Shown: one piece after another, positions 1 through 64,000 of the stretch
How the letters are laid out: every line of letters starts with the position of its first letter
Numbering within the stretch: position 1 is the first letter of the stretch
DNA from: Ilumatobacteraceae bacterium
Lineage (GTDB): Bacteria > Actinomycetota > Acidimicrobiia > Acidimicrobiales > Ilumatobacteraceae
DNA length: 64,000 bases
NCBI GenBank assembly: GCA_021299715.1
Contig: JAJTEL010000004.1
Location: forward strand, 1 to 64,000
Direction: 5' to 3'
The notes under the pieces: generated by a model
Seen by the model: the letters and a program-made list of their open reading frames with translations, nothing else
Databases searched by the model: none
Told to the model about the DNA's origin: nothing
Program-made: the position numbers and the translations under genes

Positions 1-114
1 CAGATGACTGTTGAGTTGGGTAAGCCCATCGCGATGGATGAGGGTTTGCGTTTTGCTATTCGTGAGGGTGGCCGCACTGTTGGTGCTGGTCGCGTCACAA
101 AGATTCTCAAGTAA
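1..114 (+). CDS. tuf: Elongation factor Tu, C-terminal end (partial)
   Basis: Only the last 37 codons are in the window. They read in frame from base 1 to a TAA stop and include [20 protein letters not shown] and end [14 protein letters not shown], the characteristic end of EF-Tu domain 3. EF-Tu delivers aminoacyl-tRNA to the ribosome as a GTP complex. It lies 12 bases before rpsJ, the usual end of the str operon. The rest of the gene is upstream of the window. Confidence 0.95.
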
Positions 115-126
115 CGGATTCAACTC

Positions 127-441
127 ATGGCTACTAACAGCATTCGTATCCGCCTCAAGGCATTCGATCACGACATCATCGACAAGTCGACACGCATGAT
201 TGTGGAAACGGTTCTTCGCACCAACGCAAAGATTCGTGGACCAATTCCCTTGCCTACCGACAAGCATCGTTTCACGGTTATCCGCGGACCACACATTGAC
301 AAAGACTCTCGCGAGCACTTTGAAATGCGCATCCACAAGCGTCTTATCGACATCGTCGAGCCAAACAACAAGACCATCGATTCGCTCCAGCGCATCGAAC
401 TTCCTGCCGGCGTCGACATCGAGATCAAGCTTCAGGGCTAA
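127..441 (+). CDS. rpsJ: 30S ribosomal protein S10
   Basis: A 104-residue protein with the S10 signature: [14 protein letters not shown] at the N terminus, then [19 protein letters not shown] and the [16 protein letters not shown] segment. S10 sits in the 30S head and, in other bacteria, also pairs with NusB in antitermination. Length is normal. It follows tuf by 12 bases, so the two are probably cotranscribed. It is followed by a strong terminator rather than by rplC, which is unusual because rpsJ normally opens the S10 operon. Confidence 0.97.
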
Positions 442-464
442 ACCCGAAAGCTCATACTTTTGTG

Positions 465-493
465 AAAGGGGCGGCCGAAAGGCCGCCCCTTTT
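465..493 (+). terminator. Intrinsic terminator after rpsJ
   Basis: A perfect 12-bp stem (AAAGGGGCGGCC paired with GGCCGCCCCTTT) closes a GAAA tetraloop and runs into a short T tract. It starts 23 bases after the rpsJ stop and separates the tuf-rpsJ transcript from the following htrA-like gene. Confidence 0.93.
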
Positions 494-575
494 GCGTCTC
501 CTGCGTGACGGATTCTTACGAGATTCTTTCCATTTCTGCATGAAAAAGACTGGGTGATGGCGAGATACTGACTGC

Positions 576-1694
576 ATGAGCGATTCACATTGGATCAACA
601 CCCCACCCCAAGTTCCTTCCAAACGACCTGTTGGTGCCCGTATTGCGGCACTTGTGCTTGTTCTTGTCATTGCTTTTGGTGGCGGACTCGCCGGCGGTCT
701 CGTTGGGTCGTCCTTGTCGGACACCACAAGTTCGGCTGGTAACTCACCATTAGTCACCGCCGCACCCGTGAAGTCTGGCGACATTGGTGACACCAACGTG
801 GCGAAAGCGGCAGAAGTCATTGCTCCGAGCGTGGTCACCATTGACAGCGTGTCATCCACTGGCGAAGCAGTGGGCACCGGAATCATTGTCACGTCAGATG
901 GCGAAATTCTGACAAACAACCATGTTGTTGAAGGTTCTAAGACTGCGCGTGTTCGTTTGTATGGCTCAACAGCTCCTATTACAGCCGACGTTCTCGCAAC
1001 AGACCCCAGTAACGACCTCGCACTCATCAAACTGCGCAACACCACGGGGTTAGTGGCGGCAACTTTTGCCGATCCAGATTCCATTGCGGTGGGCGACCCC
1101 GTTGTTGCAGTCGGATATGCGCTTGCGCTTGATGGTGGGCCAAGTGTGACATCAGGAATCATTTCTGCACTCAACCGAACATTGCAGTTAGACGATGACA
1201 CATTCTTGAATGCACTTATCCAAACCGACGCTGCAATTTCATCGGGTAACTCTGGCGGACCACTTATCAACATGAATGGTCAAGTTGTTGGTGTGAACAC
1301 CGCTGTTGCAACGGGTGGAATGTCTAGTTCTGCAAACAATATTGGTTTTGCCATCAGCGTCGCAGAAGTTCAGCGAGTGTCAAAGATTCTCAGCGAAATT
1401 GCCAATGGTGGTTCTCGCCGTCAAGGTTTCTTGGGTATCAGTCTCGGAGATCGCACTGACGGTGGCGCTGGGGCAGTGATTGGCGAAGTGGAACCCAACT
1501 CTCCGGCAGACAAAGCTGGTGTGAATGTAAATGACATTGTGCTCACCATTAACGAACAACCCATCGTTGGTGATGAAGCGCTGGTTGCCATTATTCGTGA
1601 CTCGGCTCCAGGTGAGACCATCACCATCGTTGTTGAACGCGACGGAAAGCAAGTCACCTTGAATGCAACGTTGGTTGCGCGTCAACAAGACTAA
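576..1694 (+). CDS. Membrane-anchored HtrA/DegP-family serine protease with PDZ domain
   Basis: A 372-residue trypsin-like protease. Residues about 22-44 form one hydrophobic membrane anchor, so the enzyme should face the outside. The catalytic triad is visible: His116 in LTNNHVV, Asp147 in DPSNDLALIKL and Ser226 in SSGNSGGPL. Residues about 284-370 form a C-terminal PDZ domain (GFLGISLGD, PADKAGVNVNDIV). The family degrades misfolded envelope proteins. The start is the ATG at 576, with no clear Shine-Dalgarno; GATACT lies six bases upstream, so it may be leaderless. It lies between rpsJ and rplC, a foreign position for such a gene. Confidence 0.93.
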   Translation: MSDSHWINTPPQVPSKRPVGARIAALVLVLVIAFGGGLAGGLVGSSLSDTTSSAGNSPLVTAAPVKSGDIGDTNVAKAAEVIAPSVVTIDSVSSTGEAVGTGIIVTSDGEILTNNHVVEGSKTARVRLYGSTAPITADVLATDPSNDLALIKLRNTTGLVAATFADPDSIAVGDPVVAVGYALALDGGPSVTSGIISALNRTLQLDDDTFLNALIQTDAAISSGNSGGPLINMNGQVVGVNTAVATGGMSSSANNIGFAISVAEVQRVSKILSEIANGGSRRQGFLGISLGDRTDGGAGAVIGEVEPNSPADKAGVNVNDIVLTINEQPIVGDEALVAIIRDSAPGETITIVVERDGKQVTLNATLVARQQD

Positions 1695-1697
1695 AAC

Positions 1698-2507
1698 TCA
1701 CACCTCGAGTTGAATTCGAGGAAACCGATCATCATCGAGAATGTCGCCATCAACGAGTCCATTCGGCTCAAACGGTGGCGACGTTTTCCATGGTCGGGTA
1801 ATCCATCGAACATCGTCGCCTACGTATCGATAACTCACAATGCGACGTCTCTCTGGGTGCGAACCTGTACCGGGTGCGCTGTGCAGTGTTCGAAAATGAA
1901 ACGCAACAACATCGCCCGGTTGTGCATCACACACCACCGTGTCGCCGAGTGATTCCAGTTCTTCTTCGGAAGGAAACAGTTCAAAGCCTGCAGCCGCGGC
2001 AACGTACGGAGAGTCGTCGACAAAACGATTGGGTATGAAGCGACGTTGCACAACATGGCTGCCACGGATGCATCGCAATGCAATTGATGTGGGTATTGAA
2101 TCAAGTGGAACCCACAAACTCACGTTGTTCATGCCTTCAACGCCGTAGTACGGGTCGTCATGGTGCCACGGAGTAGGAGTTGCAGTACCCGGTTCTTTCA
2201 CCAAGACATGCTCATGAAAGAAACGTGGTGACTGTGTTCCCATGAGATGACCTGCAATGCGTGGTAACTCACCAGTTAAAGCAGAAGCGGAGAATTCGCC
2301 AATTGTTTTCCAGTTCACATAGTCATCAAAAAAACGACCACCACTTTCTGCCGGTGTGTAATCGTTCGACCATTCACTGGGGTGCGACAAATTCTTCTCC
2401 ACACCGCGTTCAATTGTGGTCAACGTACTGGGGGAGAGAACACCTCTCAGAATGACAACGCCGTCTCGTTCATACGCAGCACGGTCAGCGTTGGACACCA
2501 GTGTCAT
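1698..2507 (-). CDS. Phytanoyl-CoA dioxygenase (PhyH) family protein
   Basis: With the start taken at the internal ATG (2507, giving MTLVSNADRAAYERDG), the protein has 269 residues. The 2-oxoglutarate/Fe(II) oxygenase facial triad is visible: His115-x-Asp117 in TPWHHDDPYYG and a distal His in FHFRTLHSAPG. The N-terminal YERDGVVILRGVLSP is typical of PhyH proteins. The substrate is unknown; relatives hydroxylate acyl-CoAs, lipids or small metabolites. A longer reading frame from 2591 would overlap the divergent hydrolase gene and lacks family similarity at its N terminus, so I rejected it. It converges with the htrA-like gene, three bases apart. Confidence 0.85.
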   Translation of the reverse strand: MTLVSNADRAAYERDGVVILRGVLSPSTLTTIERGVEKNLSHPSEWSNDYTPAESGGRFFDDYVNWKTIGEFSASALTGELPRIAGHLMGTQSPRFFHEHVLVKEPGTATPTPWHHDDPYYGVEGMNNVSLWVPLDSIPTSIALRCIRGSHVVQRRFIPNRFVDDSPYVAAAAGFELFPSEEELESLGDTVVCDAQPGDVVAFHFRTLHSAPGTGSHPERRRIVSYRYVGDDVRWITRPWKTSPPFEPNGLVDGDILDDDRFPRIQLEV

Positions 2508-2558
2508 GCCTTGATGGTAGGGCGCGTTCGCCCGTTCAAACAGGGTCTGATTTAGGCG

Positions 2559-2564
2559 TAGTGT
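2559..2564 (+). promoter_or_regulatory. Candidate leaderless -10 (TAGTGT) for the alpha/beta hydrolase gene
   Basis: TAGTGT ends exactly six bases before the ATG at 2571, and there is no Shine-Dalgarno sequence. The same TANNNT-N6-start spacing recurs at six other genes in the window. The -35 region is not convincing. Confidence 0.55.
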
Positions 2565-2570
2565 GCGGAC

Positions 2571-3770
2571 ATGTTTGAACTTGATGCACACCTTGGTGCT
2601 CAGCGTCCGTTCGGTCTGAATTATTGGCCGCTACCAGAAGACGCTCCTGCGATGGATATCCCACGAGAATCAATTCGCTTGGTGACACCAGACGGTGCGT
2701 TGGTACGCGGAGTTTTGTGGACTCCACCACATGGCAAGTGGAAAACGGCAGTTATCTTGACGCACCCACGTGGTGACTTCAGCGTTCACTATGCGTGTCC
2801 GCTTCTTGCCGCTGCTGGTTACGCGGTGTTGGGCTTTAGTACGCGCTATTTGAATAACGACATCGATTGCCTACATGAAAACTGCATTATCGATGTGAAA
2901 ACTGCACACGATGAAATGATTCGACGAGGCGCAGAGTCGGTTGTGTTGCTGGGGAACTCCGGCGGCGGTTCGCTCATGGCAATGGCCAATGCCGAATTAG
3001 GAATTGGCGACGGTTGGGTCGGCATGGCAGCTCACCCAGGTGAAGGTGTTTTCATGTTGCAGGTCATCGATCCGTCGGTCACCGACGAAGCCGACCCCTT
3101 CAGCCGTGACCCAGAGTTAGACATGTACAACCCGGACAATGGGTGGCGCCCGTGGCCCCAGCCGTCTTCGTACGACCCAGCATGGGTGGCGAAATATCGG
3201 ATGGCCCAGCGAGACCGGGTGGCTCGCATCGATGACGTGGCCAAACAGTCCATCGCCGATTCAGAGAATGCTGGTGAACAGCTGAAGGGAATTCACAAAG
3301 ACACAAACTTGGCGTCGTGGAGAGATCTGCGGGCCCGGCGGGTCTTTGCCAAGTACCTCACCATCTACCGAACATTGGCTGACCCTGCCTATTTAGACCT
3401 CTCTATCGACCCAGATGACCGTCCAATGGGGTCACTTTTTGCTTTTCCGGACCCTTTTGAGGCCAATTATGGCCGTGGAGGGCTTGCCCGGACCATGACG
3501 GCCCGCGGCTGGCTGAGTACCTGGTCGGGGTTGTCTAGCCACGCAAAACTGGCCGACACCATGCCACAGGTGACTGTTCCCACCTTGTTGGTGCACCCAA
3601 CGGGTGATACCGAGATTCGGGTCTGGCAGGCGAAAGAGATTGTGCAGGCTGCCAGGGCCGCCGACGTGACCTACCGTGAGATGAAGGGCGCCCCCCACTA
3701 TTTAGAGGGGCACCGGGTAGAGGCCATGGCCGCAGTAGCCGAATGGATTGCTGAGCGTTTCCCCCGCTAG
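2571..3770 (+). CDS. Alpha/beta hydrolase family protein
   Basis: A 399-residue protein with an alpha/beta hydrolase layout. The N-terminal strand and oxyanion region read VILTHPRGDF. The nucleophile elbow is GNSGG with Ser130. A probable acid is Asp346 in HPTGDTEIRVWQ, and the base is probably His376 in GAPHYLEGH. Between about residues 150 and 320 there is a long insertion, probably a lid. No signal peptide is visible. The substrate cannot be named. It is divergent from the PhyH gene and sits in the block that separates rpsJ from rplC. Confidence 0.8.
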   Translation: MFELDAHLGAQRPFGLNYWPLPEDAPAMDIPRESIRLVTPDGALVRGVLWTPPHGKWKTAVILTHPRGDFSVHYACPLLAAAGYAVLGFSTRYLNNDIDCLHENCIIDVKTAHDEMIRRGAESVVLLGNSGGGSLMAMANAELGIGDGWVGMAAHPGEGVFMLQVIDPSVTDEADPFSRDPELDMYNPDNGWRPWPQPSSYDPAWVAKYRMAQRDRVARIDDVAKQSIADSENAGEQLKGIHKDTNLASWRDLRARRVFAKYLTIYRTLADPAYLDLSIDPDDRPMGSLFAFPDPFEANYGRGGLARTMTARGWLSTWSGLSSHAKLADTMPQVTVPTLLVHPTGDTEIRVWQAKEIVQAARAADVTYREMKGAPHYLEGHRVEAMAAVAEWIAERFPR

Positions 3771-3820
3771 CCAGCCCTCATTGGCACTCGCAAATAGTCC
3801 AAATACCCCGCCTGCACCCT

Positions 3821-3849
3821 TTGTGGTCGGGGGAATCCGCCGATAGCGT
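3821..3849 (+). promoter_or_regulatory. Candidate promoter of the rplC operon
   Basis: TTGTGG, 17 bases, TAGCGT, 192 bases before rplC. The CCGATAGC context is shared with the infA promoter at 15302-15330, where CCGATAGCAT is found at the same place. It would give a 5' leader of about 185 bases. Confidence 0.55.
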
Positions 3850-3895
3850 TCCTACTCCGTGCGATTCGGGCCTCGGCTCGAAAAGCTAGATCGAT

Positions 3896-4006
3896 CGTCG
3901 AAACACAATCGACGTCCGTGAAGGCCTCGTTGCAGAAATGCAAAAAGGAACCACACGGCAAAACCCAGACAGGTGCTCCGTCAACAGAAATGTTGTCGGA
4001 GCATTT
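3896..4006 (+). promoter_or_regulatory. Structured 5' leader of the rplC operon
   Basis: Two hairpins are visible. The first is a 6-bp CGTCGA/TCGACG stem with a 7-base loop (3896-3914). The second, at 3974-4003, is TGCTCCG, T, CAACA, GAAA loop, TGTTG, T, CGGAGCA, and can be extended outward by an A-T and two G-U pairs (3971-4006). There is no real T tract after it. Ribosomal-protein operons are often autoregulated through such leaders, so a binding site for a product such as L4 is plausible, but it does not match a leader I recognise. Confidence 0.55.
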
Positions 4007-4040
4007 GCGTGAATAACCAACGAGAAAAAGGGTTGCCGCC

Positions 4041-4679
4041 ATGGCACAAAAAGCGATCGTCGGCGAGAAAGTCGGCATGACACAGGTGTGGGGAGATGAC
4101 CAACGCGTCATCCCCGTCACAGTTCTGCGCGTCGAGCCGGTGCGCGTCGTTCAAGTCAAAACAAATGACCGCGACGGGTACACCGCTCTGCAAGTTACAT
4201 ACGGACACAAAGCCGCCAGCAAATTGAGCAAGCCCGAACAGGGTCACTTCGCTGCAGCAAGTGTCGAAGCAGGTCGACGTCTTGTCGAACTTCGCCTCGA
4301 CTCTGTTGATGGTTTTGAAGTCGGACAAGAACTCGGTGCAGACGTTCTCACAGCAGGCGAAAAAGTAGATGTCACCGCCGTTAGTCGCGGTAAAGGTTTC
4401 GCAGGTGGAATGAAGCGTCACAACTTCAATGGCCAAGGCGCAAGCCACGGTAACCACAAGCACCACCGTGCACCAGGTTCTATCGGTTCATGTTCATTCC
4501 CCGGACGCGTGTTCAAGGGTCTGCGCATGGCTGGTCACATGGGCAACGAGCAGGTCACCACTTTGAATCTTGAAATTGTGCAAGCAGATCCAGAACGCGG
4601 TCTTTTGCTTGTCAAGGGTTCAGTTCCAGGTCCAAACGGTGGCGTTGTCATCGTGCGTAATGCAGTAAAGGCGAAGTGA
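4041..4679 (+). CDS. rplC: 50S ribosomal protein L3
   Basis: A 212-residue L3 starting MAQKAIVGEKVGMTQVW. The extended loop segment GMKRHNFNGQGASHGNHKHH reaches toward the peptidyl transferase centre in known ribosomes, and the fold is completed by GSCSFPGRVFKGLRMAGHMG. L3 is a primary assembly protein of the 50S subunit. The ATG follows AAAAAGGG at 9-base spacing. It is the first gene of the restarted S10 operon. Confidence 0.97.
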   Translation: MAQKAIVGEKVGMTQVWGDDQRVIPVTVLRVEPVRVVQVKTNDRDGYTALQVTYGHKAASKLSKPEQGHFAAASVEAGRRLVELRLDSVDGFEVGQELGADVLTAGEKVDVTAVSRGKGFAGGMKRHNFNGQGASHGNHKHHRAPGSIGSCSFPGRVFKGLRMAGHMGNEQVTTLNLEIVQADPERGLLLVKGSVPGPNGGVVIVRNAVKAK

Positions 4680-4684
4680 TTCTC

Positions 4685-5305
4685 ATGGCATCTATCGCAT
4701 TGAAGAACGCATCAGGCAAGGCCGCAGGAAACATTGAAGTTGCAGACGACTTGTTCGCAGTGCAACCAAACGTTCCTGTCATGCACCAAGTTGTCAAGGC
4801 ACAACTTGCAAACCGTCGCTCCGGAACATCTGCAACGAAGACTCGTGCAGAAGTTGCTGGTACCGGTAAGAAGCCTTTCAACCAGAAGGGAACTGGTGGC
4901 GCTCGTCAGGGTTCCATGCAGGCACCTCACTACACCGGTGGTGGTATTGCGCACGGCCCACAGCCACGCAGCTACGCACAACGCACACCTCGCAAAATGG
5001 TTCGTCTTGCGCTTGCATCTGCATTGTCAGATCGCAACAGCGAAGGACGTGTTGTTGTTCTCGATTCTTGGGGTTTTGCAACTCCAAGCACCAAGGCAGC
5101 AATCAAGACTCTCGAAGCAATTGGTGCAACCGGAAAAGTTCTCGTTGTCGTTACTCCAAACGAAGAGAACGCAATCAAGAGCTTCCGCAATCTTCCCGAC
5201 GTTCATCTTCTCCTTGTCGGTGACCTGAACGCATACGACGTGCTCTGCAATGACTGGATTGTGTTCTCACAAGACAGCCTTCCCGGAACAAAGGACGCGA
5301 AGTAA
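4685..5305 (+). CDS. rplD: 50S ribosomal protein L4
   Basis: A 206-residue protein from the ATG at 4685 ([12 protein letters not shown]). The L4 core is clear: [24 protein letters not shown], then the exit-tunnel loop with [19 protein letters not shown], then the C-terminal Rossmann-like half. A GTG at 4676 overlapping the rplC stop would add three residues and is an alternative start. In E. coli L4 is the autoregulator of its operon, which matters for the structured rplC leader. Confidence 0.95.
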
Positions 5306-5595
5306 TGAAAGACCCACGCGACATCATCATTCAGCCAGTGGTTTCTGAAAAGAGCTACGCGCTGATGGAGACCGACGTCTACACATTCCAAGTTCACGTC
5401 GACGCAACTAAGCCCGAGATCCACGATGCCATCGAGGCAATCTGGGGCGTAAAAGTGTTGAAGGTCAACACCCTTAATCGCAAGGGCAAGTACCAGCGCA
5501 CTCGTAACTCCAACCGAATCGGTCAGCGTCCGCACACAAAGCGGGCCATCGTCACCCTCGCAGCGGGAAGCAAGATCCCGCTGTTCGAAAGCTGA
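5305..5595 (+). CDS. rplW: 50S ribosomal protein L23
   Basis: A 96-residue L23: [49 protein letters not shown] and [26 protein letters not shown]23 lines the exit of the peptide tunnel and is the docking site for trigger factor and SRP. Its ATG overlaps the rplD TAA stop by one base, so translation is coupled. Confidence 0.97.
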
Positions 5596-5602
5596 GATCA
5601 TC

Positions 5603-6439
5603 ATGGCAATTCGTAAGCGCAAGCCAACAAGCCCCGGCCGTCGTTTCCAGACGGTCTCGGACTTTTCCGAAATCACAAAGACAACACCAGAAAAGACACT
5701 TCTCGCATCGAAGTCAAACACTGGTGGTCGTAACTCGTACGGTCGCAAGACTGCTCGCCATAAGGGTGGAGCACACAAGCGTCAGTACCGCATCATCGAC
5801 TTCAAGCGCAACAAAGACGGCGTACCTGCAAAGGTCGCATCAATTGAATACGACCCGAACCGCACCTGTCGTATTGCGCTTCTTCACTACACCGACGGCA
5901 CAAAGGCATACATCCTTGCGCCAAAGGGTCTTGAAGTTGGAATGTTCGTTGAAAGTGGACACGGCGCAGACATCAAGCCTGGCAACGCAATGCAATTGCG
6001 TTACATGCCTGTCGGTACCGTTGTTCACAACGTTGAACTGCGTCCTGGTCAGGGTGGCAAAATTGGTCGCTCCGCCGGAATGGCAGTTCAGTTAGTCGCA
6101 AAAGATGGCGACTTCGCAACACTGCGTTTGCCATCAACTGAAATGCGTCGCGTTCTTCTCGACTGCCGCGCCACTGTTGGCGAAGTTGGTAACTCCGAGC
6201 ACGAACTCATCAAGATTGGTAAGGCCGGTCGTAACCGCTGGAAGGGCGTTCGCCCACAAACTCGCGGTGTGGCTATGAACCCTGTCGATCACCCACTTGG
6301 TGGTGGTGAAGGAAAGACTTCTGGTGGACGTCCACCAGTGTCGCCATGGGGCAAGCCAGAAGGTCGTACCCGCAACAAAAACAAGCCGTCGCAGCAACTT
6401 ATTGTTCGCCGCCGTCGCGCAGGAAAGGGACGGAGGTAA
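5603..6439 (+). CDS. rplB: 50S ribosomal protein L2
   Basis: A 278-residue L2 of full normal length. The OB-like N-terminal domain contains [20 protein letters not shown], and the C-terminal [21 protein letters not shown] carries the conserved histidine near the peptidyl transferase centre. The extreme C terminus is rich in basic residues. It lies seven bases after rplW. Confidence 0.98.
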
Positions 6440-6442
6440 CAC

Positions 6443-6721
6443 ATGTCTCGCAGCCTCAAAAAGGGTCCATTCGTCGACGAGCATCTGCTCAAGAAAGTCG
6501 ACGCTGCAAATGCATCGGGCGATCGCAAGGTCATCAAGACCTGGTCTCGTCGTTCCACCATCGTTCCCGACATGGTTGGACACACCATCGCAGTGCACGA
6601 CGGTCGCAAGCATGTGCCCGTCTACATCTCTGAATCAATGGTGGGCCACAAGCTTGGCGAATTCTCTCCTACCCGTACGTTCCGCTTCCATGCCGGACAA
6701 GAAAAGAACGCGAAGAAGTAG
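6443..6721 (+). CDS. rpsS: 30S ribosomal protein S19
   Basis: A 92-residue S19 with [42 protein letters not shown] and [22 protein letters not shown]19 pairs with S13 in the 30S head and contacts the A-site tRNA side. The start codon is three bases after the rplB stop, with GGACGGAGG at the end of rplB serving as Shine-Dalgarno. Confidence 0.98.
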
Positions 6722-6723
6722 TC

Positions 6724-7275
6724 ATGACCGGTCCAAAGCTCAATGAAGCAAACCGCGTTGCCGGCACAAAGAGCGGCAGCAAGGCCAGCGCAAAGTACGT
6801 TCGCTCGTCAGCGTCTAAGGCTCGCGTGGTGTTAAACCTCGTGCGTAACCAAGACGTTCGTACAGCAGACGAAATCTTGCAGTTCACAGATCGTGAAATG
6901 GCTCGTGTTGTTCGCAAGGTGCTCGCATCTGCAGTTGCTAACGCAACAACTAACGACTTGCTCGATGCAGACGAACTCTTCGTCAAAGCATGTTTCGCAG
7001 ACGAAGGTCCAACTCTCAAGCGCTTCCGCCCCCGCGCAAAGGGTCGTGCAGGCAAGATCAACAAGCGCACATGCCACATCACCGTCATTGTCGACCGCAT
7101 GAGCGACGATCAACTCGCCGTTCGCGAAGCAAAGACCATGACAAAGGGTGCACCAACAAGCAATCGTCGCGCTCGTGTTGCAGCAAGTCGTAAGGCTGCT
7201 GAACCAGCACAAGAAGCACCGGCAGCAGAAGCTCCCGCAGAAGACACAACATCAACCGAAGAAGCAGGCAACTGA
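6724..7275 (+). CDS. rplV: 50S ribosomal protein L22, extended at both ends
   Basis: The L22 core is clear: [35 protein letters not shown], and the tunnel hairpin [20 protein letters not shown]. The protein has 183 residues, against about 110-130 for most L22 proteins. It carries about 20 extra residues before the core and an Ala/Pro/Glu-rich acidic tail of about 35 residues at the end. The acidic tail is unusual on an rRNA-binding protein and is probably disordered and surface exposed. Confidence 0.95.
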
Positions 7276-8171
7276 TGGGCCAGAAGATCAATCCATACGG
7301 CTTCCGTCTTGGTGTCACCACCGACTGGAAGAGCCGTTGGTTCAGCGAGCGCGAATACAAGGACTACCTCACCGAGGACTGGAAGATTCGCGAATACCTC
7401 ATGACCACTCTCGAAGACGCAGCAGTCAGCCGCGTTGAAGTAGAGCGCACACGCGACAAACTCCGCATCGACGTGCACACCGCACGTCCCGGAATTGTTA
7501 TCGGTCGTAAGGGTGCAAAGGCCGACGAACTTCGTGCAGGCCTCGCACAAATCACTGGCAACAATCGTTTGCAGTTGAACATCGTTGAAATCAAGCAGGC
7601 AGAACTCGACGCTGCACTCATCGCACAGGGCGTTGCCGACCAGTTGGTCAACCGCATCGCTTTCCGTCGTGCAATGAAGCGCGCTGTGCAGAACGCACAG
7701 AAGTTCGGTGCACTTGGTATTCGTGTTCAGTGTTCTGGTCGTTTGGGTGGTGCAGAAATGAGCCGCACCGAGTGGTACCGCGAAGGTCGCGTGCCCTTGC
7801 ACACACTTCGTGCCGATATCGATTACGGCTTCCGCGAAGCACGTACCAGCTCTGGTCGTGTTGGTGTGAAGGTATGGCTGTACAAGGGCGACATCGTTCC
7901 GTACAAGACCACAACACAAGACAAGATTTCCCGCGAAGCCGCAATGGCAGTGGGCGACACATCTGGCCAGGCAATTGCCGACCAGCCGGCTGCACGCAAG
8001 GTTGTGTCGTCTGCAGGTCCACGTGTTGCTACTGCCGATGTTGCAGAAGAAATGGCGCCACTCGTGAAGCCAGCCGATCCTGAGTTCGAGCGCTTGCTTG
8101 AAGAAGAAGAGGCAATCGAGCGTCGTCTTCACGATTCGCACGAAACTCCAAAGCTTCGTGGGGAGGACTAA
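7275..8171 (+). CDS. rpsC: 30S ribosomal protein S3, long acidic C-terminal tail
   Basis: A 298-residue S3 starting [20 protein letters not shown]. The type II KH domain includes the [14 protein letters not shown] loop, and the C-terminal domain has [20 protein letters not shown] and [22 protein letters not shown]3 forms part of the mRNA entry channel. The core ends near residue 215; about 80 further residues, ending in a Glu-rich stretch, exceed the typical 210-235 residues. Its ATG overlaps the rplV stop. Confidence 0.96.
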
Positions 8172-8173
8172 TC

Positions 8174-8590
8174 ATGTTGATGCCTCGTAAGGTCAAGCAC
8201 CGCAAGCACCACCGTGGTCGTATGACTGGTGCTTCAAAAGGTGGAAACGCACTCGCATTCGGCGAATACGGAATTCAAGCTCTGGAACCAGGCTGGATCA
8301 CCGCACGCCAAATCGAAGCTGCTCGTATTGCCATGACACGTCACATCAAGCGTGGTGGCAAAGTGTGGATCAACGTTTTCCCCGACAAGCCAGTCACAAA
8401 GAAGCCAGCAGAAACTCGCATGGGTTCTGGCAAGGGCAACCCAGAATTTTGGGTAGCTGTTGTAAAGCCTGGCCGCATTCTTTTCGAATTGTCCTATCCA
8501 TCACCCGAGATTGCAAAGGCCGCTCTCGAGCGCGCCGTGCAAAAGCTCCCGATCAAGGCTCGCGTCATTAGCCGCGACGAGCAGATCTGA
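8174..8590 (+). CDS. rplP: 50S ribosomal protein L16
   Basis: A 138-residue L16: [45 protein letters not shown] and [24 protein letters not shown]16 organises the A-site region of the 50S subunit. Normal length. It starts two bases after the rpsC stop. Confidence 0.97.
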
Positions 8591-8609
8591 TTCGAGAGGT
8601 ACAGAAGAA

Positions 8610-8828
8610 ATGGCACGTTCAATTACCGAACTCCGCGACATGGATCTCGCCGCACTTGTGGCAGAGCTTCGTGCAAGCAAGCAAGAGTCCCTCAACCTGC
8701 GATTCCGCAATGCAACTGGCCAGCTCGACAAGCATGACGAGCTGCGCAAAGTGCGTCGCCAAATCGCCCGCATCAACACCCTCATCCGTCAGCGCGAAAT
8801 CGCTGCGGCCGAGGCAGCCGGGAAGTGA
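8610..8828 (+). CDS. rpmC: 50S ribosomal protein L29
   Basis: A 72-residue L29 from the ATG at 8610 (MARSITELRDMD), with the LVAELRASKQESLNLRFRNATGQL helix pair and a basic LRKVRRQIARINTLI end. A longer in-frame reading from 8511 runs inside rplP and has no family similarity, so it was not used. L29 sits next to L23 at the tunnel exit. GAGAGGT and AGAAGA precede the start. Confidence 0.95.
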   Translation: MARSITELRDMDLAALVAELRASKQESLNLRFRNATGQLDKHDELRKVRRQIARINTLIRQREIAAAEAAGK

Positions 8829-8836
8829 GTAGTCAC

Positions 8837-9109
8837 ATGGCAGAAGTAACAAACACCGAGCGCAACGCACGCAAGATCCGTGAGGGTCTTGTTGTCTCGA
8901 ACAAGATGAACCAAACCGCGGTTATCGCAGTTGTCGAGCGCGTTCGTCATGCGAAGTACGACAAGTTCGTTCTTCGTACAAAGAAGCTCTATGCACACGA
9001 CGAGGCCAACGACGTCAATGTTGGCGACCGCGTTCGTGTCATGGAAGTCCGTCCGATGTCAAAGCTGAAGCGCTGGCGCATCGTTGAAATTCTGGAGCGT
9101 GCAAAGTGA
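8837..9109 (+). CDS. rpsQ: 30S ribosomal protein S17
   Basis: A 90-residue S17 from the ATG at 8837 ([17 protein letters not shown]). The OB-fold sequence reads [25 protein letters not shown] and then [36 protein letters not shown] at 8825, overlapping the rpmC stop, could add four residues. S17 binds 16S helices early in 30S assembly. Confidence 0.95.
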
Positions 9110-9474
9110 TCCAGCAAGAATCTCGACTTCGTGTTGCCGACAACAGCGGCGCAAAAGAAGTTCTCGTCATCAAAGTCCTCGGTGGTACGCGTCGTCGTTA
9201 CGCGTCAATCGGCGACGTTTTCATTGGCACGGTGAAGGATGCAATTCCTGGTGCTGGTGTAAAGAAGGGTGAAGTTGTTCGATGCGTGGTTGTTCGCGTG
9301 AAGAAGGAAAAGCGTCGTCCCGACGGCAGCTACATCCGCTTCGACGAGAACGCAGCAGTGCTCATCAAAGAAGACCTCACGCCTCGTGGCACACGTATCT
9401 TCGGACCCGTTGGCCGCGAACTGCGTGACAAGAAGTTCATGCGAATTGTTTCGCTTGCACCGGAGGTGCTCTAA
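9106..9474 (+). CDS. rplN: 50S ribosomal protein L14
   Basis: A 122-residue L14 starting [19 protein letters not shown] from a GTG codon that overlaps the rpsQ stop (GTGA). It retains [24 protein letters not shown] and the C-terminal [26 protein letters not shown]14 forms an intersubunit bridge and is the site where RsfS binds in other bacteria. In E. coli the spc operon begins here; I see no promoter at this point. Confidence 0.97.
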
Positions 9475-9477
9475 GTC

Positions 9478-9780
9478 ATGAAGTTCAAAGTGAAAGACGA
9501 AGTTCAAATCATTGCTGGCAAAGATGCAGGCAAGCGTGGCTTCATCATCAAAGCTCTCCCTAAAGAGAACAAAGTTGTCATTGAAGGCGCAAACATTGCG
9601 AAGAAGCATCAGAAGGCAACGCAAGCAAACCAGAAGGCCGACATTGTTGAAAAGCCAATGCCCATTCACGCATCCAACGTGATGCTTGTGGTCGATGGCA
9701 AGCCAACTCGAATCGGCTACAAGGTCAACGCAGACGGCACCAAGGTGCGCGTCGCGAAGAAGTCAGGAAAGGAAGTCTGA
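9478..9780 (+). CDS. rplX: 50S ribosomal protein L24
   Basis: A 100-residue L24 with the KOW motif at its start ([19 protein letters not shown]) and [22 protein letters not shown]24 helps begin 50S assembly. It starts three bases after rplN, and its stop overlaps the next start. Confidence 0.97.
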
Positions 9781-10409
9781 TGGCTACCGCGACCGCTCCG
9801 CGCCTCAAGGCAAAGTACGACGCCGAAGTGAAGCAAGCATTGCTTGCTCAACTTGGTCTCGACAATGTCATGCAAGTTCCAAAATTGGAAAAGATCGTTA
9901 TCAACATGGGTGTCGGCAAGGCCACACAGCAGCCATCGCTGTTGGACAGTGCAGTTGCAGATCTCACCGCTATTGCCGGTCAGAAGCCAATCGTTACCAA
10001 GTCACGTGACTCCATCGCAGGTTTCAAGCTTCGCGAAAACCAAGCAATTGGTTGCAAAGTCACATTGCGCGGCGACCGCATGTGGGAGTTCTTCGACCGC
10101 TTGCTCGCAATTGCAATCCCACGTATTCGTGACTTCCGTGGTCTTCCAGCCCATTCATGGGATGGTCGCGGTAACTACACATTCGGTCTCACAGAACAAA
10201 CAGTGTTCCCCGAGATTGATTACGACAAGATCGATGCCCCACAAGGCATGGACATCACGATCGTCACAACGGCGGTCAACGACGAGGCGGGCAAGGCCCT
10301 TCTCGACGCTTTCGGTTTCCCCTTCAAGCGCGGCAACGAGGCCGGTGGTCCTCCAGCACGCAAGAAGCCCAAGTCACGTGGCCCCGTTCGCGGCGGCAAG
10401 AAGAAGTAG
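9780..10409 (+). CDS. rplE: 50S ribosomal protein L5, basic C-terminal extension
   Basis: A 209-residue L5 with [40 protein letters not shown] and [21 protein letters not shown]5 binds 5S rRNA and contacts P-site tRNA. The usual length is about 180 residues; here a Gly/Pro/Lys/Arg-rich tail of about 25 residues follows the core. The ATG overlaps the rplX TGA. Confidence 0.97.
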
Positions 10410-10419
10410 GTAGAGGACA

Positions 10420-10605
10420 ATGGCAAAGAAGTCTCTCATCAACAAGGCAAATGCAAAGCCCAAGTTCAAGGTTCGCGCGTACACGCGTTGCCGCAAGTGC
10501 GGTCGCGCTCGTTCGGTGTACCGCAAGTTTGGGTTGTGCCGCGTATGTCTCCGAGAAATGGCTCATGCAGGTGAAATTCCTGGCGTGACCAAGGCGAGCT
10601 GGTGA
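10420..10605 (+). CDS. rpsZ: 30S ribosomal protein S14, zinc-binding type
   Basis: A 61-residue short S14 with two Cys pairs, [20 protein letters not shown], that bind zinc in the type Z family. It ends [11 protein letters not shown], typical of this form. It takes the normal rpsN position between rplE and rpsH. Confidence 0.97.
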
Positions 10606-10615
10606 GGTAACAATC

Positions 10616-11017
10616 ATGATGACTGATCCCATCGCAGACATGCTCACACGTCTCCGCAACGCGAACACCGCGTTGAAGGAAGTTGTGGCCATGCCGTCGT
10701 CGAAGCAGAAAGTTGCTCTCGCCGAAATTTTGAAGAAGGAGGGCTACATCGCCGACTTCTCCGTTGCACCAGCAACGAAGGGTCCAGGCAATGTGCTCAC
10801 CGTCAACATGAAGTACTCAAACGATCGTCACCGCACCATCAGCGGTCTCACGCGCGTTTCAACTCCCGGTCTTCGTGTGTATCGCAACTCAAAAGAGGTT
10901 CCCCGTGTTCTCGGTGGTCTCGGTGTTGCAGTTCTGTCCACTAGCCAAGGTCTTATGACCGACCGTGAAGCGCGCAAGCGCAAGGTCGGCGGCGAAGTCC
11001 TGTGCTTCGTGTGGTGA
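10616..11017 (+). CDS. rpsH: 30S ribosomal protein S8
   Basis: A 133-residue S8 reading [16 protein letters not shown] and ending [18 protein letters not shown]. In E. coli S8 is the translational repressor of the spc operon. Two adjacent ATG codons (10616 and 10619) are possible starts; I use the first. GGTAAC precedes it. Confidence 0.96.
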
Positions 11018-11042
11018 CCTCGGGACGAAAGTAGGAAACGAA

Positions 11043-11582
11043 ATGTCACGTATCGGCAAAGCCCCCATCACAATTCCATCCGGAGTCGAAGTCACCATCT
11101 CAGGTCGCAACGTTTCCGTGAAGGGACCAAAGGGAACACTCGCTCGCAACATTCCTGGTGAGATCATCATCCGCAAGGAAGAGAGCACCATTTTTGTAGA
11201 GCGTCCAAACGACGAGCGTCAAAACCGCTCGTTGCACGGTCTCTCACGCACACTCATTAACAACATGATCATCGGTGTCACCGATGGGTTCACTAAGGAA
11301 CTGGAAATCATCGGCGTTGGTTACCGCGCAGAAGCACAAGGTGCAAACCTTCGTCTTGCTCTCGGTTTCTCACACCCCGTCATCGTTCCAGCACCAGACG
11401 GAATTACTTTCGAAATCCCTGTTCAGACTCGCGTCATCGTCAAGGGCATCGACAAAGAACTCGTTGGTCAGGTTGCAGCAGACATCCGCTCCATTCGTAA
11501 GCCAGAGCCTTATAAGGGCAAGGGCGTGCGTTACCTCGGTGAGCGCGTTCTTCGTAAGGCCGGCAAGACCGGCAAGAAGTGA
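11043..11582 (+). CDS. rplF: 50S ribosomal protein L6
   Basis: A 179-residue L6 from the ATG at 11043: [19 protein letters not shown], then [19 protein letters not shown] and [22 protein letters not shown]6 lies near the GTPase-associated region of the 50S. A longer in-frame reading from 10965 overlaps rpsH and lacks similarity. GTAGGAAA lies just upstream. Confidence 0.97.
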
Positions 11583-11603
11583 TTCGGTAGCAAAGGTTTC
11601 ACC

Positions 11604-11969
11604 ATGGCAAACATCGCAAAAATCCGTCGCGAATCGCGTCTTCGTCGTCACCGTCGTGTGCGTAAGAAGATTCATGGCACCGCAGAGCGTCCGCGCCTCG
11701 CAGTGCATCGCACAAACAAGCACTTCAACATGCAGCTCATCAACGACGACCTTGGTCATACCGTTGCTGCTGCATCGTCAGTAGAAACTGGCCTTCGTAG
11801 CGACAGCGGCGCAACCGTTGCTGCTGCAACAAAGGTCGGACAATTAATCGCACAACGCGCCAAGGAAGCCGGAGTCACAGCAGTCGTTTTCGACCGCGGT
11901 GGATTCGCTTACCACGGTCGTGTTGCCGCTGCGGCAGAAGCCGCACGTGAAGCAGGACTGGAGTTCTGA
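11604..11969 (+). CDS. rplR: 50S ribosomal protein L18
   Basis: A 121-residue L18: [62 protein letters not shown]18 binds 5S rRNA with L5. Normal length. The stop overlaps the rpsE start. Confidence 0.97.
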
Positions 11970-12544
11970 TGAGCAACGCATTCACAAACACAACACCTGA
12001 ACCAGGTGCATTGCGTGAGTCACGCGTCATTCACATCAACCGTGTTGCAAAGGTTGTGAAGGGTGGACGTCGTTTCTCCTTCACCGCACTTGTCGTTGTT
12101 GGTGACGGAAATGGTCGCGTGGGTCTTGGTTACGGAAAGGCAAAGGAAGTTCCTTTGGCAATCCAAAAGGGAACCGAAGAAGCAAAGCGCAACTTGTTCG
12201 ATGTTGCACTTGCTGGTTCCACCATTACGCACCCCATTCTCGGTATTTCTGGTGCAGGTCGCGTGCTGTTGAAGCCCGCAGCTCCTGGTACCGGAGTTAT
12301 CGCTGGTGGTGCTGCACGAATCATCCTTGAAGAAGCAGGCATTCACGACGTGTTGGCAAAGTCGCTTGGTTCGGCAAACGCAATCAACGTTGCACGCGCA
12401 ACCATTGAAGGTCTTCGTCAGCTTCAACGTCCCGATGAAGTAGCAAAGCGTCGCGGCATTCCCGCCGAATCATTTGCTCCAAAGGGAATGCTGAAGGCAT
12501 ACACCGACCGCAAGAAGGCCGCAGCAGCAGGAGAAGTTCACTGA
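11969..12544 (+). CDS. rpsE: 30S ribosomal protein S5
   Basis: A 191-residue S5 with [20 protein letters not shown], the glycine-rich [18 protein letters not shown], and [20 protein letters not shown]5 lines the mRNA entry site and affects decoding accuracy. ATG overlaps the rplR TGA by one base. Confidence 0.97.
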
Positions 12545-12546
12545 TC

Positions 12547-12732
12547 ATGGCTGAAAAGACCATCACCGTTACTCTCAAGCGTTCGAAAATCGGCGCAAAG
12601 CCAAAGACACGTGGAACACTGCGCGCACTTGGCCTCAGCAAGATTGGCGACACAAATACCGTTCCCGATCGTCCAGAAATTCGCGGCATGCTTGCACGTG
12701 TTCCGCACCTCATCGAAGTACAGGAGAACTGA
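12547..12732 (+). CDS. rpmD: 50S ribosomal protein L30
   Basis: A 61-residue L30: TITVTLKRSKIGAKPKTRGTL, RALGLSKIGDTNTVPDRPEIRGMLARVPHLIEV. L30 is absent in some bacteria but present here in its usual place between rpsE and rplO. Confidence 0.96.
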   Translation: MAEKTITVTLKRSKIGAKPKTRGTLRALGLSKIGDTNTVPDRPEIRGMLARVPHLIEVQEN

Positions 12733-12734
12733 TC

Positions 12735-13226
12735 ATGCGCGTCGATGAACTCGCACCAGCACCAGGAAGCGTTAAGCGCGCCAAGCGCGTTGGCCGTGGT
12801 ACAGGCGGTAAGGGCGGTAAGACCGCCGGCCGTGGTACCAAGGGTCAGCATGCACGTGGTCGCGGAAAAGTGGCACGTGGTTTCGAAGGTGGCCAGATGC
12901 CACTGAAGCAACGCGTTCCAAAGTTGAAGGGTTTCAACAACCCATTCCGCGTTGAGTACTACGCCGTCAACCTCGATTCATTGAATGAACTTGGTCTTGG
13001 CGAAGTCACACCAGAAATCCTCGTCGACAAGGGAGTCGCTCACAAGGGAACCTATGTCAAGGTTCTTGGTCGTGGCGAAATCTCTATCGCTGTCAAGGTG
13101 TCTGCACACGCAGTATCGAAGTCCGCAGAAAAGGCCATCGTGGCTGCTGGCGGATCAGTGACCATCTTGCCGCTGCCATTCAAGGTTCGTCCTGCAGCAA
13201 ACGGCAACCAGTTCACCAACCGCTAA
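12735..13226 (+). CDS. rplO: 50S ribosomal protein L15
   Basis: A 163-residue L15. The Gly/Lys/Arg-rich N-terminal extension threads into rRNA (RVGRGTGGKGGKTAGRGTKG, HARGRGKVARGFEGGQMPL), followed by the globular C-terminal half with VLGRGEISIAVKVSAHAVSKSAEK. Starts two bases after rpmD. It is the last ribosomal gene before secY. Confidence 0.97.
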   Translation: MRVDELAPAPGSVKRAKRVGRGTGGKGGKTAGRGTKGQHARGRGKVARGFEGGQMPLKQRVPKLKGFNNPFRVEYYAVNLDSLNELGLGEVTPEILVDKGVAHKGTYVKVLGRGEISIAVKVSAHAVSKSAEKAIVAAGGSVTILPLPFKVRPAANGNQFTNR

Positions 13227-13268
13227 CCACGTCGCGAATTTTCGCACGACGTTGACAAGGAGTACCGC

Positions 13269-14588
13269 GTGTTCTCAAACGTGAAGAACATCTTCAAAGT
13301 GGAAGATCTTCGTAAGAAGCTTCTATTCACAGTGTTGATGATCATGGTCTACCGATTCGGTTCGGCTATTCGCGTTCCTGGCGTAGATGCCAATGCAGTG
13401 TCGCAGCTTCGTGAAGCTGCGAACTCGCAAGGTGCACTCGGCTTCTTGAACTTGTTCTCGGGTGGAGCATTCGGTTCGTTCTCCATTTTTGCGTTGGGCA
13501 TCATGCCCTACATCACCTCCAGCATCATCATGCAGGTGCTGAATGTGGTCATTCCAAAACTTCAGGAATGGCAGGAAATGGGAGCAGTCGGTCAGCGCAA
13601 GATCACTCAGTGGACTCGTTACGTGGCTATTGCAATTGCGTTGTTGCAGGGCTCTGGTCTTACTTTCATTTTCGGACAAGGAAATGGTTCGGCATTCTTC
13701 GGTGCAGCCGCGCAAGCCCCCGACGTTGTATTGCTCGACCCATTCATGCCACGAGCTCTGCTGGTTATCCCTTCACTCGTCGCTGGTACTGCGTTGCTGA
13801 TGTGGGTGGGCGAACTCATTAGCCAGCGCGGAATTTCAAACGGCATGTCAGTTCTTATTTTTGCGTCGGTTGTTGCTGGTTTGCCCTACAGCTATTACTC
13901 AATTTTGCAAAGCAAGAAGTTCGTGGTGTTCACAATTCTTGTCATTGTTTCATTGGGAATTCTGGCCGCAGTTGTCCGAGTTGAAATGGGACAACGCCGT
14001 ATTCCGGTGCAGTTTGCAAAACGAGTCGTTGGTCGTCGTATGACTGGCGGACAAAGCACATACATTCCTTTGAAGGTCAACCAAGCCGGCATCGTTCCCA
14101 TTATCTTCGCTTCATCGGTGCTGTTGCTTCCCGTTCTGTTGTCAAACATGTTGGGTAGCGCCGAAGGTTGGCGCGGCTCAATTGCATCGTTCGTCAACGA
14201 TTACTTGGTGAACAGCCAAAACCTTGTGTACATCGTTGGGTTCTTCTTGCTCATCATTGCGTTCGCATACTTCTATAACTCCATTGCCTTCGACCCCATT
14301 CGTCAGGCAGATCAGTTGCGTAAGCAAGGTGGTTTCATTCCTGGCATTCGCCCCGGTGAACAAACAGAGCGTTACCTTGCAAAAGCTGTCAACCGCATCA
14401 CGCTTCCTGGTGCAGTGTTTGTTGGCTTCATTGCAATCTTGCCGTACATCATTTTGTGGGTTGGCGATGTTCAGTCATTCCCATTTGCCGGTACAACGGT
14501 GCTTATTGCTGTGGGTGTCGCACTTGAATTCATGCGACAAATCGACAGCCAGTTGATGCTCCGCAACTATGAGGGCTTCTTAAAGTGA
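13269..14588 (+). CDS. secY: Protein translocase subunit SecY
   Basis: A 439-residue channel protein of the Sec translocon with ten predicted transmembrane segments. The N terminus has VYRFGSAIRVPGVD, the plug and TM2 region has FLNLFSGGAFGSFSIFALGIMPYI, and the C-terminal cytosolic loops carry GGFIPGIRPGEQTERYL, which contacts SecA and the ribosome. The start is a GTG (13269) behind a clear AAGGAG. It follows rplO, the normal place at the end of the spc operon. Confidence 0.98.
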   Translation: MFSNVKNIFKVEDLRKKLLFTVLMIMVYRFGSAIRVPGVDANAVSQLREAANSQGALGFLNLFSGGAFGSFSIFALGIMPYITSSIIMQVLNVVIPKLQEWQEMGAVGQRKITQWTRYVAIAIALLQGSGLTFIFGQGNGSAFFGAAAQAPDVVLLDPFMPRALLVIPSLVAGTALLMWVGELISQRGISNGMSVLIFASVVAGLPYSYYSILQSKKFVVFTILVIVSLGILAAVVRVEMGQRRIPVQFAKRVVGRRMTGGQSTYIPLKVNQAGIVPIIFASSVLLLPVLLSNMLGSAEGWRGSIASFVNDYLVNSQNLVYIVGFFLLIIAFAYFYNSIAFDPIRQADQLRKQGGFIPGIRPGEQTERYLAKAVNRITLPGAVFVGFIAILPYIILWVGDVQSFPFAGTTVLIAVGVALEFMRQIDSQLMLRNYEGFLK

Positions 14589-14619
14589 CCATCAGCCTGT
14601 GAAGGCGGTGGGTCACTTT
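14582..14619 (+). promoter_or_regulatory. Hairpin spanning the secY stop
   Basis: A perfect 9-bp repeat, AAAGTGACC with GGTCACTTT, encloses an inner GCCT/AGGC stem with a GTGA loop. It overlaps the secY stop codon and ends 18 bases before adk. The T-rich tail is short (TTTGTTG), so it may be a weak terminator or attenuator rather than a full stop. Confidence 0.5.
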
Positions 14620-14637
14620 GTTGAGTAAGTAAGCGTC

Positions 14638-15294
14638 ATGATTCCGGGTGCACGTATCGTGCTGTTGGGTCGCCAAGGAGCGGGGAAGGGAACGCAATGC
14701 GTTCGTTTGTCTCGCCACTTTGTTGTTCCGCACATCTCTACGGGCGACATGTTGCGTGCTGCCGTGCGTGAAGGAACCGAATTAGGCAAGATGGCCAAAG
14801 CAGTCATCGACGCCGGCCAATTGGTGGGCGACGACATCATGGTGGGCATTGTTGCTGAGCGTCTCGACGCTGAAGACGCTCGTACCCGTGGCTACATCTT
14901 GGATGGCTTTCCGCGCACGGTTGCCCAGGCAATTGCCCTCGACGAGATCACCGCAAAGAGCCCTGTCGACCTTGCCATCGACTTAGACGTACCCCGCGAC
15001 CTGGTGCTGTCCCGTTTGTCGGCCCGCCGGGTGTGTCGGGACTGTGGCGCCAACTTCCAATCCACGGGCACCGATCCCAGCCCCTGGACCTGCGAGAACT
15101 GTGGGGGAGACGTGGTCCAGCGCGACGACGACACGCCTGCGGCCATCAACCAACGCTTGGACCTCTACGAGACCCAGACCCAGCCCCTAATTGACTATTA
15201 CGGCTCATCGGGCCGAATGGTCGCCGTCGACGGGGTGGGCAGCCCCGACGACGTGTTTGCCCGCCTCACTCAGGCGGTCGAACAAAGGCGCTAA
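14638..15294 (+). CDS. adk: Adenylate kinase, zinc-lid type
   Basis: A 218-residue adenylate kinase (ATP + AMP = 2 ADP). The P-loop is [11 protein letters not shown] near residue 9, the AMP-binding part contains [17 protein letters not shown] and LDGFPRT, and the long LID carries two Cys pairs (CRDC and CENC) that should bind zinc. It follows secY as usual. The methionine aminopeptidase gene map, commonly found between adk and infA, is not present here. Confidence 0.97.
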
Positions 15295-15301
15295 GTGCCT
15301 A

Positions 15302-15330
15302 TTGGCGCAAGGAAAATGCGCCGATAGCAT
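15302..15330 (+). promoter_or_regulatory. Candidate promoter of the infA-rplQ operon
   Basis: TTGGCG, 17 bases, TAGCAT, just after the adk stop. The CCGATAGC sequence at the -10 matches that of the rplC promoter. The predicted transcript starts near 15337. Confidence 0.6.
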
Positions 15331-15338
15331 TGCCACTC

Positions 15339-15365
15339 GCCCCTGTCGCAGTTCTGCTAAGGGGC
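15339..15365 (+). promoter_or_regulatory. Hairpin at the 5' end of the infA leader
   Basis: GCCCCT pairs with AGGGGC across a 15-base loop, starting about two bases after the predicted transcription start. It could stabilise the mRNA or serve in regulation; no known family is recognised. Confidence 0.35.
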
Positions 15366-15394
15366 ACTCTGTTCCATCAATCAAGGAGACCACC

Positions 15395-15619
15395 CTGGCT
15401 AAGCCAAAAGAAGATGCGATCGTGCTCGAGGGCACGATTCTTGAATCTCTGCCGAACGCAATGTTTCGTGTGGAGTTAGAGAACGGCCACAAAGTGCTGG
15501 CGCACATCTCAGGAAAAATGCGTATGCACTACATCCGCATTCTTCCAGGCGACAAAGTTCAGGTTGAGCTCACCCCATACGACCTCACCCGCGGTCGTAT
15601 TACATACCGTTTCAAGTGA
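15395..15619 (+). CDS. infA: Translation initiation factor IF-1, apparent CTG start
   Basis: The protein matches IF-1 from its first residues: [20 protein letters not shown], then [20 protein letters not shown] and [15 protein letters not shown]-1 binds the ribosomal A site during initiation. In the position where homologs have the initiator Met, the codon is CTG (15395), with AAGGAG at an ideal 6-base spacing (15383-15388). No ATG, GTG or TTG lies in frame near it; the frame stays open into the adk 3' end with no family similarity. With this start, the length is 74 residues, close to the family norm of 72-73. Confidence 0.88.
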
Positions 15620-15626
15620 GAACGCA

Positions 15627-15740
15627 ATGAAAGTACGCCCGAGCGTCAAGAAAATTTGTGAGAAGTGCAAGGTCATCCGTCGTCACGGGCGTGTGATGGT
15701 GATCTGCGAAAACCCCCGGCACAAGCAGCGCCAGGGCTAA
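15627..15740 (+). CDS. rpmJ: 50S ribosomal protein L36
   Basis: A 37-residue protein, [20 protein letters not shown] to the end NPRHKQRQG. It has the zinc ligands of the C+ form: CEKC, a third Cys in VICENP and the His in PRHKQ. It lies seven bases after infA, the usual order infA-rpmJ-rpsM. Confidence 0.96.
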
Positions 15741-15767
15741 GAAAGTCAACGAAGGAAACGTAAACAC

Positions 15768-16145
15768 ATGGCACGTATTGCTGGCGTCGACATCCCACGC
15801 GAAAAGCGTTTGGAGATTTCGTTGACATATATCTTCGGCATTGGTCGACCAACATCACAGAAAATCTGTGAATCAACTGGCCTTAACCCCAACACTCGCG
15901 TTCGCGATCTCACAGAAGACGAAGTGAACCGCATTCGTGCATGGGTAGATCAAAACATCACTGTTGAAGGTGACCTGCGCCGCGACGTGCAGCAGGACAT
16001 CAAGCGCAAGATCGAAATCGGATGCCTTCAAGGCGTTCGTCATCGCAAGGGTCTTCCCGTTCGTGGACAGCGCACGCACACAAACGCGCGCACACGTAAG
16101 GGACCAAAGAAGACAGTTGCCAACAAGAAGAAGGCAGTGAGGTAA
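15768..16145 (+). CDS. rpsM: 30S ribosomal protein S13
   Basis: A 125-residue S13 starting [20 protein letters not shown], with [18 protein letters not shown] and the basic tail [19 protein letters not shown] that contacts tRNA. AAGGAAAC precedes the ATG. S13 makes intersubunit bridges in the head of the 30S. Confidence 0.97.
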
Positions 16146-16149
16146 CACC

Positions 16150-16548
16150 ATGGCGAAGGCACAAGCAGGCGGCCGCCGTCCACGTAAGCGCGAGCGCAAG
16201 AACGTCACTTCAGGTGTTGTTCACATCAAGAGTTCTTTCAACAACACCATCGTGTCTATTACAGACATGGAAGGCAATGTCATTTCATGGGCATCGTCTG
16301 GTGGAGTTGGTTTCAAGGGTTCACGTAAGTCCACTCCGTTTGCTGCACAAATGGCAGCGGAGAAGGCAGCAAAGGCAGCAATGGAGCATGGTCTTCGTCG
16401 CGCCGAAGTTCACGTAAAGGGTCCAGGTTCTGGCCGCGACACTGCGCTTCGTTCAATTCAGAACGTTGGCATTGAAGTGTCAGGCATCAAGGACGTCACC
16501 CCGGTACCGCACAACGGTTGCCGTCAGCCGAAGCGTCGGAGGAGCTAA
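16150..16548 (+). CDS. rpsK: 30S ribosomal protein S11
   Basis: A 132-residue S11: [41 protein letters not shown] and [17 protein letters not shown] at the end. S11 lies on the 30S platform next to the mRNA exit. Starts four bases after rpsM. Confidence 0.97.
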
Positions 16549-16550
16549 TC

Positions 16551-17162
<612 letters not shown>

Positions 17163-17191
17163 TTTTCACAGCCGTTTCATAGGAGAGCACC

Positions 17192-18124
17192 ATGCTTGTC
17201 ATCCAACGTCCTTCAGTCGAAGCAATTGGCGACGACCATCCAACACGTCAGCGTTTTGCTGTCGGCCCACTCGAGCCAGGCTTCGGCCACACCATTGGTA
17301 ACTCGTTGCGCCGCACATTGTTGTCATCAATTCCTGGTGCAGCAATCACCACTGTCAAGTTCGACGGTGTAGAGCACGAGTTCACCACCATCAAGGGCAT
17401 GACCGAGGACATCACTGAACTCATCATGAACTTGAAAGATGTTGTTGTTGTGTCTCACAGTGACGAGCCAGTAGTTCTTCGCGTTGACGCTAAGGGACCA
17501 TCAAGCTTTAAGGCCGGCGACATTCAAACAACCGCCGACATTGAAATCTTGAACCCATCACTGCACCTCGCAACATTGAATGCTGGCGCACAACTTGGTT
17601 TCGACATCACCATCGAGCGCGGTCGCGGATACATGTCCACCGACCGTGATGCAGAGAGCCGCGTCATCGGAGTCATCCCCATCGACGCAATCTTCTCGCC
17701 AGTGCGTCGCGTCATGTTCGATGTAGAGCCAACTCGTGTTGCGCAAAGCACCAACTATGACCGTCTCATTCTCGACATCGAGACCGATGGTTCAATTTCT
17801 CCACGCGAAGCTCTTGCATCTGCAGCAGCAACATTGCGTTCGCTTGTCGATCTCATTGCAACGCTGTCCGAAGAGCCACAAGCACTTGAACTCAGCGAAC
17901 CAATTGGTGCAAACGTTGGCGTGCCAGACCTTGACCTTCCCATTGAAGATCTCGATCTCAGCGAGCGCCCACGCAACTGCCTCAAGCGCGGACAAATCAA
18001 CACCATCGGCGAACTTCTTTTGAAGAGCACCGACGATCTTTTGAACATCACCAACTTTGGCCAGAAGAGCCTCGACGAAATCATCCAGAAATTGGATGAG
18101 CGCGGCCTCTCACTGCGCGCATAA
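17192..18124 (+). CDS. rpoA: DNA-directed RNA polymerase subunit alpha
   Basis: A 310-residue alpha subunit. The N-terminal dimerisation domain shows FAVGPLEPGFGHTIGNSLRR and FTTIKGMTEDITELIMNLKD. After a linker near residue 235, the C-terminal domain (ERPRNCLKRGQINTIGELL, NITNFGQKSLDEI) binds UP elements and activators. AGGAGAG precedes the ATG. It is part of the infA-rplQ operon. Confidence 0.98.
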   Translation: MLVIQRPSVEAIGDDHPTRQRFAVGPLEPGFGHTIGNSLRRTLLSSIPGAAITTVKFDGVEHEFTTIKGMTEDITELIMNLKDVVVVSHSDEPVVLRVDAKGPSSFKAGDIQTTADIEILNPSLHLATLNAGAQLGFDITIERGRGYMSTDRDAESRVIGVIPIDAIFSPVRRVMFDVEPTRVAQSTNYDRLILDIETDGSISPREALASAAATLRSLVDLIATLSEEPQALELSEPIGANVGVPDLDLPIEDLDLSERPRNCLKRGQINTIGELLLKSTDDLLNITNFGQKSLDEIIQKLDERGLSLRA

Positions 18125-18148
18125 TTTCGGAACTCAAGGAGCACCACA

Positions 18149-18517
18149 ATGGCAACACCACGTCGCGCCCCCCGCTTCGGCGGAAGTGCTGCGCATCAGC
18201 GTCTGCTCATGGCAAACATGGCGGCATCGCTGTTCGCTGCAGAGGGAATCACCACAACCGAAGCAAAGGCAAAGGCATTGCGTCCAATTGCTGAAAAGCT
18301 CATCACCAAGGCAAAGAAGGCCCAAGAAGATGGTCCAATGCGTATTCACCGCATTCGTCAAATTCAGGGTTACCTCGGTGACAAAGAAATGACCAACAAG
18401 CTTGTGAACGAAGTTGCGCCAAAGTACATGGCACGCAACGGCGGGTACACACGCATCTTGAAGCTCGGAACCCGCCAGGGTGACGCTGCGCCAATGGCGC
18501 GCATCGAACTGGTCTGA
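18149..18517 (+). CDS. rplQ: 50S ribosomal protein L17
   Basis: A 122-residue L17: RAPRFGGSAAHQRLLMANMA, LFAAEGITTTEAKAKALRP and GGYTRILKLGTRQGDAAPMA. L17 sits near the tunnel exit. AAGGAGCAC precedes the ATG. Last gene of the alpha operon; a terminator follows 38 bases later. Confidence 0.97.
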   Translation: MATPRRAPRFGGSAAHQRLLMANMAASLFAAEGITTTEAKAKALRPIAEKLITKAKKAQEDGPMRIHRIRQIQGYLGDKEMTNKLVNEVAPKYMARNGGYTRILKLGTRQGDAAPMARIELV

Positions 18518-18531
18518 GTGATAACCCGGTC

Positions 18532-19341
18532 ATGGAACCGGAAACAAACGTAATGAACGGGCCCGCCATACGGCGGGCCCGTTTGCATGTGTCGTATCAC
18601 GGCGCACATTTTCATGGTTTTGCCATTAACAACGACGTGGTCACTGTTGAAGGTGAATTGGTGAATGCGCTCAACGTCATTACACAAACATCTGTTGACA
18701 TCAGCACAGCAGGTCGAACCGATGCGGGTGTGCATGCGCGCGCTCAAGTGGTGTCGTGTGATTTACCCAGCGACACCAACCTCAACACGTTGGTACGCAG
18801 TGTGAACAGTATGTGTGCGCCACATATTGCAGTCACAGATGCGCAATGGGTTGATCAACACTTTGATGCGCGCCGCAGTGCAACGTGGCGCCGCTACAAG
18901 TACACGGTGTGGAACGATGCACAGCCAAACCCCATGTTGTTAGATCGTGCGTGGCATGTTTGGAAACCATTGTCGGTTCCACTTATGAATTTGGCGTGCG
19001 ACGCAATTATTGGTGAACACAACTTCGCTGCGTTCTGTCGCAAACCCGACACGCCAGACGGTGAACCCGAAGCGTCAATGAACCGGTACGTCTTCAATGC
19101 CACCTGGCGCGACGAAGGGGAGGGCATGGTGGTGTTCGAGATTCGTGCCAATGCCTTTTGCCACCAAATGGTGCGCAGCCTGGTGGGGTTCTTAGTGGAC
19201 GTGGGCCTCGGCAAGCGCCCTGCTAGCGACACCAGGGCAGTCATGCTGGCAGGCAACAGAAATCACGGCTCACCCGTGGCGCCACCCCAAGGGTTGGTGC
19301 TGTGGGATGTGGGCTACGACGGAGAACGAGTCCACCCCTAG
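18532..19341 (+). CDS. truA: tRNA pseudouridine(38-40) synthase
   Basis: TruA isomerises uridines 38-40 in the tRNA anticodon stem. The catalytic Asp is in STAGRTDAGVHARAQ, the first strand is ARLHVSYHGAHFHGFA, and the C-terminal half has FEIRANAFCHQMVRSLVGFL. From the ATG at 18532 it has 269 residues. The ATG at 18553 is equally possible and would give 262. Either start places the terminator hairpin 18556-18584 inside the coding region, because the first beta strand needs the codons just after it. Confidence 0.92.
   Translation: MEPETNVMNGPAIRRARLHVSYHGAHFHGFAINNDVVTVEGELVNALNVITQTSVDISTAGRTDAGVHARAQVVSCDLPSDTNLNTLVRSVNSMCAPHIAVTDAQWVDQHFDARRSATWRRYKYTVWNDAQPNPMLLDRAWHVWKPLSVPLMNLACDAIIGEHNFAAFCRKPDTPDGEPEASMNRYVFNATWRDEGEGMVVFEIRANAFCHQMVRSLVGFLVDVGLGKRPASDTRAVMLAGNRNHGSPVAPPQGLVLWDVGYDGERVHP
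18556..18584 (+). terminator. Intrinsic terminator after rplQ, inside the truA 5' end
   Basis: A perfect 12-bp stem, AACGGGCCCGCC with GGCGGGCCCGTT, closes an ATAC loop and is followed by TTTG. The form matches the rpsJ terminator. It encodes residues NGPAIRRAR of TruA, so the sequence must serve both purposes or truA must be expressed from transcripts that read through. Confidence 0.8.
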
Positions 19342-19380
19342 AAACCCCCTATATCTGTTGGGGCAATCCCGTCTTTTCGG

Positions 19381-19410
19381 TTGCCGTAGGGCAGAAAACG
19401 CCCCTATCCT
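19381..19410 (+). promoter_or_regulatory. Candidate promoter of rplM-rpsI
   Basis: TTGCCG, 18 bases, TATCCT, 58 bases before rplM. The same -10 TATCCT with an 18-base spacer appears before groES. The leader contains a small CCCC/GGGG hairpin near 19418-19431. Confidence 0.55.
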
Positions 19411-19467
19411 TACCAAGCCCCCTATTTGGGGTCCGGCGGCTCACTCAGCCCCCACTAAGGAAGTCTC

Positions 19468-19914
19468 ATGCGTACCTATTCACCGAAAGCAAGCGAAGTA
19501 CAACGCGCCTGGCACATCATCGATGCCGAAGGTCTTGTTCTTGGTCGTCTCTGCACAGAAGTTGCGCGCATCCTGCGCGGCAAGCACAAGCCAGTTTTTG
19601 CACCACACATGGACATGGGTGACCACGTCATCATCATCAACGCATCAAAGATCGTTATGACATCTGGCAAAGCAGAAAAGAACATGGTGTACACCTACTC
19701 CGGTTACCCAGGTGGTCTGAAGAGCGAGACATACCAAAACCTTCTTAACCGCAAGCCAGCCGACGCCATTACGCGTTCCGTTGCAGGCATGTTGCCAAAG
19801 GGACCACTTGGTCGTCAGATGGTGAAGAAGCTCAAGGTGTATGCAGGCCCAGAGCATCCACATGCAGCACAGTCCCCAGTCGTTCTCGATCTCAGCGCCG
19901 CCAAGGCTCGCTGA
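19468..19914 (+). CDS. rplM: 50S ribosomal protein L13
   Basis: A 148-residue L13: RAWHIIDAEGLVLGRLCTEV, RGKHKPVFAPHMDMGDHVII, GYPGGLKSETYQNLL and GMLPKGPLGRQMVKKLKVYAG. An early 50S assembly protein. AAGGAAG precedes the ATG. Paired with rpsI as in most bacteria. Confidence 0.97.
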   Translation: MRTYSPKASEVQRAWHIIDAEGLVLGRLCTEVARILRGKHKPVFAPHMDMGDHVIIINASKIVMTSGKAEKNMVYTYSGYPGGLKSETYQNLLNRKPADAITRSVAGMLPKGPLGRQMVKKLKVYAGPEHPHAAQSPVVLDLSAAKAR

Positions 19915-19931
19915 TCTACTTAGGAGTCATC

Positions 19932-20327
19932 GTGGCTAACGCACCTCTCACACAAACAACTGGTCGTCGCAAAGAAGCAGTGGCACGTGCCGTTCTTCGC
20001 GCAGGTACCGGAACCATCACCGTTAATGGCAAGCCCATCGAGGTGTATTTCCCAACTGCAACACAGCGCATGGTTGTTACCGAGGCTCTTCGCGTCACCG
20101 ATCGTGAAACATCGTTCGACATTGCAGCAAACATCTTTGGTGGTGGCGTAAATGGTCAAGCAGGTGCATTGCGTATGGCAATTGCACGCTCACTCATCGA
20201 GCTCGACCCAGAGTCACGTCCTGCTCTCAAGAAGGCTGGTCTTCTTACTCGCGACGCACGTCGTAAGGAAAGCAAGAAGTACGGTCTCAAGAAGGCGCGC
20301 AAGGCGCCTCAGTTCACCAAGCGCTGA
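19932..20327 (+). CDS. rpsI: 30S ribosomal protein S9
   Basis: A 131-residue S9 starting at GTG (19932) behind TAGGAG. Core motifs are TTGRRKEAVARAVLRAGTG and ITVNGKPIEVYFP; the C terminus GLLTRDARRKESKKYGLKKA ends in KR, which touches P-site tRNA. Confidence 0.97.
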   Translation: MANAPLTQTTGRRKEAVARAVLRAGTGTITVNGKPIEVYFPTATQRMVVTEALRVTDRETSFDIAANIFGGGVNGQAGALRMAIARSLIELDPESRPALKKAGLLTRDARRKESKKYGLKKARKAPQFTKR

Positions 20328-20371
20328 TTCGCGTGTGCACTGCGCTCTGCGCGGTTGCGTAAGGAACCATC

Positions 20372-21703
20372 ATGCTTCACTTCGGTACCGACGGTGTCCG
20401 TGGAGTCGCTCTCGACGAACTCACTCCTGCACTTTCGCGTGACCTTGCGCGCGCCGTTGTACGTGTGCTGCAACCAACTGCGGTTGTTGTGGGCAGAGAT
20501 ACGCGCGAAAGCGGAAGCGTTCTGCAGCAAGCAATTGTTGATGGTTGTGCTGCAGAAGGCACCCCAGTCCACCTATTGGGTGTTGCCCCTACACCTGCGG
20601 TTGCGTTTGCTGCTGAACGTCACGAGTGGGTTGGAATTGCGGTGACTGCGTCGCACAACCCATGGACAGATAACGGCATCAAAGTGTTTGCGTCCGGCGG
20701 TTCCAAATTAGGCGATGCGGATCAAATTGAAATTGAACGCGTCTGGCACGCGCTGATTGCGGAACCAGCGCCTGTTGCGCTGGGAACAGAACACGATGCG
20801 TCATCGGTGATTGAGGAATACAGCGCACATCGTCTGAATATTGTTGGTGCGTCGTTACAGGGTCTTGTAGTGGTGTTGGATAACGCCAATGGTGCAATGT
20901 CTTATGTTGCACCACAGGTATTCCAGGCCGCCGGAGCAACCGTGGTGTCGATGAACGACCAACCAAACGGTCACAACATTAACGATGCATGTGGGGCTAC
21001 TCACGTAGATGGTCTCATCGCGCGCGTATTGCACGAACGTGCCGACATCGGGATTGCTTTTGATGGCGACGGAGATCGCCTCATGGCGGTGACCGCATCT
21101 GGAATGGTGGTCGATGGCGATTACATCATGGCTATTGCTGCTGCAGACCTTGTGCAACGTGGGCTATTGCGAAACAAAGGACTCGCCGTCACTGTCATGA
21201 CCAATGTTGGTTTCCATCGCGCAATGGATGAACTTGGAATAGATGTCGTGGTGACGCCGGTCGGAGACCGCAGCGTGTTGTCGGCGTTAGAAGAGTACGA
21301 CTTCGTTCTCGGTGGAGAACAAAGTGGTCACATTATTCACCGTGCTCACGCAACAACGGGAGACGGATTAGTCGCCGCTCTCATCTTGTGCGAGTACCTC
21401 GTGCGTACGCAATCGTCACTCGATGAAGCGGCCACCATCATGCAGTCGTATCCACAAGTGTTGGTCAATGTACGAACCGAAGAAAAAGTGCACGATCCAG
21501 TTGCAGACATTGCAGTAGCAATTAAGGCAGTTGAGGAGTCGCTCGGTGATTCAGGACGCGTTCTTGTTCGTCCGTCGGGTACCGAACCTTTGGTGCGTGT
21601 CATGGTGGAAGCAGTGGACGAAGAAGTGGCAAAGACCACGGCTTTGCACCTCGCTGCTGCACTTATTGCCGTACACGGTGGCGCAATTGAGGGTGCGCAC
21701 TAG
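20372..21703 (+). CDS. glmM: Phosphoglucosamine mutase
   Basis: A 443-residue enzyme converting glucosamine-6-phosphate to glucosamine-1-phosphate for UDP-GlcNAc and cell wall synthesis. It starts LHFGTDGVRG. The phosphorylated serine is Ser94 in TASHNPWTDNG, the Mg loop is DGDGDRLMAV, the sugar loop is GGEQSGHII, and the phosphate-binding loop near the end is RPSGTEPLVRVM. AAGGAAC precedes the ATG. The GlmS-like gene lies directly downstream. Confidence 0.97.
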   Translation: MLHFGTDGVRGVALDELTPALSRDLARAVVRVLQPTAVVVGRDTRESGSVLQQAIVDGCAAEGTPVHLLGVAPTPAVAFAAERHEWVGIAVTASHNPWTDNGIKVFASGGSKLGDADQIEIERVWHALIAEPAPVALGTEHDASSVIEEYSAHRLNIVGASLQGLVVVLDNANGAMSYVAPQVFQAAGATVVSMNDQPNGHNINDACGATHVDGLIARVLHERADIGIAFDGDGDRLMAVTASGMVVDGDYIMAIAAADLVQRGLLRNKGLAVTVMTNVGFHRAMDELGIDVVVTPVGDRSVLSALEEYDFVLGGEQSGHIIHRAHATTGDGLVAALILCEYLVRTQSSLDEAATIMQSYPQVLVNVRTEEKVHDPVADIAVAIKAVEESLGDSGRVLVRPSGTEPLVRVMVEAVDEEVAKTTALHLAAALIAVHGGAIEGAH

Positions 21704-21721
21704 CGGCAGTCCTCACTGTCG

Positions 21722-21727
21722 TAACCT
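21722..21727 (+). promoter_or_regulatory. Candidate leaderless -10 (TAACCT) for the GlmS-like gene
   Basis: TAACCT ends six bases before the ATG at 21734 and no Shine-Dalgarno is present. The start is independently fixed because the catalytic Cys must be residue 2. Confidence 0.55.
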
Positions 21728-21733
21728 TTCACT

Positions 21734-24700
21734 ATGTGCGGAATTATCGGAATCCTCCCCAAGCCAGGAACCCGTACCGCGCCATCCAGCGCTGACATTC
21801 TTCAGTTGCTCGATGTGGCCGTTGCTGCCGGAACCACACTTCGAGATGTGGCCGATGCGCTCATGGCAGCAGATCAATTGTTGCGGGGTGACGCAGGCAT
21901 TCAGGCACTTGCCGGAAATCTGTCGTTGGCGTCCGACATTGTGTCTCGACTCGACCTCATCGACGCCATGGCCGATGCAGAAGAGCGTCGCATCGACGCC
22001 CTGCACGCCGACACGGTCACTCTTGATGCTCAAGCGTCTGCGTTGTCACGCGTGAAAGATGCGTCCTGGGCATTACGACGAGATCGTTTACGTACAGCCG
22101 ACGCAGTGCATGCACTCGCTGGGCGCAACGCATCAGTGTCGTCACTTGCGGGTTATCTCAGCATTCAGCAGGCACTGTCGGCAATTGACCGTATGGAAGT
22201 TCGTGGTCGTGACTCGGCAGGTATCAGTGTTCTTGTCACCGTTCCATCTCTCCCCACCGAACTTACTCTGGCTATTACCGAACGTTCGTCAGATCCGTTA
22301 TTCACCGACAAGAGTGTTCGTCTCTCCGGAAACACTGTTGTGTTTGTGTACAAAGCAGCCGCAGAAATTGGAGAACTAGGTGACAACACGCGCCACATGC
22401 GCGAGTCACTTGCAAGTGACGATGTGTTGCGCCGCGTGCTGGCAATAGATGGTGCTCGCACATCGGTGTTAGGTCACACACGGTGGGCGAGTGTGGGAAT
22501 CATCTCTGAACCCAACGCCCACCCAGTAAATGGCGAAGAAGTTTCTGCTGCGCAAGATTTGGTGTCGGTTGCGGTTCTCAACGGGGATGTTGACAATCAC
22601 GCAGACCTGAAGGCACGCCACAATTTGCGTTTTGCCGATCCCATCACAACAGATGCAAAGGTCATTCCTGCTTTGGTCGACCGTGGTCGTTCGTCTGGTT
22701 CAACAACCTTGCAAGCATTCTTGAACGCTGTCACACAATTCGAAGGCTCTGTGGCAATCGGATATTGCGCAGCCGACGAACCAGACAACATGTACTTGGC
22801 GTTGTACGGAAGTGGTCAAGGCTTATATGTGGGCTTGGCAGAAGATCGCTTCATCGTTGCCAGCGAACCGTACGGAACCGTAGAAGAGACTGTTCATTTC
22901 ATTCGTCTCGATGGCGAAACTCCGTTGGTCGCAGATCAGCCATCAACACGTGGTCAAGTTGTTCAGCTCTTGGGTAATGCTGCTGGCACTCTCGATGGTG
23001 TGCGTATGTTCTCGTATGACGGCACACCAATTCCATTGACCCAAGATGTTGTTGCTACCGCTGAAGTCACTACTCGCGATATCGACCGCGGCGACTCCCC
23101 GCATTTCTTGTTGAAAGAAATTGGTGAAGCGCCACGCAGTTTCCGTAAGACAATTCGTGGCCGCACCGACGAAATCGGGGGGCTTCTGGTGCCCGATCTC
23201 GACGAGCTAACACTTCCGCAGGCAGTTCGTGATCGTTTGACTAATGGTTCCATCACGCGCATTCGTGTGATTGGTCAGGGAACAGCTGCAGTTGCCGGCA
23301 CCTCACTTGTTCCTGTTCTCACCTCTTTGCTTGGTTCTTCCATTCACGTGGAAGCTCTGACAGCAACGGAACTGTCTGGTTTTGCAATGGAAACTGACAT
23401 GTCTGACATGTTGGTCATTGCTGTAAGCCAAAGCGGAACTACCACCGATACCAATCGAACTGTCGACCTTGTTGCGTCGCGTGGTGCAGCAGTCTTGGCC
23501 ATCGTGAACCGACGGGGTAGCGAATTGGCAAGCAAAGCACATGGTGTGTACTACACATCCGACGGCCGCGATGTTGAAATGAGCGTTGCAAGTACCAAGG
23601 CGTTTTATGCACAAGTTGCGGCCGGCGCAATTTTGTCATGCGCCATTGCTCAAGCAACTGGTCACGTTGATGCAGATCGCATGCATCGCATTCTGTCGTC
23701 GTTGTTGTCAATGCCCGAAGCAATGCAGGCTGTCATTGCACAACGTTCTGAAATTGGAGCCATCGCTCGACGTTTTGCTCCCGCACGGCGTTACTGGGCA
23801 GTAGTTGGTAATGGCCCTAATACTGTTGCGGCGCACGAAGTGCGAATCAAATTGTCAGAACTGTGTTACAAGTCCATCTCGTGTGATGTCACCGAAGACA
23901 AGAAGCACATCGACTTGTCGTGCGAACCAATGATTCTTGTGTGCGCTGCGGGACTGTCCGACGGTACTGCCACCGACGTGGCCAAAGAAGTTGCCATCTT
24001 TAAGGCACACAAGGCCATTCCCATTGTCATTGCCACCGAAGGTGAAACGCGTTTCGAATCTGCAGCTGCCGTTATTGCCGTTCCAGAGTCAGACCCTGCA
24101 ATCGCATTTGTGCTGTCGTCAATGGCTGGGCATCTCTTCGGGTACGAAGCAGCTCTCGCCATCGATGAACTCGCTCGACCATTGCGCCAATTGCGCGAAG
24201 TAGTGGAAGTCATTGTTGGGCGCGGCGGCACAGGTGACGATGCATTGCGCCGAATAGAACGAGACATTGTGTCGGTTGCCCAGCATTTCTATTCCGCATT
24301 GCATACGGGCCAATACGACGGCAATCTCGAAGCATCAACTGCAGTGCGCATTGTGTCGTTGTTGCGTATCGTCACCGGGCCACACCCTCTACAGGCATAT
24401 CAACGCGAAACAGGTCGTGTGTCATCTCCTGCTGTGTTGTTGGACGACTTGTTGGCAGCACTCACTCGCGGAATCGATGAACTCACGCGCCCCATCGACG
24501 CCATTAAGCATCAAGCAAAAACTGTCACCGTTGGAATTTCCCGCAGCGAAGAAGGCTTGCTCGATCGCGCGCTTGTTCGTGCCGTTGTCGACGCTGGTGC
24601 TGCGCGCGAACAATTGCCATACGAAACACTGAAGGTTCTTGCTGCGCTTGACCCCGCTGTTGAGTCGGTGAACGGATTCACGCGATACTCCATTGAAGGA

Positions 24701-25126
24701 GACCCACAATCAGGAACCGCCACTATTTCCATTGTTGAACGGGGTGGCATCGCACTGCAGTTGTCGTCTCGTGTGGACGGTAATTCGCACTTGGTGGGAA
24801 CCAAGCGTCGAGTTGCAGCGGAACAAGAATTGTTGGTGGCACGTGGCCGCAAAGATGGCCGAACTGTCATTTTGGTTCCCGAAGTGAAAGGTTCCGAAAC
24901 AGTTGGCATCACCTTGTTGCACGTTTCGTTCCGTGACTCTGTTGCTCCTGCAATTGCACGACAAGTACTGCAAGGGTACGACCGCCGTTACGACCGCCTT
25001 GTTGACTGGGTAACGGAAACAGAAGGTGCATTCCGTGACGACCGTCTGGGTGAAGTATCTATTGCCGACTTGCTCATCCTTCCCGTTTCCGAAAGCGCCA
25101 ACCTGTGGCGCTCAGATTCGCAGTAA
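21734..25126 (+). CDS. Giant GlmS-like glutamine amidotransferase/SIS-domain protein
   Basis: An 1130-residue protein; ordinary GlmS has about 610. It opens MCGIIGIL with the class II amidotransferase nucleophile Cys2. The next amidotransferase motif, RGRDSAG, comes only near residue 157, so about 130 helical residues are inserted. GHTRWASVG (247-255) and LNGDVDNH (282-289) complete the glutaminase. Two SIS domains follow: SQSGTTTDT (566-574) and VASTKAF (618-624), then one from about 685. The GELKHGP segment of GlmS is replaced by TEDKKHIDL, and the terminal GlmS lysine loop is not conserved. Residues 830-1130 are an extra domain I do not recognise. It follows glmM, which favours a role in amino-sugar synthesis, but the isomerase activity is uncertain. 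Confidence 0.8.
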   Translation: MCGIIGILPKPGTRTAPSSADILQLLDVAVAAGTTLRDVADALMAADQLLRGDAGIQALAGNLSLASDIVSRLDLIDAMADAEERRIDALHADTVTLDAQASALSRVKDASWALRRDRLRTADAVHALAGRNASVSSLAGYLSIQQALSAIDRMEVRGRDSAGISVLVTVPSLPTELTLAITERSSDPLFTDKSVRLSGNTVVFVYKAAAEIGELGDNTRHMRESLASDDVLRRVLAIDGARTSVLGHTRWASVGIISEPNAHPVNGEEVSAAQDLVSVAVLNGDVDNHADLKARHNLRFADPITTDAKVIPALVDRGRSSGSTTLQAFLNAVTQFEGSVAIGYCAADEPDNMYLALYGSGQGLYVGLAEDRFIVASEPYGTVEETVHFIRLDGETPLVADQPSTRGQVVQLLGNAAGTLDGVRMFSYDGTPIPLTQDVVATAEVTTRDIDRGDSPHFLLKEIGEAPRSFRKTIRGRTDEIGGLLVPDLDELTLPQAVRDRLTNGSITRIRVIGQGTAAVAGTSLVPVLTSLLGSSIHVEALTATELSGFAMETDMSDMLVIAVSQSGTTTDTNRTVDLVASRGAAVLAIVNRRGSELASKAHGVYYTSDGRDVEMSVASTKAFYAQVAAGAILSCAIAQATGHVDADRMHRILSSLLSMPEAMQAVIAQRSEIGAIARRFAPARRYWAVVGNGPNTVAAHEVRIKLSELCYKSISCDVTEDKKHIDLSCEPMILVCAAGLSDGTATDVAKEVAIFKAHKAIPIVIATEGETRFESAAAVIAVPESDPAIAFVLSSMAGHLFGYEAALAIDELARPLRQLREVVEVIVGRGGTGDDALRRIERDIVSVAQHFYSALHTGQYDGNLEASTAVRIVSLLRIVTGPHPLQAYQRETGRVSSPAVLLDDLLAALTRGIDELTRPIDAIKHQAKTVTVGISRSEEGLLDRALVRAVVDAGAAREQLPYETLKVLAALDPAVESVNGFTRYSIEGDPQSGTATISIVERGGIALQLSSRVDGNSHLVGTKRRVAAEQELLVARGRKDGRTVILVPEVKGSETVGITLLHVSFRDSVAPAIARQVLQGYDRRYDRLVDWVTETEGAFRDDRLGEVSIADLLILPVSESANLWRSDSQ

Positions 25127-25130
25127 CGCA

Positions 25131-25496
25131 ATGAAGGGCATTGGCATCGACGCAGTCGAGATTGAAAGGTTTCGCAAAATGTTGGAGCGTCGTCCCAACA
25201 TGCGTGCGCGTCTTTTCACAGAAGACGAATTGCAGTCGTTAGCCAGCCAATCAGATGACGCGGCATCACTTGCTGCACGCTTCGCTGTTCGTGAAGCAAC
25301 CATGAAGGCACTTGGCGTGGGTCTTGGTGCGTTCGATTTTCACGATGTCTCGGTGTACAAAGATCCTTCTGGAGCGCCACTTCTGAAAGTGTCGGGTCGT
25401 GCGGAGGAACTGGCGCGTTCATGCGGAGTGGGGGCATGGCATGTGTCCATTACTCATACCGAAACAGTGGCAATGGCCGTTGTTGCTGCGTTATAG
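25131..25496 (+). CDS. acpS: Holo-[acyl-carrier-protein] synthase
   Basis: A 121-residue phosphopantetheinyl transferase that activates acyl carrier protein with CoA. The first motif is GIGIDAVEIERF (metal-binding Asp) and the second is ARFAVREATMKALG, where the family usually has Lys rather than Arg before the Glu. The C-terminal ISITHTE-like motif is VSITHTETVAMAVV. The start at 25131 is four bases after the upstream stop; a longer reading from 25026 has no similarity at its front. Confidence 0.93.
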   Translation: MKGIGIDAVEIERFRKMLERRPNMRARLFTEDELQSLASQSDDAASLAARFAVREATMKALGVGLGAFDFHDVSVYKDPSGAPLLKVSGRAEELARSCGVGAWHVSITHTETVAMAVVAAL

Positions 25497-25529
25497 ACCT
25501 CTTCGAGAGCCTTGCCGAAATAACGCCAA

Positions 25530-25535
25530 TACGCT
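25530..25535 (+). promoter_or_regulatory. Candidate leaderless -10 (TACGCT) for the NAD(P)HX repair gene
   Basis: TACGCT ends six bases before the GTG start at 25542. The same hexamer with the same spacing precedes the ferredoxin and malate dehydrogenase genes. Confidence 0.6.
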
Positions 25536-25541
25536 GATGGA

Positions 25542-26930
25542 GTGATTCCCGTCCTCACGCCACAGCACATGAAGTCTGCAGATGCTGCAGCTCTTGCCAT
25601 GGTGCACGACCAGAATGTTTTCATTCGTCGTGCGGGTCACGCTGTTGCGCATGCGGCAAAGAAAATGATGAACGGTGCATACGGTCGTCGAGTTCTTGTG
25701 CTCGCTGGTCCGGGCAACAACGGCAACGATGGTCGCGTGGCTGCTGAATGGCTGCGTTCATGGGGTGCTTCTGTGGAAGAACTTTCTGTTGACGATGTCG
25801 GCTCTACATTTATCAATCCGTCACAAGCAGATCTGGTCATTGACGCTGCGTACGGAATTGGTTTTCACGGTTCGTGGAATCCACCCATCGTGTTCAACGT
25901 TCCGGTGTTGGCCGTCGACATTCCCAGTGGTCTCGATGCACTCACCGGAGTTATTCACGGTGGCATCATCCCCGCAGATCGCACCATCACATTCGCCGCT
26001 GTGAAAACAGGAATGTTGCTCGGCGACGGCCCGTCGGTGTGTGGAGAAATTGACATTGTTGATGTGGGAATTGATCCTGTCGACAATGTGGAGACCTACA
26101 TTGTGGAAGCACACGATGTTGCGGCATGGCTTCCACCGCGATTGCGAGCAGCGCATAAATGGAATCACTCTGTGCGAGTCATTGCCGGAAGTCCAGGAAT
26201 GGGTGGCGCGGCATCATTGGTGTCGGCGTCTGCAATGCGTGCCGGTGCTGGAATTGTTCATTTGTCGTGGCGTCGAGGCGATGCAGTGACGCCACCGACA
26301 GAGGTAGTGGGCCGTGCACTTCCCGACACAGGATGGGACACGTTCGTTGCTGCTGACATCGCACGCTTTGCATCTCTCGTGGTTGGCCCTGGGCTTGGTC
26401 GTGGTGACGATATTGGTGCAGAAGTTCGCGCACTTCTTGCAGTTGCCCCAATCCCTGCGGTGATTGATGGTGATGGGTTGCTGGCGGCCATTGACCCCAC
26501 CGGTGGGTATTCAGTGCTGCACGGGCGCACATCTCCCACCATCCTGACCCCGCACGACGGCGAATTCGCTGCATTGGGTGGCGACACGCAGAATCCCGAT
26601 CGAATTGAAGCAACACGTCAATTGGCAGCACTCACCGGCTGTGTTGTGTTGCGCAAAGGAGCCACAACGGTCATCAGCGACGTGGACGGAGCCGTCTACC
26701 TTGTTGTGTCGGGCGATGAGCGCCTTGCAACAGCAGGAAGTGGTGACGTGTTGTCAGGAATTATTGGGGCGTTCTTGGCTCGCGGGTTGTCACCACATGA
26801 AGCCGCCGCTGCTGGTGCATTTGTCCACGGCGTTGCTGGTTCATCGTGTGCTCCCGAAGGAACCATTGCGCGCGATGTTGTTGCAATGATTTCCGAAGTT
26901 CTCTCTGAGGTGTGTGGCCATGTCGGTTGA
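25542..26930 (+). CDS. nnr: Bifunctional NAD(P)H-hydrate epimerase / dehydratase
   Basis: A 462-residue fusion that repairs damaged NAD(P)HX. The N-terminal YjeF_N epimerase domain has LAGPGNNGNDGRVAAEWL and DAAYGIGFHG. The C-terminal ribokinase-like dehydratase domain starts near residue 215 and has VGPGLGRGDD, LTPHDGEFAALGG and the active-site region TAGSGDVLSGIIGAFLARG. Starts at GTG with no Shine-Dalgarno, consistent with the leaderless signal upstream. It overlaps alr. Confidence 0.95.
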   Translation: MIPVLTPQHMKSADAAALAMVHDQNVFIRRAGHAVAHAAKKMMNGAYGRRVLVLAGPGNNGNDGRVAAEWLRSWGASVEELSVDDVGSTFINPSQADLVIDAAYGIGFHGSWNPPIVFNVPVLAVDIPSGLDALTGVIHGGIIPADRTITFAAVKTGMLLGDGPSVCGEIDIVDVGIDPVDNVETYIVEAHDVAAWLPPRLRAAHKWNHSVRVIAGSPGMGGAASLVSASAMRAGAGIVHLSWRRGDAVTPPTEVVGRALPDTGWDTFVAADIARFASLVVGPGLGRGDDIGAEVRALLAVAPIPAVIDGDGLLAAIDPTGGYSVLHGRTSPTILTPHDGEFAALGGDTQNPDRIEATRQLAALTGCVVLRKGATTVISDVDGAVYLVVSGDERLATAGSGDVLSGIIGAFLARGLSPHEAAAAGAFVHGVAGSSCAPEGTIARDVVAMISEVLSEVCGHVG

Positions 26931-28050
26931 TTTTTCTGGACGCTGGGGTTGGGCCGAAGTGCACACTGGCCTTATTCAACACAACGTGGCAATAGTTGCT
27001 GAACGTATCGCACCAGCGAAGGTATGGGCTGTTGTTAAGGCAAACGCTTATGGACATGGTGCAGTGCCCGTTGCGCAAGCAGCACTTCAGGCGGGTGCAG
27101 AAGGTTTGTGTGTTGCCATTATCGATGAAGGTGTTGCCTTGCGTCGCGCTGGTGCAACGTGCCCCATTTTGTTGCTGAGTGAGCAACCACCAGAGATGAA
27201 CGACTTCATTGTTGGCTACGGCATTACTCCCACTGTTGCCACTACACGCGCCGTTGCAACTTTGGCAATGGCTGCATCAGCGGCAGACCGCACCGTCGGA
27301 GTTCATATCAAGATCGATACGGGAATGCATCGCATGGGTGTCGCCCCGAAAGAAGCAGTGAATTTGGCGAGGTTCATCTCTTCGTATGACTCACTCACCA
27401 TTGAGGGTGTCTATACGCACTTCGCTGTTGCCGACGACCCATCACACCCTGCAAATGCACAACAGTTGGCGCTGTTCAATGAAACGGTTGCCGCCTTGGC
27501 CGATGCGGGAATCACCCCACCGCTCATTCACGCAGCCAACAGTGCCGCTGCGTTGGCGTCGCCTGACAGTCGCTTTTCAATGGTGAGACTTGGTATTGCT
27601 ATGTATGGGTTGCGCCCTGGTCCTGGCGTTGCCGACCTATGTGCTGGTCTTATCCCTGCCATGTCACTGAAGGCACGTATTACTGCAGTTCGCTGGGTGG
27701 ACGAAGGTGAAGCCGTGTCGTACGGGTTACGCACGCCGTTAGAGAAGTCATCACTTATTGCCACTGTGCCATTGGGATACGCCGATGGCGTTCCACGCAC
27801 TCTCAGCACCACGAATGTTCGCGTATTGGTGAATGGAATACTACGTCGAATCGCTGGCACCATCACGATGGATCAGTTGATGATTGATTGCGAACAAGAT
27901 TCATCCATCACTGTGGGAGACGAAGTAGTACTCATTGGTCGTCAAGGTGACGAACGTGTGTCTGCCGACGATTGGGCAGATGCATTAGGCACCATTGGGT
28001 ACGAGATTGTGTGTGGAATTGGGCCCCGAGTCTTTCGGAGATACCAGTGA
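26920..28050 (+). CDS. alr: Alanine racemase
   Basis: A 376-residue PLP enzyme making D-alanine for peptidoglycan. The PLP lysine is in VVKANAYGHG near the N terminus. The second domain holds the catalytic tyrosine region SYGLRTPLEKSSLIATVPLGYADGV and GTITMDQLMID. The ATG at 26920 has GAGG at 10-base spacing; a GTG at 26914 is the alternative. It overlaps the end of nnr. Confidence 0.96.
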   Translation: MSVDFSGRWGWAEVHTGLIQHNVAIVAERIAPAKVWAVVKANAYGHGAVPVAQAALQAGAEGLCVAIIDEGVALRRAGATCPILLLSEQPPEMNDFIVGYGITPTVATTRAVATLAMAASAADRTVGVHIKIDTGMHRMGVAPKEAVNLARFISSYDSLTIEGVYTHFAVADDPSHPANAQQLALFNETVAALADAGITPPLIHAANSAAALASPDSRFSMVRLGIAMYGLRPGPGVADLCAGLIPAMSLKARITAVRWVDEGEAVSYGLRTPLEKSSLIATVPLGYADGVPRTLSTTNVRVLVNGILRRIAGTITMDQLMIDCEQDSSITVGDEVVLIGRQGDERVSADDWADALGTIGYEIVCGIGPRVFRRYQ

Positions 28051-28541
28051 TCTTTTGCGAGTCGTCATCTGTTGAAGACACTCACGCAATAGCTGGTGCT
28101 GTTGCGTCACTTGTTCGTCCCCGCGACATCATTGTCCTGGCCGGCGAGATGGGAGCTGGGAAAACTGCTTTCACTCTTGGGTTTGCACGTGCACTCGGAG
28201 TAAGCGAAAACGATCACGTGTCTTCTCCCACGTTTACGTTGGTGCATTCCTACACATCTGGAAAAATTCCTTTGTTACATGCCGATCTCTATCGATTGCA
28301 GACCATGGCAGAAGTTGCAGACCTTGGTCTACGCGAACAGGCCGATCTTGGTGCTGTGGCCTTGGTGGAATGGGGAGACGTTGCGCACGATGTCTTCGGG
28401 GAAGTGTTAACAGTTGAGTTAGCTCACGACGACGACAACGATGATGTGCGTCACATCACCATCAGCGTTGAAGGTCATGCGTGGGATTCCCGATGGGAAC
28501 GCCTGAAGGAATCAGTTCGTAGTTGGCGAGGTCACTCGTGA
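28047..28541 (+). CDS. tsaE: tRNA t6A biosynthesis ATPase TsaE
   Basis: A 164-residue P-loop ATPase with Walker A GEMGAGKTAFTLGFARALG, then SSPTFTLVHSY, PLLHADLYRL and LVEWGDVA. It acts with TsaB and TsaD in making threonylcarbamoyladenosine at tRNA A37. The GTG at 28047 overlaps the alr stop (GTGA) and has GGAG at 6-base spacing; a longer reading from 27972 lies inside alr and was rejected. Confidence 0.94.
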   Translation: MIFCESSSVEDTHAIAGAVASLVRPRDIIVLAGEMGAGKTAFTLGFARALGVSENDHVSSPTFTLVHSYTSGKIPLLHADLYRLQTMAEVADLGLREQADLGAVALVEWGDVAHDVFGEVLTVELAHDDDNDDVRHITISVEGHAWDSRWERLKESVRSWRGHS

Positions 28542-29242
28542 TTCTGGGAATTGAAACGTCTGTTGAACACGTTGGTGTTGCACTCGGCGACCATCGCGGT
28601 ATTCGTGCTCATGCACTTGTGGCAAGTGATCGTCGTCATGCAGAGTCGCTCACGCCCATGATTCAGTTCGTGGTTCGGCAAGCAGAGGCAACAATGTCCG
28701 ACATTTCTGCTGTTGCAGTAGATATCGGCCCAGGACTCTTTACAGGTATGCGCGTGGGTATTGCGACAGCGCAATCACTTGCATGGGCGCTCGACATTCC
28801 CGTTGTGCCGGTGTGCAGCCTGGATGCACTTGCTCTGAACGCAAACACCGAAGACATCACAGTTGCTGCAGCCCTCGATGCGCGCAGGGGAGAGGTGTAC
28901 TGGGCGTTGTATCGCATGAATGGCAACGGCCAAGAACCCCAGCGAATCACCGAGCCCGTTGTTTCGTCACCAGAAGATATGGCTATTCACCTTGCCGACC
29001 GCGCAGAAGATGTGGTGTGCGTGGGAACTGGAATCACCCGTTACGAAGAAACTTTCAGTGCGAATCCTTGGGTGCGTGTGCTTGGTGGAGAAACGCAATT
29101 TCCGTCAGCCACAGCAGTGGTGTCGTTAGGGACTGCTGCACTCATTGACGACCGTGGTATTGCGCCTCATGCCGTAGAACCCATGTACCTACGTGCGCCC
29201 GATGCCGAGATCAACTGGAAGACACGTGAGGGCGCACGATGA
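28538..29242 (+). CDS. tsaB: tRNA t6A biosynthesis protein TsaB
   Basis: A 234-residue ASKHA-fold protein, MILGIETSVEHVGVAL, with DIGPGLFTGMRVGIATAQSL and ALDARRGEVYWALY. It partners TsaD. The GTG at 28538 overlaps the tsaE stop and has GAGG at 6-base spacing; a TTG at 28523 would add five residues. Confidence 0.94.
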   Translation: MILGIETSVEHVGVALGDHRGIRAHALVASDRRHAESLTPMIQFVVRQAEATMSDISAVAVDIGPGLFTGMRVGIATAQSLAWALDIPVVPVCSLDALALNANTEDITVAAALDARRGEVYWALYRMNGNGQEPQRITEPVVSSPEDMAIHLADRAEDVVCVGTGITRYEETFSANPWVRVLGGETQFPSATAVVSLGTAALIDDRGIAPHAVEPMYLRAPDAEINWKTREGAR

Positions 29243-29769
29243 GTTTCATGCGCGAGCGCCCCATTAACGCACTCACCACCGAGGTCATGCGTCGTCGTCA
29301 CCTTCGTCGCGTGCTTCAGATTGAAGAGCAGGTGTATCCGCGTCCGTGGACTCATCGAACTTTCATCAGCGAACTAGCCGAAATGCGCAACGGGTCTCGC
29401 TATTACATGGTGGCCTATGTAGACGATGTCATGGTGGGTTACGCCGGTTTGATGTTCTCTGGCAACGACGCGCATGTCACCAACATTGCCGTCGACCCTG
29501 AATGGCAAGGGCGAGGTGTTGCAACCGAGATGATGCTCGACTTAGCCATTTTGTCGCACGAACGTGGTTGTGAAGCCATGACACTTGAAGTGCGCCACAC
29601 CAATACTGCGGCACAAAATCTTTACCGACGTTTTGGTTTTGTGCCGGCAGGTGTTCGAAAGCGCTACTACGAGAACACCGACGACGCCATCATTATGTGG
29701 GCACACGGCGTGGATACGGAAGAGTTCATGGAACGACTTCGTTTAATTGAATTGCGCAGGCCCGTATGA
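29239..29769 (+). CDS. rimI: Ribosomal-protein-alanine N-acetyltransferase RimI-like (GNAT)
   Basis: A 176-residue GNAT protein. The acetyl-CoA-binding motif is VDPEWQGRGVATEMMLDLA, preceded by AHVTNIAV and followed by TLEVRHTNTAAQNLYRRFGF and RKRYYENTDDAIIMW, all typical of RimI in tsaB-rimI-tsaD clusters. The known role is N-terminal acetylation of S18, though other targets exist. ATG overlaps the tsaB stop. Confidence 0.92.
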   Translation: MSFMRERPINALTTEVMRRRHLRRVLQIEEQVYPRPWTHRTFISELAEMRNGSRYYMVAYVDDVMVGYAGLMFSGNDAHVTNIAVDPEWQGRGVATEMMLDLAILSHERGCEAMTLEVRHTNTAAQNLYRRFGFVPAGVRKRYYENTDDAIIMWAHGVDTEEFMERLRLIELRRPV

Positions 29770-30785
29770 ACGTGAACGAATCCACTGTTGTTCTTGCAAT
29801 CGAAACGAGTTGTGACGAAACCGCTGCATCAGTAGTAATGGGTGGCAACGATGTGTTGTCATCCATCGTCAGCAGCCAAATCGACATTCACGCACGTTTT
29901 GGTGGCGTGGTGCCAGAAGTTGCAAGTCGCGCACATATGGAAGCGTTGATTCCGGTGGTGAATTCTGCTGTTGAAGAAGCGGGCATTTTGCCCCAACGCA
30001 TTGACGCCGTTGCTGCCACTGCCGGACCGGGCCTGATTGGCGCATTGTTAGTTGGCGTATCGGCAGCAAAGGCATTATCTCTGGTGTGGGACAAGCCATT
30101 CATTGGCATCAATCACCTTGAAGCACATTTGTATGCAGGCTTGCTCGACGACCCCACACTGCAGTTTCCACTCGTCGTGCTACTTGTGTCCGGTGGCCAC
30201 ACCATGATTATTGAAATGCGTGGTCACGGCGACTACACAATTCTTGGACGCACTATCGACGATGCCGCGGGTGAGGCGTACGACAAGGTGGCGCGCTACC
30301 TCACACTTGGATATCCCGGTGGCCCCATCATTGACAAGATTGCAGCTGATGGAAATCCCACTGCTGTTGATTTTCCACGCGCCATGATGCACGACGGTCT
30401 CGACGTGTCGTTCAGCGGATTGAAGACATCGGTTATCAACTACGTACGCAAGAACCCCACTATGTCAAACACCGACATTGCAGCGTCATTCCAATCTGCA
30501 GTTGTTGACGTGTTGTGTGCAAAGACCATCAAGGCTGCACAACAAGTAGGAGCCAAAGGAATTGTGTTGGGTGGTGGAGTGTCGGCAAACTCTGCGTTGC
30601 GCGCACAAATGACCGAACGCGGAAACGCAGCCGGTTTTCGCGTGGCGCTTCCCAGCCGCGCCATGTGTACCGACAACGCAGCCATGATTGCGGCCGCTGC
30701 ATGGCACCGATTGAAATCTGATGGTCCAATGGACTTGTCGTGCGGTGCGTATCCCAATCTGAAATTGTCGGACGTTCCACGATGA
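29766..30785 (+). CDS. tsaD: tRNA N6-threonylcarbamoyladenosine transferase TsaD
   Basis: A 339-residue enzyme starting VVLAIETSCDETAASVV. The metal-binding histidines lie in INHLEAHLYAG, and VLLVSGGHTMIIE, DDAAGEAYDKVARYLTLGYP and GVSANSALRAQM complete the family pattern. It transfers threonylcarbamoyl to A37 of tRNAs reading ANN codons. ATG overlaps the rimI stop. Confidence 0.97.
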   Translation: MNVNESTVVLAIETSCDETAASVVMGGNDVLSSIVSSQIDIHARFGGVVPEVASRAHMEALIPVVNSAVEEAGILPQRIDAVAATAGPGLIGALLVGVSAAKALSLVWDKPFIGINHLEAHLYAGLLDDPTLQFPLVVLLVSGGHTMIIEMRGHGDYTILGRTIDDAAGEAYDKVARYLTLGYPGGPIIDKIAADGNPTAVDFPRAMMHDGLDVSFSGLKTSVINYVRKNPTMSNTDIAASFQSAVVDVLCAKTIKAAQQVGAKGIVLGGGVSANSALRAQMTERGNAAGFRVALPSRAMCTDNAAMIAAAAWHRLKSDGPMDLSCGAYPNLKLSDVPR

Positions 30786-31918
30786 GCCGACTGCCCCTTG
30801 TTCTGCGCGGACGTGAATTTCCACTTCCCATTGTTCTTGCACCAATGGCTGGCGTCACCAACATTCCGTTTCGAGCTCAATGTCGTCAGTTTGGGCCTGG
30901 CCTCATTTATGTGAGCGAAATGGTGATGGCGGCCGCCTTGGTTCACGGCAATGAAAAGACGAAGAAAATGGTGGCATTCGGAGATGACGAAGATTTTCGC
31001 AGTTTGCAAATTTACGGAAGTGATCCCGACTTTGTGGGTCGTGCAGTACGCGCATTGTGCGAACAAGACATTGCCGACCACATTGATATGAATTTTGGTT
31101 GTCCAGCCAACAAAGTCACGCGTAAAGGTGGTGGCGCTGCAGTTCCGGTGAAGCGCAACCTCACTCGCGCCATCATGCGCGCAGCGGTACAGGCCGCAGA
31201 GCCTTTTGGTGTTCCCATTACATGCAAGTTCCGTATTGGTATCAACGACAACATCACCACATTCATCGACACGGGCAAAGCCGCTGAAGATGAAGGCATT
31301 GCAATGATTGCTCTTCACGCGCGTACTGCCGAACAGCACTACGGCGGCCATGCGCATTGGGAACGAATTGCAGAACTCAAGAATGCAGTCACCTCAATTC
31401 CCGTTCTTGGTAATGGCGATATTTGGGAGGCCTCTGATGCGCTTCGCATGATGGAAGAGACAGGGTGCGACGGGGTAGTTGTTGGTCGCGGATGTTTAGG
31501 AAAACCTTGGTTGTTCCGTGATCTGACTGACGCATTCTCTGGTCGTGCAGTTCAGGAATCTCCCACACTTGGCTTTGTCTTAGATGTGATGTTGCAACAC
31601 GCAGAAGGTCTGATGGCAATCATGGGACCCGACTTTGGCATTCGTAATTTCCGTAAGCATTGCGGTTGGTATCTCACGGGGTATCCCGTTGGTTCAGAAG
31701 TACGGCGTGCGTTTTCCACCATTTCGTCGTATGCAGATCTTCAACAACTTGCTGCACGACTCGATCATTCACTTCGTTTGGTTCCAGGTGGCGAGCGTTT
31801 GGCACGTGGCCATACCAATGGCCCCATCAAAGTTGTCTTGCCAGAGGGCTACTTAGACAATCGCGACGACATGACAATTCCTGACGACGCGTATGACACT
31901 GCACCAAGTGGCGGTTAA
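30782..31918 (+). CDS. dus: tRNA-dihydrouridine synthase (Dus family)
   Basis: A 378-residue FMN enzyme reducing uridine in tRNA. The TIM-barrel start is VLAPMAGVTNIPFR, the active-site cysteine is in DMNFGCPANKVTRKGGGAA, and GNGDIWEASDAL and GVVVGRGCLGKPWLF bind the flavin phosphate. The ATG at 30782 overlaps the tsaD TGA; a longer reading from 30740 lies in tsaD. It fits the tRNA-modification theme of the operon. Confidence 0.95.
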   Translation: MSRLPLVLRGREFPLPIVLAPMAGVTNIPFRAQCRQFGPGLIYVSEMVMAAALVHGNEKTKKMVAFGDDEDFRSLQIYGSDPDFVGRAVRALCEQDIADHIDMNFGCPANKVTRKGGGAAVPVKRNLTRAIMRAAVQAAEPFGVPITCKFRIGINDNITTFIDTGKAAEDEGIAMIALHARTAEQHYGGHAHWERIAELKNAVTSIPVLGNGDIWEASDALRMMEETGCDGVVVGRGCLGKPWLFRDLTDAFSGRAVQESPTLGFVLDVMLQHAEGLMAIMGPDFGIRNFRKHCGWYLTGYPVGSEVRRAFSTISSYADLQQLAARLDHSLRLVPGGERLARGHTNGPIKVVLPEGYLDNRDDMTIPDDAYDTAPSGG

Positions 31919-31921
31919 ACA

Positions 31922-32503
31922 GTGGGTCTCATTCTCGCGTCACGTTCGCCTCGCAGAATTGAATTGCTTGGGCGTCTCGGAATTGATCCACGAGTTGAAC
32001 CTGCCGACATAGACGAAACGCCCTTAGCCGGGGAAGATCCGATTGCATATGTGGAACGGCTCGCTCGTGAGAAGACCAGAGTGGCTCAGCAGAGATGGTG
32101 TGACGACATCGTTCTTGGTGCTGATACCACCATCGACCTCGATGGCGAGATCTTCGGAAAGCCAGACGACGAGGCCGACGCGCGGCGCATGTTGCGCAGA
32201 CTCAGCGCCCGCACCCATCGAGTGCACACAGGTATTGCCGCTAGTTGGGGGTCTCGGCGTGAACAGTCTTTGGTGGTGACATCCCTGGTCACCTTCGTCC
32301 CCGTCACCGATGAAACCCTGGAGTGGTACATCGGCACGGGCGAATGGCAGGGCAAAGCCGGGGCGTATGCCGTGCAAGGCCTAGGCGGGACCTTGGTGGA
32401 AGGGGTACGGGGGTCGTTATCCAACGTGATTGGCTTGCCCCTGCGAGAGACCGCCCAGCTGTTGCGCCTTGGGACCATTCCCGACGAGCCAGTTCTCGGT
32501 TAG
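31922..32503 (+). CDS. maf: Maf-family nucleoside triphosphate pyrophosphatase
   Basis: A 193-residue Maf protein starting at GTG: LILASRSPRRIELLGRLGI, then VLGADTTIDLDGEIFGKP and GTGEWQGKAGAYAVQGLGG. The family removes non-canonical or modified NTPs. It follows dus by three bases. Its stop codon lies inside the first CIRCE operator of groESL. Confidence 0.93.
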   Translation: MGLILASRSPRRIELLGRLGIDPRVEPADIDETPLAGEDPIAYVERLAREKTRVAQQRWCDDIVLGADTTIDLDGEIFGKPDDEADARRMLRRLSARTHRVHTGIAASWGSRREQSLVVTSLVTFVPVTDETLEWYIGTGEWQGKAGAYAVQGLGGTLVEGVRGSLSNVIGLPLRETAQLLRLGTIPDEPVLG

Positions 32504-32526
32504 CACTCGCTGGTCCCGGTTGCTAA
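32500..32526 (+). promoter_or_regulatory. CIRCE operator, upstream copy
   Basis: TTAGCACTC, 9 bases, GGTTGCTAA. The left arm is a perfect CIRCE half-site and the right arm differs at two positions from GAGTGCTAA. It overlaps the maf stop codon. HrcA binds CIRCE to repress chaperone genes. Confidence 0.75.
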
Positions 32527-32549
32527 CGCCGCCATAGGGTCCGTATCCT
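32520..32549 (+). promoter_or_regulatory. Candidate groESL promoter
   Basis: TTGCTA, 18 bases, TATCCT. The -35 overlaps the right arm of the upstream CIRCE and the -10 touches the left arm of the downstream one, so HrcA at either site would block RNA polymerase. Confidence 0.55.
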
Positions 32550-32575
32550 TAGCAATCGCACTCCTTGAGTGCTAA
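32549..32575 (+). promoter_or_regulatory. CIRCE operator, downstream copy
   Basis: TTAGCAATC, 9 bases, GAGTGCTAA. One mismatch in the left arm and a perfect right arm. It begins 49 bases after the first copy and ends 63 bases before groES. Confidence 0.9.
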
Positions 32576-32638
32576 CCCCCCGAGTCGGGCAACCGGCTCG
32601 GATTTCCATCTGCGAAACGCTGATTATTCGGAGGAAAC

Positions 32639-34568
<1,930 letters not shown>

Positions 34569-34624
34569 GGGAAAAGTTCCTGGAATAAACCCCACCTCAG
34601 GGTGGTTGTATCAAGAGCCTCCCG

Positions 34625-34666
34625 TTGATGGCCCAGACCCGAAAGGGCTGGGCCATCAATTTTTTT
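34625..34666 (+). terminator. Intrinsic terminator of groESL
   Basis: A 12-bp stem, TTGATGGCCCAG with CTGGGCCATCAA, continues after one bulged A into CCC/GGG around a GAAA loop. Seven T residues follow (34660-34666). Confidence 0.97.
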
Positions 34667-34670
34667 GTCC

Positions 34671-34676
34671 TACGGT
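34671..34676 (+). promoter_or_regulatory. Candidate leaderless -10 (TACGGT) for the small membrane protein gene
   Basis: TACGGT ends six bases before the ATG at 34683 and directly follows the T tract of the groEL terminator. No Shine-Dalgarno is visible. Confidence 0.5.
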
Positions 34677-34682
34677 TGTCGC

Positions 34683-35078
34683 ATGCAAGACGACGGCATG
34701 GAAGAAAAAATCAAGGACCACATAGATGAAGCGTTCGATGAACGCATGCCTCGTTCCCGGCGTCATCTCTGGTTGGTGCAACTGATTGAATACGCCATCG
34801 GATTCGCCATAGCCTTCAGTGCATCGCGTGCAGGGGAACCGCTTGTTCCCGCAATAGTGGCCGCAGCTGTCATTGCAAATGCAGCCACGGTGAAAGCTCC
34901 ATTATCTGCATTCCGGGTGAGTAGCCCACAGGTTCATCGCGCAATTGGAATTGTGTTGGCTGCAGGAACATTGGCATCCGCAATCTTTTTGGACGTTGAC
35001 GCAATGACGAAGGCTTTACTTGTGATCAGCGCGGTGGCAGAAGGCTTCGTGTCGGTACGCTTCGGTCATGGCATTTGA
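34683..35078 (+). CDS. Small integral membrane protein, unknown function
   Basis: A 131-residue protein. A charged N-terminal helix (about residues 1-30, rich in Asp, Glu, Lys and Arg) is followed by about four hydrophobic segments: LIEYAIGFAIAFSAS, LVPAIVAAAVIANAATV, AIGIVLAAGTLASAIFL and ALLVISAVAEGFVSV. I do not recognise a family. The start is the ATG six bases after TACGGT; an earlier in-frame start at 34665 overlaps the terminator. Its 3' end overlaps the next small gene by 11 bases. Confidence 0.75.
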   Translation: MQDDGMEEKIKDHIDEAFDERMPRSRRHLWLVQLIEYAIGFAIAFSASRAGEPLVPAIVAAAVIANAATVKAPLSAFRVSSPQVHRAIGIVLAAGTLASAIFLDVDAMTKALLVISAVAEGFVSVRFGHGI

Positions 35079-35238
35079 ACGACCTGCACCAGACCTCACG
35101 AAGTTGATTGCTGCATGGGAAGCGTGGGAAAAGGGCGAAGAAATGCCCGGCAAAGTCCTCGCCAATCTCAAGACTGCAGGTCTCGCTGAAATTCTTGTCG
35201 AATTGAAGTCAACTGGTTGGACTCCGAGCGCATCGTGA
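35068..35238 (+). CDS. Small conserved-looking protein of 56 residues, unknown function
   Basis: It reads MAFERPAPDLTKLIAAWEAW and ends STGWTPSAS. It is helical, acidic and soluble, with two Trp in a WEAWEKGEE stretch. It overlaps the upstream membrane gene by 11 bases and its TGA overlaps the likely GTG start of the Nudix gene, as coupled genes do. No function can be assigned; the tight coupling and normal codon use are the reasons to call it. Confidence 0.65.
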   Translation: MAFERPAPDLTKLIAAWEAWEKGEEMPGKVLANLKTAGLAEILVELKSTGWTPSAS

Positions 35239-35918
35239 GCCCCCGACGCGGTGGCGCACAAGTCATTCCGCGTCCCGACACCTGGCGACTAGGTGAACCA
35301 CCTCAGTGGTTGACCTCCGTTTCGTCATCTCGCCTCACTCGTGAGCATGTTGAACAACGAATAGGTGCATATGTTGCAGCCGAACAGCCATCTTTGGGTG
35401 GAGTAAATGATGAATGGCTCGCTAGTGCGCGCGCATCTGCGGTTCTGGTGCCGCTTATTGAAACACCACGCGGATTATCTGTTGTTCTCACCCGACGTGC
35501 TGATCACTTACGCAATCACCGCGGAGAAATTTCGTTTCCTGGCGGTCGAGTGGAGGAATCTGAATCTCTCATCGAGGCTGCGCTTCGTGAAGCCACAGAA
35601 GAAGTGGCATTACCAGTAGAGAATGTCTCTGTTATTGGTCAACTAGACCCACATGCCACATTCGTGAGCAACAGTCTTATTGTTCCGGTTGTTGGAATGG
35701 TGAACGGATCACCCAATCTCACAGCGCAAGCGTCAGAAGTTGCACGAATACTTGTAGTTCCGCTGACCGAGCTTGCTCATCCCGATTCGTATCGCAATGA
35801 ATGGTGGGCAACTCCGCGCGGGGATTTGAATATTCACTTCTTTTATCTTCACGACGAAACTATCTGGGGAGCCACAGGTCGAATTCTGCGTCAATTATTC
35901 GACGTACTGTTCACATAG
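35235..35918 (+). CDS. Nudix hydrolase, CoA pyrophosphatase-like
   Basis: A 227-residue Nudix protein. The Nudix box is GRVEESESLIEAALREATEEV. Just before it, LTRRADHLRNHRGEISFPGG matches the extra motif of the CoA pyrophosphatase subgroup (NudL/Nudt7-like), which splits CoA into phosphopantetheine and 3',5'-ADP. The GTG at 35235 overlaps the preceding stop; a TTG at 35217 would add six residues. The CoA assignment rests on that one motif. Confidence 0.85.
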   Translation: MSPRRGGAQVIPRPDTWRLGEPPQWLTSVSSSRLTREHVEQRIGAYVAAEQPSLGGVNDEWLASARASAVLVPLIETPRGLSVVLTRRADHLRNHRGEISFPGGRVEESESLIEAALREATEEVALPVENVSVIGQLDPHATFVSNSLIVPVVGMVNGSPNLTAQASEVARILVVPLTELAHPDSYRNEWWATPRGDLNIHFFYLHDETIWGATGRILRQLFDVLFT

Positions 35919-35920
35919 AT

Positions 35921-36349
35921 TTACGGGCCCGCATAGGTGCGTACTGCTCGATAAAACGTTTCTGCCCATGCCGTGCACGATGTGCGCGCAGTTTTTGTTC
36001 GCTTCGCACAATCCGTCAGCATGTCTTTCTTGAAGACAGCATCAACGCGAGCTCGCATTTGTGGGGTCCACCATTTGCCGCCATCTAGTTTTCCTAGGTT
36101 TCGATACGCAAAATCGTGTCGTCGACATGCATTGAAAAAGTCAAACGTGCGCCCCGTGCTTCCCACAACGGGAACAGAGCATCCATCGGTGGTCCATGTC
36201 AGGCGAGAGTCTCGCGAGTTTGAATCGGCAATGGTGATGAATGTTGGCAGTGACGTATTGAAAACTAATTTGCGGGCGACAACGTCTGGAGCAGGGGGAG
36301 GAGTAGCCGACATGCATGCGGCAACAAGAATCGAGGCAAGAACAGCCAT
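35921..36349 (-). CDS. Prokaryotic phospholipase A2-like lipoprotein
   Basis: A 142-residue protein from the ATG at 36349, which has AAGGAG at 6-base spacing. The N terminus is a short hydrophobic signal ending in the lipobox-like LVAAC, so the protein is probably lipid-anchored outside the membrane. WTTDGCSVPV and FNACRRHDFAYRNLG match the bacterial phospholipase A2 family, with the His-Asp pair as the catalytic site, and further Cys residues can form disulfides. It follows ribH by 62 bases on the same strand. Confidence 0.82.
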   Translation of the reverse strand: MAVLASILVAACMSATPPPAPDVVARKLVFNTSLPTFITIADSNSRDSRLTWTTDGCSVPVVGSTGRTFDFFNACRRHDFAYRNLGKLDGGKWWTPQMRARVDAVFKKDMLTDCAKRTKTARTSCTAWAETFYRAVRTYAGP

Positions 36350-36411
36350 GAGAATCTCCTTCGCATGGCTGTGTGTGCGGAAGTGTGCGCTGGCGGGCAC
36401 GACGATGTGTT

Positions 36412-36894
36412 TTACGCCTTAAGGCACTTCAACAACAACGCCATTTCAACTGCGCCTACTGCTGCCTCGTCGCCTTTGTTGTCAATTCCTGGTCCACTGC
36501 GATCAATTGCTTGCTGTTCGGTGTTGACGGTGAGGACACCAAACATCACTGGGATACCCGTTGACATTTGTGCATCTTGAATTCCGCGGGCCGCTTCATT
36601 ACACACATAATCAAAGTGGGGAGTATCGCCCTTAATGACCGTGCCCAAACAAATGATTGCATCCACTTTTCCTGTTTGTGCCAACGCTTTGGCTGCCAAC
36701 GGAAGTTCAAATGCACCGGGTACCCATGCTTCCATCACATCGGAATCGGCAACGCCCAGACGTTCAAGTCCACGCAGCGCTCCGTCGCGCAAGTTGGTGA
36801 CGATGTGATCATTGAATCGTGCGCCAATGATGGCAACGCGAAGTCCAGAGCCGTCGAGGTCGGGCAGTGCGCTACTTGATCCTGCTCGTGTCAT
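36412..36894 (-). CDS. ribH: 6,7-dimethyl-8-ribityllumazine synthase
   Basis: A 160-residue lumazine synthase, condensing the ribityl-uracil intermediate with dihydroxybutanone phosphate. Motifs: IIGARFNDHIVTNLRDGAL, VPGAFELPLAAKAL, GTVIKGDTPHFDYVCNEAARG with the catalytic His. It assembles as a pentamer or 60-mer in known cases. Its start overlaps the end of ribBA by one base. Confidence 0.97.
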   Translation of the reverse strand: MTRAGSSSALPDLDGSGLRVAIIGARFNDHIVTNLRDGALRGLERLGVADSDVMEAWVPGAFELPLAAKALAQTGKVDAIICLGTVIKGDTPHFDYVCNEAARGIQDAQMSTGIPVMFGVLTVNTEQQAIDRSGPGIDNKGDEAAVGAVEMALLLKCLKA

Positions 36895-38120
36895 TACTTG
36901 CCTCCATTTTCCATGTCAATTAAGTGACCCATGCGTTCACGCTTTGTGCGCAAATACGCCTCGTTCTCTGGTGTGGGAATGGTGTTGATGGGAACACGTT
37001 CCACAACGGACAGACCGTAGCCGCCCAGACCGCCGTACTTGGCAGGGTTGTTTGTCATTAAACGCAACTTGCTCACACCAAGGTCAGCCAAAATCTGCGC
37101 GCCAATTCCGTATTCGCGACTGTCTACAGGTAGGCCAAGTTCAACATTTGCGTCAACCGTGTCGAGACCTTGGTCTTGCAGTGAGTACGCACGAATCTTG
37201 TGGCCTATTCCAATGCCGCGTCCTTCATGACCTCGTAAGTACACCACGACACCAGCGCCAGCTTTTTCCACCATGGCCATAGCTGCAGCCAACTGCGGAC
37301 CACAGTCGCAACGTCGTGAACCAAAAACATCACCCGTTAAACATTCGCTGTGAACACGTACGAGTACCGGCGCGTCACCCTGAACCTCGCCCTTCACGAA
37401 TGCCAAGTGCTCAACGCCATCGATGGTGCTGCGATAGGCAACACAATTGAACGGACCAAATTCCGTAGGTACTGTTGCTTCGCCCATGCGCTCGACAAGT
37501 CGCTCATGGTGTCGGCGGTACTCAATAAGTTGTGCAATAGATGACAACAACAATCCGTGCTCTTTACAGAACTTCTTTAATGCGGTGAGACGCATCATTG
37601 TTCCGTCGTCGTGCTGTATTTCGCAGATCACGCCAACAGGTTGACAACCAGCCAAGCGTGCAAGGTCCACGGCGGCTTCGGTGTGTCCGGCGCGCTTCAA
37701 CACTCCACCTTGACGCGCACGCAATGGGAAAATGTGACCAGGTCGTGCAAACGCCTTGAACGACACATTGGGGTCGGCAATGGCCCGCACTGTGGCGGCA
37801 CGATCTGCGGCACTAATTCCAGTAGTTGTACCTTCAATCACGTCGACGGTCACGGTGTATGCCGTGCGTTGGCTTTCAGTGTTCTGTTCCACCATTAATG
37901 GGAGACGCAACTCTTCGCATCGCTCGTCGGTGAGCGGCGCGCAGATAACGCCAGTGGAGTAGCGAACAATAAAGGCAAGCTTCTCTGGCGTTGCAAACTC
38001 TGCAGCCATTATGAAGTCGCCTTCATTCTCGCGGTCTTCGTCGTCCACCATGACAACAATTTCTCCGCGGCCAATGGCAGCGATGACGTCTTCAATAGGG
38101 TCTAATGCTGTTTCGCTCAT
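36894..38120 (-). CDS. ribBA: Bifunctional DHBP synthase / GTP cyclohydrolase II
   Basis: A 408-residue fusion. The N-terminal DHBP synthase has [19 protein letters not shown] and [24 protein letters not shown]. The C-terminal GTP cyclohydrolase II from about residue 205 has [21 protein letters not shown] with the three zinc cysteines and [19 protein letters not shown]. It supplies both precursor branches of riboflavin. It overlaps ribD by four bases. Confidence 0.97.
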
Positions 38121-39124
38121 AGCGCTCCAACTTTCTGTGTGAGAGGTTCCAAGATGAGTTCAATGTCGTCCCCCAATGCGGTGGTAGAGACAATGGTGCA
38201 TTCATCGAGACTGAGTTGCGTATTGCCAACAAAGACACCGGGCGCATGAAGCGAACCGCTGAGTGTTGGCGCAATATGGAAGACGTACTGGTTGACCAGT
38301 CCACGGGTGTGAAATTCGGTGGCAAGAGTGGGGCCACACTCCACCATGAGTTGAATGACGCCTTCGTGACCAAGCGTGTCTAATAACTCGGAAAGGGAAT
38401 CAGTCCACACAGTGCAGGGATGGACTTTTGCATCGTCGGGAATTGGCGTTGTTCGTGAGAGAACGATACGACGCGGAGATGGGCCATCAACATGGCGAAC
38501 TGTGAGTTCGGGATCGTCGGCGAGCACTGTGCCTGCACCTACGACAATTGCATCACTGTTTGCTCGAAGTTCATGAACACGTACACGTGCTTGTTCGCCC
38601 GTTATCCATCGCGGGCCGTGAGGTAGTGATGTGCGTGCATCCAATGTTGTTGCCATCTTCAACATCACAAATGGTCGCCCCGTGCGTCGATGGTGCAGAT
38701 ATGGCGCGAGTTGTTGAGTTATCTCTGCATCGCAAACATCTTCGGTAACAACAATTTCCGCTTCGCGTAGCCGTGCAAGACCGGTACCAGCAACAAGAGA
38801 ATCGGGATCGGTTATTCCCACAACAACGTGCGCAATACCAGCAGCAATAATTGCTTCGGTACACGGGCCGGTGCGGCCAGTGTGATTGCATGGCTCAAGA
38901 GTGGAATACAACGTTGCGCCGCGTGTGTCTGCACCTGCACCAATGGCGTTCTGCAATGCGACAACTTCGGCGTGTGGTCCACCTGGCGGTTGTGTGGCTC
39001 CTTCAAAGATGCGCCCATCGGCGCACACAACAACAGCACCCACCCATGGGTTTGGACGCGCGTGGAGACGCGCTGTCTGAGCCATATGCATGGCACGGCG
39101 CATCAGCGCCTGGTGGTCTGTCAT
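38117..39124 (-). CDS. ribD: Bifunctional riboflavin deaminase / reductase RibD
   Basis: A 335-residue enzyme. The N-terminal deaminase has [10 protein letters not shown], zinc ligands in [11 protein letters not shown] and [12 protein letters not shown]. The C-terminal NADPH reductase starts near residue 145 ([16 protein letters not shown]) and has [17 protein letters not shown] and [11 protein letters not shown]. It is the first gene after the FMN riboswitch. No riboflavin synthase gene lies between ribD and ribBA. Confidence 0.96.
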
Positions 39125-39131
39125 GTTGTGT

Positions 39132-39254
39132 CCTTGCTCCCATCCGGACTCTTACCGTCGGCCTCAGAATTTCACTGAGTCGGCCCCACAGCCGAAGCCG
39201 TGGGGTTCGCGGGCTATAACCGCCGGTCGGGACTTTCACCCAAACCCTGCAAGG
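39132..39254 (-). ncRNA. FMN riboswitch (RFN element)
   Basis: Read on the minus strand, the conserved blocks appear in order: GGGTGAAAGTCCCGACCGGC, GGTTATAGCCCGCGA, a variable hairpin (CCCCACGGC with GCTGTGGGG), GACTCAGTGAAATTCTGAG, CCGACGGTAAGAGTCCGGAT, GGGAG. P1 is CCTTGC (39249-39254) with GCAAGG (39132-39137). The 3' strand of P1 holds AAGGA seven bases before the ribD ATG, so ligand binding could hide the ribosome binding site directly. Confidence 0.97.
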
Positions 39255-39289
39255 GGTGTTTTTGCTGAACGGGTTGCCCAGCACCCGTA

Positions 39290-39319
39290 AGGCTATGCGG
39301 GTGGGTACTTGCTCAACAA
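39290..39319 (-). promoter_or_regulatory. Candidate promoter of the riboflavin operon
   Basis: On the minus strand: TTGTTG, 18 bases, TAGCCT. It lies across the end of the TetR gene and would start transcription near 39283, about 30 bases before the FMN aptamer. Confidence 0.5.
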
Positions 39320-39886
39320 CCCCACCACGTGTCGCCAGAGGTCCATAATCGGTACGGCATCGTCGGCTGATTCCATACCGAGGATGGGAGCAAATGTGCC
39401 GGCGCCTAATCCGATTGAGATGGCCTGAATTGCCGCGGCTCGTGCGATGGAAGGGTCAATTTTCTCGATGGAAATAAATCGCGCAGTGAGTGCGTCGAGA
39501 ATGGGCATGTCTTTAAAAAGGTTGCCGGTGTCGACACCTTCAAGGTCTAACCACAACACCAGCCGAACGACGGAAACAACGCGCGGATCATAAAAGTTCA
39601 AAGCTGGTTGGCCGGGTTCTGCCATGCGAACCTGGTCGGCCAATTCCTCAAACTGTTTGCGAACGACCGCGAGAAGAAGATCATTTTTTGATCCGAACCA
39701 TGTGTGAACGAAGCCGTGGTTCACATCTGCTAGTTCGGCAATATCGCGCACGCCAACATCTGAATACGGGCGAGTTTGTATGAGTTCGGTGGCAGCACTA
39801 ATAAGTCTGCGTTCACCTTCCGCACGTGTGATGGGCGAACGTCGCTTCGGTTTAGTTGGCTGAGTTTTTTTCTTCGTTGAGGACAT
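39293..39886 (-). CDS. TetR/AcrR-family transcriptional regulator
   Basis: A 197-residue regulator. After a Lys-rich start, the HTH domain (about residues 20-70) reads RRLISAATELIQTRPYSDVG, VRDIAELADVNHGFVHTWFG, SKNDLLLAVV. The C-terminal ligand domain is helical and unassigned. A perfect 8-bp inverted repeat lies 35 bases upstream and probably is its operator. It is divergent from a two-gene membrane module, the likely target besides itself. Confidence 0.92.
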   Translation of the reverse strand: MSSTKKKTQPTKPKRRSPITRAEGERRLISAATELIQTRPYSDVGVRDIAELADVNHGFVHTWFGSKNDLLLAVVRKQFEELADQVRMAEPGQPALNFYDPRVVSVVRLVLWLDLEGVDTGNLFKDMPILDALTARFISIEKIDPSIARAAAIQAISIGLGAGTFAPILGMESADDAVPIMDLWRHVVGLLSKYPPA

Positions 39887-39917
39887 CGTGGTTACCGAGA
39901 GTAGACCTTATTCCTGA

Positions 39918-39947
39918 TTCATGACTGTTAATGGACAGTCATAGACT
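39918..39947 (+). promoter_or_regulatory. Candidate promoter of the membrane module
   Basis: TTCATG, 18 bases, TAGACT. The -10 overlaps the last base of the palindrome and the spacer contains nearly all of it, so operator binding would block this promoter. A TAAGGT -10 for the TetR gene lies at 39905-39910 on the other strand. Confidence 0.4.
39921..39942. promoter_or_regulatory. Palindromic operator, probably for the TetR regulator
   Basis: ATGACTGT, TAATGG, ACAGTCAT: two perfect 8-base arms around a 6-base centre, in the 187-base gap between the divergent TetR gene and the membrane module. Size and position fit a TetR dimer site. Confidence 0.75.
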
Positions 39948-40073
39948 ACTGTGGTGATGTGAAGGAAAAACAGCCTTTGGCGTGTCGATCTTTTGGGCGG
40001 ACTGTGGGCCCAAGAATTAGTGTTCTCGGCGTGCTTGTTGGCTCCTCACAGCGCCTATCTCGGAAACGTCATT

Positions 40074-40619
40074 GTGGCTAGGAGATTCGGATTTGGGAAA
40101 AAGGCTGGCTCTGGCGAGGACGGCGCCGGCTGGATTTATGCCGACTTGTTTCTCGCCTTAATGGTGGTGGGGCTGGGTTCTGCCGTAATTACGTCGTCAT
40201 CTCCTTCTGGACCATCAGCGACGACCGCACCGAAAACATTCCAATTGAGTTGTGCCGAGTTTGCCGTGCGTGTCCCTGGCAATGTTCGCGGTGGCGGTTC
40301 TCAAGTAGAAGCAGCGGTCGCATCAGAAATTGCAAAGCGGGGGTGGACCCCCGACTCGTCCAAGCCAGGTCTCGTCATTGTGATGGGTGGATTCTCTGGA
40401 AGTGAAACACCTGGTGCAGGCGATGGACGTGCAAAATCAATTCTTCCGGCACTTCGCGCATCAACCCCGTTACTTCAACAAGTAGAGATGCGAACTGCTG
40501 GTGCACGTTCCGTGCGAGTCAACGGTGCAGAAACCACCGTTGGAAGTGCCGGGTCGTATCTCATGGTCATGTATTTGTTGTTTAGTGGTCCGCCGCTCAC
40601 TGAAGATTGCACTCGTTAG
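40074..40619 (+). CDS. Single-pass membrane protein with extracytoplasmic domain, unknown function
   Basis: From the GTG at 40074, with GGAAA seven bases before it, the protein has 181 residues. A short basic N terminus is followed by one hydrophobic segment, GWIYADLFLALMVVGLGSAV, with an Asp in it. The rest (about 140 residues) should be outside. The layout, with a W-x-ADL-type acidic residue in the only membrane helix and an outside domain, recalls MotB/OmpA-like proteins, but no peptidoglycan-binding motif is evident. An upstream TTG at 39993 would add 27 unlikely residues. It is followed closely by another membrane gene. Confidence 0.65.
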   Translation: MARRFGFGKKAGSGEDGAGWIYADLFLALMVVGLGSAVITSSSPSGPSATTAPKTFQLSCAEFAVRVPGNVRGGGSQVEAAVASEIAKRGWTPDSSKPGLVIVMGGFSGSETPGAGDGRAKSILPALRASTPLLQQVEMRTAGARSVRVNGAETTVGSAGSYLMVMYLLFSGPPLTEDCTR

Positions 40620-40627
40620 GAGTTCAT

Positions 40628-41161
40628 ATGCCAATGTCCGCACAAGCCCATGAAGACGCTGTTAACGCAGTTGACAAGTGGCTCACTATTTCCAAGCAAA
40701 CAAACTCTCTTGGTGCAAGTGCGCGGGTCTTTGTTGACGATCTGCGCAGTAACCGCAATCAACGGGAATGGTCCCGCGTGAATGTCGAGCAGATCCTTCC
40801 GTTCAAATCTGAAACACCACGTTTGTTGCTGGTCATTCGCGCTGGCGCACTGTTCCTTCCCATTCTTCTTACATGGCTGGCATTGTCGCAGGTCATTGGG
40901 CCCTTCTCGCTGTACCTACAGAATCAGCAGAGCAGTGCCAACTTCTTGTGGTTCTGGCAGACCAATCCCGGTCATGCATTTGCAGAAGTATGGTCGCTCA
41001 GTCACGTTGCGCTGACAGACGCGGCAGTGCTTGCTTTCCTCACGGTGCTTGCCATGCGCATTACGTGGTGGGAAACATCACGTGCCGAGCGCACAGAGAA
41101 CACGTACGCAGAAATGTTGTCTGCGCTGGAGTTCTACTTTGTGTCGGCTCGCGACAACTGA
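40628..41161 (+). CDS. Membrane protein, partner of the preceding gene, unknown function
   Basis: A 177-residue protein from the ATG at 40628, behind TAGGAG. A helical N-terminal part of about 80 residues is followed by two hydrophobic segments, LLLVIRAGALFLPILLTWLA and an ALTDAAVLAFLTVLAMRI stretch, and a short helical tail. No family recognised. It lies eight bases after the preceding membrane gene, so the two are probably one operon under the TetR-type operator. Its end overlaps the convergent EamA gene by 28 bases. Confidence 0.7.
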   Translation: MPMSAQAHEDAVNAVDKWLTISKQTNSLGASARVFVDDLRSNRNQREWSRVNVEQILPFKSETPRLLLVIRAGALFLPILLTWLALSQVIGPFSLYLQNQQSSANFLWFWQTNPGHAFAEVWSLSHVALTDAAVLAFLTVLAMRITWWETSRAERTENTYAEMLSALEFYFVSARDN

Positions 41162-41994
41162 GCCAAAACCGCCACACTCACCAATACAAGTAGTGCGCCC
41201 ACAAAGCGCGGCATGGTGAGTTGTTCATTCAAGACAGTGACTCCAATTGCAATTGAAACGACTGGCTCAATAGTGCTGAGAACTGCCGCTTCACCCGCGC
41301 CAATGCGTGATACTCCTGCGAAGAAGAACCCCATTGCCAGGATGGTGGAAATCATTGATGCCGCAAAGATGGCAATCCACCCCGTGTTATCGGTGGGCAT
41401 AGTGGGTTGCGTTGCAACGTAAATGACAATGTGGGCAACAGCCGCACCAACCATGACGTATGTCAAGGAAATGAAGGCCCCAGATTTGTGCACAATCTTG
41501 CTGCTCACCAAGATGTAGCCCGAATACCAAAGGGCTGCGGCAAGCATAAGCACAACACCAATCCAAGATCCTGCTTGCACTTGACCTGCAGTAAGTGCAG
41601 TGCCGGCAACTGCAACGGCTAAGCACATCACTATTCGTGTTGATGGTGCATGGCGGAAGACAACCCAACTAGCGAGTACCACAAAGACTGGATATGAGTA
41701 GAAGATGACGGTGGCAAGGCTGATGTCTATGCGGTCAACCCCGAAGAAAAAGAAACTCGCCTGCGGTGCGTAGCCAACTGCGCCCAAGAGAAACAACCAC
41801 AGTTCAAGTTTCTTTTCGGGCCGTGGTTCATGTCGTTTCTTCGTATACCGAATAAGAACCATGACGGCCGATGCAAAAACAAAACGTGCAGCAAGCATTC
41901 CAAACGGTTCGGCACCATGGTCGTAGGCGACCCGAGCAAACCATGGCAATAAGCCAAATGCGGCGCCACTGACGAGAATGTAGAAAACGCCCAC
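41134..41994 (-). CDS. EamA-family (DMT) transporter
   Basis: A 286-residue membrane protein with about ten transmembrane segments in two repeated EamA halves (first half ending near residue 130 with VFRHAPSTRIVMCLAVAVAG, second with FFFAGVSRIGAGEAAVLSTIEPVVSI). These proteins export or exchange metabolites; the substrate is unknown. It begins 28 bases after the stop of the next minus-strand gene upstream. Confidence 0.9.
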   Translation of the reverse strand: MGVFYILVSGAAFGLLPWFARVAYDHGAEPFGMLAARFVFASAVMVLIRYTKKRHEPRPEKKLELWLFLLGAVGYAPQASFFFFGVDRIDISLATVIFYSYPVFVVLASWVVFRHAPSTRIVMCLAVAVAGTALTAGQVQAGSWIGVVLMLAAALWYSGYILVSSKIVHKSGAFISLTYVMVGAAVAHIVIYVATQPTMPTDNTGWIAIFAASMISTILAMGFFFAGVSRIGAGEAAVLSTIEPVVSIAIGVTVLNEQLTMPRFVGALLVLVSVAVLAQLSRADTK

Positions 41995-42021
41995 AGGACA
42001 ACGGTAGTGGGCGAGACAGGT

Positions 42022-42357
42022 CTAGCTCTGTGAGTCTTTCATTCGCTCTGCAATCGCACGGTCTCGCTTCATGACATTTCGTGCCAGAACTGTTCCCACT
42101 GTGCCAAGTCCAAGAATCATCACACCAAATGTCAGGTACTGAAGTGACCCACCGCGATCACCAGCTTGTTGTGGTTTCTTTCCGCATCCAGGTTTGGGGA
42201 GAAATCCAATGCAATCAGAGGGTTCGTTTTCTAGGTCGTAGACGAACGTTGAATCGGGTGATGCGGGAACTGTGGAGTCTGTTGCACGGACGGCAGAAAG
42301 TCCGAACGGGGAGAACGTGAGAAGAACGGCACACGTTGTTGCTGCTAGTCGGGACAT
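42022..42357 (-). CDS. Secreted or anchored small protein with signal peptide and C-terminal membrane helix
   Basis: A 111-residue protein from the ATG at 42357. The N terminus is a signal peptide ([20 protein letters not shown]). The outside part contains two Cys in [12 protein letters not shown], likely a disulfide, and then one membrane helix, [19 protein letters not shown], with a basic cytosolic tail. Function unknown. GGAGG is only one base from the ATG, so a TTG at 42378 is possible as start. It is divergent from guaA. Confidence 0.65.
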
Positions 42358-42395
42358 ACCTCCATCGTCACACGCCAAGTAGGGTGGAACAAATC

Positions 42396-43955
42396 ATGGG
42401 AGCACAAGTCACACACAATCATGACCGTGTCTTGGTGGTGGACTTTGGCGCTCAATACGCCCAACTCATCGCCCGACGCGTGCGTGAAGCGCAGGTGTAT
42501 TCCGAAATTGTTCCCCACCGCATTTCCGCAGCGGAGGTTCAAGAAAAGTCACCTCGCGCCATTATTTTGTCTGGTGGTCCGAAGAGCGTTCACGTGGATG
42601 GTGCGCCTGCGCTTGACCCCGCCATTTACGAATTAGGGATTCCCATTCTCGGCATCTGTTACGGCTGCCAGTTAGTGGCACAACAGTTGGGCGGAACCGT
42701 TGCACGAGGTGGTCGCGGAGAATATGGCCGCGCAACGATGACTCGTTCGGGAACGTCGGCTGTTCTCTCACAGAACGCGCCCGGCACTCACGATGTGTGG
42801 ATGAGCCACTTCGACTATGTCAGCGAAGTTCCGACTGGCTTTGTGACCACCGCATCAACCCCCGATGCTCCACACGCAGTCATTGAAGATTCTCGACGCA
42901 AAATTTTTGGTGTGCAGTATCACCCAGAAGTAGTGCATTCATCATTTGGTCAAGAATTGCTCGTGCGTTTCCTGGTAGAGGTGGCTGGTTGCGCACAAGA
43001 CTGGACAATGGCGAACATTGTTGACGACCAAATTGCTGCCATCCGCGCGCAAGTAGGGAATGAACGCGCCATCTGCGGTTTGTCTGGCGGAGTCGACTCG
43101 TCGGTGGCTGCGGCACTTGTGCATCGTGCAATTGGTTCACAACTCACGTGCGTGTATGTCGACACAGGTCTAATGCGCCGCGGTGAAAGTGAACAGGTTG
43201 TAGAAACTTTTCGACGCAGCATGGGCATTGAACTCATCCATGTTGATGCCGGCGACAGATTCTTCGAAAAGTTACAAGGCATCACCGAACCTGAAGCAAA
43301 GCGCAAAGCCATTGGTGAATTGTTCGTGCGCATCTTTGAAGAACACACTGGCGGTATCACCGATGCAAAATTTCTTGTTCAAGGCACGCTGTATCCAGAC
43401 ATTGTCGAAAGTGGTGGTGCCGATGGCACGGCTGCTGTCATTAAGAGCCATCACAATGTTGGTGGCCTCCCCGAAGACATGGAGTTGGAATTGTGCGAGC
43501 CATTGCGTGCACTGTTCAAAGACGAAGTACGCAAAGTGGGAATTGAACTCGGATTAGCCGACGACATTGTGTGGCGTCAACCGTTCCCTGGTCCAGGACT
43601 GGGCGTTCGCATCATTGGCGAAGTCACTCCCGACAAAGTGGCAACACTTCAACATGCCGATGAAATTGTTCGTCACGAAGTGAAAGCCGCTGGGCTTGAA
43701 CGCGAAATTTGGCAGTCCTTTGCGGTGCTCGCCGACATTCGCAGTGTTGGTGTGATGGGAGACGAGAGAACCTATGGTCGCCCCATCATTATTCGTGCGG
43801 TGACAAGCGATGATGCAATGACCGCAGACTGGGCTCGCTTGCCGTATGACCTACTCGAAAAAATGTCGAATCGCATTATTAATGAGGTGCCAGGAATAAA
43901 CCGAGTGGTCTACGACGTCACATCAAAACCGCCTGGCACTATTGAGTGGGAATAG
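42396..43955 (+). CDS. guaA: GMP synthase (glutamine-hydrolysing)
   Basis: A 519-residue enzyme converting XMP to GMP. The class I amidotransferase domain has [19 protein letters not shown] and Cys88 in [11 protein letters not shown] with VQYHPEV as the His motif. The ATP pyrophosphatase domain starts at about residue 210 with [17 protein letters not shown], and the C-terminal dimerisation domain ends in PPGTIEWE. The ATG at 42396 is chosen because a longer in-frame reading overlaps the divergent gene. Confidence 0.97.
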
Positions 43956-44044
43956 CGCTCCACATAATTTTTTTCCTTGTGTTGCAAGGGATTACGCATA
44001 CTTGAAGTCGCTGTTCAACATTGCACAACTACCGTGTAAGGGTC

Positions 44045-45145
44045 ATGAATGTCACCCGTCGCCACCGGGGATCCCACAGATCCGTTCTCGCACGCATCCT
44101 GGCGGCGGCTCTACTCATTGGTGTTGTCGCATTCCCGACGTCAGCATCGGCCGACTCAATTGATGAAAAACGTCGCCAAGCAGAAGCCATTGCTGATCAG
44201 TTAGAGAGCCTGGTCGAACAATTGGACACATTGGCCGAGGATTACGCCGAGTCACTTGTTGAGCAGTCTGAATTGGCCACAGAAATTGAACAGGCGCAAG
44301 CAGATGTTGCAGCCGCAGAAGCCCAGTTGTCACAAATGCGTGGCACGTTGTACATGTCTGCTGTTACTCAATTTATGCACGGCGGTCGTAACTCAACGTT
44401 GACAAATCTGTTTGCTTCTGCGGGGGGAGTGCAAGATGCGTTGCAACGAACCCAACTCACCTCCATTGCTATGAACCAGGGTGCACTCACCACCGACTCG
44501 CTTGATGCCACCGCTACAGAACTCACAAAGAAAAAGGCCGTTCTAGAAAAGAAGCGCAAACAAGCAGAGAATGTCGCCTCGTACGTTTTGACACGTAAAG
44601 GCGCTGCAGAGTCGCTGGCAGAGAAGTATCAGCAGTTGCAATCATCTGTACAGGGAGACTTGGCAGATTTGCTGCGAGAAGAACGAGCTCGCCGCGAGCG
44701 TCAGGCACTAGAAGATGCTCAACGCGAAGCAGCCGGGTTTAAGAGCAAGTACTCATCACTTCAAAAGAAGTACGGCAACATCCCATCCGTATCGGCTCGC
44801 GCTCAAACTGCTGTTCGCGCTGCACTCTCGCAACTTGGCGTGCCCTACAGATATGGAATGAGCGCACCTGGACGGGCTTTTGACTGCTCTGGGCTCACTA
44901 CGTACGCATGGGGTAAGGCCGGAGTTGGTCTTCCGCGAAACTCTCGTCGTCAATACAACGCATTGCCAAAGATTCCGAAGCAGTTCGCTCAGCCAGGCGA
45001 TCTCATCTTCACTGGGTCTCCCATCCACCACGTCGGTATCTATCTGGGGAACGGAACCATGGTTCATGCCCCGCAAACAGGCGACGTTGTGAAGATTGGG
45101 CCAATTCGTTGGTGGAAGGTCGTTGGCGTCGTACGCCCGCGCTAA
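44045..45145 (+). CDS. Secreted NlpC/P60 peptidoglycan hydrolase with coiled coil
   Basis: A 366-residue protein like actinobacterial RipA/PcsB-type hydrolases. A signal peptide (about residues 20-37, LAAALLIGVVAFPTSASA) is followed by a long coiled coil (about 38-230, rich in Glu, Gln and Lys). The C-terminal NlpC/P60 domain has the catalytic Cys in RAFDCSGLTTYAW, the His in HHVGIYLG and a final polar residue in MVHAPQTGD. It probably cleaves peptide cross-links during cell separation. Confidence 0.92.
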   Translation: MNVTRRHRGSHRSVLARILAAALLIGVVAFPTSASADSIDEKRRQAEAIADQLESLVEQLDTLAEDYAESLVEQSELATEIEQAQADVAAAEAQLSQMRGTLYMSAVTQFMHGGRNSTLTNLFASAGGVQDALQRTQLTSIAMNQGALTTDSLDATATELTKKKAVLEKKRKQAENVASYVLTRKGAAESLAEKYQQLQSSVQGDLADLLREERARRERQALEDAQREAAGFKSKYSSLQKKYGNIPSVSARAQTAVRAALSQLGVPYRYGMSAPGRAFDCSGLTTYAWGKAGVGLPRNSRRQYNALPKIPKQFAQPGDLIFTGSPIHHVGIYLGNGTMVHAPQTGDVVKIGPIRWWKVVGVVRPR

Positions 45146-45166
45146 CAGCCACTACGGTCATTCCCC

Positions 45167-46183
45167 ATGCAGGGGATCAATGAGGAACGCGTTGAAGCGT
45201 GGCTGAACACCAACATTGAAGGCGCGCAGGGTCCGTACACCTACACATTGATTGCGGGTGGTCGCAGCAATCTCACATTCCACGTAGTCGACTCGCGCGG
45301 ATTGCAGATGGTATTGCGTCGCCCACCAATGGGTCATGTTCTTGCAACGGCACACGACATGGCGCGTGAACACCGACTCATGTCTGCCGTCGGCACCACG
45401 AATGTTCCTGTGCCCCGCACACTCGGACTATGCACGGACGAGGAAGTAAATGGTGCACCGTTCTATGTAATGGCGTATGTGCCTGGCATTGTGCTCGATA
45501 GTCCAGAAAAAGGACAGCAACTGCCAGAACATTTGAGAACATCAGCATCGGAACACTTGGTTGATGTTCTTGCCGATCTTCACGCAGTAGACGTAGACGC
45601 TGTGGGGTTAGGAAACCTTGCGAAGCGTGATGGCTATGTGGAACGACAAGTCAAGCGGTGGTCAACGCAATGGGCTAATTCAAAAACTCGTGAACTTCCT
45701 GCCATTGAGGAAGTGGCGCGGTTGTTGGCGGCGCGAATTCCTCAACAACAAGGTGTTGCAATTGCCCATGGCGATTATCGGTTTGGCAACTGCTTAACAA
45801 ACGTTGAGACAGGACATATCGCAGCAGTGTTGGACTGGGAGTTGTGCACACTGGGTGACCCATTGGCAGACCTTGGATACATTGGCATCTACTGGACAGA
45901 CCCTGGTCAACCTATGACTCGCACCAATGATCCATCGGGACTTCCTGGCTTCTGCACATTCGACCATCTGGTGGAACGATACGCATCACGCACAGGTCGT
46001 GATGTGTCAAACATTTCGTACTACAAAGCGTTCGCTAGTTTCCGCTTGGCTGTCATTGCAGAAGGTGTGTATGCGCGTTACTTGCATGGCGCAATGGGCG
46101 ATCAGGAAATTGATTTAGAACCAATGAAGTTAAGTGTTGACAATCTTGCAGAATCTGCTCTGCATGCACTGAAAGGAAGATAA
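45167..46183 (+). CDS. Phosphotransferase family protein (APH fold, acyl-CoA-associated type)
   Basis: A 338-residue kinase-like protein: IAGGRSNLTFHVVD at the nucleotide loop, VLRRPPMGHVLATAHDMARE, the catalytic IAHGDYRFGNCL and metal-binding VLDWELCTLGDPLADLGY. This subtype (ACAD10-like) is usually near acyl-CoA dehydrogenases. Substrate unknown. TACGGT lies eight bases before the ATG, a near-leaderless arrangement. Cotranscribed with the following hydrolase gene. Confidence 0.88.
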   Translation: MQGINEERVEAWLNTNIEGAQGPYTYTLIAGGRSNLTFHVVDSRGLQMVLRRPPMGHVLATAHDMAREHRLMSAVGTTNVPVPRTLGLCTDEEVNGAPFYVMAYVPGIVLDSPEKGQQLPEHLRTSASEHLVDVLADLHAVDVDAVGLGNLAKRDGYVERQVKRWSTQWANSKTRELPAIEEVARLLAARIPQQQGVAIAHGDYRFGNCLTNVETGHIAAVLDWELCTLGDPLADLGYIGIYWTDPGQPMTRTNDPSGLPGFCTFDHLVERYASRTGRDVSNISYYKAFASFRLAVIAEGVYARYLHGAMGDQEIDLEPMKLSVDNLAESALHALKGR

Positions 46184-46186
46184 GAC

Positions 46187-46921
46187 ATGGCGCTTGAAGG
46201 GTGGGAGAAAGGTTCGTTTACCGCCGCAACCTATACGCGTGATACCTACAGAAAAGGGTCAGGGCCGGTTGTCGTCGTTGTGCACGAGATTCCGGGAATT
46301 ACTCCGGCCGTCGAACGATTTGCCAACGATGTGGTGAACGCAGGGTTCACTGTTGTAATGCCAGATCTTGTTGGCACGCCAGGCAAAGATGTCTCTGGTT
46401 CATACTTAGTGTCGTCCATGTTCAAGGTGTGCATTTCGAAAGAGTTCACCAATATGGCGCTGAATAAAACGTCGCCCATCATTGCGTGGTTGCGTGCACT
46501 TGCTCGCTCTCTTCACCAAGAAGTGGGAGGCAAAGGTGTTGGCGCCGTTGGCATGTGTTTTTCAGGCGGTTTCGCATTGGGCATGATGGTGGACGACATC
46601 ATGATTGCGCCTGTGTTATCCCAGCCGTCGTTGCCATTTGCAGTGGGGAAGACTCGTGGCGCTGACCTCAACCTGTCTCCTGATGATGCAGCAGTCATCG
46701 CTGAGCGCGCAGCAGGTGGGTGTCAGGTGCTTGGCTTGCGGTTCGACCAAGACAAACTTGTGGGCGACAGGTTTGCATCGTTGCGTTCACTTCTTGGCGA
46801 CTCTTTTATTGCCGTGGAAATACCATCACAATCTGCCAAAGATCACAGTGTTCTTACCGAACAGCGTCACGAGCCAAGTGTTCAGCAGGTTTTGGAATTC
46901 TTTAGTGCAAAACTGAAATAG
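46187..46921 (+). CDS. Dienelactone hydrolase family protein
   Basis: A 244-residue alpha/beta hydrolase: VVVVHEIPGITPAVERFAND at the N terminus and GAVGMCFSGGFALGMM at the nucleophile elbow, where the nucleophile is a Cys as in dienelactone hydrolases, although the usual GYCLGG is one residue shorter. A C-terminal His is probably in KDHSVLT. The substrate is unknown. Starts three bases after the phosphotransferase gene and ends one base before the convergent SDR gene. Confidence 0.85.
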   Translation: MALEGWEKGSFTAATYTRDTYRKGSGPVVVVVHEIPGITPAVERFANDVVNAGFTVVMPDLVGTPGKDVSGSYLVSSMFKVCISKEFTNMALNKTSPIIAWLRALARSLHQEVGGKGVGAVGMCFSGGFALGMMVDDIMIAPVLSQPSLPFAVGKTRGADLNLSPDDAAVIAERAAGGCQVLGLRFDQDKLVGDRFASLRSLLGDSFIAVEIPSQSAKDHSVLTEQRHEPSVQQVLEFFSAKLK

Positions 46922-47698
46922 CTATCGAGGGCCGCCATCAATAGGTAGAAGCGTGCCCGTGGTGTAACTGCTGGCATCGCTGGCTAAGTACAACGCTGCT
47001 CCAACAATCTCGTGCGGCTCGCCGCCACGTTGCAACATGTAAGCCGCACGTGCACGAATTTGAAATTGTTCCATGTCCCATGCCTTCGAGATATCTGTCA
47101 GAAACGGACCCGGTACAAGGCAGTTCACTCGCACATGTGGCGCAAATGTTCGTGCGAGCCCCATGGTGAGATTGTTGACGGCGGCTTTTGCTGCCCCGTA
47201 CACCACTTCATTCGGTGATGGGCGAGTGCTGGCAATAGACGACACGTTAATGATGGACCCTCCACGAACAGACCCATCATCGCGCGGAGTTGTCATGTGC
47301 GCACCAATAAGTGCCGACAACCGAAAAGGACCTTTGAGATTGACGCCCAATACTTTGTCGTAGAGCTCTTCGCTGACATCAACAAGCGATGAATACAGCG
47401 GGGACATTCCAGCGTTGTTCACCAAGATGTCGATGTGCCCAAATTCGGCAATAGCAGTTTCTGCAAGACGTCCTGCATCGTCCCACGATGCAGCGTGGTA
47501 GCCAATGGCAAGCGCACGCCGACCCAACGCGCGCACTTCGTTTGCAACAACTTCGCAATTTTCAATTTTGCGACTAGCCACAACAATGTCTGCACCATGT
47601 TCAGCAAACGCAAGGGCCATTTCGCGACCAAGTCCGCGACTGCCACCAGTGATGATGGCAGTGCGGCCTTCTAGAGAAAAAAGATCTGTCGTGCTCAT
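46922..47698 (-). CDS. Short-chain dehydrogenase/reductase
   Basis: A 258-residue SDR. The cofactor-binding motif is TGGSRGLGREMALAF, then NNAGMSP, the catalytic Ser in NVSSIAST and Tyr-x-x-x-Lys in YGAAKAAVN. The end GGPR is typical. The Arg after TGGS suggests NADP(H) use. Substrate unknown. It overlaps yaaA by four bases and is downstream of it. Confidence 0.93.
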   Translation of the reverse strand: MSTTDLFSLEGRTAIITGGSRGLGREMALAFAEHGADIVVASRKIENCEVVANEVRALGRRALAIGYHAASWDDAGRLAETAIAEFGHIDILVNNAGMSPLYSSLVDVSEELYDKVLGVNLKGPFRLSALIGAHMTTPRDDGSVRGGSIINVSSIASTRPSPNEVVYGAAKAAVNNLTMGLARTFAPHVRVNCLVPGPFLTDISKAWDMEQFQIRARAAYMLQRGGEPHEIVGAALYLASDASSYTTGTLLPIDGGPR

Positions 47699-48423
47699 TG
47701 TGTTTCCTTTGCGCGGTAGTCGGGATGAGAAAAAGATGTGATAAGTGATGAGAGAGAAGTGTTTCCTCCGTCGAGAAGGTGACGCGCAAGCAAACCCTTT
47801 GCTGCTTTTGCATTATGGCCACCGACAACCGCGCCCTTCTTCGACACAAGGTCCACATGTACGACATTTACAAGAACGTCCCAGTCGAATGCGTTTTTGT
47901 GCTCTTGCGGCAACAAGTCCACCACCACTGTTTTTTTAACAGCCGATGCCAGTGCCGCAGTGAGGTCATCGCGCCACCACGTGGAAACAAGACCAAGATT
48001 CGACAGCCGTGCACCCATCTTCAGGCGGTAGTCGGGCAACGGGTCGTCGGCGCGAACAAGACCGGCAAGTCCAGACGGAACAAAAATTCTCTTCACATAC
48101 GCGGTTCGAGTTGTGGCTGCAACCGATGCGAGATGGAGGTGGTCCCACACCACACCGGTGTATCGCTGCCATGCAGGAAGAGTGGCGGCACCAACAAGAC
48201 AGAGATTGCACGCTTGTGCGTGTTCAAGGTAAGCACCTTTCACCCCCAATAGTTTCGGATCTCCGCCCTTTGCCATCTTCAATGCGCGGACAACATCGGC
48301 ACGAAACTCACCTAACTCGCCACCGAAAACACCCGCATCACATTTCCAGGGCTTCTGCGTGTTGCCGCCCTCGGCCTTGCCTTCTGAGGGGGGCAGGAGA
48401 ATGACAAAAGGTGTTGCTCCCAT
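47695..48423 (-). CDS. yaaA: Peroxide stress protein YaaA family
   Basis: A 242-residue protein with LLPPSEGKAEGG at the N terminus, RIFVPSGLAGLVRADDPLPD, YRLKMGARL and the C-terminal NAKAAKGLLAR stretch. In E. coli YaaA lowers free iron during peroxide stress and is reported to bind DNA. Length is normal for the family. It is divergent from the ferredoxin gene with a 37-base gap. Confidence 0.92.
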   Translation of the reverse strand: MGATPFVILLPPSEGKAEGGNTQKPWKCDAGVFGGELGEFRADVVRALKMAKGGDPKLLGVKGAYLEHAQACNLCLVGAATLPAWQRYTGVVWDHLHLASVAATTRTAYVKRIFVPSGLAGLVRADDPLPDYRLKMGARLSNLGLVSTWWRDDLTAALASAVKKTVVVDLLPQEHKNAFDWDVLVNVVHVDLVSKKGAVVGGHNAKAAKGLLARHLLDGGNTSLSSLITSFSHPDYRAKETQ

Positions 48424-48448
48424 AGTGTCTAACCCCCTTGTTTGCTCC

Positions 48449-48454
48449 TACGCT
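48449..48454 (+). promoter_or_regulatory. Candidate leaderless -10 (TACGCT) for the ferredoxin gene
   Basis: TACGCT ends six bases before the ATG at 48461. This favours 48461 over the ATG at 48455, which touches the hexamer. Confidence 0.55.
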
Positions 48455-48460
48455 ATGCGT

Positions 48461-48655
48461 ATGCGAGTACACGTTGATTCATCCAAGTGCCAGGGCCACA
48501 ACCGCTGTTATGCGTTAGCCCCCGAATTGTTCGATGTAGACGATCTTGGTAACGCCTTTGAGTTGAACGACGGAGTAGTTCCTGCCGCACTTGAAGACAA
48601 GGCACGTTTGGCTGTTGCCAACTGCCCAGAGTTTGCAATCACAATCGAAGACTGA
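48461..48655 (+). CDS. [3Fe-4S]-type ferredoxin
   Basis: A 64-residue ferredoxin, MRVHVDSSKCQGHNRCYALA, with the third cluster Cys in ANCPEFAI. In CQGHNRC a His takes the place of one Cys ligand of the [4Fe-4S] form, the pattern of ferredoxins that serve actinobacterial P450s and probably carry a 3Fe-4S cluster. The P450 gene follows 18 bases later. The ATG at 48455 would add two residues. Confidence 0.92.
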   Translation: MRVHVDSSKCQGHNRCYALAPELFDVDDLGNAFELNDGVVPAALEDKARLAVANCPEFAITIED

Positions 48656-48673
48656 GATAAAGGATTCCCCCCC

Positions 48674-49918
48674 ATGACTGACACCGTCTACGGCCCCGTT
48701 ACAGACTGGGCAACCGACTTCGACCACGGCGCACCTGAATACAACGCCAACATCCATCAAATTTGGGACGACCTCAAAGCAGCAGGTTGCCCTATTGCAC
48801 ATACCGAGCGTTACGGCGGTGTGTGGTTGCCTCTCACACACGACCTGGTGAAGGAAATTGCGTACGACCCCACTCGCTTCTCAAGCCTCACTCCTGTTGT
48901 TCAGCAGTTGAAGCCAAGTCAGGCTCGCGAGCTTGACCCCGATGCGTTGGGTGCACCAATTGGGCCGGTACCACCAATTTCTTCCGATCCTCCATTCCAC
49001 GCAGATGCGCGCCGAATTCTTTTGCCTGCATTTTCGCCAAAGCAGATCGATCCATGGCGCAGCGAAGTAGAACAAATCTGCAACAAGCTCATCGACGACA
49101 TGGGCGATGCAGACATCATCGACGCCGCTGTGCAATACACCCAGCACATCCCAGTGCTCGTTGTTGCTCAAATGGTTGGTTTGCCTTTGTCCGATGCCGA
49201 TCGTTTCCGCAGTTGGGTCGACATGGTTCTCGGTGGAATTGGCGCAGAACGAAACGAAGAGCGTCTTGCACAGTTTGAGGCAATGGATGCATACCTCACC
49301 AAGCACATTGAAGATCACATCGAGAATCCTCGCGATGACTTAACGACATACCTGCTGAACTCTGAAATCTTCGGCGAGAAGCTGTCCCCACGTCACGTGT
49401 TCGGAACAATCTTGCTGTTGATCATCGCCGGAATCGACACCACGTGGAGTGGTATTGGTTCTTCGTTGTGGCACCTCGCGTCAAACCCAGTCGATCGTCG
49501 ACGCCTTGTTGAGAATCCGGAGAAGATTCCAACTGCTGTCGAAGAATTCCTGCGTGCATATGCACCCGTCACCATGGCTCGCATGGTCACAGACGACATG
49601 GAATTCCACGGCGTCCACATGAAGAAGGAAGATCGTGTTCTTCTTCCGTTCCCTGCGGCAAACCGCGACGAGAAGCAATTTGCTAATCCCGCAGTTGTCG
49701 ACATTGAACGTGAAGAAAACCGTCACGCCGCCTTTGGTCTCGGAATTCACCGTTGCATTGGTTCAAACCTTGCTCGTTTGGAAATGAACGTGGCAATTGA
49801 GGTTTTCCTCAAGCGCTTCCCAGATTTCGAACTCGACAACTCTGAACAAGTCACGTGGAGCTCTGGCCAGGTTCGCGGTCCTCGCAACTTGCCATTCCGC
49901 ATCAACGTACGCGCGTAA
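48674..49918 (+). CDS. Cytochrome P450
   Basis: A 414-residue bacterial soluble P450. The I-helix motif is IIAGIDTTWSGIGSS, the K-helix ExxR is EEFLRAYAPV, and the heme-binding loop is FGLGIHRCIGSNLARLEM with the cysteine ligand. No membrane anchor. The ferredoxin gene just upstream should supply electrons; a reductase is not nearby. The substrate is unknown; relatives with this loop often act on terpenoids or fatty acids. Confidence 0.95.
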   Translation: MTDTVYGPVTDWATDFDHGAPEYNANIHQIWDDLKAAGCPIAHTERYGGVWLPLTHDLVKEIAYDPTRFSSLTPVVQQLKPSQARELDPDALGAPIGPVPPISSDPPFHADARRILLPAFSPKQIDPWRSEVEQICNKLIDDMGDADIIDAAVQYTQHIPVLVVAQMVGLPLSDADRFRSWVDMVLGGIGAERNEERLAQFEAMDAYLTKHIEDHIENPRDDLTTYLLNSEIFGEKLSPRHVFGTILLLIIAGIDTTWSGIGSSLWHLASNPVDRRRLVENPEKIPTAVEEFLRAYAPVTMARMVTDDMEFHGVHMKKEDRVLLPFPAANRDEKQFANPAVVDIEREENRHAAFGLGIHRCIGSNLARLEMNVAIEVFLKRFPDFELDNSEQVTWSSGQVRGPRNLPFRINVRA

Positions 49919-49969
49919 TCACTCACGCATACCCGTCGCGACACAGCCCAGTCGTACAATGGCGGGGTC

Positions 49970-52234
49970 ATGACGCAGCCACATTCCGCATTGCCTGGGG
50001 ACAGCATCCCGCTTAACCCAGAGCAACAAGATGCGGTGTATCACCCCGGCGGTCCACTCTTGGTGGTTGCCGGCGCTGGGTCGGGCAAGACTCGTGTGCT
50101 TACACAACGCATTGCGTGGCTTATCTCTGAAGGAATTCATCCGCAGAGCATTTTGGCCATTACGTTCACCAACAAAGCCGCCGAAGAAATGCGTCATCGC
50201 GTTGCCGATCTTGTGGGTGGTGTGTCGCGCAGCATGTGGGTCACAACATTTCACAAGGCGTGTGTTCGAATCCTTCGTCAACACGCCGAAGCACTCGACT
50301 ATCCGAAGCAATTCACTATTTACGACTCGCAAGATTCAAAACGGCTTGTGGGTTATGTCATTCGAGATATGGGGCTCGACCCCAAGAAGTTTCCTGCAAA
50401 TGCGTCGCAAGCCCGCATCAGTTTGTGGAAGAACGAATTAATTGATCCCACTAAAGCGTTCGACACGGCCGAGCACATTGCTGCACGTCGTCACGCCGAG
50501 ATTTATCGCGAGTACCAGGCTCGATTAGTGCGTGCGGGCGCTATGGATTTTGACGATCTGTTGGTCAATGTTGTCCGCCTGTTTGAGAAGTATCCCGATG
50601 TGTTGCGTTACTACCAAGAACGATTCCAACACATCCTTATTGACGAATTTCAAGACACCAACCAAGCCCAGAACCGCATTGTTCTGTTGTTGGGAGAGCT
50701 GCACAAAAACGTGTGCGTGGTGGGCGATAGCGACCAAAGCATCTACAAGTTTCGCGGTGCAGACATGCGCAATATTGAAGACTTTGAAAGCGCATTTGGT
50801 GAAGCAACTGTCGTCATTTTGTCGCAGAACTATCGAAGCACTCAAACAATTCTCACTGCAGCCAATGCTGTTATATCTCAGAACGTAGGACGCCGACCAA
50901 AAGAATTGTGGACATCAGCCGGAGACGGCGAACAAATTGTTCGCTATTACGCCGAAGATGAGTACGACGAAGCGTCATGGGTTTCTACAACTGCACGTGA
51001 TCTGCACAACAACGACGGTCGTTCATGGGGCGACATCGCTGTCATGTATCGCACCAATGCGCAAAGCCGTGCTATTGAAGAAGCCTTAATGCGTGCAGGT
51101 ACTCCGTACAAAGTGGTGGGCGGAACCAAGTTTTACGATCGTCGCGAAGTAAAAGATGCAATTGCTTATTTGAAAGCGGGTGCAAATCCACTCGACGAAA
51201 TCAGCATTAAACGTGTGCTCAATGTGCCGAAACGTGGAATTGGCGACACAAGTATTGGCAAAGTCGATTCTTTCGCGGCCGAACACGGAATTTCATTTAT
51301 TGACGCCATGCGACGAACTTCCGAAGCCGGTGTTGGTGGGTCTGCAGCAAAAGGAATTGCGTCGTTTGTTGCTCTTGTTGATTCCATGAATGCGTCGTTA
51401 GCAGATGGCCCCGCGGCACTTTTGGAACTTGCAATGAACAACAGCGGATACCTCACAGAGTTAGAAGAAGAAGACACGGTGGAAGCCGCTGGACGTCTTG
51501 AAAACATCTCTGAACTCATCGGATCCGCTGCGGAATACACCCAGGTCGACGAATTCCTTGAACAGGTTGCGTTAGTCGCCGACACCGACGATTTAGACGG
51601 CGAAAATCACATTGTCCTCATGACTCTGCACTCTGCCAAGGGTCTCGAATATCCCGTGGTGTTCTTGGTGGGTTGCGAAGAAGGAATTTTCCCGCACAGT
51701 CGTGCACTCACCGAACCAGCAGAACTAGAAGAAGAGCGGCGTCTTGCATACGTAGGTCTTACGCGCGCTCGCGAGCGGCTCTACGTTTCTCACGCATGGC
51801 ATCGCATGTTGTTTGGTCAATCCCAGTACAACCCACCATCACGCTTCTTGGCTGAAATTCCGCTCGAATTATTCGATCGCCAAGGCAATGTCGATTCAGG
51901 TTCCGACCACGGCCGTAGTTATGGGCGCACGCCAGGAGACTGGCACGATGCAGAACTACCGTCCTATCGACGTCGTAACGACGATGAACCTGAAGGTCGC
52001 ACTTTTGGAGCGAAACGGGCAGAACGTGCCGTTCGTGCACCAGCAAAACCACGCAATACCGAGCACCTCGAAGGGCTAAAAGCTGGAGACGATGTGGAAC
52101 ACGCAGTATTTGGCGAAGGTGTTGTCATTGAAATCAAAGGAACTGGCGAGAAAGCAGAAGTTACGGTCCGCTTCCGTGACAGGGGCACCAAACATCTTGC
52201 GTTGGCATGGGCGCCGCTAAAGAAATTGTCATGA
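49970..52234 (+). CDS. pcrA: ATP-dependent DNA helicase PcrA/UvrD
   Basis: A 754-residue SF1A helicase. Motif I is AGAGSGKTRVLTQRI, motif II IDEFQDTNQAQN, motif III GDSDQSIYKFRGAD, then LHSAKGLEYPVVFLVGCEEG and LAYVGLTRARERLYV. The last about 55 residues (DDVEHAVFGEGVVIEIKG) form the Tudor-like domain of PcrA that binds RNA polymerase. It works in repair and in removing proteins from DNA. TACAAT lies nine bases before the ATG. Confidence 0.96.
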   Translation: MTQPHSALPGDSIPLNPEQQDAVYHPGGPLLVVAGAGSGKTRVLTQRIAWLISEGIHPQSILAITFTNKAAEEMRHRVADLVGGVSRSMWVTTFHKACVRILRQHAEALDYPKQFTIYDSQDSKRLVGYVIRDMGLDPKKFPANASQARISLWKNELIDPTKAFDTAEHIAARRHAEIYREYQARLVRAGAMDFDDLLVNVVRLFEKYPDVLRYYQERFQHILIDEFQDTNQAQNRIVLLLGELHKNVCVVGDSDQSIYKFRGADMRNIEDFESAFGEATVVILSQNYRSTQTILTAANAVISQNVGRRPKELWTSAGDGEQIVRYYAEDEYDEASWVSTTARDLHNNDGRSWGDIAVMYRTNAQSRAIEEALMRAGTPYKVVGGTKFYDRREVKDAIAYLKAGANPLDEISIKRVLNVPKRGIGDTSIGKVDSFAAEHGISFIDAMRRTSEAGVGGSAAKGIASFVALVDSMNASLADGPAALLELAMNNSGYLTELEEEDTVEAAGRLENISELIGSAAEYTQVDEFLEQVALVADTDDLDGENHIVLMTLHSAKGLEYPVVFLVGCEEGIFPHSRALTEPAELEEERRLAYVGLTRARERLYVSHAWHRMLFGQSQYNPPSRFLAEIPLELFDRQGNVDSGSDHGRSYGRTPGDWHDAELPSYRRRNDDEPEGRTFGAKRAERAVRAPAKPRNTEHLEGLKAGDDVEHAVFGEGVVIEIKGTGEKAEVTVRFRDRGTKHLALAWAPLKKLS

Positions 52235-52273
52235 AGTACGCCGAATAAGCCACGGAGTAGTAAAAAGGAAGGC

Positions 52274-52702
52274 ATGAAGGCAGCGATTCTCATCGAAAGT
52301 CTCACCGGAAATACGTGGAAAGCGGGCGAACTCATCGCCGCAAATCTGCAACAAGAGAACTGGTCCATTACGGGCTTGTCTGCGGTGAAGTCACCCGACC
52401 ATGCATCTATCCAAGAAGCTGACACGGTCATCGTGGGTACATGGGTGCACGGACTTTTTGTTGTTGGTCAAGCGCCATGGGCTGTCGATCGCCTTCGCGC
52501 GCTTCCTGCAATGTCGGGAAAGAAAGCAGTTGCGTTCTGTACGTTCGCCCTCAATCCAGGTAAGTCACTCGACGTTATGACAAACACTTTGTTGTCGCGC
52601 GGCGCAGAGGTTGTAGGTGGGCTTGCACTTCACCGCGGAAAACTTTCCGAACACGCCGAAGAGTTTGCAATTCGTTTGGTTGATTCAGTAGGTGCGCGTT
52701 AA
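52274..52702 (+). CDS. Flavodoxin-like domain protein
   Basis: A 142-residue protein. LIESLTGNTWKAGELIAANL at the N terminus fits the FMN phosphate loop, followed by TVIVGTWVHGLFVVG and VAFCTFALNPGKSL. It resembles small flavodoxin-domain proteins, but the FMN-binding aromatic residues are not certain. AAAGGAAGGC precedes the ATG. Function unknown; it may move electrons. Confidence 0.75.
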   Translation: MKAAILIESLTGNTWKAGELIAANLQQENWSITGLSAVKSPDHASIQEADTVIVGTWVHGLFVVGQAPWAVDRLRALPAMSGKKAVAFCTFALNPGKSLDVMTNTLLSRGAEVVGGLALHRGKLSEHAEEFAIRLVDSVGAR

Positions 52703-52707
52703 CACCA

Positions 52708-53214
52708 CTACGGCAGTGTGGGTGTAGTAACACCACGCAAGTCCACATACAGCGTCTTGCGGTTTTCAACAATGGGCCGAACCGCCGCGGGCAACTGAAG
52801 GTCGTCCACAGTGAGGGTGCGACCTTCGCAGTCGGTGAACTCGCGTGATCCTTGTTCGTGGGTAACCAAACACGTGGCATCGCGGTCGGCGGGGTACCCG
52901 TAGTACACGCGCCACCCAACAGCGGGGTCGTTACCTGTGTGGTCAAGAACTATGGAGCGCACGCCATCGGGGCTCTTGAGGTCGGGGAACAAGAGCGGGC
53001 CGTCTTTGGCTACTGACTTGGCCAAGGGTTCTACCTTGCCCACCTCGAACACCTTGTTGGCCACGGCATCAGTGGGATCTGCACGATTGTTGATGGTTCC
53101 CGCTACCACCCATAGGCCTGCAAAAAACAGCACGAAAAACACAATGCCACCCAAAACAGGCACAATGGCTCTGGCGAGGGGGGAGCGTAAGCGGGGGGTT
53201 TCCATATCCCCCAT
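52708..53214 (-). CDS. Membrane-anchored protein with extracytoplasmic domain, unknown function
   Basis: A 168-residue protein. One membrane helix (about residues 16-40, IVPVLGGIVFFVLFFAGLWVVAG) is followed by an outside domain with two Cys, in DATCLVTHEQ and FTDCEGRT. The spacing faintly recalls the end of a Rieske domain, but the CxH and CxxH iron ligands are missing. The start could be at 53214 or at the ATG four codons in (53205). Convergent with the flavodoxin-like gene. Confidence 0.65.
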   Translation of the reverse strand: MGDMETPRLRSPLARAIVPVLGGIVFFVLFFAGLWVVAGTINNRADPTDAVANKVFEVGKVEPLAKSVAKDGPLLFPDLKSPDGVRSIVLDHTGNDPAVGWRVYYGYPADRDATCLVTHEQGSREFTDCEGRTLTVDDLQLPAAVRPIVENRKTLYVDLRGVTTPTLP

Positions 53215-53263
53215 TGTGGCGGGTTGGTGGACGAGTGCCTGTTCGGCGTAGGGTTTCTTTTCT

Positions 53264-53665
53264 GTGAAGCGCCCCTACCGAGTTGTTGTTGCCAAGCCAG
53301 GTCTCGATGGTCATGACCGTGGAGCCAAGACCATTACCCGTGCTCTTCGTGACCACGGCTTCGAAGTCATCTACACCGGGCTCCATCAGACCCCTGAGCA
53401 GATCGCAGAGACTGCCATGCAGGAAGATGCGGATGCTGTTGGCTTGTCACTACTTTCAGGCGCTCACAACACGCTCTTCCCACGTGTCATGGAAGAACTT
53501 GGAAACCGCGACTTGGCTGACATTCTTGTTTTTGGTGGCGGAGTCATTCCCGATGCCGACGCGCGCATTTTGCGTGAACAAGGTGTTGGCAACATCTTCG
53601 GACCAGGTTCGTCATTGAAAGCCATTTGTCAGTGGCTTGAAGAAGAACTCGACAACCGCGAATAG
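53264..53665 (+). CDS. Cobalamin-binding domain protein (small mutase subunit type)
   Basis: A 133-residue B12-binding domain: VVVAKPGLDGHDRGAKTITR with the DxHxxG motif whose His replaces the lower axial base, then GLSLLSGAHNTLFP and the GGGVIPDAD loop. It matches the small separate chain of methylmalonyl-CoA or isobutyryl-CoA mutases. The large catalytic chain is not in the window. Directly upstream of sucCD, which would handle succinyl-CoA made by a methylmalonyl-CoA mutase. Starts at GTG. Confidence 0.9.
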   Translation: MKRPYRVVVAKPGLDGHDRGAKTITRALRDHGFEVIYTGLHQTPEQIAETAMQEDADAVGLSLLSGAHNTLFPRVMEELGNRDLADILVFGGGVIPDADARILREQGVGNIFGPGSSLKAICQWLEEELDNRE

Positions 53666-53683
53666 AAATACACGGAGTAATTC

Positions 53684-54829
53684 ATGGACCTCTTTGAGTA
53701 CCAGGGCAAGCAGTACTTTGCCCGTTTCGACATCCCCGTATCAAAGGGAGACGTTGCACACACTGTTGACGAAGCAGTGAAGGCAGCCGACATGGCTGGA
53801 TATCCAGTTGTTGTGAAGGCTCAGGTGCAAGTAGGTGGACGCGGTAAGGCTGGCGGCATCAAGCTGGCAAACAATGCCGACGAAGTGCGCACACACGCCG
53901 GAAACATCTTGGGCATGGACATCAAGGGTCATGTGGTGAAGCGCGTATGGGTGGAGAACGCAAGCGACATTGCCGAGGAGTACTACGCATCGTTCACGCT
54001 TGACCGTGGCGCAAAGAAGCACTTGCTCATGTTGAGCAAGGAAGGTGGCGTAGAAATTGAAGAAGTCGCCGCCAAGAACCCATCAGCAATACTTATGTTG
54101 CACATCAATCCAGTCGATGGTCTCTCCGCTGCTGGTGCAATGAAGGCTGCAGTCGATGCGAAGATTCCCCAGAACGCACAACAAGGTGTTGCCGACATCT
54201 TGGTGAAGTTGTACCGCTGCTTTACAGAGGGCGACTGCGACTTGGCAGAAATCAACCCACTTATTCTGAAGCCAACAGGCGAAGTGCACGCGCTTGACGC
54301 GAAAGTCAGCCTTGACGCGAACGCAGATTTCCGTCATCCAGAATGGGAAGAGTTCAAGGCAACCGAAGAACTTGACGCTCGCGAAAAACTTGCGCGCGAA
54401 AAGGGTCTTCAATACATCGGTCTCGACGGATCAGTCGGAATCATCGCCAATGGTGCCGGACTTGCAATGAGCACGCTTGACGTGGTGAACCAGGTTGGTG
54501 GCACCGCGGCAAACTTCTTAGACATTGGTGGCGGCGCGAACGCAGACCTTATGGCTGGTGCGCTTGAAGTCATTAACTCCGACCAGAACGTGAAGAGCAT
54601 TTTCATCAACATCTTCGGTGGAATTACGCGTGGAGAAGAAGTGGCTAAGGGCATCGTTGAAGCGCTCAGCCGTGTCGATCTACGTGCACCAATCGTTATT
54701 CGTTTGGACGGAACTAACGCTGAAGAAGGACGTTCCATTTTGGCGAATGCCGGAATCCCCGAATCAAAGCTCACCAGTAAGCCAACAATGCTCGAGGCCG
54801 CACGCGCCGCAGTGGCACTCGCAAAGTAA
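53684..54829 (+). CDS. sucC: Succinyl-CoA synthetase subunit beta
   Basis: A 381-residue subunit: MDLFEYQGKQYFARFDIPVS, VVKAQVQVGGRGKAGGIKLA in the ATP-grasp domain, AEINPLILKPTGEVHALDAK and the C-terminal NIFGGITRGEEVAKG. With SucD it makes ATP or GTP from succinyl-CoA in the TCA cycle. ACGGAG precedes the ATG. Lies 18 bases after the B12-binding gene. Confidence 0.97.
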   Translation: MDLFEYQGKQYFARFDIPVSKGDVAHTVDEAVKAADMAGYPVVVKAQVQVGGRGKAGGIKLANNADEVRTHAGNILGMDIKGHVVKRVWVENASDIAEEYYASFTLDRGAKKHLLMLSKEGGVEIEEVAAKNPSAILMLHINPVDGLSAAGAMKAAVDAKIPQNAQQGVADILVKLYRCFTEGDCDLAEINPLILKPTGEVHALDAKVSLDANADFRHPEWEEFKATEELDAREKLAREKGLQYIGLDGSVGIIANGAGLAMSTLDVVNQVGGTAANFLDIGGGANADLMAGALEVINSDQNVKSIFINIFGGITRGEEVAKGIVEALSRVDLRAPIVIRLDGTNAEEGRSILANAGIPESKLTSKPTMLEAARAAVALAK

Positions 54830-54840
54830 GGACCAACGTC

Positions 54841-55740
54841 ATGGCAATTTTCGTAAATCAAGACACCAAAGTCATCGTGCAGGGCCTCACCGGTGGTCAA
54901 GGAAAGTACCACGGACTTCGTAACAAGGCATACGGCACGCAGGTCGTTGCTGGCGTTACACCGGGCAAGGGCGGCACCGATGTTGAAGGTATTCCGGTGT
55001 ACAACAGCGTTGCCGAAGCAGTCGCTGCAACGGGTGCAACTGCATCGTTCGTCACCGTGCCACCCAAGGCTGCATCTGCTGCAATTCTTGAAGCTGCAGC
55101 AGCAGGAATTTCATTCATCGTGTGCATCACTGAAGGAATTCCCGCACAAGACGAAGCTCGTACATACAACACACTCGTTCGTGATTTCCCCAATGTTCGT
55201 CTGCTTGGTCCGAACTGCCCAGGAATTATCAGTCCAGGCAAATGCAACATCGGTATTACCGCTGGTGAAATTGCAGAACTTCCATCCGCGAGTGGTCCAA
55301 ACGTTGGCATCGTGTCTCGTTCCGGAACACTGACGTACCAGGCTCTCTACGAACTCAAGCAACGCGGAATTGGCGTTTCTACATGTGTTGGTATTGGTGG
55401 AGACCCCGTACCTGGAACGTCGTTCATCGATTGCTTGCGTGAATTCCAAAACGATCCGGAAACGCACGCCATCATCATGATTGGTGAAATTGGCGGCTCT
55501 GCTGAAGAAGAAGCAGCAGAGTTCATTAAGGCCAATGTCACAAAGCCCATGTCTGCCTACATTGCTGGTGTTACTGCACCTGCCGGAAAGAAAATGGGCC
55601 ATGCGGGCGCAATCGTTTCTGGTGGCAAGGGCACAGCGCAGGGCAAAATGGATGCGTTGCGCGATGCTGGTGTGAAAGTGGGCCAAAACCCCACCGAAGC
55701 TGGCGAGCTCATGGCTGAAATTGTCGCTGGGCTGCGCTAA
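54841..55740 (+). CDS. sucD: Succinyl-CoA synthetase subunit alpha
   Basis: A 299-residue subunit with a Rossmann-like CoA domain (VIVQGLTGGQGKYHGLRNKA), CITEGIPAQDEAR, GPNCPGIISPGKCNIGI and the phospho-histidine loop KKMGHAGAIVSGGKGTA. Lies 11 bases after sucC; its stop abuts the purH start. Confidence 0.97.
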   Translation: MAIFVNQDTKVIVQGLTGGQGKYHGLRNKAYGTQVVAGVTPGKGGTDVEGIPVYNSVAEAVAATGATASFVTVPPKAASAAILEAAAAGISFIVCITEGIPAQDEARTYNTLVRDFPNVRLLGPNCPGIISPGKCNIGITAGEIAELPSASGPNVGIVSRSGTLTYQALYELKQRGIGVSTCVGIGGDPVPGTSFIDCLREFQNDPETHAIIMIGEIGGSAEEEAAEFIKANVTKPMSAYIAGVTAPAGKKMGHAGAIVSGGKGTAQGKMDALRDAGVKVGQNPTEAGELMAEIVAGLR

Positions 55741-57249
55741 GTGCCGCGCGCACTTCTTTCCGTATACGACAAGACCGGAATCGTTGAGTTTGCCTCAGCG
55801 CTTCACGCGTTGGGCTGGACCCTTGTTTCTAGTGGCGGCACTGCCGACACTCTCTCCAAAGCGGGCGTTCCTGTCACAGATGTTGCAGAAGTAACGGGTC
55901 TTTCACCCATTCTCGACCATCGTGTTGTCACGCTTCATCCGAAAATTCATGGCGGCATTTTGGCCGACCGTGACAAGTCGCAACATCTCGATGAATTGGA
56001 ACAACACGGCATCGACGAAATTGATCTCGTCGTCGTCAATTTATATCCGTTCGGATCACAACCGAGCGTTGAACTCATTGACATTGGCGGTCCGGCAATG
56101 GTTCGTGCAGCTGCGAAAAACTTTGCACATGTTGGTGTCGTTGTAGATACAGCCGATTATGCCGACGTCGTTGAGATGATTGAAGGCGGATACTTCGGTA
56201 TCTCAGCACGTCGCGTGTTGGCACAAAAAGCGTTTCGAATTACTAGTGCGTATGACGCCGCCATTGCATCGTGGCTAGCCGACGAAAGTCCTGACCGTGC
56301 AAGTGCCACCGTGCCACCAATACTCACCATGGTTGCCGAACGTGCCGAAGTATTGCGTTATGGCGAAAACCCACATCAAACGGGTGCGCGTTATCGACTG
56401 CCTGGAGTTGAGAGTTGGTGGGACTCCGCGGTGCAATTGAACGGCAAAGAGATGTCGTATCTCAACGTGTTAGACACGGAAGCTGCATGGCAATTAGTGA
56501 GTGCGTTCGACCGGCCTGCCGCAGTTGTGGTGAAGCACGCCAACCCATGTGGGGTTGCACTTGCCCCCACCATCTTTGACGCCTACACCCGCGCTCATGC
56601 CGCAGACCCCGTGAGCGCCTTTGGCGGAATTATTGCTGTGAATGGCGAAGTGAACGAGGCAACGGCGAAAGAAATCGCACAAATCTTTACTGAAGTTGTT
56701 ATTGCGCCATCTTTTACCGCAGAAGCACTTGAAATCTTGTGTGCAAAAGAGAACCTTCGTTTGATTGAAGCAGTAGCACCATTCCACTCGATGGCTATCA
56801 ATGTTCGTTCTATTGATGGTGGCTTATTAGTGCAACAAGTTGATGAAGTAGACGAACCGCTCGACGACTTCACGGTGGTTACCGAACGCGCACCAAACGA
56901 TGTTGAATGGCAAAACTTGTTGTTGGCCTGGCAAACAGTGGCAGCCACATGGAGCAACGCAATCGTCTTGGCGAACAATGATGTCGTTGTCGGTATCGGT
57001 GGCGGTCAGCCAAACCGAGTCGATGCGGCTCGTATTGCAATTGGTCGTGCTGGCGAGTCTGCGCGCGGTTCTGTAGCGGCAAGCGATGCGTTCTTCCCAT
57101 TCGGCGATACGGTCGAAGAGTTGGCCGCCGCAGGCGTCACTGCCATTATCCAACCCGGTGGCAGTGTGCGGGATTCTGCATCCATCTCGGCGGCCAACAC
57201 TCACGGCATTGCCATGGTGTTCACCGGAACCCGCCACTTCCGTCACTAA
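55741..57249 (+). CDS. purH: Bifunctional AICAR transformylase / IMP cyclohydrolase
   Basis: A 502-residue enzyme for the last two steps of purine synthesis. The N-terminal cyclohydrolase (MGS-like) domain has VSSGGTADTLSKAGVPVTDV and HPKIHGGILAD. The transformylase domain from about residue 195 has LRYGENPHQTGARY, VVKHANPCGVAL and the C-terminal IQPGGSVRDSASISAANTHG. It uses 10-formyl-THF. Starts with GTG directly after sucD, so it is cotranscribed with it. purN is not present. Confidence 0.96.
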   Translation: MPRALLSVYDKTGIVEFASALHALGWTLVSSGGTADTLSKAGVPVTDVAEVTGLSPILDHRVVTLHPKIHGGILADRDKSQHLDELEQHGIDEIDLVVVNLYPFGSQPSVELIDIGGPAMVRAAAKNFAHVGVVVDTADYADVVEMIEGGYFGISARRVLAQKAFRITSAYDAAIASWLADESPDRASATVPPILTMVAERAEVLRYGENPHQTGARYRLPGVESWWDSAVQLNGKEMSYLNVLDTEAAWQLVSAFDRPAAVVVKHANPCGVALAPTIFDAYTRAHAADPVSAFGGIIAVNGEVNEATAKEIAQIFTEVVIAPSFTAEALEILCAKENLRLIEAVAPFHSMAINVRSIDGGLLVQQVDEVDEPLDDFTVVTERAPNDVEWQNLLLAWQTVAATWSNAIVLANNDVVVGIGGGQPNRVDAARIAIGRAGESARGSVAASDAFFPFGDTVEELAAAGVTAIIQPGGSVRDSASISAANTHGIAMVFTGTRHFRH

Positions 57250-57257
57250 CGAAGTCG

Positions 57258-57263
57258 TAGACT
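57258..57263 (+). promoter_or_regulatory. Candidate leaderless -10 (TAGACT) for metF
   Basis: TAGACT ends six bases before the ATG at 57270, and there is no Shine-Dalgarno sequence. Confidence 0.55.
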
Positions 57264-57269
57264 GCACAA

Positions 57270-58130
57270 ATGGCACGTATCGGAGATCTTCTGGCCGCAG
57301 GCCGCACGTTCTCGTTCGAGTTCTCGCCCCCTAAGTCCGCTGCCGGATCCATGTCTCTTGGGCGCACTATTGCTGAACTAGAGCCCTTGGCTCCATCGTT
57401 TGTCTCGGTCACCTACGGTGCAGGCGGGTCCACCCGCGAGCACACCCGCGACACCGTTTTGTGGGTAAAGAAAGAAACGAACGTTCCGCCCATGCCGCAT
57501 CTCACGTGTGTTGGTCACACGCGACAAGAAATCACCGACATCATCTCCACCTATGTAGAGGCTGGAATTGAAAATGTGTTGGCACTTGCTGGTGACCCTC
57601 CAAAGAATCCTGGCGACGCAGCGCCAAGTGATTTCACCTACGCCCTTGAACTGGTCGAACATTTGCGCACCATTAGCGATGTCGGAATCGGTGTGGCTGC
57701 ACATCCGGAAGGTCACCCACGGTCTCGAGACTTGGCAACAGATCGTCGACATCTAGCCGAGAAATTGCGAGTGACCGACTTTGCCACCACGCAGTTCTTT
57801 TTCGATATCGACCATTACTTGTCGCTCGTCAACGACCTGGCCGATCTTGGTGTAACGAAGCCAGTAGTGCCAGGCATCATGCCCGTTACAAATATTGCGC
57901 AAGTTGAACGCATGGCTGAATTGTCCGGCGCGGCATTTCCGTCGTGGTTACGAGAAAAGTTGGAAGCAGGAAAGACTGCTGAAGAAGTTCGTCAAATAGG
58001 TGTCGATGCTGCAACTGAGTTGTGCGCTCAACTGCTTGAAGCGGGCGCACCAGGTTTGCATTTCTACACGTTGAACAAGTCAACAGCCACGCGGGAGATC
58101 TACGCCCAATTGGGCCTTCCGGTTGCATAA
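57270..58130 (+). CDS. metF: Methylenetetrahydrofolate reductase
   Basis: A 286-residue FAD enzyme: FSFEFSPPKSAAGSMSL, FVSVTYGAGGSTREHT, MPHLTCVGHTRQEI, NVLALAGDPPKNPG and the FATTQFFFD motif, close to the family pattern. It makes 5-methyl-THF for methionine synthesis. Start by leaderless signal at 57258. Confidence 0.95.
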   Translation: MARIGDLLAAGRTFSFEFSPPKSAAGSMSLGRTIAELEPLAPSFVSVTYGAGGSTREHTRDTVLWVKKETNVPPMPHLTCVGHTRQEITDIISTYVEAGIENVLALAGDPPKNPGDAAPSDFTYALELVEHLRTISDVGIGVAAHPEGHPRSRDLATDRRHLAEKLRVTDFATTQFFFDIDHYLSLVNDLADLGVTKPVVPGIMPVTNIAQVERMAELSGAAFPSWLREKLEAGKTAEEVRQIGVDAATELCAQLLEAGAPGLHFYTLNKSTATREIYAQLGLPVA

Positions 58131-58139
58131 CCCTCGTTT

Positions 58140-60068
58140 ATGAGTACGTCAGACCTTCAGAACCTGAATAGTGGAACGCCCGCGTGGGGAACTCGACGCG
58201 GTCCCGTTGTTCCGTATGTCCCTGGCCTCGACGGACTTCGTGCACTCGCTGTTCTCGCTGTCATCGTCTACCACGCAAACCGCGAATGGCTTGGTGGCGG
58301 TTTTCTTGGCGTTGAAGTGTTCTTTGTTATCTCGGGCTACCTCATCACATTGTTGCTTATTGCAGAGCGTGAACGTGTTGGCACTGTGTCGCTGGGAAAT
58401 TTCTGGTTGCGTCGCGCGCGCCGATTGTTACCCGCGTTGTTCACGCTTCTTATCGGAACAATTACCTACTGTGCACTCTTTGATTCCGACAGGCTTGGCA
58501 AATTGCGCGGCGATGTTGTGGCCGGAGTTCTCTATGCATCCAACTGGTTCCAGGTGTGGACGGGTTCGTCGTACACAACGGCGTCAGAATTTGCACCACT
58601 TCGACATTTGTGGTCTCTTGCGGTGGAAGAGCAGTTCTACATCATCTGGCCCGTCGTTATGTATGTGTTACTTCGCCGCCTGGGAAGCAAAACCCTCCCC
58701 GTTATTGGGCTTTTCTTCACTGCATTGGCAGCCGCCGTGGCTGTTTACACAGCAATGGTGTTCCGAGCTGGCCCCATTGATACGCAGGCAAAAACGCCCG
58801 ACCAATACATGGAGATCTTTGGTCAAACAGTGTTGCGTACCGACTTTTTGTACCTAGGCACTCTCACTCGCGCTACTGGCTTATTGCTTGGTGCAGCACT
58901 TGCAACATTGTGGAGACCATGGGCTATTCGTCGTGGTCGTGCTGGCTCAAACGCAAACGGATTAGACGTGATGGGAGTTCTGGCCCTCGCATCACTTGCA
59001 TGGATGTGTTGGAAGTTCCGCGAAGTTGTTCTTGTAGAAAATGTCGGAACAGAGGCCTACGCATTGCTGTATCGCGGTGGTCTTGTGCTGGTGGGAATAG
59101 CAACTGTTGTCGCTATTGCCACGGTGACGCATCCACGTTCACGACTTGGCAAATACGTGGTGGGCACGCCAATTCTGGTGTGGATTGGCAAGCGTTCTTA
59201 CGGTTTGTACCTGTACCACTGGGTTATTTTCCAGGCGTATCGCAAGAGTGCAGGTGTGGCACTGAACGCCCAAGAGTTCATTGCTCTCATGGCAATCACA
59301 TTGGTGATTACTGAAGCGTCGTATCAATTCATTGAAACACCTATTCGCACAGGTCGAGCACGTGAAGCATGGGTGGCATGGCGCTCGAACGGCAGGGGTT
59401 TTCGCGGGCCACTTCCCGTTATCGGAGCAACACTTGCAGTCATTCCATTGTTCTCTGTGGTCAGCATGGTGGGCGCAAAAGTTATTGAAGACGATGTCAC
59501 GTCGAATCTTGATGACAACGAAGGTGCTGTTGTCACGATTCCTTCTTCCACGTTGCCCAGCGCAACAACAGGTGCTCCAGTTGCCACCACCACGGTTCCT
59601 GCAAAGAAAATAGATGTTCTTGCTGTGGGCGACTCTGTCATGTTGGGGTCTGCGCGAAAACTCACTGCGCGTGGTCTTCTGGTGAATGCTGAAAAGAACC
59701 GCCAAGTGCTCGAAGCTCTTCAGGTGTTTAACTACTACCGGTCCATTAATGAACTTGGCGAAAACGTAGTAATTCACCTTGGAACAAATGGCACGACAAA
59801 AGAAGCAACTTTCGACCGAATTCTGAGACCATTGTCAGACGTCGACAGGGTGTTAGTTCTTACAGTCCGCGTGCCTGGTCGTGAGTATCAGAACATCAAC
59901 AACAAGATCATTAATGCTCTTCCGTTGAAGTATCCGAATGTCACAATTCTCGATTGGCTGGAGTATTCAAAGCCTCACAAAGATTGGTTCGCATCCGACG
60001 GAATCCACCCCAATTCGCTGGGTCAGGACCAATACGTCGACTTCATTCTGAAGGGTCTTGGCCGCTAG
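58140..60068 (+). CDS. OafA/YrhL-type membrane acyltransferase with SGNH domain
   Basis: A 642-residue protein. The N-terminal acyltransferase-3 part has VPYVPGLDGLRALAVLAVIV, a catalytic-type FLGVEVFFVISGYLI and about ten membrane segments to residue 450. After a Thr/Ser/Ala-rich linker, the C-terminal SGNH domain has VLAVGDSVMLGSARKL (nucleophile Ser), VIHLGTNGTT and DGIHPNSLG (Asp-x-x-His). Such proteins O-acetylate cell surface sugars. Starts nine bases after metF. Confidence 0.93.
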   Translation: MSTSDLQNLNSGTPAWGTRRGPVVPYVPGLDGLRALAVLAVIVYHANREWLGGGFLGVEVFFVISGYLITLLLIAERERVGTVSLGNFWLRRARRLLPALFTLLIGTITYCALFDSDRLGKLRGDVVAGVLYASNWFQVWTGSSYTTASEFAPLRHLWSLAVEEQFYIIWPVVMYVLLRRLGSKTLPVIGLFFTALAAAVAVYTAMVFRAGPIDTQAKTPDQYMEIFGQTVLRTDFLYLGTLTRATGLLLGAALATLWRPWAIRRGRAGSNANGLDVMGVLALASLAWMCWKFREVVLVENVGTEAYALLYRGGLVLVGIATVVAIATVTHPRSRLGKYVVGTPILVWIGKRSYGLYLYHWVIFQAYRKSAGVALNAQEFIALMAITLVITEASYQFIETPIRTGRAREAWVAWRSNGRGFRGPLPVIGATLAVIPLFSVVSMVGAKVIEDDVTSNLDDNEGAVVTIPSSTLPSATTGAPVATTTVPAKKIDVLAVGDSVMLGSARKLTARGLLVNAEKNRQVLEALQVFNYYRSINELGENVVIHLGTNGTTKEATFDRILRPLSDVDRVLVLTVRVPGREYQNINNKIINALPLKYPNVTILDWLEYSKPHKDWFASDGIHPNSLGQDQYVDFILKGLGR

Positions 60069-60072
60069 TTCT

Positions 60073-60087
60073 GGGGCATTTCGCCCC
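60073..60087 (+). terminator. Small hairpin, possible weak terminator
   Basis: GGGGC, ATTTC, GCCCC between the acyltransferase stop and the malate dehydrogenase promoter. The stem is only five pairs and there is no T tract, so function is doubtful. Confidence 0.3.
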
Positions 60088-60119
60088 GTCTGCATTGGGT
60101 CAATGGACGCTCCCGTGCC

Positions 60120-60125
60120 TACGCT
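60120..60125 (+). promoter_or_regulatory. Candidate leaderless -10 (TACGCT) for malate dehydrogenase
   Basis: TACGCT ends six bases before the ATG at 60132. A TTGGGT sequence 19 bases upstream (60095-60100) may be the -35. Confidence 0.6.
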
Positions 60126-60131
60126 TATGGC

Positions 60132-61118
60132 ATGACAACTCCCGTTCGTATTGCCGTCACCGGTGCAGCCGGCCAAATCGGCTACAGCCTCCTTTTCCGT
60201 ATTGCCTCTGGCGCAGTGTTTGGCCCAAACACTCCTGTCGTCTTGCAACTTCTTGAAATCACTCCGGCGCTCGGAGCCCTAGAAGGTGTTCGCATGGAAC
60301 TCGACGACTGTGCGTTCCCGCTTCTTGCTGGTGTTGTGTGCACAGACAATGCTGAAACAGCTTTCGGAGATGCTGACGCTGCATTCCTGGTTGGCGCAAT
60401 GCCGCGCAAAGATGGCATGGAGCGCGGAGATTTGCTCAGCGCAAACGGCGGAATTTTTAAGCCACAAGGTCAAGCACTTGCTGCCGCTGCAAAGAAGGAT
60501 GTGAAGGTTCTTGTTGTTGGTAACCCAGCAAACACCAACGCACTCATCGCAATGAACAATGCAAAGGGTCTCGATCCACGTCGTTTCACCGCTATGACTC
60601 GCCTCGACCACAACCGTGCACTTACACAGTTGTCCACCAAGGTAGGAAAGCCTGTCACCGACATTAAGAAGATGACCATTTGGGGCAACCACTCCAGCAC
60701 GCAGTACCCAGACCTTTTCCATTGTGAAGTGGGCGGTCAGAATGCGGCGCAACTTGTGAACGACCAAGCATGGTTAGAAAACGATTTCATCGCCACCGTT
60801 GCAAAGCGCGGCGCAGCAATTATTAAGGCTCGCGGTTTGTCGTCTGCTGCATCGGCAGCAAACGCAGCCATTGACCACATGCATTCGTGGGCCATGGGAA
60901 CTCCCGCAGGCGACTGGGTGTCGATGGCAATTCCATCCGATGGCAGCTACGGCGTACCAGAGGGCATCATCTCGTCTTTCCCCTGTGTGTGCAAAGACGG
61001 TGAGTACAGCATCGTTCAGGGTCTCGACATCGACGACTTCAGCCGGGCACGCATCGATGCGTCTGTTGCAGAACTCGTCGAAGAGCGTGACGAAGTAAAG
61101 AAGCTCGGCCTTATCTAA
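60132..61118 (+). CDS. mdh: Malate dehydrogenase
   Basis: A 328-residue NAD enzyme of the cytosolic-like group: [20 protein letters not shown]-type Rossmann start, [50 protein letters not shown] and the catalytic His in [13 protein letters not shown]. It interconverts malate and oxaloacetate. First gene of a three-gene coupled set: its TAA overlaps the next ATG by one base. Confidence 0.97.
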
Positions 61119-61831
61119 TGAATCCGGCGGCACTGGTCAATACAGATCGGTGGCCGTTAGAAAGCGACGCAGTCATTGCGCCGCTAAAGCAACAGTTTCA
61201 GGCGGAACACATTGCAATTTTGCCCGGATTCATTCGAGAAGAAGCGCTTACACAACTTGTTCAAGAGTGTGACGAACTAGCAACAATTGCATATCACACC
61301 GACAACAATGCCAATCTCGACGTTGTTGCATACGACCAGTTTCCTGCGCATTCTTTGATTCGCGCTCTCTACGAGTGGGACCCTCTTATGGAATTTGTTG
61401 CGCGTGTCTTGGGTCACGATTCGCTATTTCGCTACGCAGATCCGTTCGGCGCACTCAACTTATCGGTCATGCGTGATGGGCACATGTTGGGCTGGCATTT
61501 CGATCAAACAGATTTCGTTGTCAGTATCGCGCTACAGCCTTCACTTAACGGTGGGCATTTCGAGAATGTGCCCATGATCAGAAGTCAGAACGATGACAAC
61601 GCCGATGTTGTTGCGGCGGTTCGTGCGGGGGAGAGACCCGATCTCGTGCGAACAGAGCCAATGGCGCCAGGAACATTGATGATTTTCAACGGCCGATGGA
61701 GTTATCACCGCGTGACAACAGTGCACGGTGATGTGCCACGACATGTTGCGTTACTTGCATACGACACCAAGCCCGGAACCGATTCAAACGATGAATTGAA
61801 GTTGGCTCGGTATGGGCGGTTGCCCGTATGA
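61118..61831 (+). CDS. 2-oxoglutarate/Fe(II) oxygenase, HalD/BesD-like family
   Basis: A 237-residue protein. The iron ligands appear to be His127 and Asp129 in GWHFDQTDFVVSIALQ and a distal His197 in NGRWSYHRVT, with a following Arg as the 2-oxoglutarate partner. The GGHFENVPMIRS segment and GTLMIFNGR fit the family that includes the amino-acid halogenases BesD and HalD. Those halogenases have Gly in place of the Asp; here the Asp is kept, so hydroxylation is more likely. The substrate is unknown. Coupled to mdh upstream and the Fae-like gene downstream. Confidence 0.82.
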   Translation: MNPAALVNTDRWPLESDAVIAPLKQQFQAEHIAILPGFIREEALTQLVQECDELATIAYHTDNNANLDVVAYDQFPAHSLIRALYEWDPLMEFVARVLGHDSLFRYADPFGALNLSVMRDGHMLGWHFDQTDFVVSIALQPSLNGGHFENVPMIRSQNDDNADVVAAVRAGERPDLVRTEPMAPGTLMIFNGRWSYHRVTTVHGDVPRHVALLAYDTKPGTDSNDELKLARYGRLPV

Positions 61832-62328
61832 CTGACGACGTCATGTTGATCGGCGAAGGATTCGCAGGCGACGGAGTGAATGCAGCTCATGTCAATATCG
61901 TGATGGGTCCGCGTAGCGGCCCAGTGGGAACTGCATGGGCAACAGCGCTCGCTACGCCATCCACCGGACACGTTCCATTTGTTGCAGTGGCGGCGCCAGG
62001 CATTCCTCTTCGACCTTTCACATTGTTTGTGAACAAAGCAGCAATTGAAAATGATCAACATGGCCAACTCACATGGGGCGCCGCACAAGCAGGACTCGCG
62101 GCCGGCATGGGCAGTGCACACAAGACCTTTGCTTTTCGCGGGAGGGAAGACTTCGTGGTGATTGCCGCGATGTGGGTAAACCCAGCTGCCGACAACGAGG
62201 AATCTGTCTTTAACAACAATCGCGATGCCACCGTGGCGGCTATTGCAATGTGTTCCATGTTTGCCCATGCCTCAGCGGCCGACATTGAGGCGATGCTTTC
62301 GCCCTCTAACCCGTACTTTCGGAATTAG
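61828..62328 (+). CDS. Formaldehyde-activating enzyme (Fae) family protein
   Basis: A 166-residue protein. GEGFAGDGVNAAHVNIVMGP matches the Fae N terminus, with His21 at the position of the catalytic His of methylotroph Fae. AWATAL, VAVAAPGIPLRPFTLFVNKA and the TWGAAQAGLAAGM segment continue the match. In methylotrophs Fae joins formaldehyde to tetrahydromethanopterin. Whether this organism has that cofactor cannot be seen here, so it may be a Fae-like enzyme of other function. Its ATG overlaps the oxygenase TGA. Confidence 0.85.
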   Translation: MTDDVMLIGEGFAGDGVNAAHVNIVMGPRSGPVGTAWATALATPSTGHVPFVAVAAPGIPLRPFTLFVNKAAIENDQHGQLTWGAAQAGLAAGMGSAHKTFAFRGREDFVVIAAMWVNPAADNEESVFNNNRDATVAAIAMCSMFAHASAADIEAMLSPSNPYFRN

Positions 62329-62406
62329 GCCTCCAAAGTTGCGCACGGGGATTCCATCTGATTGAATACCTGACAAAACAAGTCGGAATTATCAGGAATC
62401 TCCCTT

Positions 62407-62622
62407 ATGTCAACCACGCAGCCAGAAACCTCACAGGCGCATCAGCACTTCAGCGTTGGCATTCAGACAGCCCCTGAGAGCCCTCTGAAGGCTCGCCAGT
62501 GGACCGTAGGCGTCTTGGTTGCACTCGGAGTGAGTGTGCTGGCTGTGGTCAGCCTGGCGTTCGGTAGTAACGCCGATGCGTCGTCAGGCGGAACTCCCGA
62601 CGCTCACGCTGTGTCGCGTTAA
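62407..62622 (+). CDS. Small single-pass membrane protein
   Basis: A 71-residue protein with a polar N terminus of about 30 residues, one membrane helix (WTVGVLVALGVSVLAVVSLA) and a Ser/Gly/Asp tail. No family recognised. It is convergent with the SCP2-like gene. The start codon is preceded by AGGAATC at moderate spacing. Confidence 0.6.
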   Translation: MSTTQPETSQAHQHFSVGIQTAPESPLKARQWTVGVLVALGVSVLAVVSLAFGSNADASSGGTPDAHAVSR

Positions 62623-62628
62623 GCCGAC

Positions 62629-63018
62629 CTACACGTATTCGGTGTTAGTGCGCACCGCGGTGAATGCGGAATCGAGCGCGCCAAAGACGGGGGCACAGTC
62701 AACAATGCGTTGGGTGTCGCCACTGACACGCACAAGACCTTTAATGAAGAGTTCCTGCGCCGGAACTTTTTCGGTAGCGATGTCAACCGACGAAGCCCAC
62801 GATTGCTCCATGCGCACATCTTCTTGCGGCGCAGGGCCCGGACCAAACGATGCAACACCATCGCCCACTTGTAAGTGATACATGACTGTGCCTTCAGGGC
62901 CGTCGGTGACAACTTGAGTAACGCCAATAGACATTGACTGGGCAAGTGTTGCCAAAGATTCCGACGCAGCCACTTCGGCTTGCATGGCTTCAATCCATTC
63001 GAGACTGAGATAACGCAT
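62629..63018 (-). CDS. SCP2 sterol-transfer-domain-like protein
   Basis: From the ATG at 63018 (MRYLSLEWIEAMQAEVAASE) the protein has 129 residues. The fold pattern of the SCP2 family is visible: VMYHLQVGDGVASFGPGPAP, SVDIATEKVPAQELFIKGLV and RVSGDTQRIVDCAPVF. Such domains bind lipids or acyl-CoA. A longer reading from 63210 crosses the terminator of hppA and has no similarity there. CAGACT lies six bases before the ATG on this strand. Confidence 0.8.
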   Translation of the reverse strand: MRYLSLEWIEAMQAEVAASESLATLAQSMSIGVTQVVTDGPEGTVMYHLQVGDGVASFGPGPAPQEDVRMEQSWASSVDIATEKVPAQELFIKGLVRVSGDTQRIVDCAPVFGALDSAFTAVRTNTEYV

Positions 63019-63080
63019 GGTCACAGTCTGCCTAGCGACAGGTGAAGATGCGACATGTTTGAACAGGAACCCACCAATGC

Positions 63081-63113
63081 AAAAGGGCCCGAGCATTTCT
63101 GCCCGAGCCCTTT
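63081..63113 (-). terminator. Intrinsic terminator of hppA
   Basis: Read on the minus strand: AAGGGCTCGGGC, AGAAAT loop, GCTCGGGCCCTTTT. All ten GC-rich stem positions pair in RNA if two G-U pairs are allowed. On the plus strand the same positions give A-C mismatches, so it should act mainly on the minus strand. It lies 15 bases after the hppA stop. Confidence 0.85.
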
Positions 63114-63127
63114 CGACGAAGAGTGAA

Positions 63128-64000
63128 TTACAGGTTGGCCGTAAGAGTTGCGCTCTGGCGGCTGGAACGAATAACCGATGCTGCAAGAACCACGGTGGCA
63201 ACCGCAGCAATTACAAGACGGGTTCCGTCCTTGTCCTGGTTCGAGATGATTGCAGGAAGAATCAACAATGAAACAAGGTTCATCACCTTGATCAATGGGT
63301 TGAGTGCTGGACCTGCTGTGTCTTTGAATGGGTCACCAACGGTGTCAGCAATAACTGCTGCCTTGTAAGGCTCTGAACCCTTACCACCATGGTTTCCGTC
63401 TTCGATGTACTTCTTCGCGTTGTCCCATGCACCACCTGCATTGCTGAGGTAGTTCGCCATGAGCTGGCCGGTGAGGATGACAGCAGCAAGGAATCCACCA
63501 AGTGCTTGCCAACCGATTCCAAATCCAACAATGACGGGCGTGAGCACTGCGAGAAGAGCTGGTGTTGCCAACTCACGCAGTGATGCTTCTGTACAGATGT
63601 CGATAACCGGACCGTATTCAGGCTTCTTTGTTCCTGCCATGATTCCGCCATCGCGGAACTGGTTACGAACTTCCTGAACAACAACACCAGCTGTACGGCC
63701 TACGGCGCGAATAGAAAGTGCGGAGAACAAGAATGGCACTGCACCACCGATGAGAAGACCAATGAAGATCTTCGGGTCGGCGACGTTGATGGCCAATTCT
63801 TTTGCCTTGAACACACCATCGGCAAGGCTCTCGGCTTCAATGCCGAGTTCCGTACCAGCGGTTTCAATGAACGATGCAAACAATGCAACTGCAGCAATAA
63901 CTGCAGAACCGATTGCGAAGCCCTTTGTGACAGCCTTGGTGGTGTTACCCACTGCGTCAAGGCTGACCATGATGCGCTCTGGTTCACCGTGGAACTCGCC
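63128..64000 (-). CDS. hppA: Membrane proton-translocating pyrophosphatase, C-terminal part (partial)
   Basis: The open frame runs past the window end; 290 residues are present. LDAVGNTTKAVTKGFAIGSA is the conserved loop where Lys in place of Ala marks the K+-independent proton-pumping class. Further motifs include RNQFRDGGIMAGTKKPEYG, NAGGAWDNAKKYIEDGNHGG and AAVIADTVGDPFKDTAGPAL near the pyrophosphate site. About six or seven membrane segments are visible. The enzyme pumps protons using pyrophosphate. Confidence 0.95.
   Translation of the reverse strand, partial: GEFHGEPERIMVSLDAVGNTTKAVTKGFAIGSAVIAAVALFASFIETAGTELGIEAESLADGVFKAKELAINVADPKIFIGLLIGGAVPFLFSALSIRAVGRTAGVVVQEVRNQFRDGGIMAGTKKPEYGPVIDICTEASLRELATPALLAVLTPVIVGFGIGWQALGGFLAAVILTGQLMANYLSNAGGAWDNAKKYIEDGNHGGKGSEPYKAAVIADTVGDPFKDTAGPALNPLIKVMNLVSLLILPAIISNQDKDGTRLVIAAVATVVLAASVIRSSRQSATLTANL

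Follow-up and report, generated by a model that had tools for sequence, protein, structure and literature searches.

The first gene of the S10 operon in E. coli is rpsJ. The E. coli S10 leader is described as regulating from the operon 5´ end by L4-dependent attenuation, with a Rho-independent terminator, as well as by translational repression; only some of the gamma-proteobacteria have it (PMC10931766). Further systems that invite comparison come from a 2020 survey of ribosomal leaders, whose table contains no actinobacterial rplC, L3, L4 or S10 leader (PMC7247131). An L4 leader candidate from Archaeoglobi, rated borderline there, is predicted before rplC, rplD, rplW and rplB (Eckert/Weinberg 2020, PMC7247131); it shares its downstream gene set with the element described here but is archaeal, and the likeness is drawn from the table description alone. 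The actinobacterial L31 and L17 leaders in the same survey are covariation-supported and lie before ribosomal-protein genes, but these are different genes, and the Firmicutes S10 leader, from a different phylum, is alike by name alone (PMC7247131). In the literature covered here, control of the largest ribosomal-protein cluster appears little described in actinobacteria.

We analyzed a 64,000 nt stretch of DNA (the window) from an Ilumatobacteraceae bacterium, to which all coordinates refer unless a locus is named. Like the E. coli S10 leader, the element that we describe is a structured leader before S10-operon genes, with L4 encoded just downstream and a hairpin followed by a possible pause tail; unlike the E. 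coli leader, it precedes rplC rather than rpsJ, lacks a U tract and is without a 23S-like site that we could find. The gene calls for S10 (rpsJ, 127-441), L3 and L4 were verified, and rpsJ ends about 3.6 kb upstream. The gap separating rpsJ from rplC contains, at 576-3770, a trypsin-like/PDZ (HtrA-type) protease gene and an alpha/beta hydrolase-like gene, together with an oppositely oriented gene for a PhyH-family dioxygenase; the protease or the hydrolase is frequent in this gap in related genomes. The features of the locus are:

3821-3849, + strand: promoter-like site, consisting of TTGTGG (3821-3826), a 17 nt spacer and TAGCGT (3844-3849), with a predicted start near 3857
3908-4016, + strand: whole conserved leader RNA element, matched by models R1 (86.7 bits, E 2.5e-27) and R2 (73.6 bits)
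3914-3920, + strand: P1 5´ strand, U3915-G3920 paired with G3958 to C3954 and with A3960
3924-3951, + strand: P1b, in which G3924-C3951, C3925-G3948 and C3926-G3947 close a variable hairpin, with A3949 and A3950 bulged
3954-3960, + strand: 3´ side of P1, in which C3959 is bulged (C in 76 of 77 sequences)
3961-3969, + strand: conserved linker, of which 3962-3966 (AACCC) is, for this genome and its near relatives, the predicted partner of the Shine-Dalgarno region
3970-4007, + strand: P2, with a GCUCCG/CGGAGC core, a U-U mismatch, an upper stem and a GAAA loop
4004-4012, + strand: conserved single-stranded tail UUUGCGUGA, which fits the elemental pause consensus in 68 of 77 sequences
4025-4034, + strand: Shine-Dalgarno region AAAAAGGGUU, of which 4030-4034 forms the predicted helix P3 with 3962-3966
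4041-4679, + strand: rplC (L3; PF00297, E 4.4e-15), first gene of the presumed regulated operon
4676-5305, + strand: rplD (L4; PF00573, E 7e-63), encoding the leading candidate ligand

A first-pass annotation of this DNA had pointed to a single hairpin at 3971-4006. Inspection and folding of the window located the hairpin there: the 7 bp stem noted earlier corresponds to 3974-3980/3997-4003 and can be extended to 11 bp (3970-3980/3997-4007), the mismatch is U-U (3981/3996), and a 5 bp stem (3982-3986/3991-3995) then carries the GAAA loop (3987-3990). Folded alone, the 36 nt hairpin reached -21.3 kcal/mol compared to -5.85 on average for shuffled sequences (z -6.08), none of 200 shuffles matched its stability, and it forms the longest inverted repeat of 3771-4060, with 13 nt arms that are 92% complementary. 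The hairpin is real but makes up no more than the 3´ half (P2) of an RNA of about 109 nt (3908-4016), which has a fold z of -5.75 and was equaled by 0 of 200 shuffles. In the rplC upstream regions of relatives, the shared parts occur in the order GANGUC, P1, internal loop, bulged C, linker, P2 and tail. The P1 stem is CCGUG/CACGG in the window, where the five pairs C3916-G3920 have probabilities of 0.79-0.88 in the predicted fold. Among the relatives, an internal loop of the form G-C-C ... G-G-N-A-C surrounds the variable hairpin, the linker resembles GCACAACC and the tail resembles (A/G)UUUGCGUGA. The terminal hairpin of P1b (3930-3943) is likewise GAAA-capped. We also noted a small extra hairpin, CGUCGA/UCGACG, at 3896-3914, just before and overlapping the element; by eye, compensated versions (UCAAU/AUUGA) are present in some relatives, and the hairpin is absent in others.

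Covarying pairs in the rplC upstream regions of relatives had been suggested as the means to check the hairpin, and compensatory changes were abundant. In a structure-blind MAFFT alignment (A1) of 32 leaders, taken from 44 distinct leaders (50 gathered in all) and with L033 shortened by 12 bases at the 5´ end, 94.9% of cells were paired, and the covariation score was 0.320 compared to 0.136 for shuffled alignments and 0.024-0.088 for slid structures. In a second alignment (A2) of 77 non-redundant leaders, 95.2% of cells were paired, 14 of the 21 pairs had changed on both sides, and double-change cells numbered 214 compared to 65.6 in shuffles; A2 was aligned to the structure of the model, so its statistics lean towards that structure, while A1 was not so fitted. 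A2 was drawn from 117 unique leaders, 78 of which passed an 86% identity filter, with L044 omitted as incomplete. Under a tree-aware null, 7 of the 21 A2 pairs were significant at E<=0.05, this null being a simplified version of our own with the tree taken from the same alignment, 25 simulations, and removal of columns in which gaps make up half or more. P1 accounts for five of the significant pairs (columns 9 to 13); the remaining two are a P1b pair (column 20) and the pair that flanks the P2 core (column 120). At E<=0.05, the tree-aware test of the 77-sequence alignment singled out no column pair outside the structure; the best such pair, columns 15-92 (E 0.12), would lengthen P1.

The individual stems differ in how they are conserved. 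Both-side changes were seen among the 77 sequences for all six P1 pairs. In P1b, G17-C89 is kept in 76 of 77 sequences, A88 and C89 are present in 77 of 77, and pairs further up covary. The P2 core is identical in 76 of 77 sequences, the exception having one G-U at the first pair. Given this near invariance, the core pairs alone are uninformative for or against pairing, and the core appears from the alignment to be conserved at the sequence level, beyond pairing alone. The pair flanking the core, in turn, has changed on both sides in 34 of 77 sequences (tree-aware E 0.00). The U-U mismatch and GNRA loop of P2 are genus-level rather than class-wide traits; the loop in the genus was GAAA, GCGA or GTGA in 34 of 34 pattern matches, a count that includes repeat fetches of the same genomes. 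Among relatives, the upper stem and loop of P2 vary widely in length around a fixed core, favoring an RNA over a DNA operator. Although GCTCCG/CGGAGC is itself an inverted repeat, as would be expected of an operator or a repetitive element acting at the DNA level, the spacing of the arms varies widely while the stems covary and there is as a rule one copy per genome, and we give this largely refuted explanation almost no credence. It is nearly certain that 3908-4016 is a conserved structured leader RNA specific to rplC. As read from the aligned sequences, the RNA is built of two domains, P1, whose bulged internal loop is invariant, and P2, whose GCUCCG/CGGAGC core is invariant, together with a conserved linker and tail, and its position ahead of rplC is fixed.

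Of 61 relatives searched, 52 gave a match to the element, directly before rplC, and RplC was detected in these 52 and in no others. The other nine of the 61 gave neither an element nor an RplC match, presumably because the contig is absent from these assemblies. Named rplC loci carried the element in 78 of 80 cases, with no more than 76 and 70 nt of upstream sequence available in the two exceptions, and rplC was downstream of the element in 42 of 42 class loci examined. Most of the named relatives carry the titles Ilumatobacteraceae, Acidimicrobiaceae, acIV or Actinomycetota, and many are from lakes. Within Acidimicrobiia, matches were obtained in 86 of 198 genomes with R1 and 181 of 395 with R2, using strict filters that miss some carriers (L188 was missed in the 198-genome search and scored 45.7 bits with filters off). 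In phylum samples, 21 of 26 genomes hit by R1 (296 searched) and 30 of 31 hit by R2 (396 searched) are inside Acidimicrobiia, and there was no credible match outside the class in these samples of 296 and 396 genomes. The element is as a rule single copy per genome; G027, with two rplC contigs, has two elements, an additional antisense hit was seen in G043, and in G044 the hits fall on two contigs, both of which break off at the locus.

Several weaker matches deserve mention. A second target gene was considered and rejected: the five R1 hits outside the class are weak, and their loci (1.9-3.1 kb) showed no rplC, rpsJ or two other tested window genes. The sole R2 match outside the class (L218) aligns as a terminator-like hairpin, and weak extra hits were obtained for L216 (24.4 bits) and for L217, which has no R2 match at E<=0.5. 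Inside the class, L215 (1760-1852, - strand) has a terminator-like hairpin that resembles P2 plus tail, is followed by UUUUGCGUUU and overlaps the 3´ part of a cold-shock-like ORF. The carrier L036 (G035) matched with only 33.9 bits; P1 is kept, and the GCUCCG/CGGAGC P2 is replaced by other stems. Some public records (L066, L068, L072, L085 and L125, and also L101 and L111-L113) are titled as 'Bifidobacterium breve' or 'Ferrithrix thermotolerans' MAGs and carry an RplC 80-92% identical to that of the window genome; the 'Bifidobacterium breve' titles particularly look wrong.

The earlier reading had also held that rplC would need its own control once parted from rpsJ, and this fits the distribution of carriers and non-carriers. 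Among 117 distinct carrier leaders, 39 are preceded on the same strand by rpsJ at a distance of 169-2353 nt, 68 have no rpsJ in the at least 1300 nt available, and 10 were too short. For non-carriers, by contrast, rpsJ was within 107 nt of rplC in 22 of 24 genomes with RplC and no listed match, the sample being 26 genomes chosen by hand, and so non-random, from those listed (two gave no RplC). Of the two exceptions, L188 (gap 627) proved to be a carrier, and L189 in G074 (gap 182) retains no more than a weak match resembling P1 (12.3 bits, E 0.075), with no P2 of the element's type, perhaps representing a decaying or intermediate form. The element thus co-occurs with rpsJ-rplC separation and accompanies an rplC standing first in a unit of its own. 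In 117 of 119 carrier loci, rplD is next after rplC on the same strand by our gap rule, the remaining two gaps being 132 and 143 nt. Carriers and non-carriers of the same class that differ in rpsJ-rplC linkage provide a natural case of an operon cut with a new regulatory RNA at the new front.

Upstream of the element, the motif G[AG]TAGN[GC]T was found in the sense direction in 29 of 76 leaders compared to 1.3 expected from Markov shuffles, and 22 of the 29 motif-bearing leaders have TTG 16-20 nt before it. Variants such as GCTAGTNT occur in other lineages and are outside the strict-pattern count. The promoter-like site was not picked up by a generic sigma-70 scan, which gave no site, so the argument for it is one of conservation. 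The site predicts a leader of about 184 nt, in agreement with the approximately 185 bases first proposed, and the start suggested by the sequence is upstream of the element rather than downstream of 4006, where it would have spoken against the original proposal; the element would thus be inside the transcribed 5´ UTR. The distance from the motif to the element ranges from 10 to 85 nt. Where the promoter-like site ends 10 nt before the element, as in some leaders, the element would be at the mRNA 5´ end, as might suit a non-regulatory 5´ stabilizer or an RNase processing site that protects the long ribosomal-protein mRNA. We consider such a role improbable, as the invariant unpaired residues (bulge A88, C98, linker and tail) exceed what it would need, and regard the element as very likely cis-regulatory for the rplC operon.

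The tail is conserved without a pairing partner; pairing with the P1 3´ strand was assessed by eye and rejected, as it fits part of the family and fails in most of the order. The elemental pause consensus is G-10, G-2, Y-1, G+1, and the fit of 68 of 77 tails, together with their conservation in the unpaired state, raises the alternative that P2 and the GCGUG tail stall polymerase as an attenuator or pause device, with a P1-bound protein or NusA setting read-through, as the E. coli S10 leader does at the level of transcription. The weak off-locus model hits, which are terminator-like hairpins followed by UUUUGCGUUU, are in line with this. However, a protein-binding tail would likewise be conserved, the U tract is not conserved, and a scan found no terminator-like site on the + strand. 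The tail bears out the earlier remark that a T tract is absent, as 70 of 77 relatives have 2 to 4 T in its first 8 bases, and the lack of a conserved U run argues against an ordinary (intrinsic) terminator. All told, we think a dedicated pause device unlikely.

Feedback by a protein of the operon would be the more probable mode of control on our assessment. L4 is the tentative first choice for the regulatory protein, falling short of an even chance; it is favored because L4 controls the S10 operon in E. coli (PMC10931766). L3, a candidate because it is encoded by the first gene, seems a doubtful one. Compared to one acidimicrobial rRNA operon (L212), the conserved blocks matched 23S and 16S no better than a Markov null (best-hit null fractions 0.10-0.93), and R1 run over rRNA loci gave only noise in the L212 rRNA. 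Two local likenesses were set aside. The words GGAACC and GCGTGA neighbor each other in domain I of 23S (L212 1969-1990), not far from the E. coli L4 binding region, but the 23S GGAACC forms the 5´ side of a hairpin whereas the leader differs in this respect, and mimicry is therefore not claimed. A likeness to the L3/sarcin-ricin stem failed, as acidimicrobial 23S has GTCCC there, not GCTCC.

The missing rRNA-like site is also what might be expected if the regulator were not an operon protein but an assembly factor, another RNA-binding protein or a growth-rate-sensing small molecule, and the highly invariant internal loop and P2 core do resemble a specific receptor. This possibility appears unlikely to us, given that all strong matches examined are at rplC only and that ribosomal-protein leaders with known ligands are mostly autogenous (PMC10931766, PMC7247131).

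The unconstrained minimum-energy fold of 3857-4070 (-77.0 kcal/mol) contains P1, P2 and P3, the last formed by AACCC (3962-3966) with GGGUU (4030-4034) at pair probabilities of 0.51-0.87, and in this predicted fold the ribosome-binding site would be hidden. A class-wide Shine-Dalgarno switch was rejected: P3-like pairing exceeded 0.5 in 19 of the 69 leaders whose RplC is at least 75% identical and in 4 of the 48 below that level. As P3-like pairing is lineage-limited, no single output mechanism is conserved. Beyond near relatives, the element often sits close to the start codon. With the receptor-like part general and P3 not, a protein-binding leader with lineage-specific output is favored.

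We thus prefer, as a reasonably probable reading, that 3908-4016 is a cis-acting leader controlling an rplC-rplD-rplW-rplB... operon that is split from rpsJ, has its own promoter and is repressed by an operon protein. When in excess over rRNA, this protein would bind P1, the linker and P2, leading to repression of the operon. In this genome and near relatives, the output would be translational, with binding stabilizing the linker AACCC/GGGUU fold at the ribosome-binding site. Elsewhere in the class, ribosome occlusion or transcriptional pausing at the GCGUG tail would be likelier, since the element is often near the start codon. Also possible, at low probability, is a new RNA family found only in Acidimicrobiia that arose with the S10 split, supplies the truncated rplC operon with feedback control of its own and joins a protein receptor (P1, linker and P2) to a pause site for RNA polymerase, with a lineage-swapped output and a ligand site unlike any known rRNA site. 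The pause site would then be the GCGUG tail, and Shine-Dalgarno sequestration would be the output in the window genus, with other means used elsewhere.

The element has two marks of a ribosomal-protein leader, a constant position upstream of a ribosomal-protein gene and a covariation-supported structure, and none of those of an E. coli-type S10/L4 leader (location upstream of rpsJ, a U tract and resemblance to the 23S L4 site). Rfam 15 yielded no family reaching its gathering score at the leader; at a relaxed threshold, the leader gave five sub-threshold matches (E 1.2-6.9). Nine other loci gave no match. Full-text searches, which covered mainly open-access journal papers, brought up no description of the element. 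The best reading is a new family among ribosomal-protein leader RNAs, for a split S10 operon. It gives this cluster a well-supported leader RNA, present in many families of an aquatic lineage that is mostly uncultured, and allows the direct question of whether L4 control evolved again independently. The sole Rfam match in the window is elsewhere, an FMN riboswitch aptamer at 39128-39258 on the - strand (96.5 bits).

Follow-up and report, generated by a model that had tools for sequence, protein, structure and literature searches.

A divergent, widespread long-form GlmS subfamily in the place of ordinary GlmS in about half of Acidimicrobiia, with a putative C-terminal sensor domain

The stretch of DNA analyzed here (the window, 64,000 nucleotides) comes from an Ilumatobacteraceae bacterium of the class Acidimicrobiia, order Acidimicrobiales (GCA_021299715.1, contig JAJTEL010000004.1, forward strand, positions 1-64,000). 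As summarized in Table 1, it encodes a long-form glutamine:fructose-6-phosphate amidotransferase (GlmS) between glmM and an acpS-like gene. Peptidoglycan synthesis is entered through GlmS, a classic drug target. The open reading frame starts with ATG, and its product begins with MCGII.

Table 1. Features of the long-form glmS locus in the window, with the evidence for each.
Feature	Position (nt)	Strand	Basis
glmM, phosphoglucosamine mutase, next pathway step	20372..21703	+	ORF; conserved neighbor
Long-form GlmS, 1130 aa	21734..25126	+	ORF, Pfam, NCBIfam, structure model, Foldseek
Residues 1-9, first Ntn glutaminase strand, nucleophile Cys2 (MCGII)	21734..21760	+	C2 in 84/84; modeled strand 3-9
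Residues 10-145, helical insertion from Cys2 to the RG.DSAG helix	21761..22168	+	Alignment, model, conservation 0.53
Residues 146-440, remainder of glutaminase domain	22169..23053	+	Pfam GATase_6 243-378; residue mapping
Residues 496-650, SIS domain 1, phosphate loop SQSGTTTDT 565-573	23219..23683	+	Pfam SIS 509-632; S565, Q566, S567, T570 invariant
Residues 685-812, SIS domain 2, K706, E709, EDKKHID loop (H725)	23786..24169	+	Alignment and model
Residues 813-918, helical insertion from SIS2 to the terminal lysine loop	24170..24487	+	Modeled helices
Residues 919-937 (RPIDAIKHQAKTVTVGISR), proposed displaced GlmS C-tail loop, K929 proposed as E. coli K603	24488..24544	+	Conservation, shuffles, MAFFT and hhalign pairing
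Residues 938-1130, extra C-terminal alpha/beta domain, GAF/PAS-like, putative sensor	24545..25123	+	Model (pLDDT 90), Foldseek
acpS-like downstream neighbor, start inferred at an internal ATG	25131..25496	+	ORF; conserved neighbor

The protein exceeded the Pfam cut-offs for both GATase_6 and SIS, and its closest PDB relatives by sequence were E. coli GlmS chains. The NCBIfam glmS model TIGR01135 matched residues 243-809 with 223.8 bits, far short of its cut-off of 418 bits, and we therefore file the long form as a separate subfamily working like GlmS rather than as a TIGR01135 member. Recognizable glutaminase motifs are RGRDSAG (157-163), HTRWA (248-252), NGDVDN (283-288) and TTDAKV (305-310). 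In E. coli, the RG.DSAG motif occupies residues ~27-33; its position here indicates that ~130 extra residues follow Cys2. A further 318 residues remain C-terminal to SIS2, which ends at about residue 812. The original prediction, an insertion after the catalytic cysteine and an extension beyond the second SIS domain, was thus borne out, with ~130 and ~320 extra residues, respectively. Helices were modeled in the N-terminal insertion at 19-32, 36-49, 52-59, 63-89 and 94-129, and after SIS2 at 792-829, 835-857, 867-880, 885-893 and 899-922. The N-terminal insertion is the least conserved part of the protein, yet R14, L50, G52, G55, D109, D117, R118 and V125 within it are invariant.

Full-length homologues, at 44-82% identity, were found throughout the class and also in further lineages of its phylum. 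Among 61 relatives searched, nearly every member of the genus and of the family encoded one, as did most members of the order, and 80 further long-form loci were recovered from the genome collection. Altogether, 77 non-identical full-length homologues (1110-1152 aa) could be aligned end to end. Mean majority-residue conservation was 0.53 for the N-terminal insertion, 0.74 for the GATase/SIS core, 0.63 for residues 813-918, 0.97 for 919-937 and 0.72 for 938-1130. Conservation of the extensions throughout this alignment indicates that they are genuine rather than a local oddity. That the long form is a frameshift, fusion or assembly artefact, as the few members that are split or carry an in-frame stop (G046, G275) might suggest, has next to no probability given that dozens of independent assemblies encode full-length homologues in which the catalytic and terminal-loop residues are invariant; conservation excludes the frameshift or assembly error for which the original prediction had allowed. 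In the two-contig genome G046 (C1:1179743-1183184), the long GlmS is encoded by two overlapping frames, covering residues 1-730 and 728-1128, which could reflect a frameshift or a genuine split into two subunits.

Catalytic residues were mapped by alignment with GlmS of E. coli and ordinary GlmS of the class, extended to 84 long forms. Equivalents of the glutaminase residues Cys1, Arg73, Trp74, Asn98, Gly99 and Asp123 (C2, R250, W251, N283, G284 and D307 in the long form) were invariant in 84/84 sequences. Likewise invariant were the isomerase equivalents of Ser347, Gln348, Ser349, Thr352, V399, Ser401, Lys485, Glu488, His504 and Lys603, including S565, Q566, S567, T570, E709 and H725 of the long form, while the equivalents of T302 and A400 each deviated in one sequence of the 84. 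Three of these, Glu488, His504 and Lys603, have been identified as catalytic in the isomerase (PMC9272926). The Pfam matches and the invariance of these positions confirm that the glutaminase and SIS motifs are kept, as had been predicted. Several observations nevertheless count against assignment as GlmS. In addition to the TIGR01135 score short of its cut-off, the sugar-phosphate-site residue Ser303 is replaced by Ala518 in all members, the Cys300 equivalent is Gln515, and the GELKHGP loop reads EDKKHID, retaining the His504 equivalent and losing the Gly and Pro. Substitution of Ser303 in the phosphate site, alteration of the GELKHGP loop and a core identity with ordinary GlmS of only ~27% (hhalign) would fit a GlmS-related amidotransferase that makes a different amino sugar phosphate, with glucosamine-6-phosphate coming from elsewhere. 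The distribution of the two forms among genomes bears on this alternative.

A search for a normal glmS, proposed with the original prediction, found no second GlmS in the genome of the window (G000, 92.8% complete). Its second match was a 527-aa frame with the glutaminase half only, which appears to be PurF-like, and NagB was not found in this 92.8% complete assembly. We surveyed 246 genomes of the class, each 90% complete or better, with the glmS model and a profile of residues 815-1130. The long form alone was present in 109 and ordinary ~610-aa GlmS alone in 131 (including two with GlmS as split fragments), while none contained both and 6 contained neither. Fisher's test of this mutual exclusion returned P 2e-63, a value that is too small as the genomes are related. 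Since kinship inflates the test, family purity is the sounder statement: 25 families were all long, 25 were all ordinary and 0 were mixed. Both forms share the slot rpsI-glmM-[glmS]-acpS-nnr-alr. All 46 long loci spanning 12 kb or more showed this order, with nnr undetected in 11, and so did the ordinary-GlmS loci within the limits of their flanks. The gene occupies the position expected of glmS, beside glmM, as originally predicted. A quick GlmM tree required at least 5 changes between the forms, at least 3 of them forced by well-supported branches, which, with the caution due to a single-gene tree, suggests repeated exchange of GlmS forms at one slot. A tblastn search of plasmids returned no match.

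Outside the class, the long form was found in families f69, f96 and f99 of other classes and in one genome, G328, of family f76 in another class. Ordinary GlmS was not detected in the tested long-form genomes of f69, f96 and f99, while G328 carries both forms together; the long gene is not adjacent to glmM in f99 or in G328. At the G328 locus (L187, G328:C313), the long GlmS adjoins a gene for a GH38-type glycosidase (GH38 mannosidase), and ordinary GlmS occupies the glmM-acpS slot. G328 is rated 5% contaminated, and its two contigs are similar in GC (0.74 and 0.75). The GH38 neighborhood leaves room for a side role of the long form in G328, and coexistence with ordinary GlmS beside a glycosidase lends some support to a different sugar product. 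Such a product is unlikely, however, in view of the strict exclusion of ordinary GlmS across 246 genomes, use of the same slot next to glmM, lack of a detected NagB in G000 and invariance of the catalytic residues in 84 homologues. Without a glucosamine-6-phosphate synthase, long-form genomes would have no entry to the pathway, and the suggestion of a different amino sugar in the original prediction is accordingly not sustained. Taken together, the mutual exclusion, the shared slot and the lack of any other detected GlmS or NagB in G000 indicate that the long form is almost certainly the working GlmS of the cell.

GlmU in the same genomes also varies in length. In the order of the window, it mostly stops at about position 344 of 452 in the model, in frames of ~360-420 aa (e.g. 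G021:C14:4593-5648), and is thus without the acetyltransferase end, alongside either GlmS form. In other orders of the class GlmU is mostly full-length, and families f29, f30 and f32 had no clear GlmU. No GlmU exceeded the cut-off in G000 (best 53 bits), while its congeners G021 and G031 have a truncated GlmU; its absence from G000 may reflect assembly incompleteness (92.8%). We considered and rejected the idea that the GlmS extension compensates for a truncated GlmU, because truncated GlmU accompanies both GlmS forms in the order and most long-form families elsewhere keep a full GlmU.

In the E. coli enzyme, the loop bearing Lys603 reads AKSVTVE; class relatives have AKTVTVE. The proposed long-form counterpart is AKTVTVG (928-934), in which K929 is invariant (84/84), and the 14-residue window 924-937 has a conservation of 0.997, the second highest of the whole protein. 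Shuffles of the C-terminal region produced a 6/7 match to AKTVTVE in 3/20000 cases, and the weaker 5/7 match to the E. coli AKSVTVE in 214/20000. The pairing was obtained by MAFFT alignment and by hhalign, the latter weakly (P 0.006), and the loop is unplaced in the structure model (pLDDT ~35). Most likely, the terminal lysine loop survives as AKTVTVG, displaced by a helical insertion of ~105 residues and followed by ~195 more, and K929 would be the functional counterpart of K603, reaching the sugar site; both statements draw on sequence comparison. The original prediction had described both the isomerase and terminal lysine loops as altered, which stands for the change of GELKHGP to EDKKHID with its histidine kept, while "displaced" appears the more fitting term for the lysine loop. 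Tandem duplication of residues 805-825 (AIDELARPLR) into 905-925 (GIDELTRPID) was rejected as the origin of the lysine loop, since the hhalign match (P 0.008, 14 columns) is too weak.

The full-length structure model, built with 58 sequences, had a pLDDT of 86 and a pTM of 0.74. Its best PDB fold match was E. coli GlmS 2j6h (E 8e-29, TM 0.78 by target), followed by human GFAT-1. Only four stretches fell below a pLDDT of 50 (252-255, 615-618, 712-726 and 920-940). All are within or adjacent to conserved active-site loops, and low confidence would be expected for active-site or subunit-spanning loops in a monomer modeled without ligand or partner subunit. Structure prediction had been suggested for the unassigned segments, and it returned helices for 10-145 and 792-922 and a confident alpha/beta domain for 938-1130 (pLDDT ~90), with the order beta1-beta2-alpha-beta3-beta4-beta5-alpha. 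By sequence, the C-terminal region is as unrecognized as originally predicted: profile comparison of residues 815-1130 with the PDB gave chance matches only, and this region had no Pfam match, GAF or PAS included, in the protein of the window and none that was consistent among 58 members. In Foldseek, the top matches to 938-1130 were weak (best E 1.4e-3, TM ~0.4 by target) and comprised the large glutamate dehydrogenase 7jsr along with a number of GAF and PAS domains, and the polar or charged positions R958, R984, Y985, K1024, D1041 and R1043 are invariant.

These features suggest that residues 938-1130 may form a metabolite-sensing regulatory domain. We tentatively propose a metabolite-gated GlmS, in which the GAF/PAS-like domain would sense a cell-wall or nitrogen metabolite and move the helical arm bearing the lysine loop. 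It is also plausible that the long form is a working GlmS whose extras are structural rather than sensory, serving oligomer assembly, sealing of the ammonia channel or a scaffold for GlmM. A structural role would fit the added sequence, which consists mostly of long helices of the kind that could mediate oligomer contacts, as well as the weakness of the resemblance to GAF/PAS domains and the lack of an identifiable ligand motif. In contrast, the C-terminal domain (0.72) is about as conserved as the catalytic core (0.74), and its number of invariant polar or charged residues seems higher than a scaffold would require. A regulated GlmS, as originally predicted, is still the best reading; its regulatory part comes from the weak GAF/PAS-like fold match.

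We conclude that the long form is a divergent, widespread GlmS subfamily. To the explanation as a whole, namely that the long form is the sole GlmS of the cell and that its subfamily replaces ordinary GlmS, with the displaced K929 and the sensory C-terminal domain as its inferred parts, we assign a probability of roughly 0.8; the architecture, the retained catalytic residues, the mutual exclusion and the common slot are the steps with direct sequence evidence. In such an enzyme, glutamine would be hydrolyzed at Cys2 and the ammonia channeled to the SIS-type isomerase half, which would convert fructose-6-phosphate to glucosamine-6-phosphate and supply it to the adjacent GlmM. The helical insertion of ~135 residues would directly follow the nucleophile strand, and the Schiff-base lysine loop would be borne on the ~105-residue helical arm between SIS2 and the loop. 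The C-terminal alpha/beta domain would bind a small molecule and tune activity through this lysine-loop arm.

If correct, this proposal implies direct allosteric control of a bacterial GlmS, an enzyme usually described as controlled at the RNA level. The long form would provide a natural, testable example of the rewiring of an essential enzyme, in which an inserted arm apparently carries the lysine loop, followed by what may be a sensor domain. Curated glmS models overlook it in nearly half of the class genomes sampled (109/246). Our literature search returned no description of the long-form subfamily, although public annotation may already list individual members as GlmS or SIS proteins; matches for "GlmS" with Acidimicrobiia apparently concerned statistical models (GLMs).

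The long form shares with E. coli GlmS and TIGR01135 the order of Ntn glutaminase, two SIS domains and a putative terminal lysine loop, the catalytic residues, the slot next to glmM and the fold (TM 0.78, 2j6h). It differs from the E. coli enzyme (~609 aa) in its length of 1130 aa, two helical insertions, an extra C-terminal domain, the S303A substitution and a lysine loop that appears displaced by ~105 residues, away from the C-terminus. Eukaryotic GFAT-1 has the same reaction core and likewise has enlarged glutaminase loops, and its direct allosteric control by UDP-GlcNAc offers an analogy for the regulation proposed here. In contrast to the long form, with which it shares ~19% identity in the fold match, GFAT-1 is without a C-terminal sensor domain, and its UDP-GlcNAc site lies in the isomerase domain and linker (PMC7000685). 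Control has been described at the RNA level for bacterial GlmS and by UDP-GlcNAc for eukaryotic GFAT (PMC9272926); against this background, a bacterial GlmS with its own sensor would be new. Residues 938-1130 share a helix-flanked beta1-beta2-alpha-beta3-beta4-beta5 topology with GAF/PAS domains (3e0y, 3eea, fRMsr 3ksf and the sensory part of the large glutamate dehydrogenase 7jsr), albeit with no sequence match and at the modest Foldseek scores given above.
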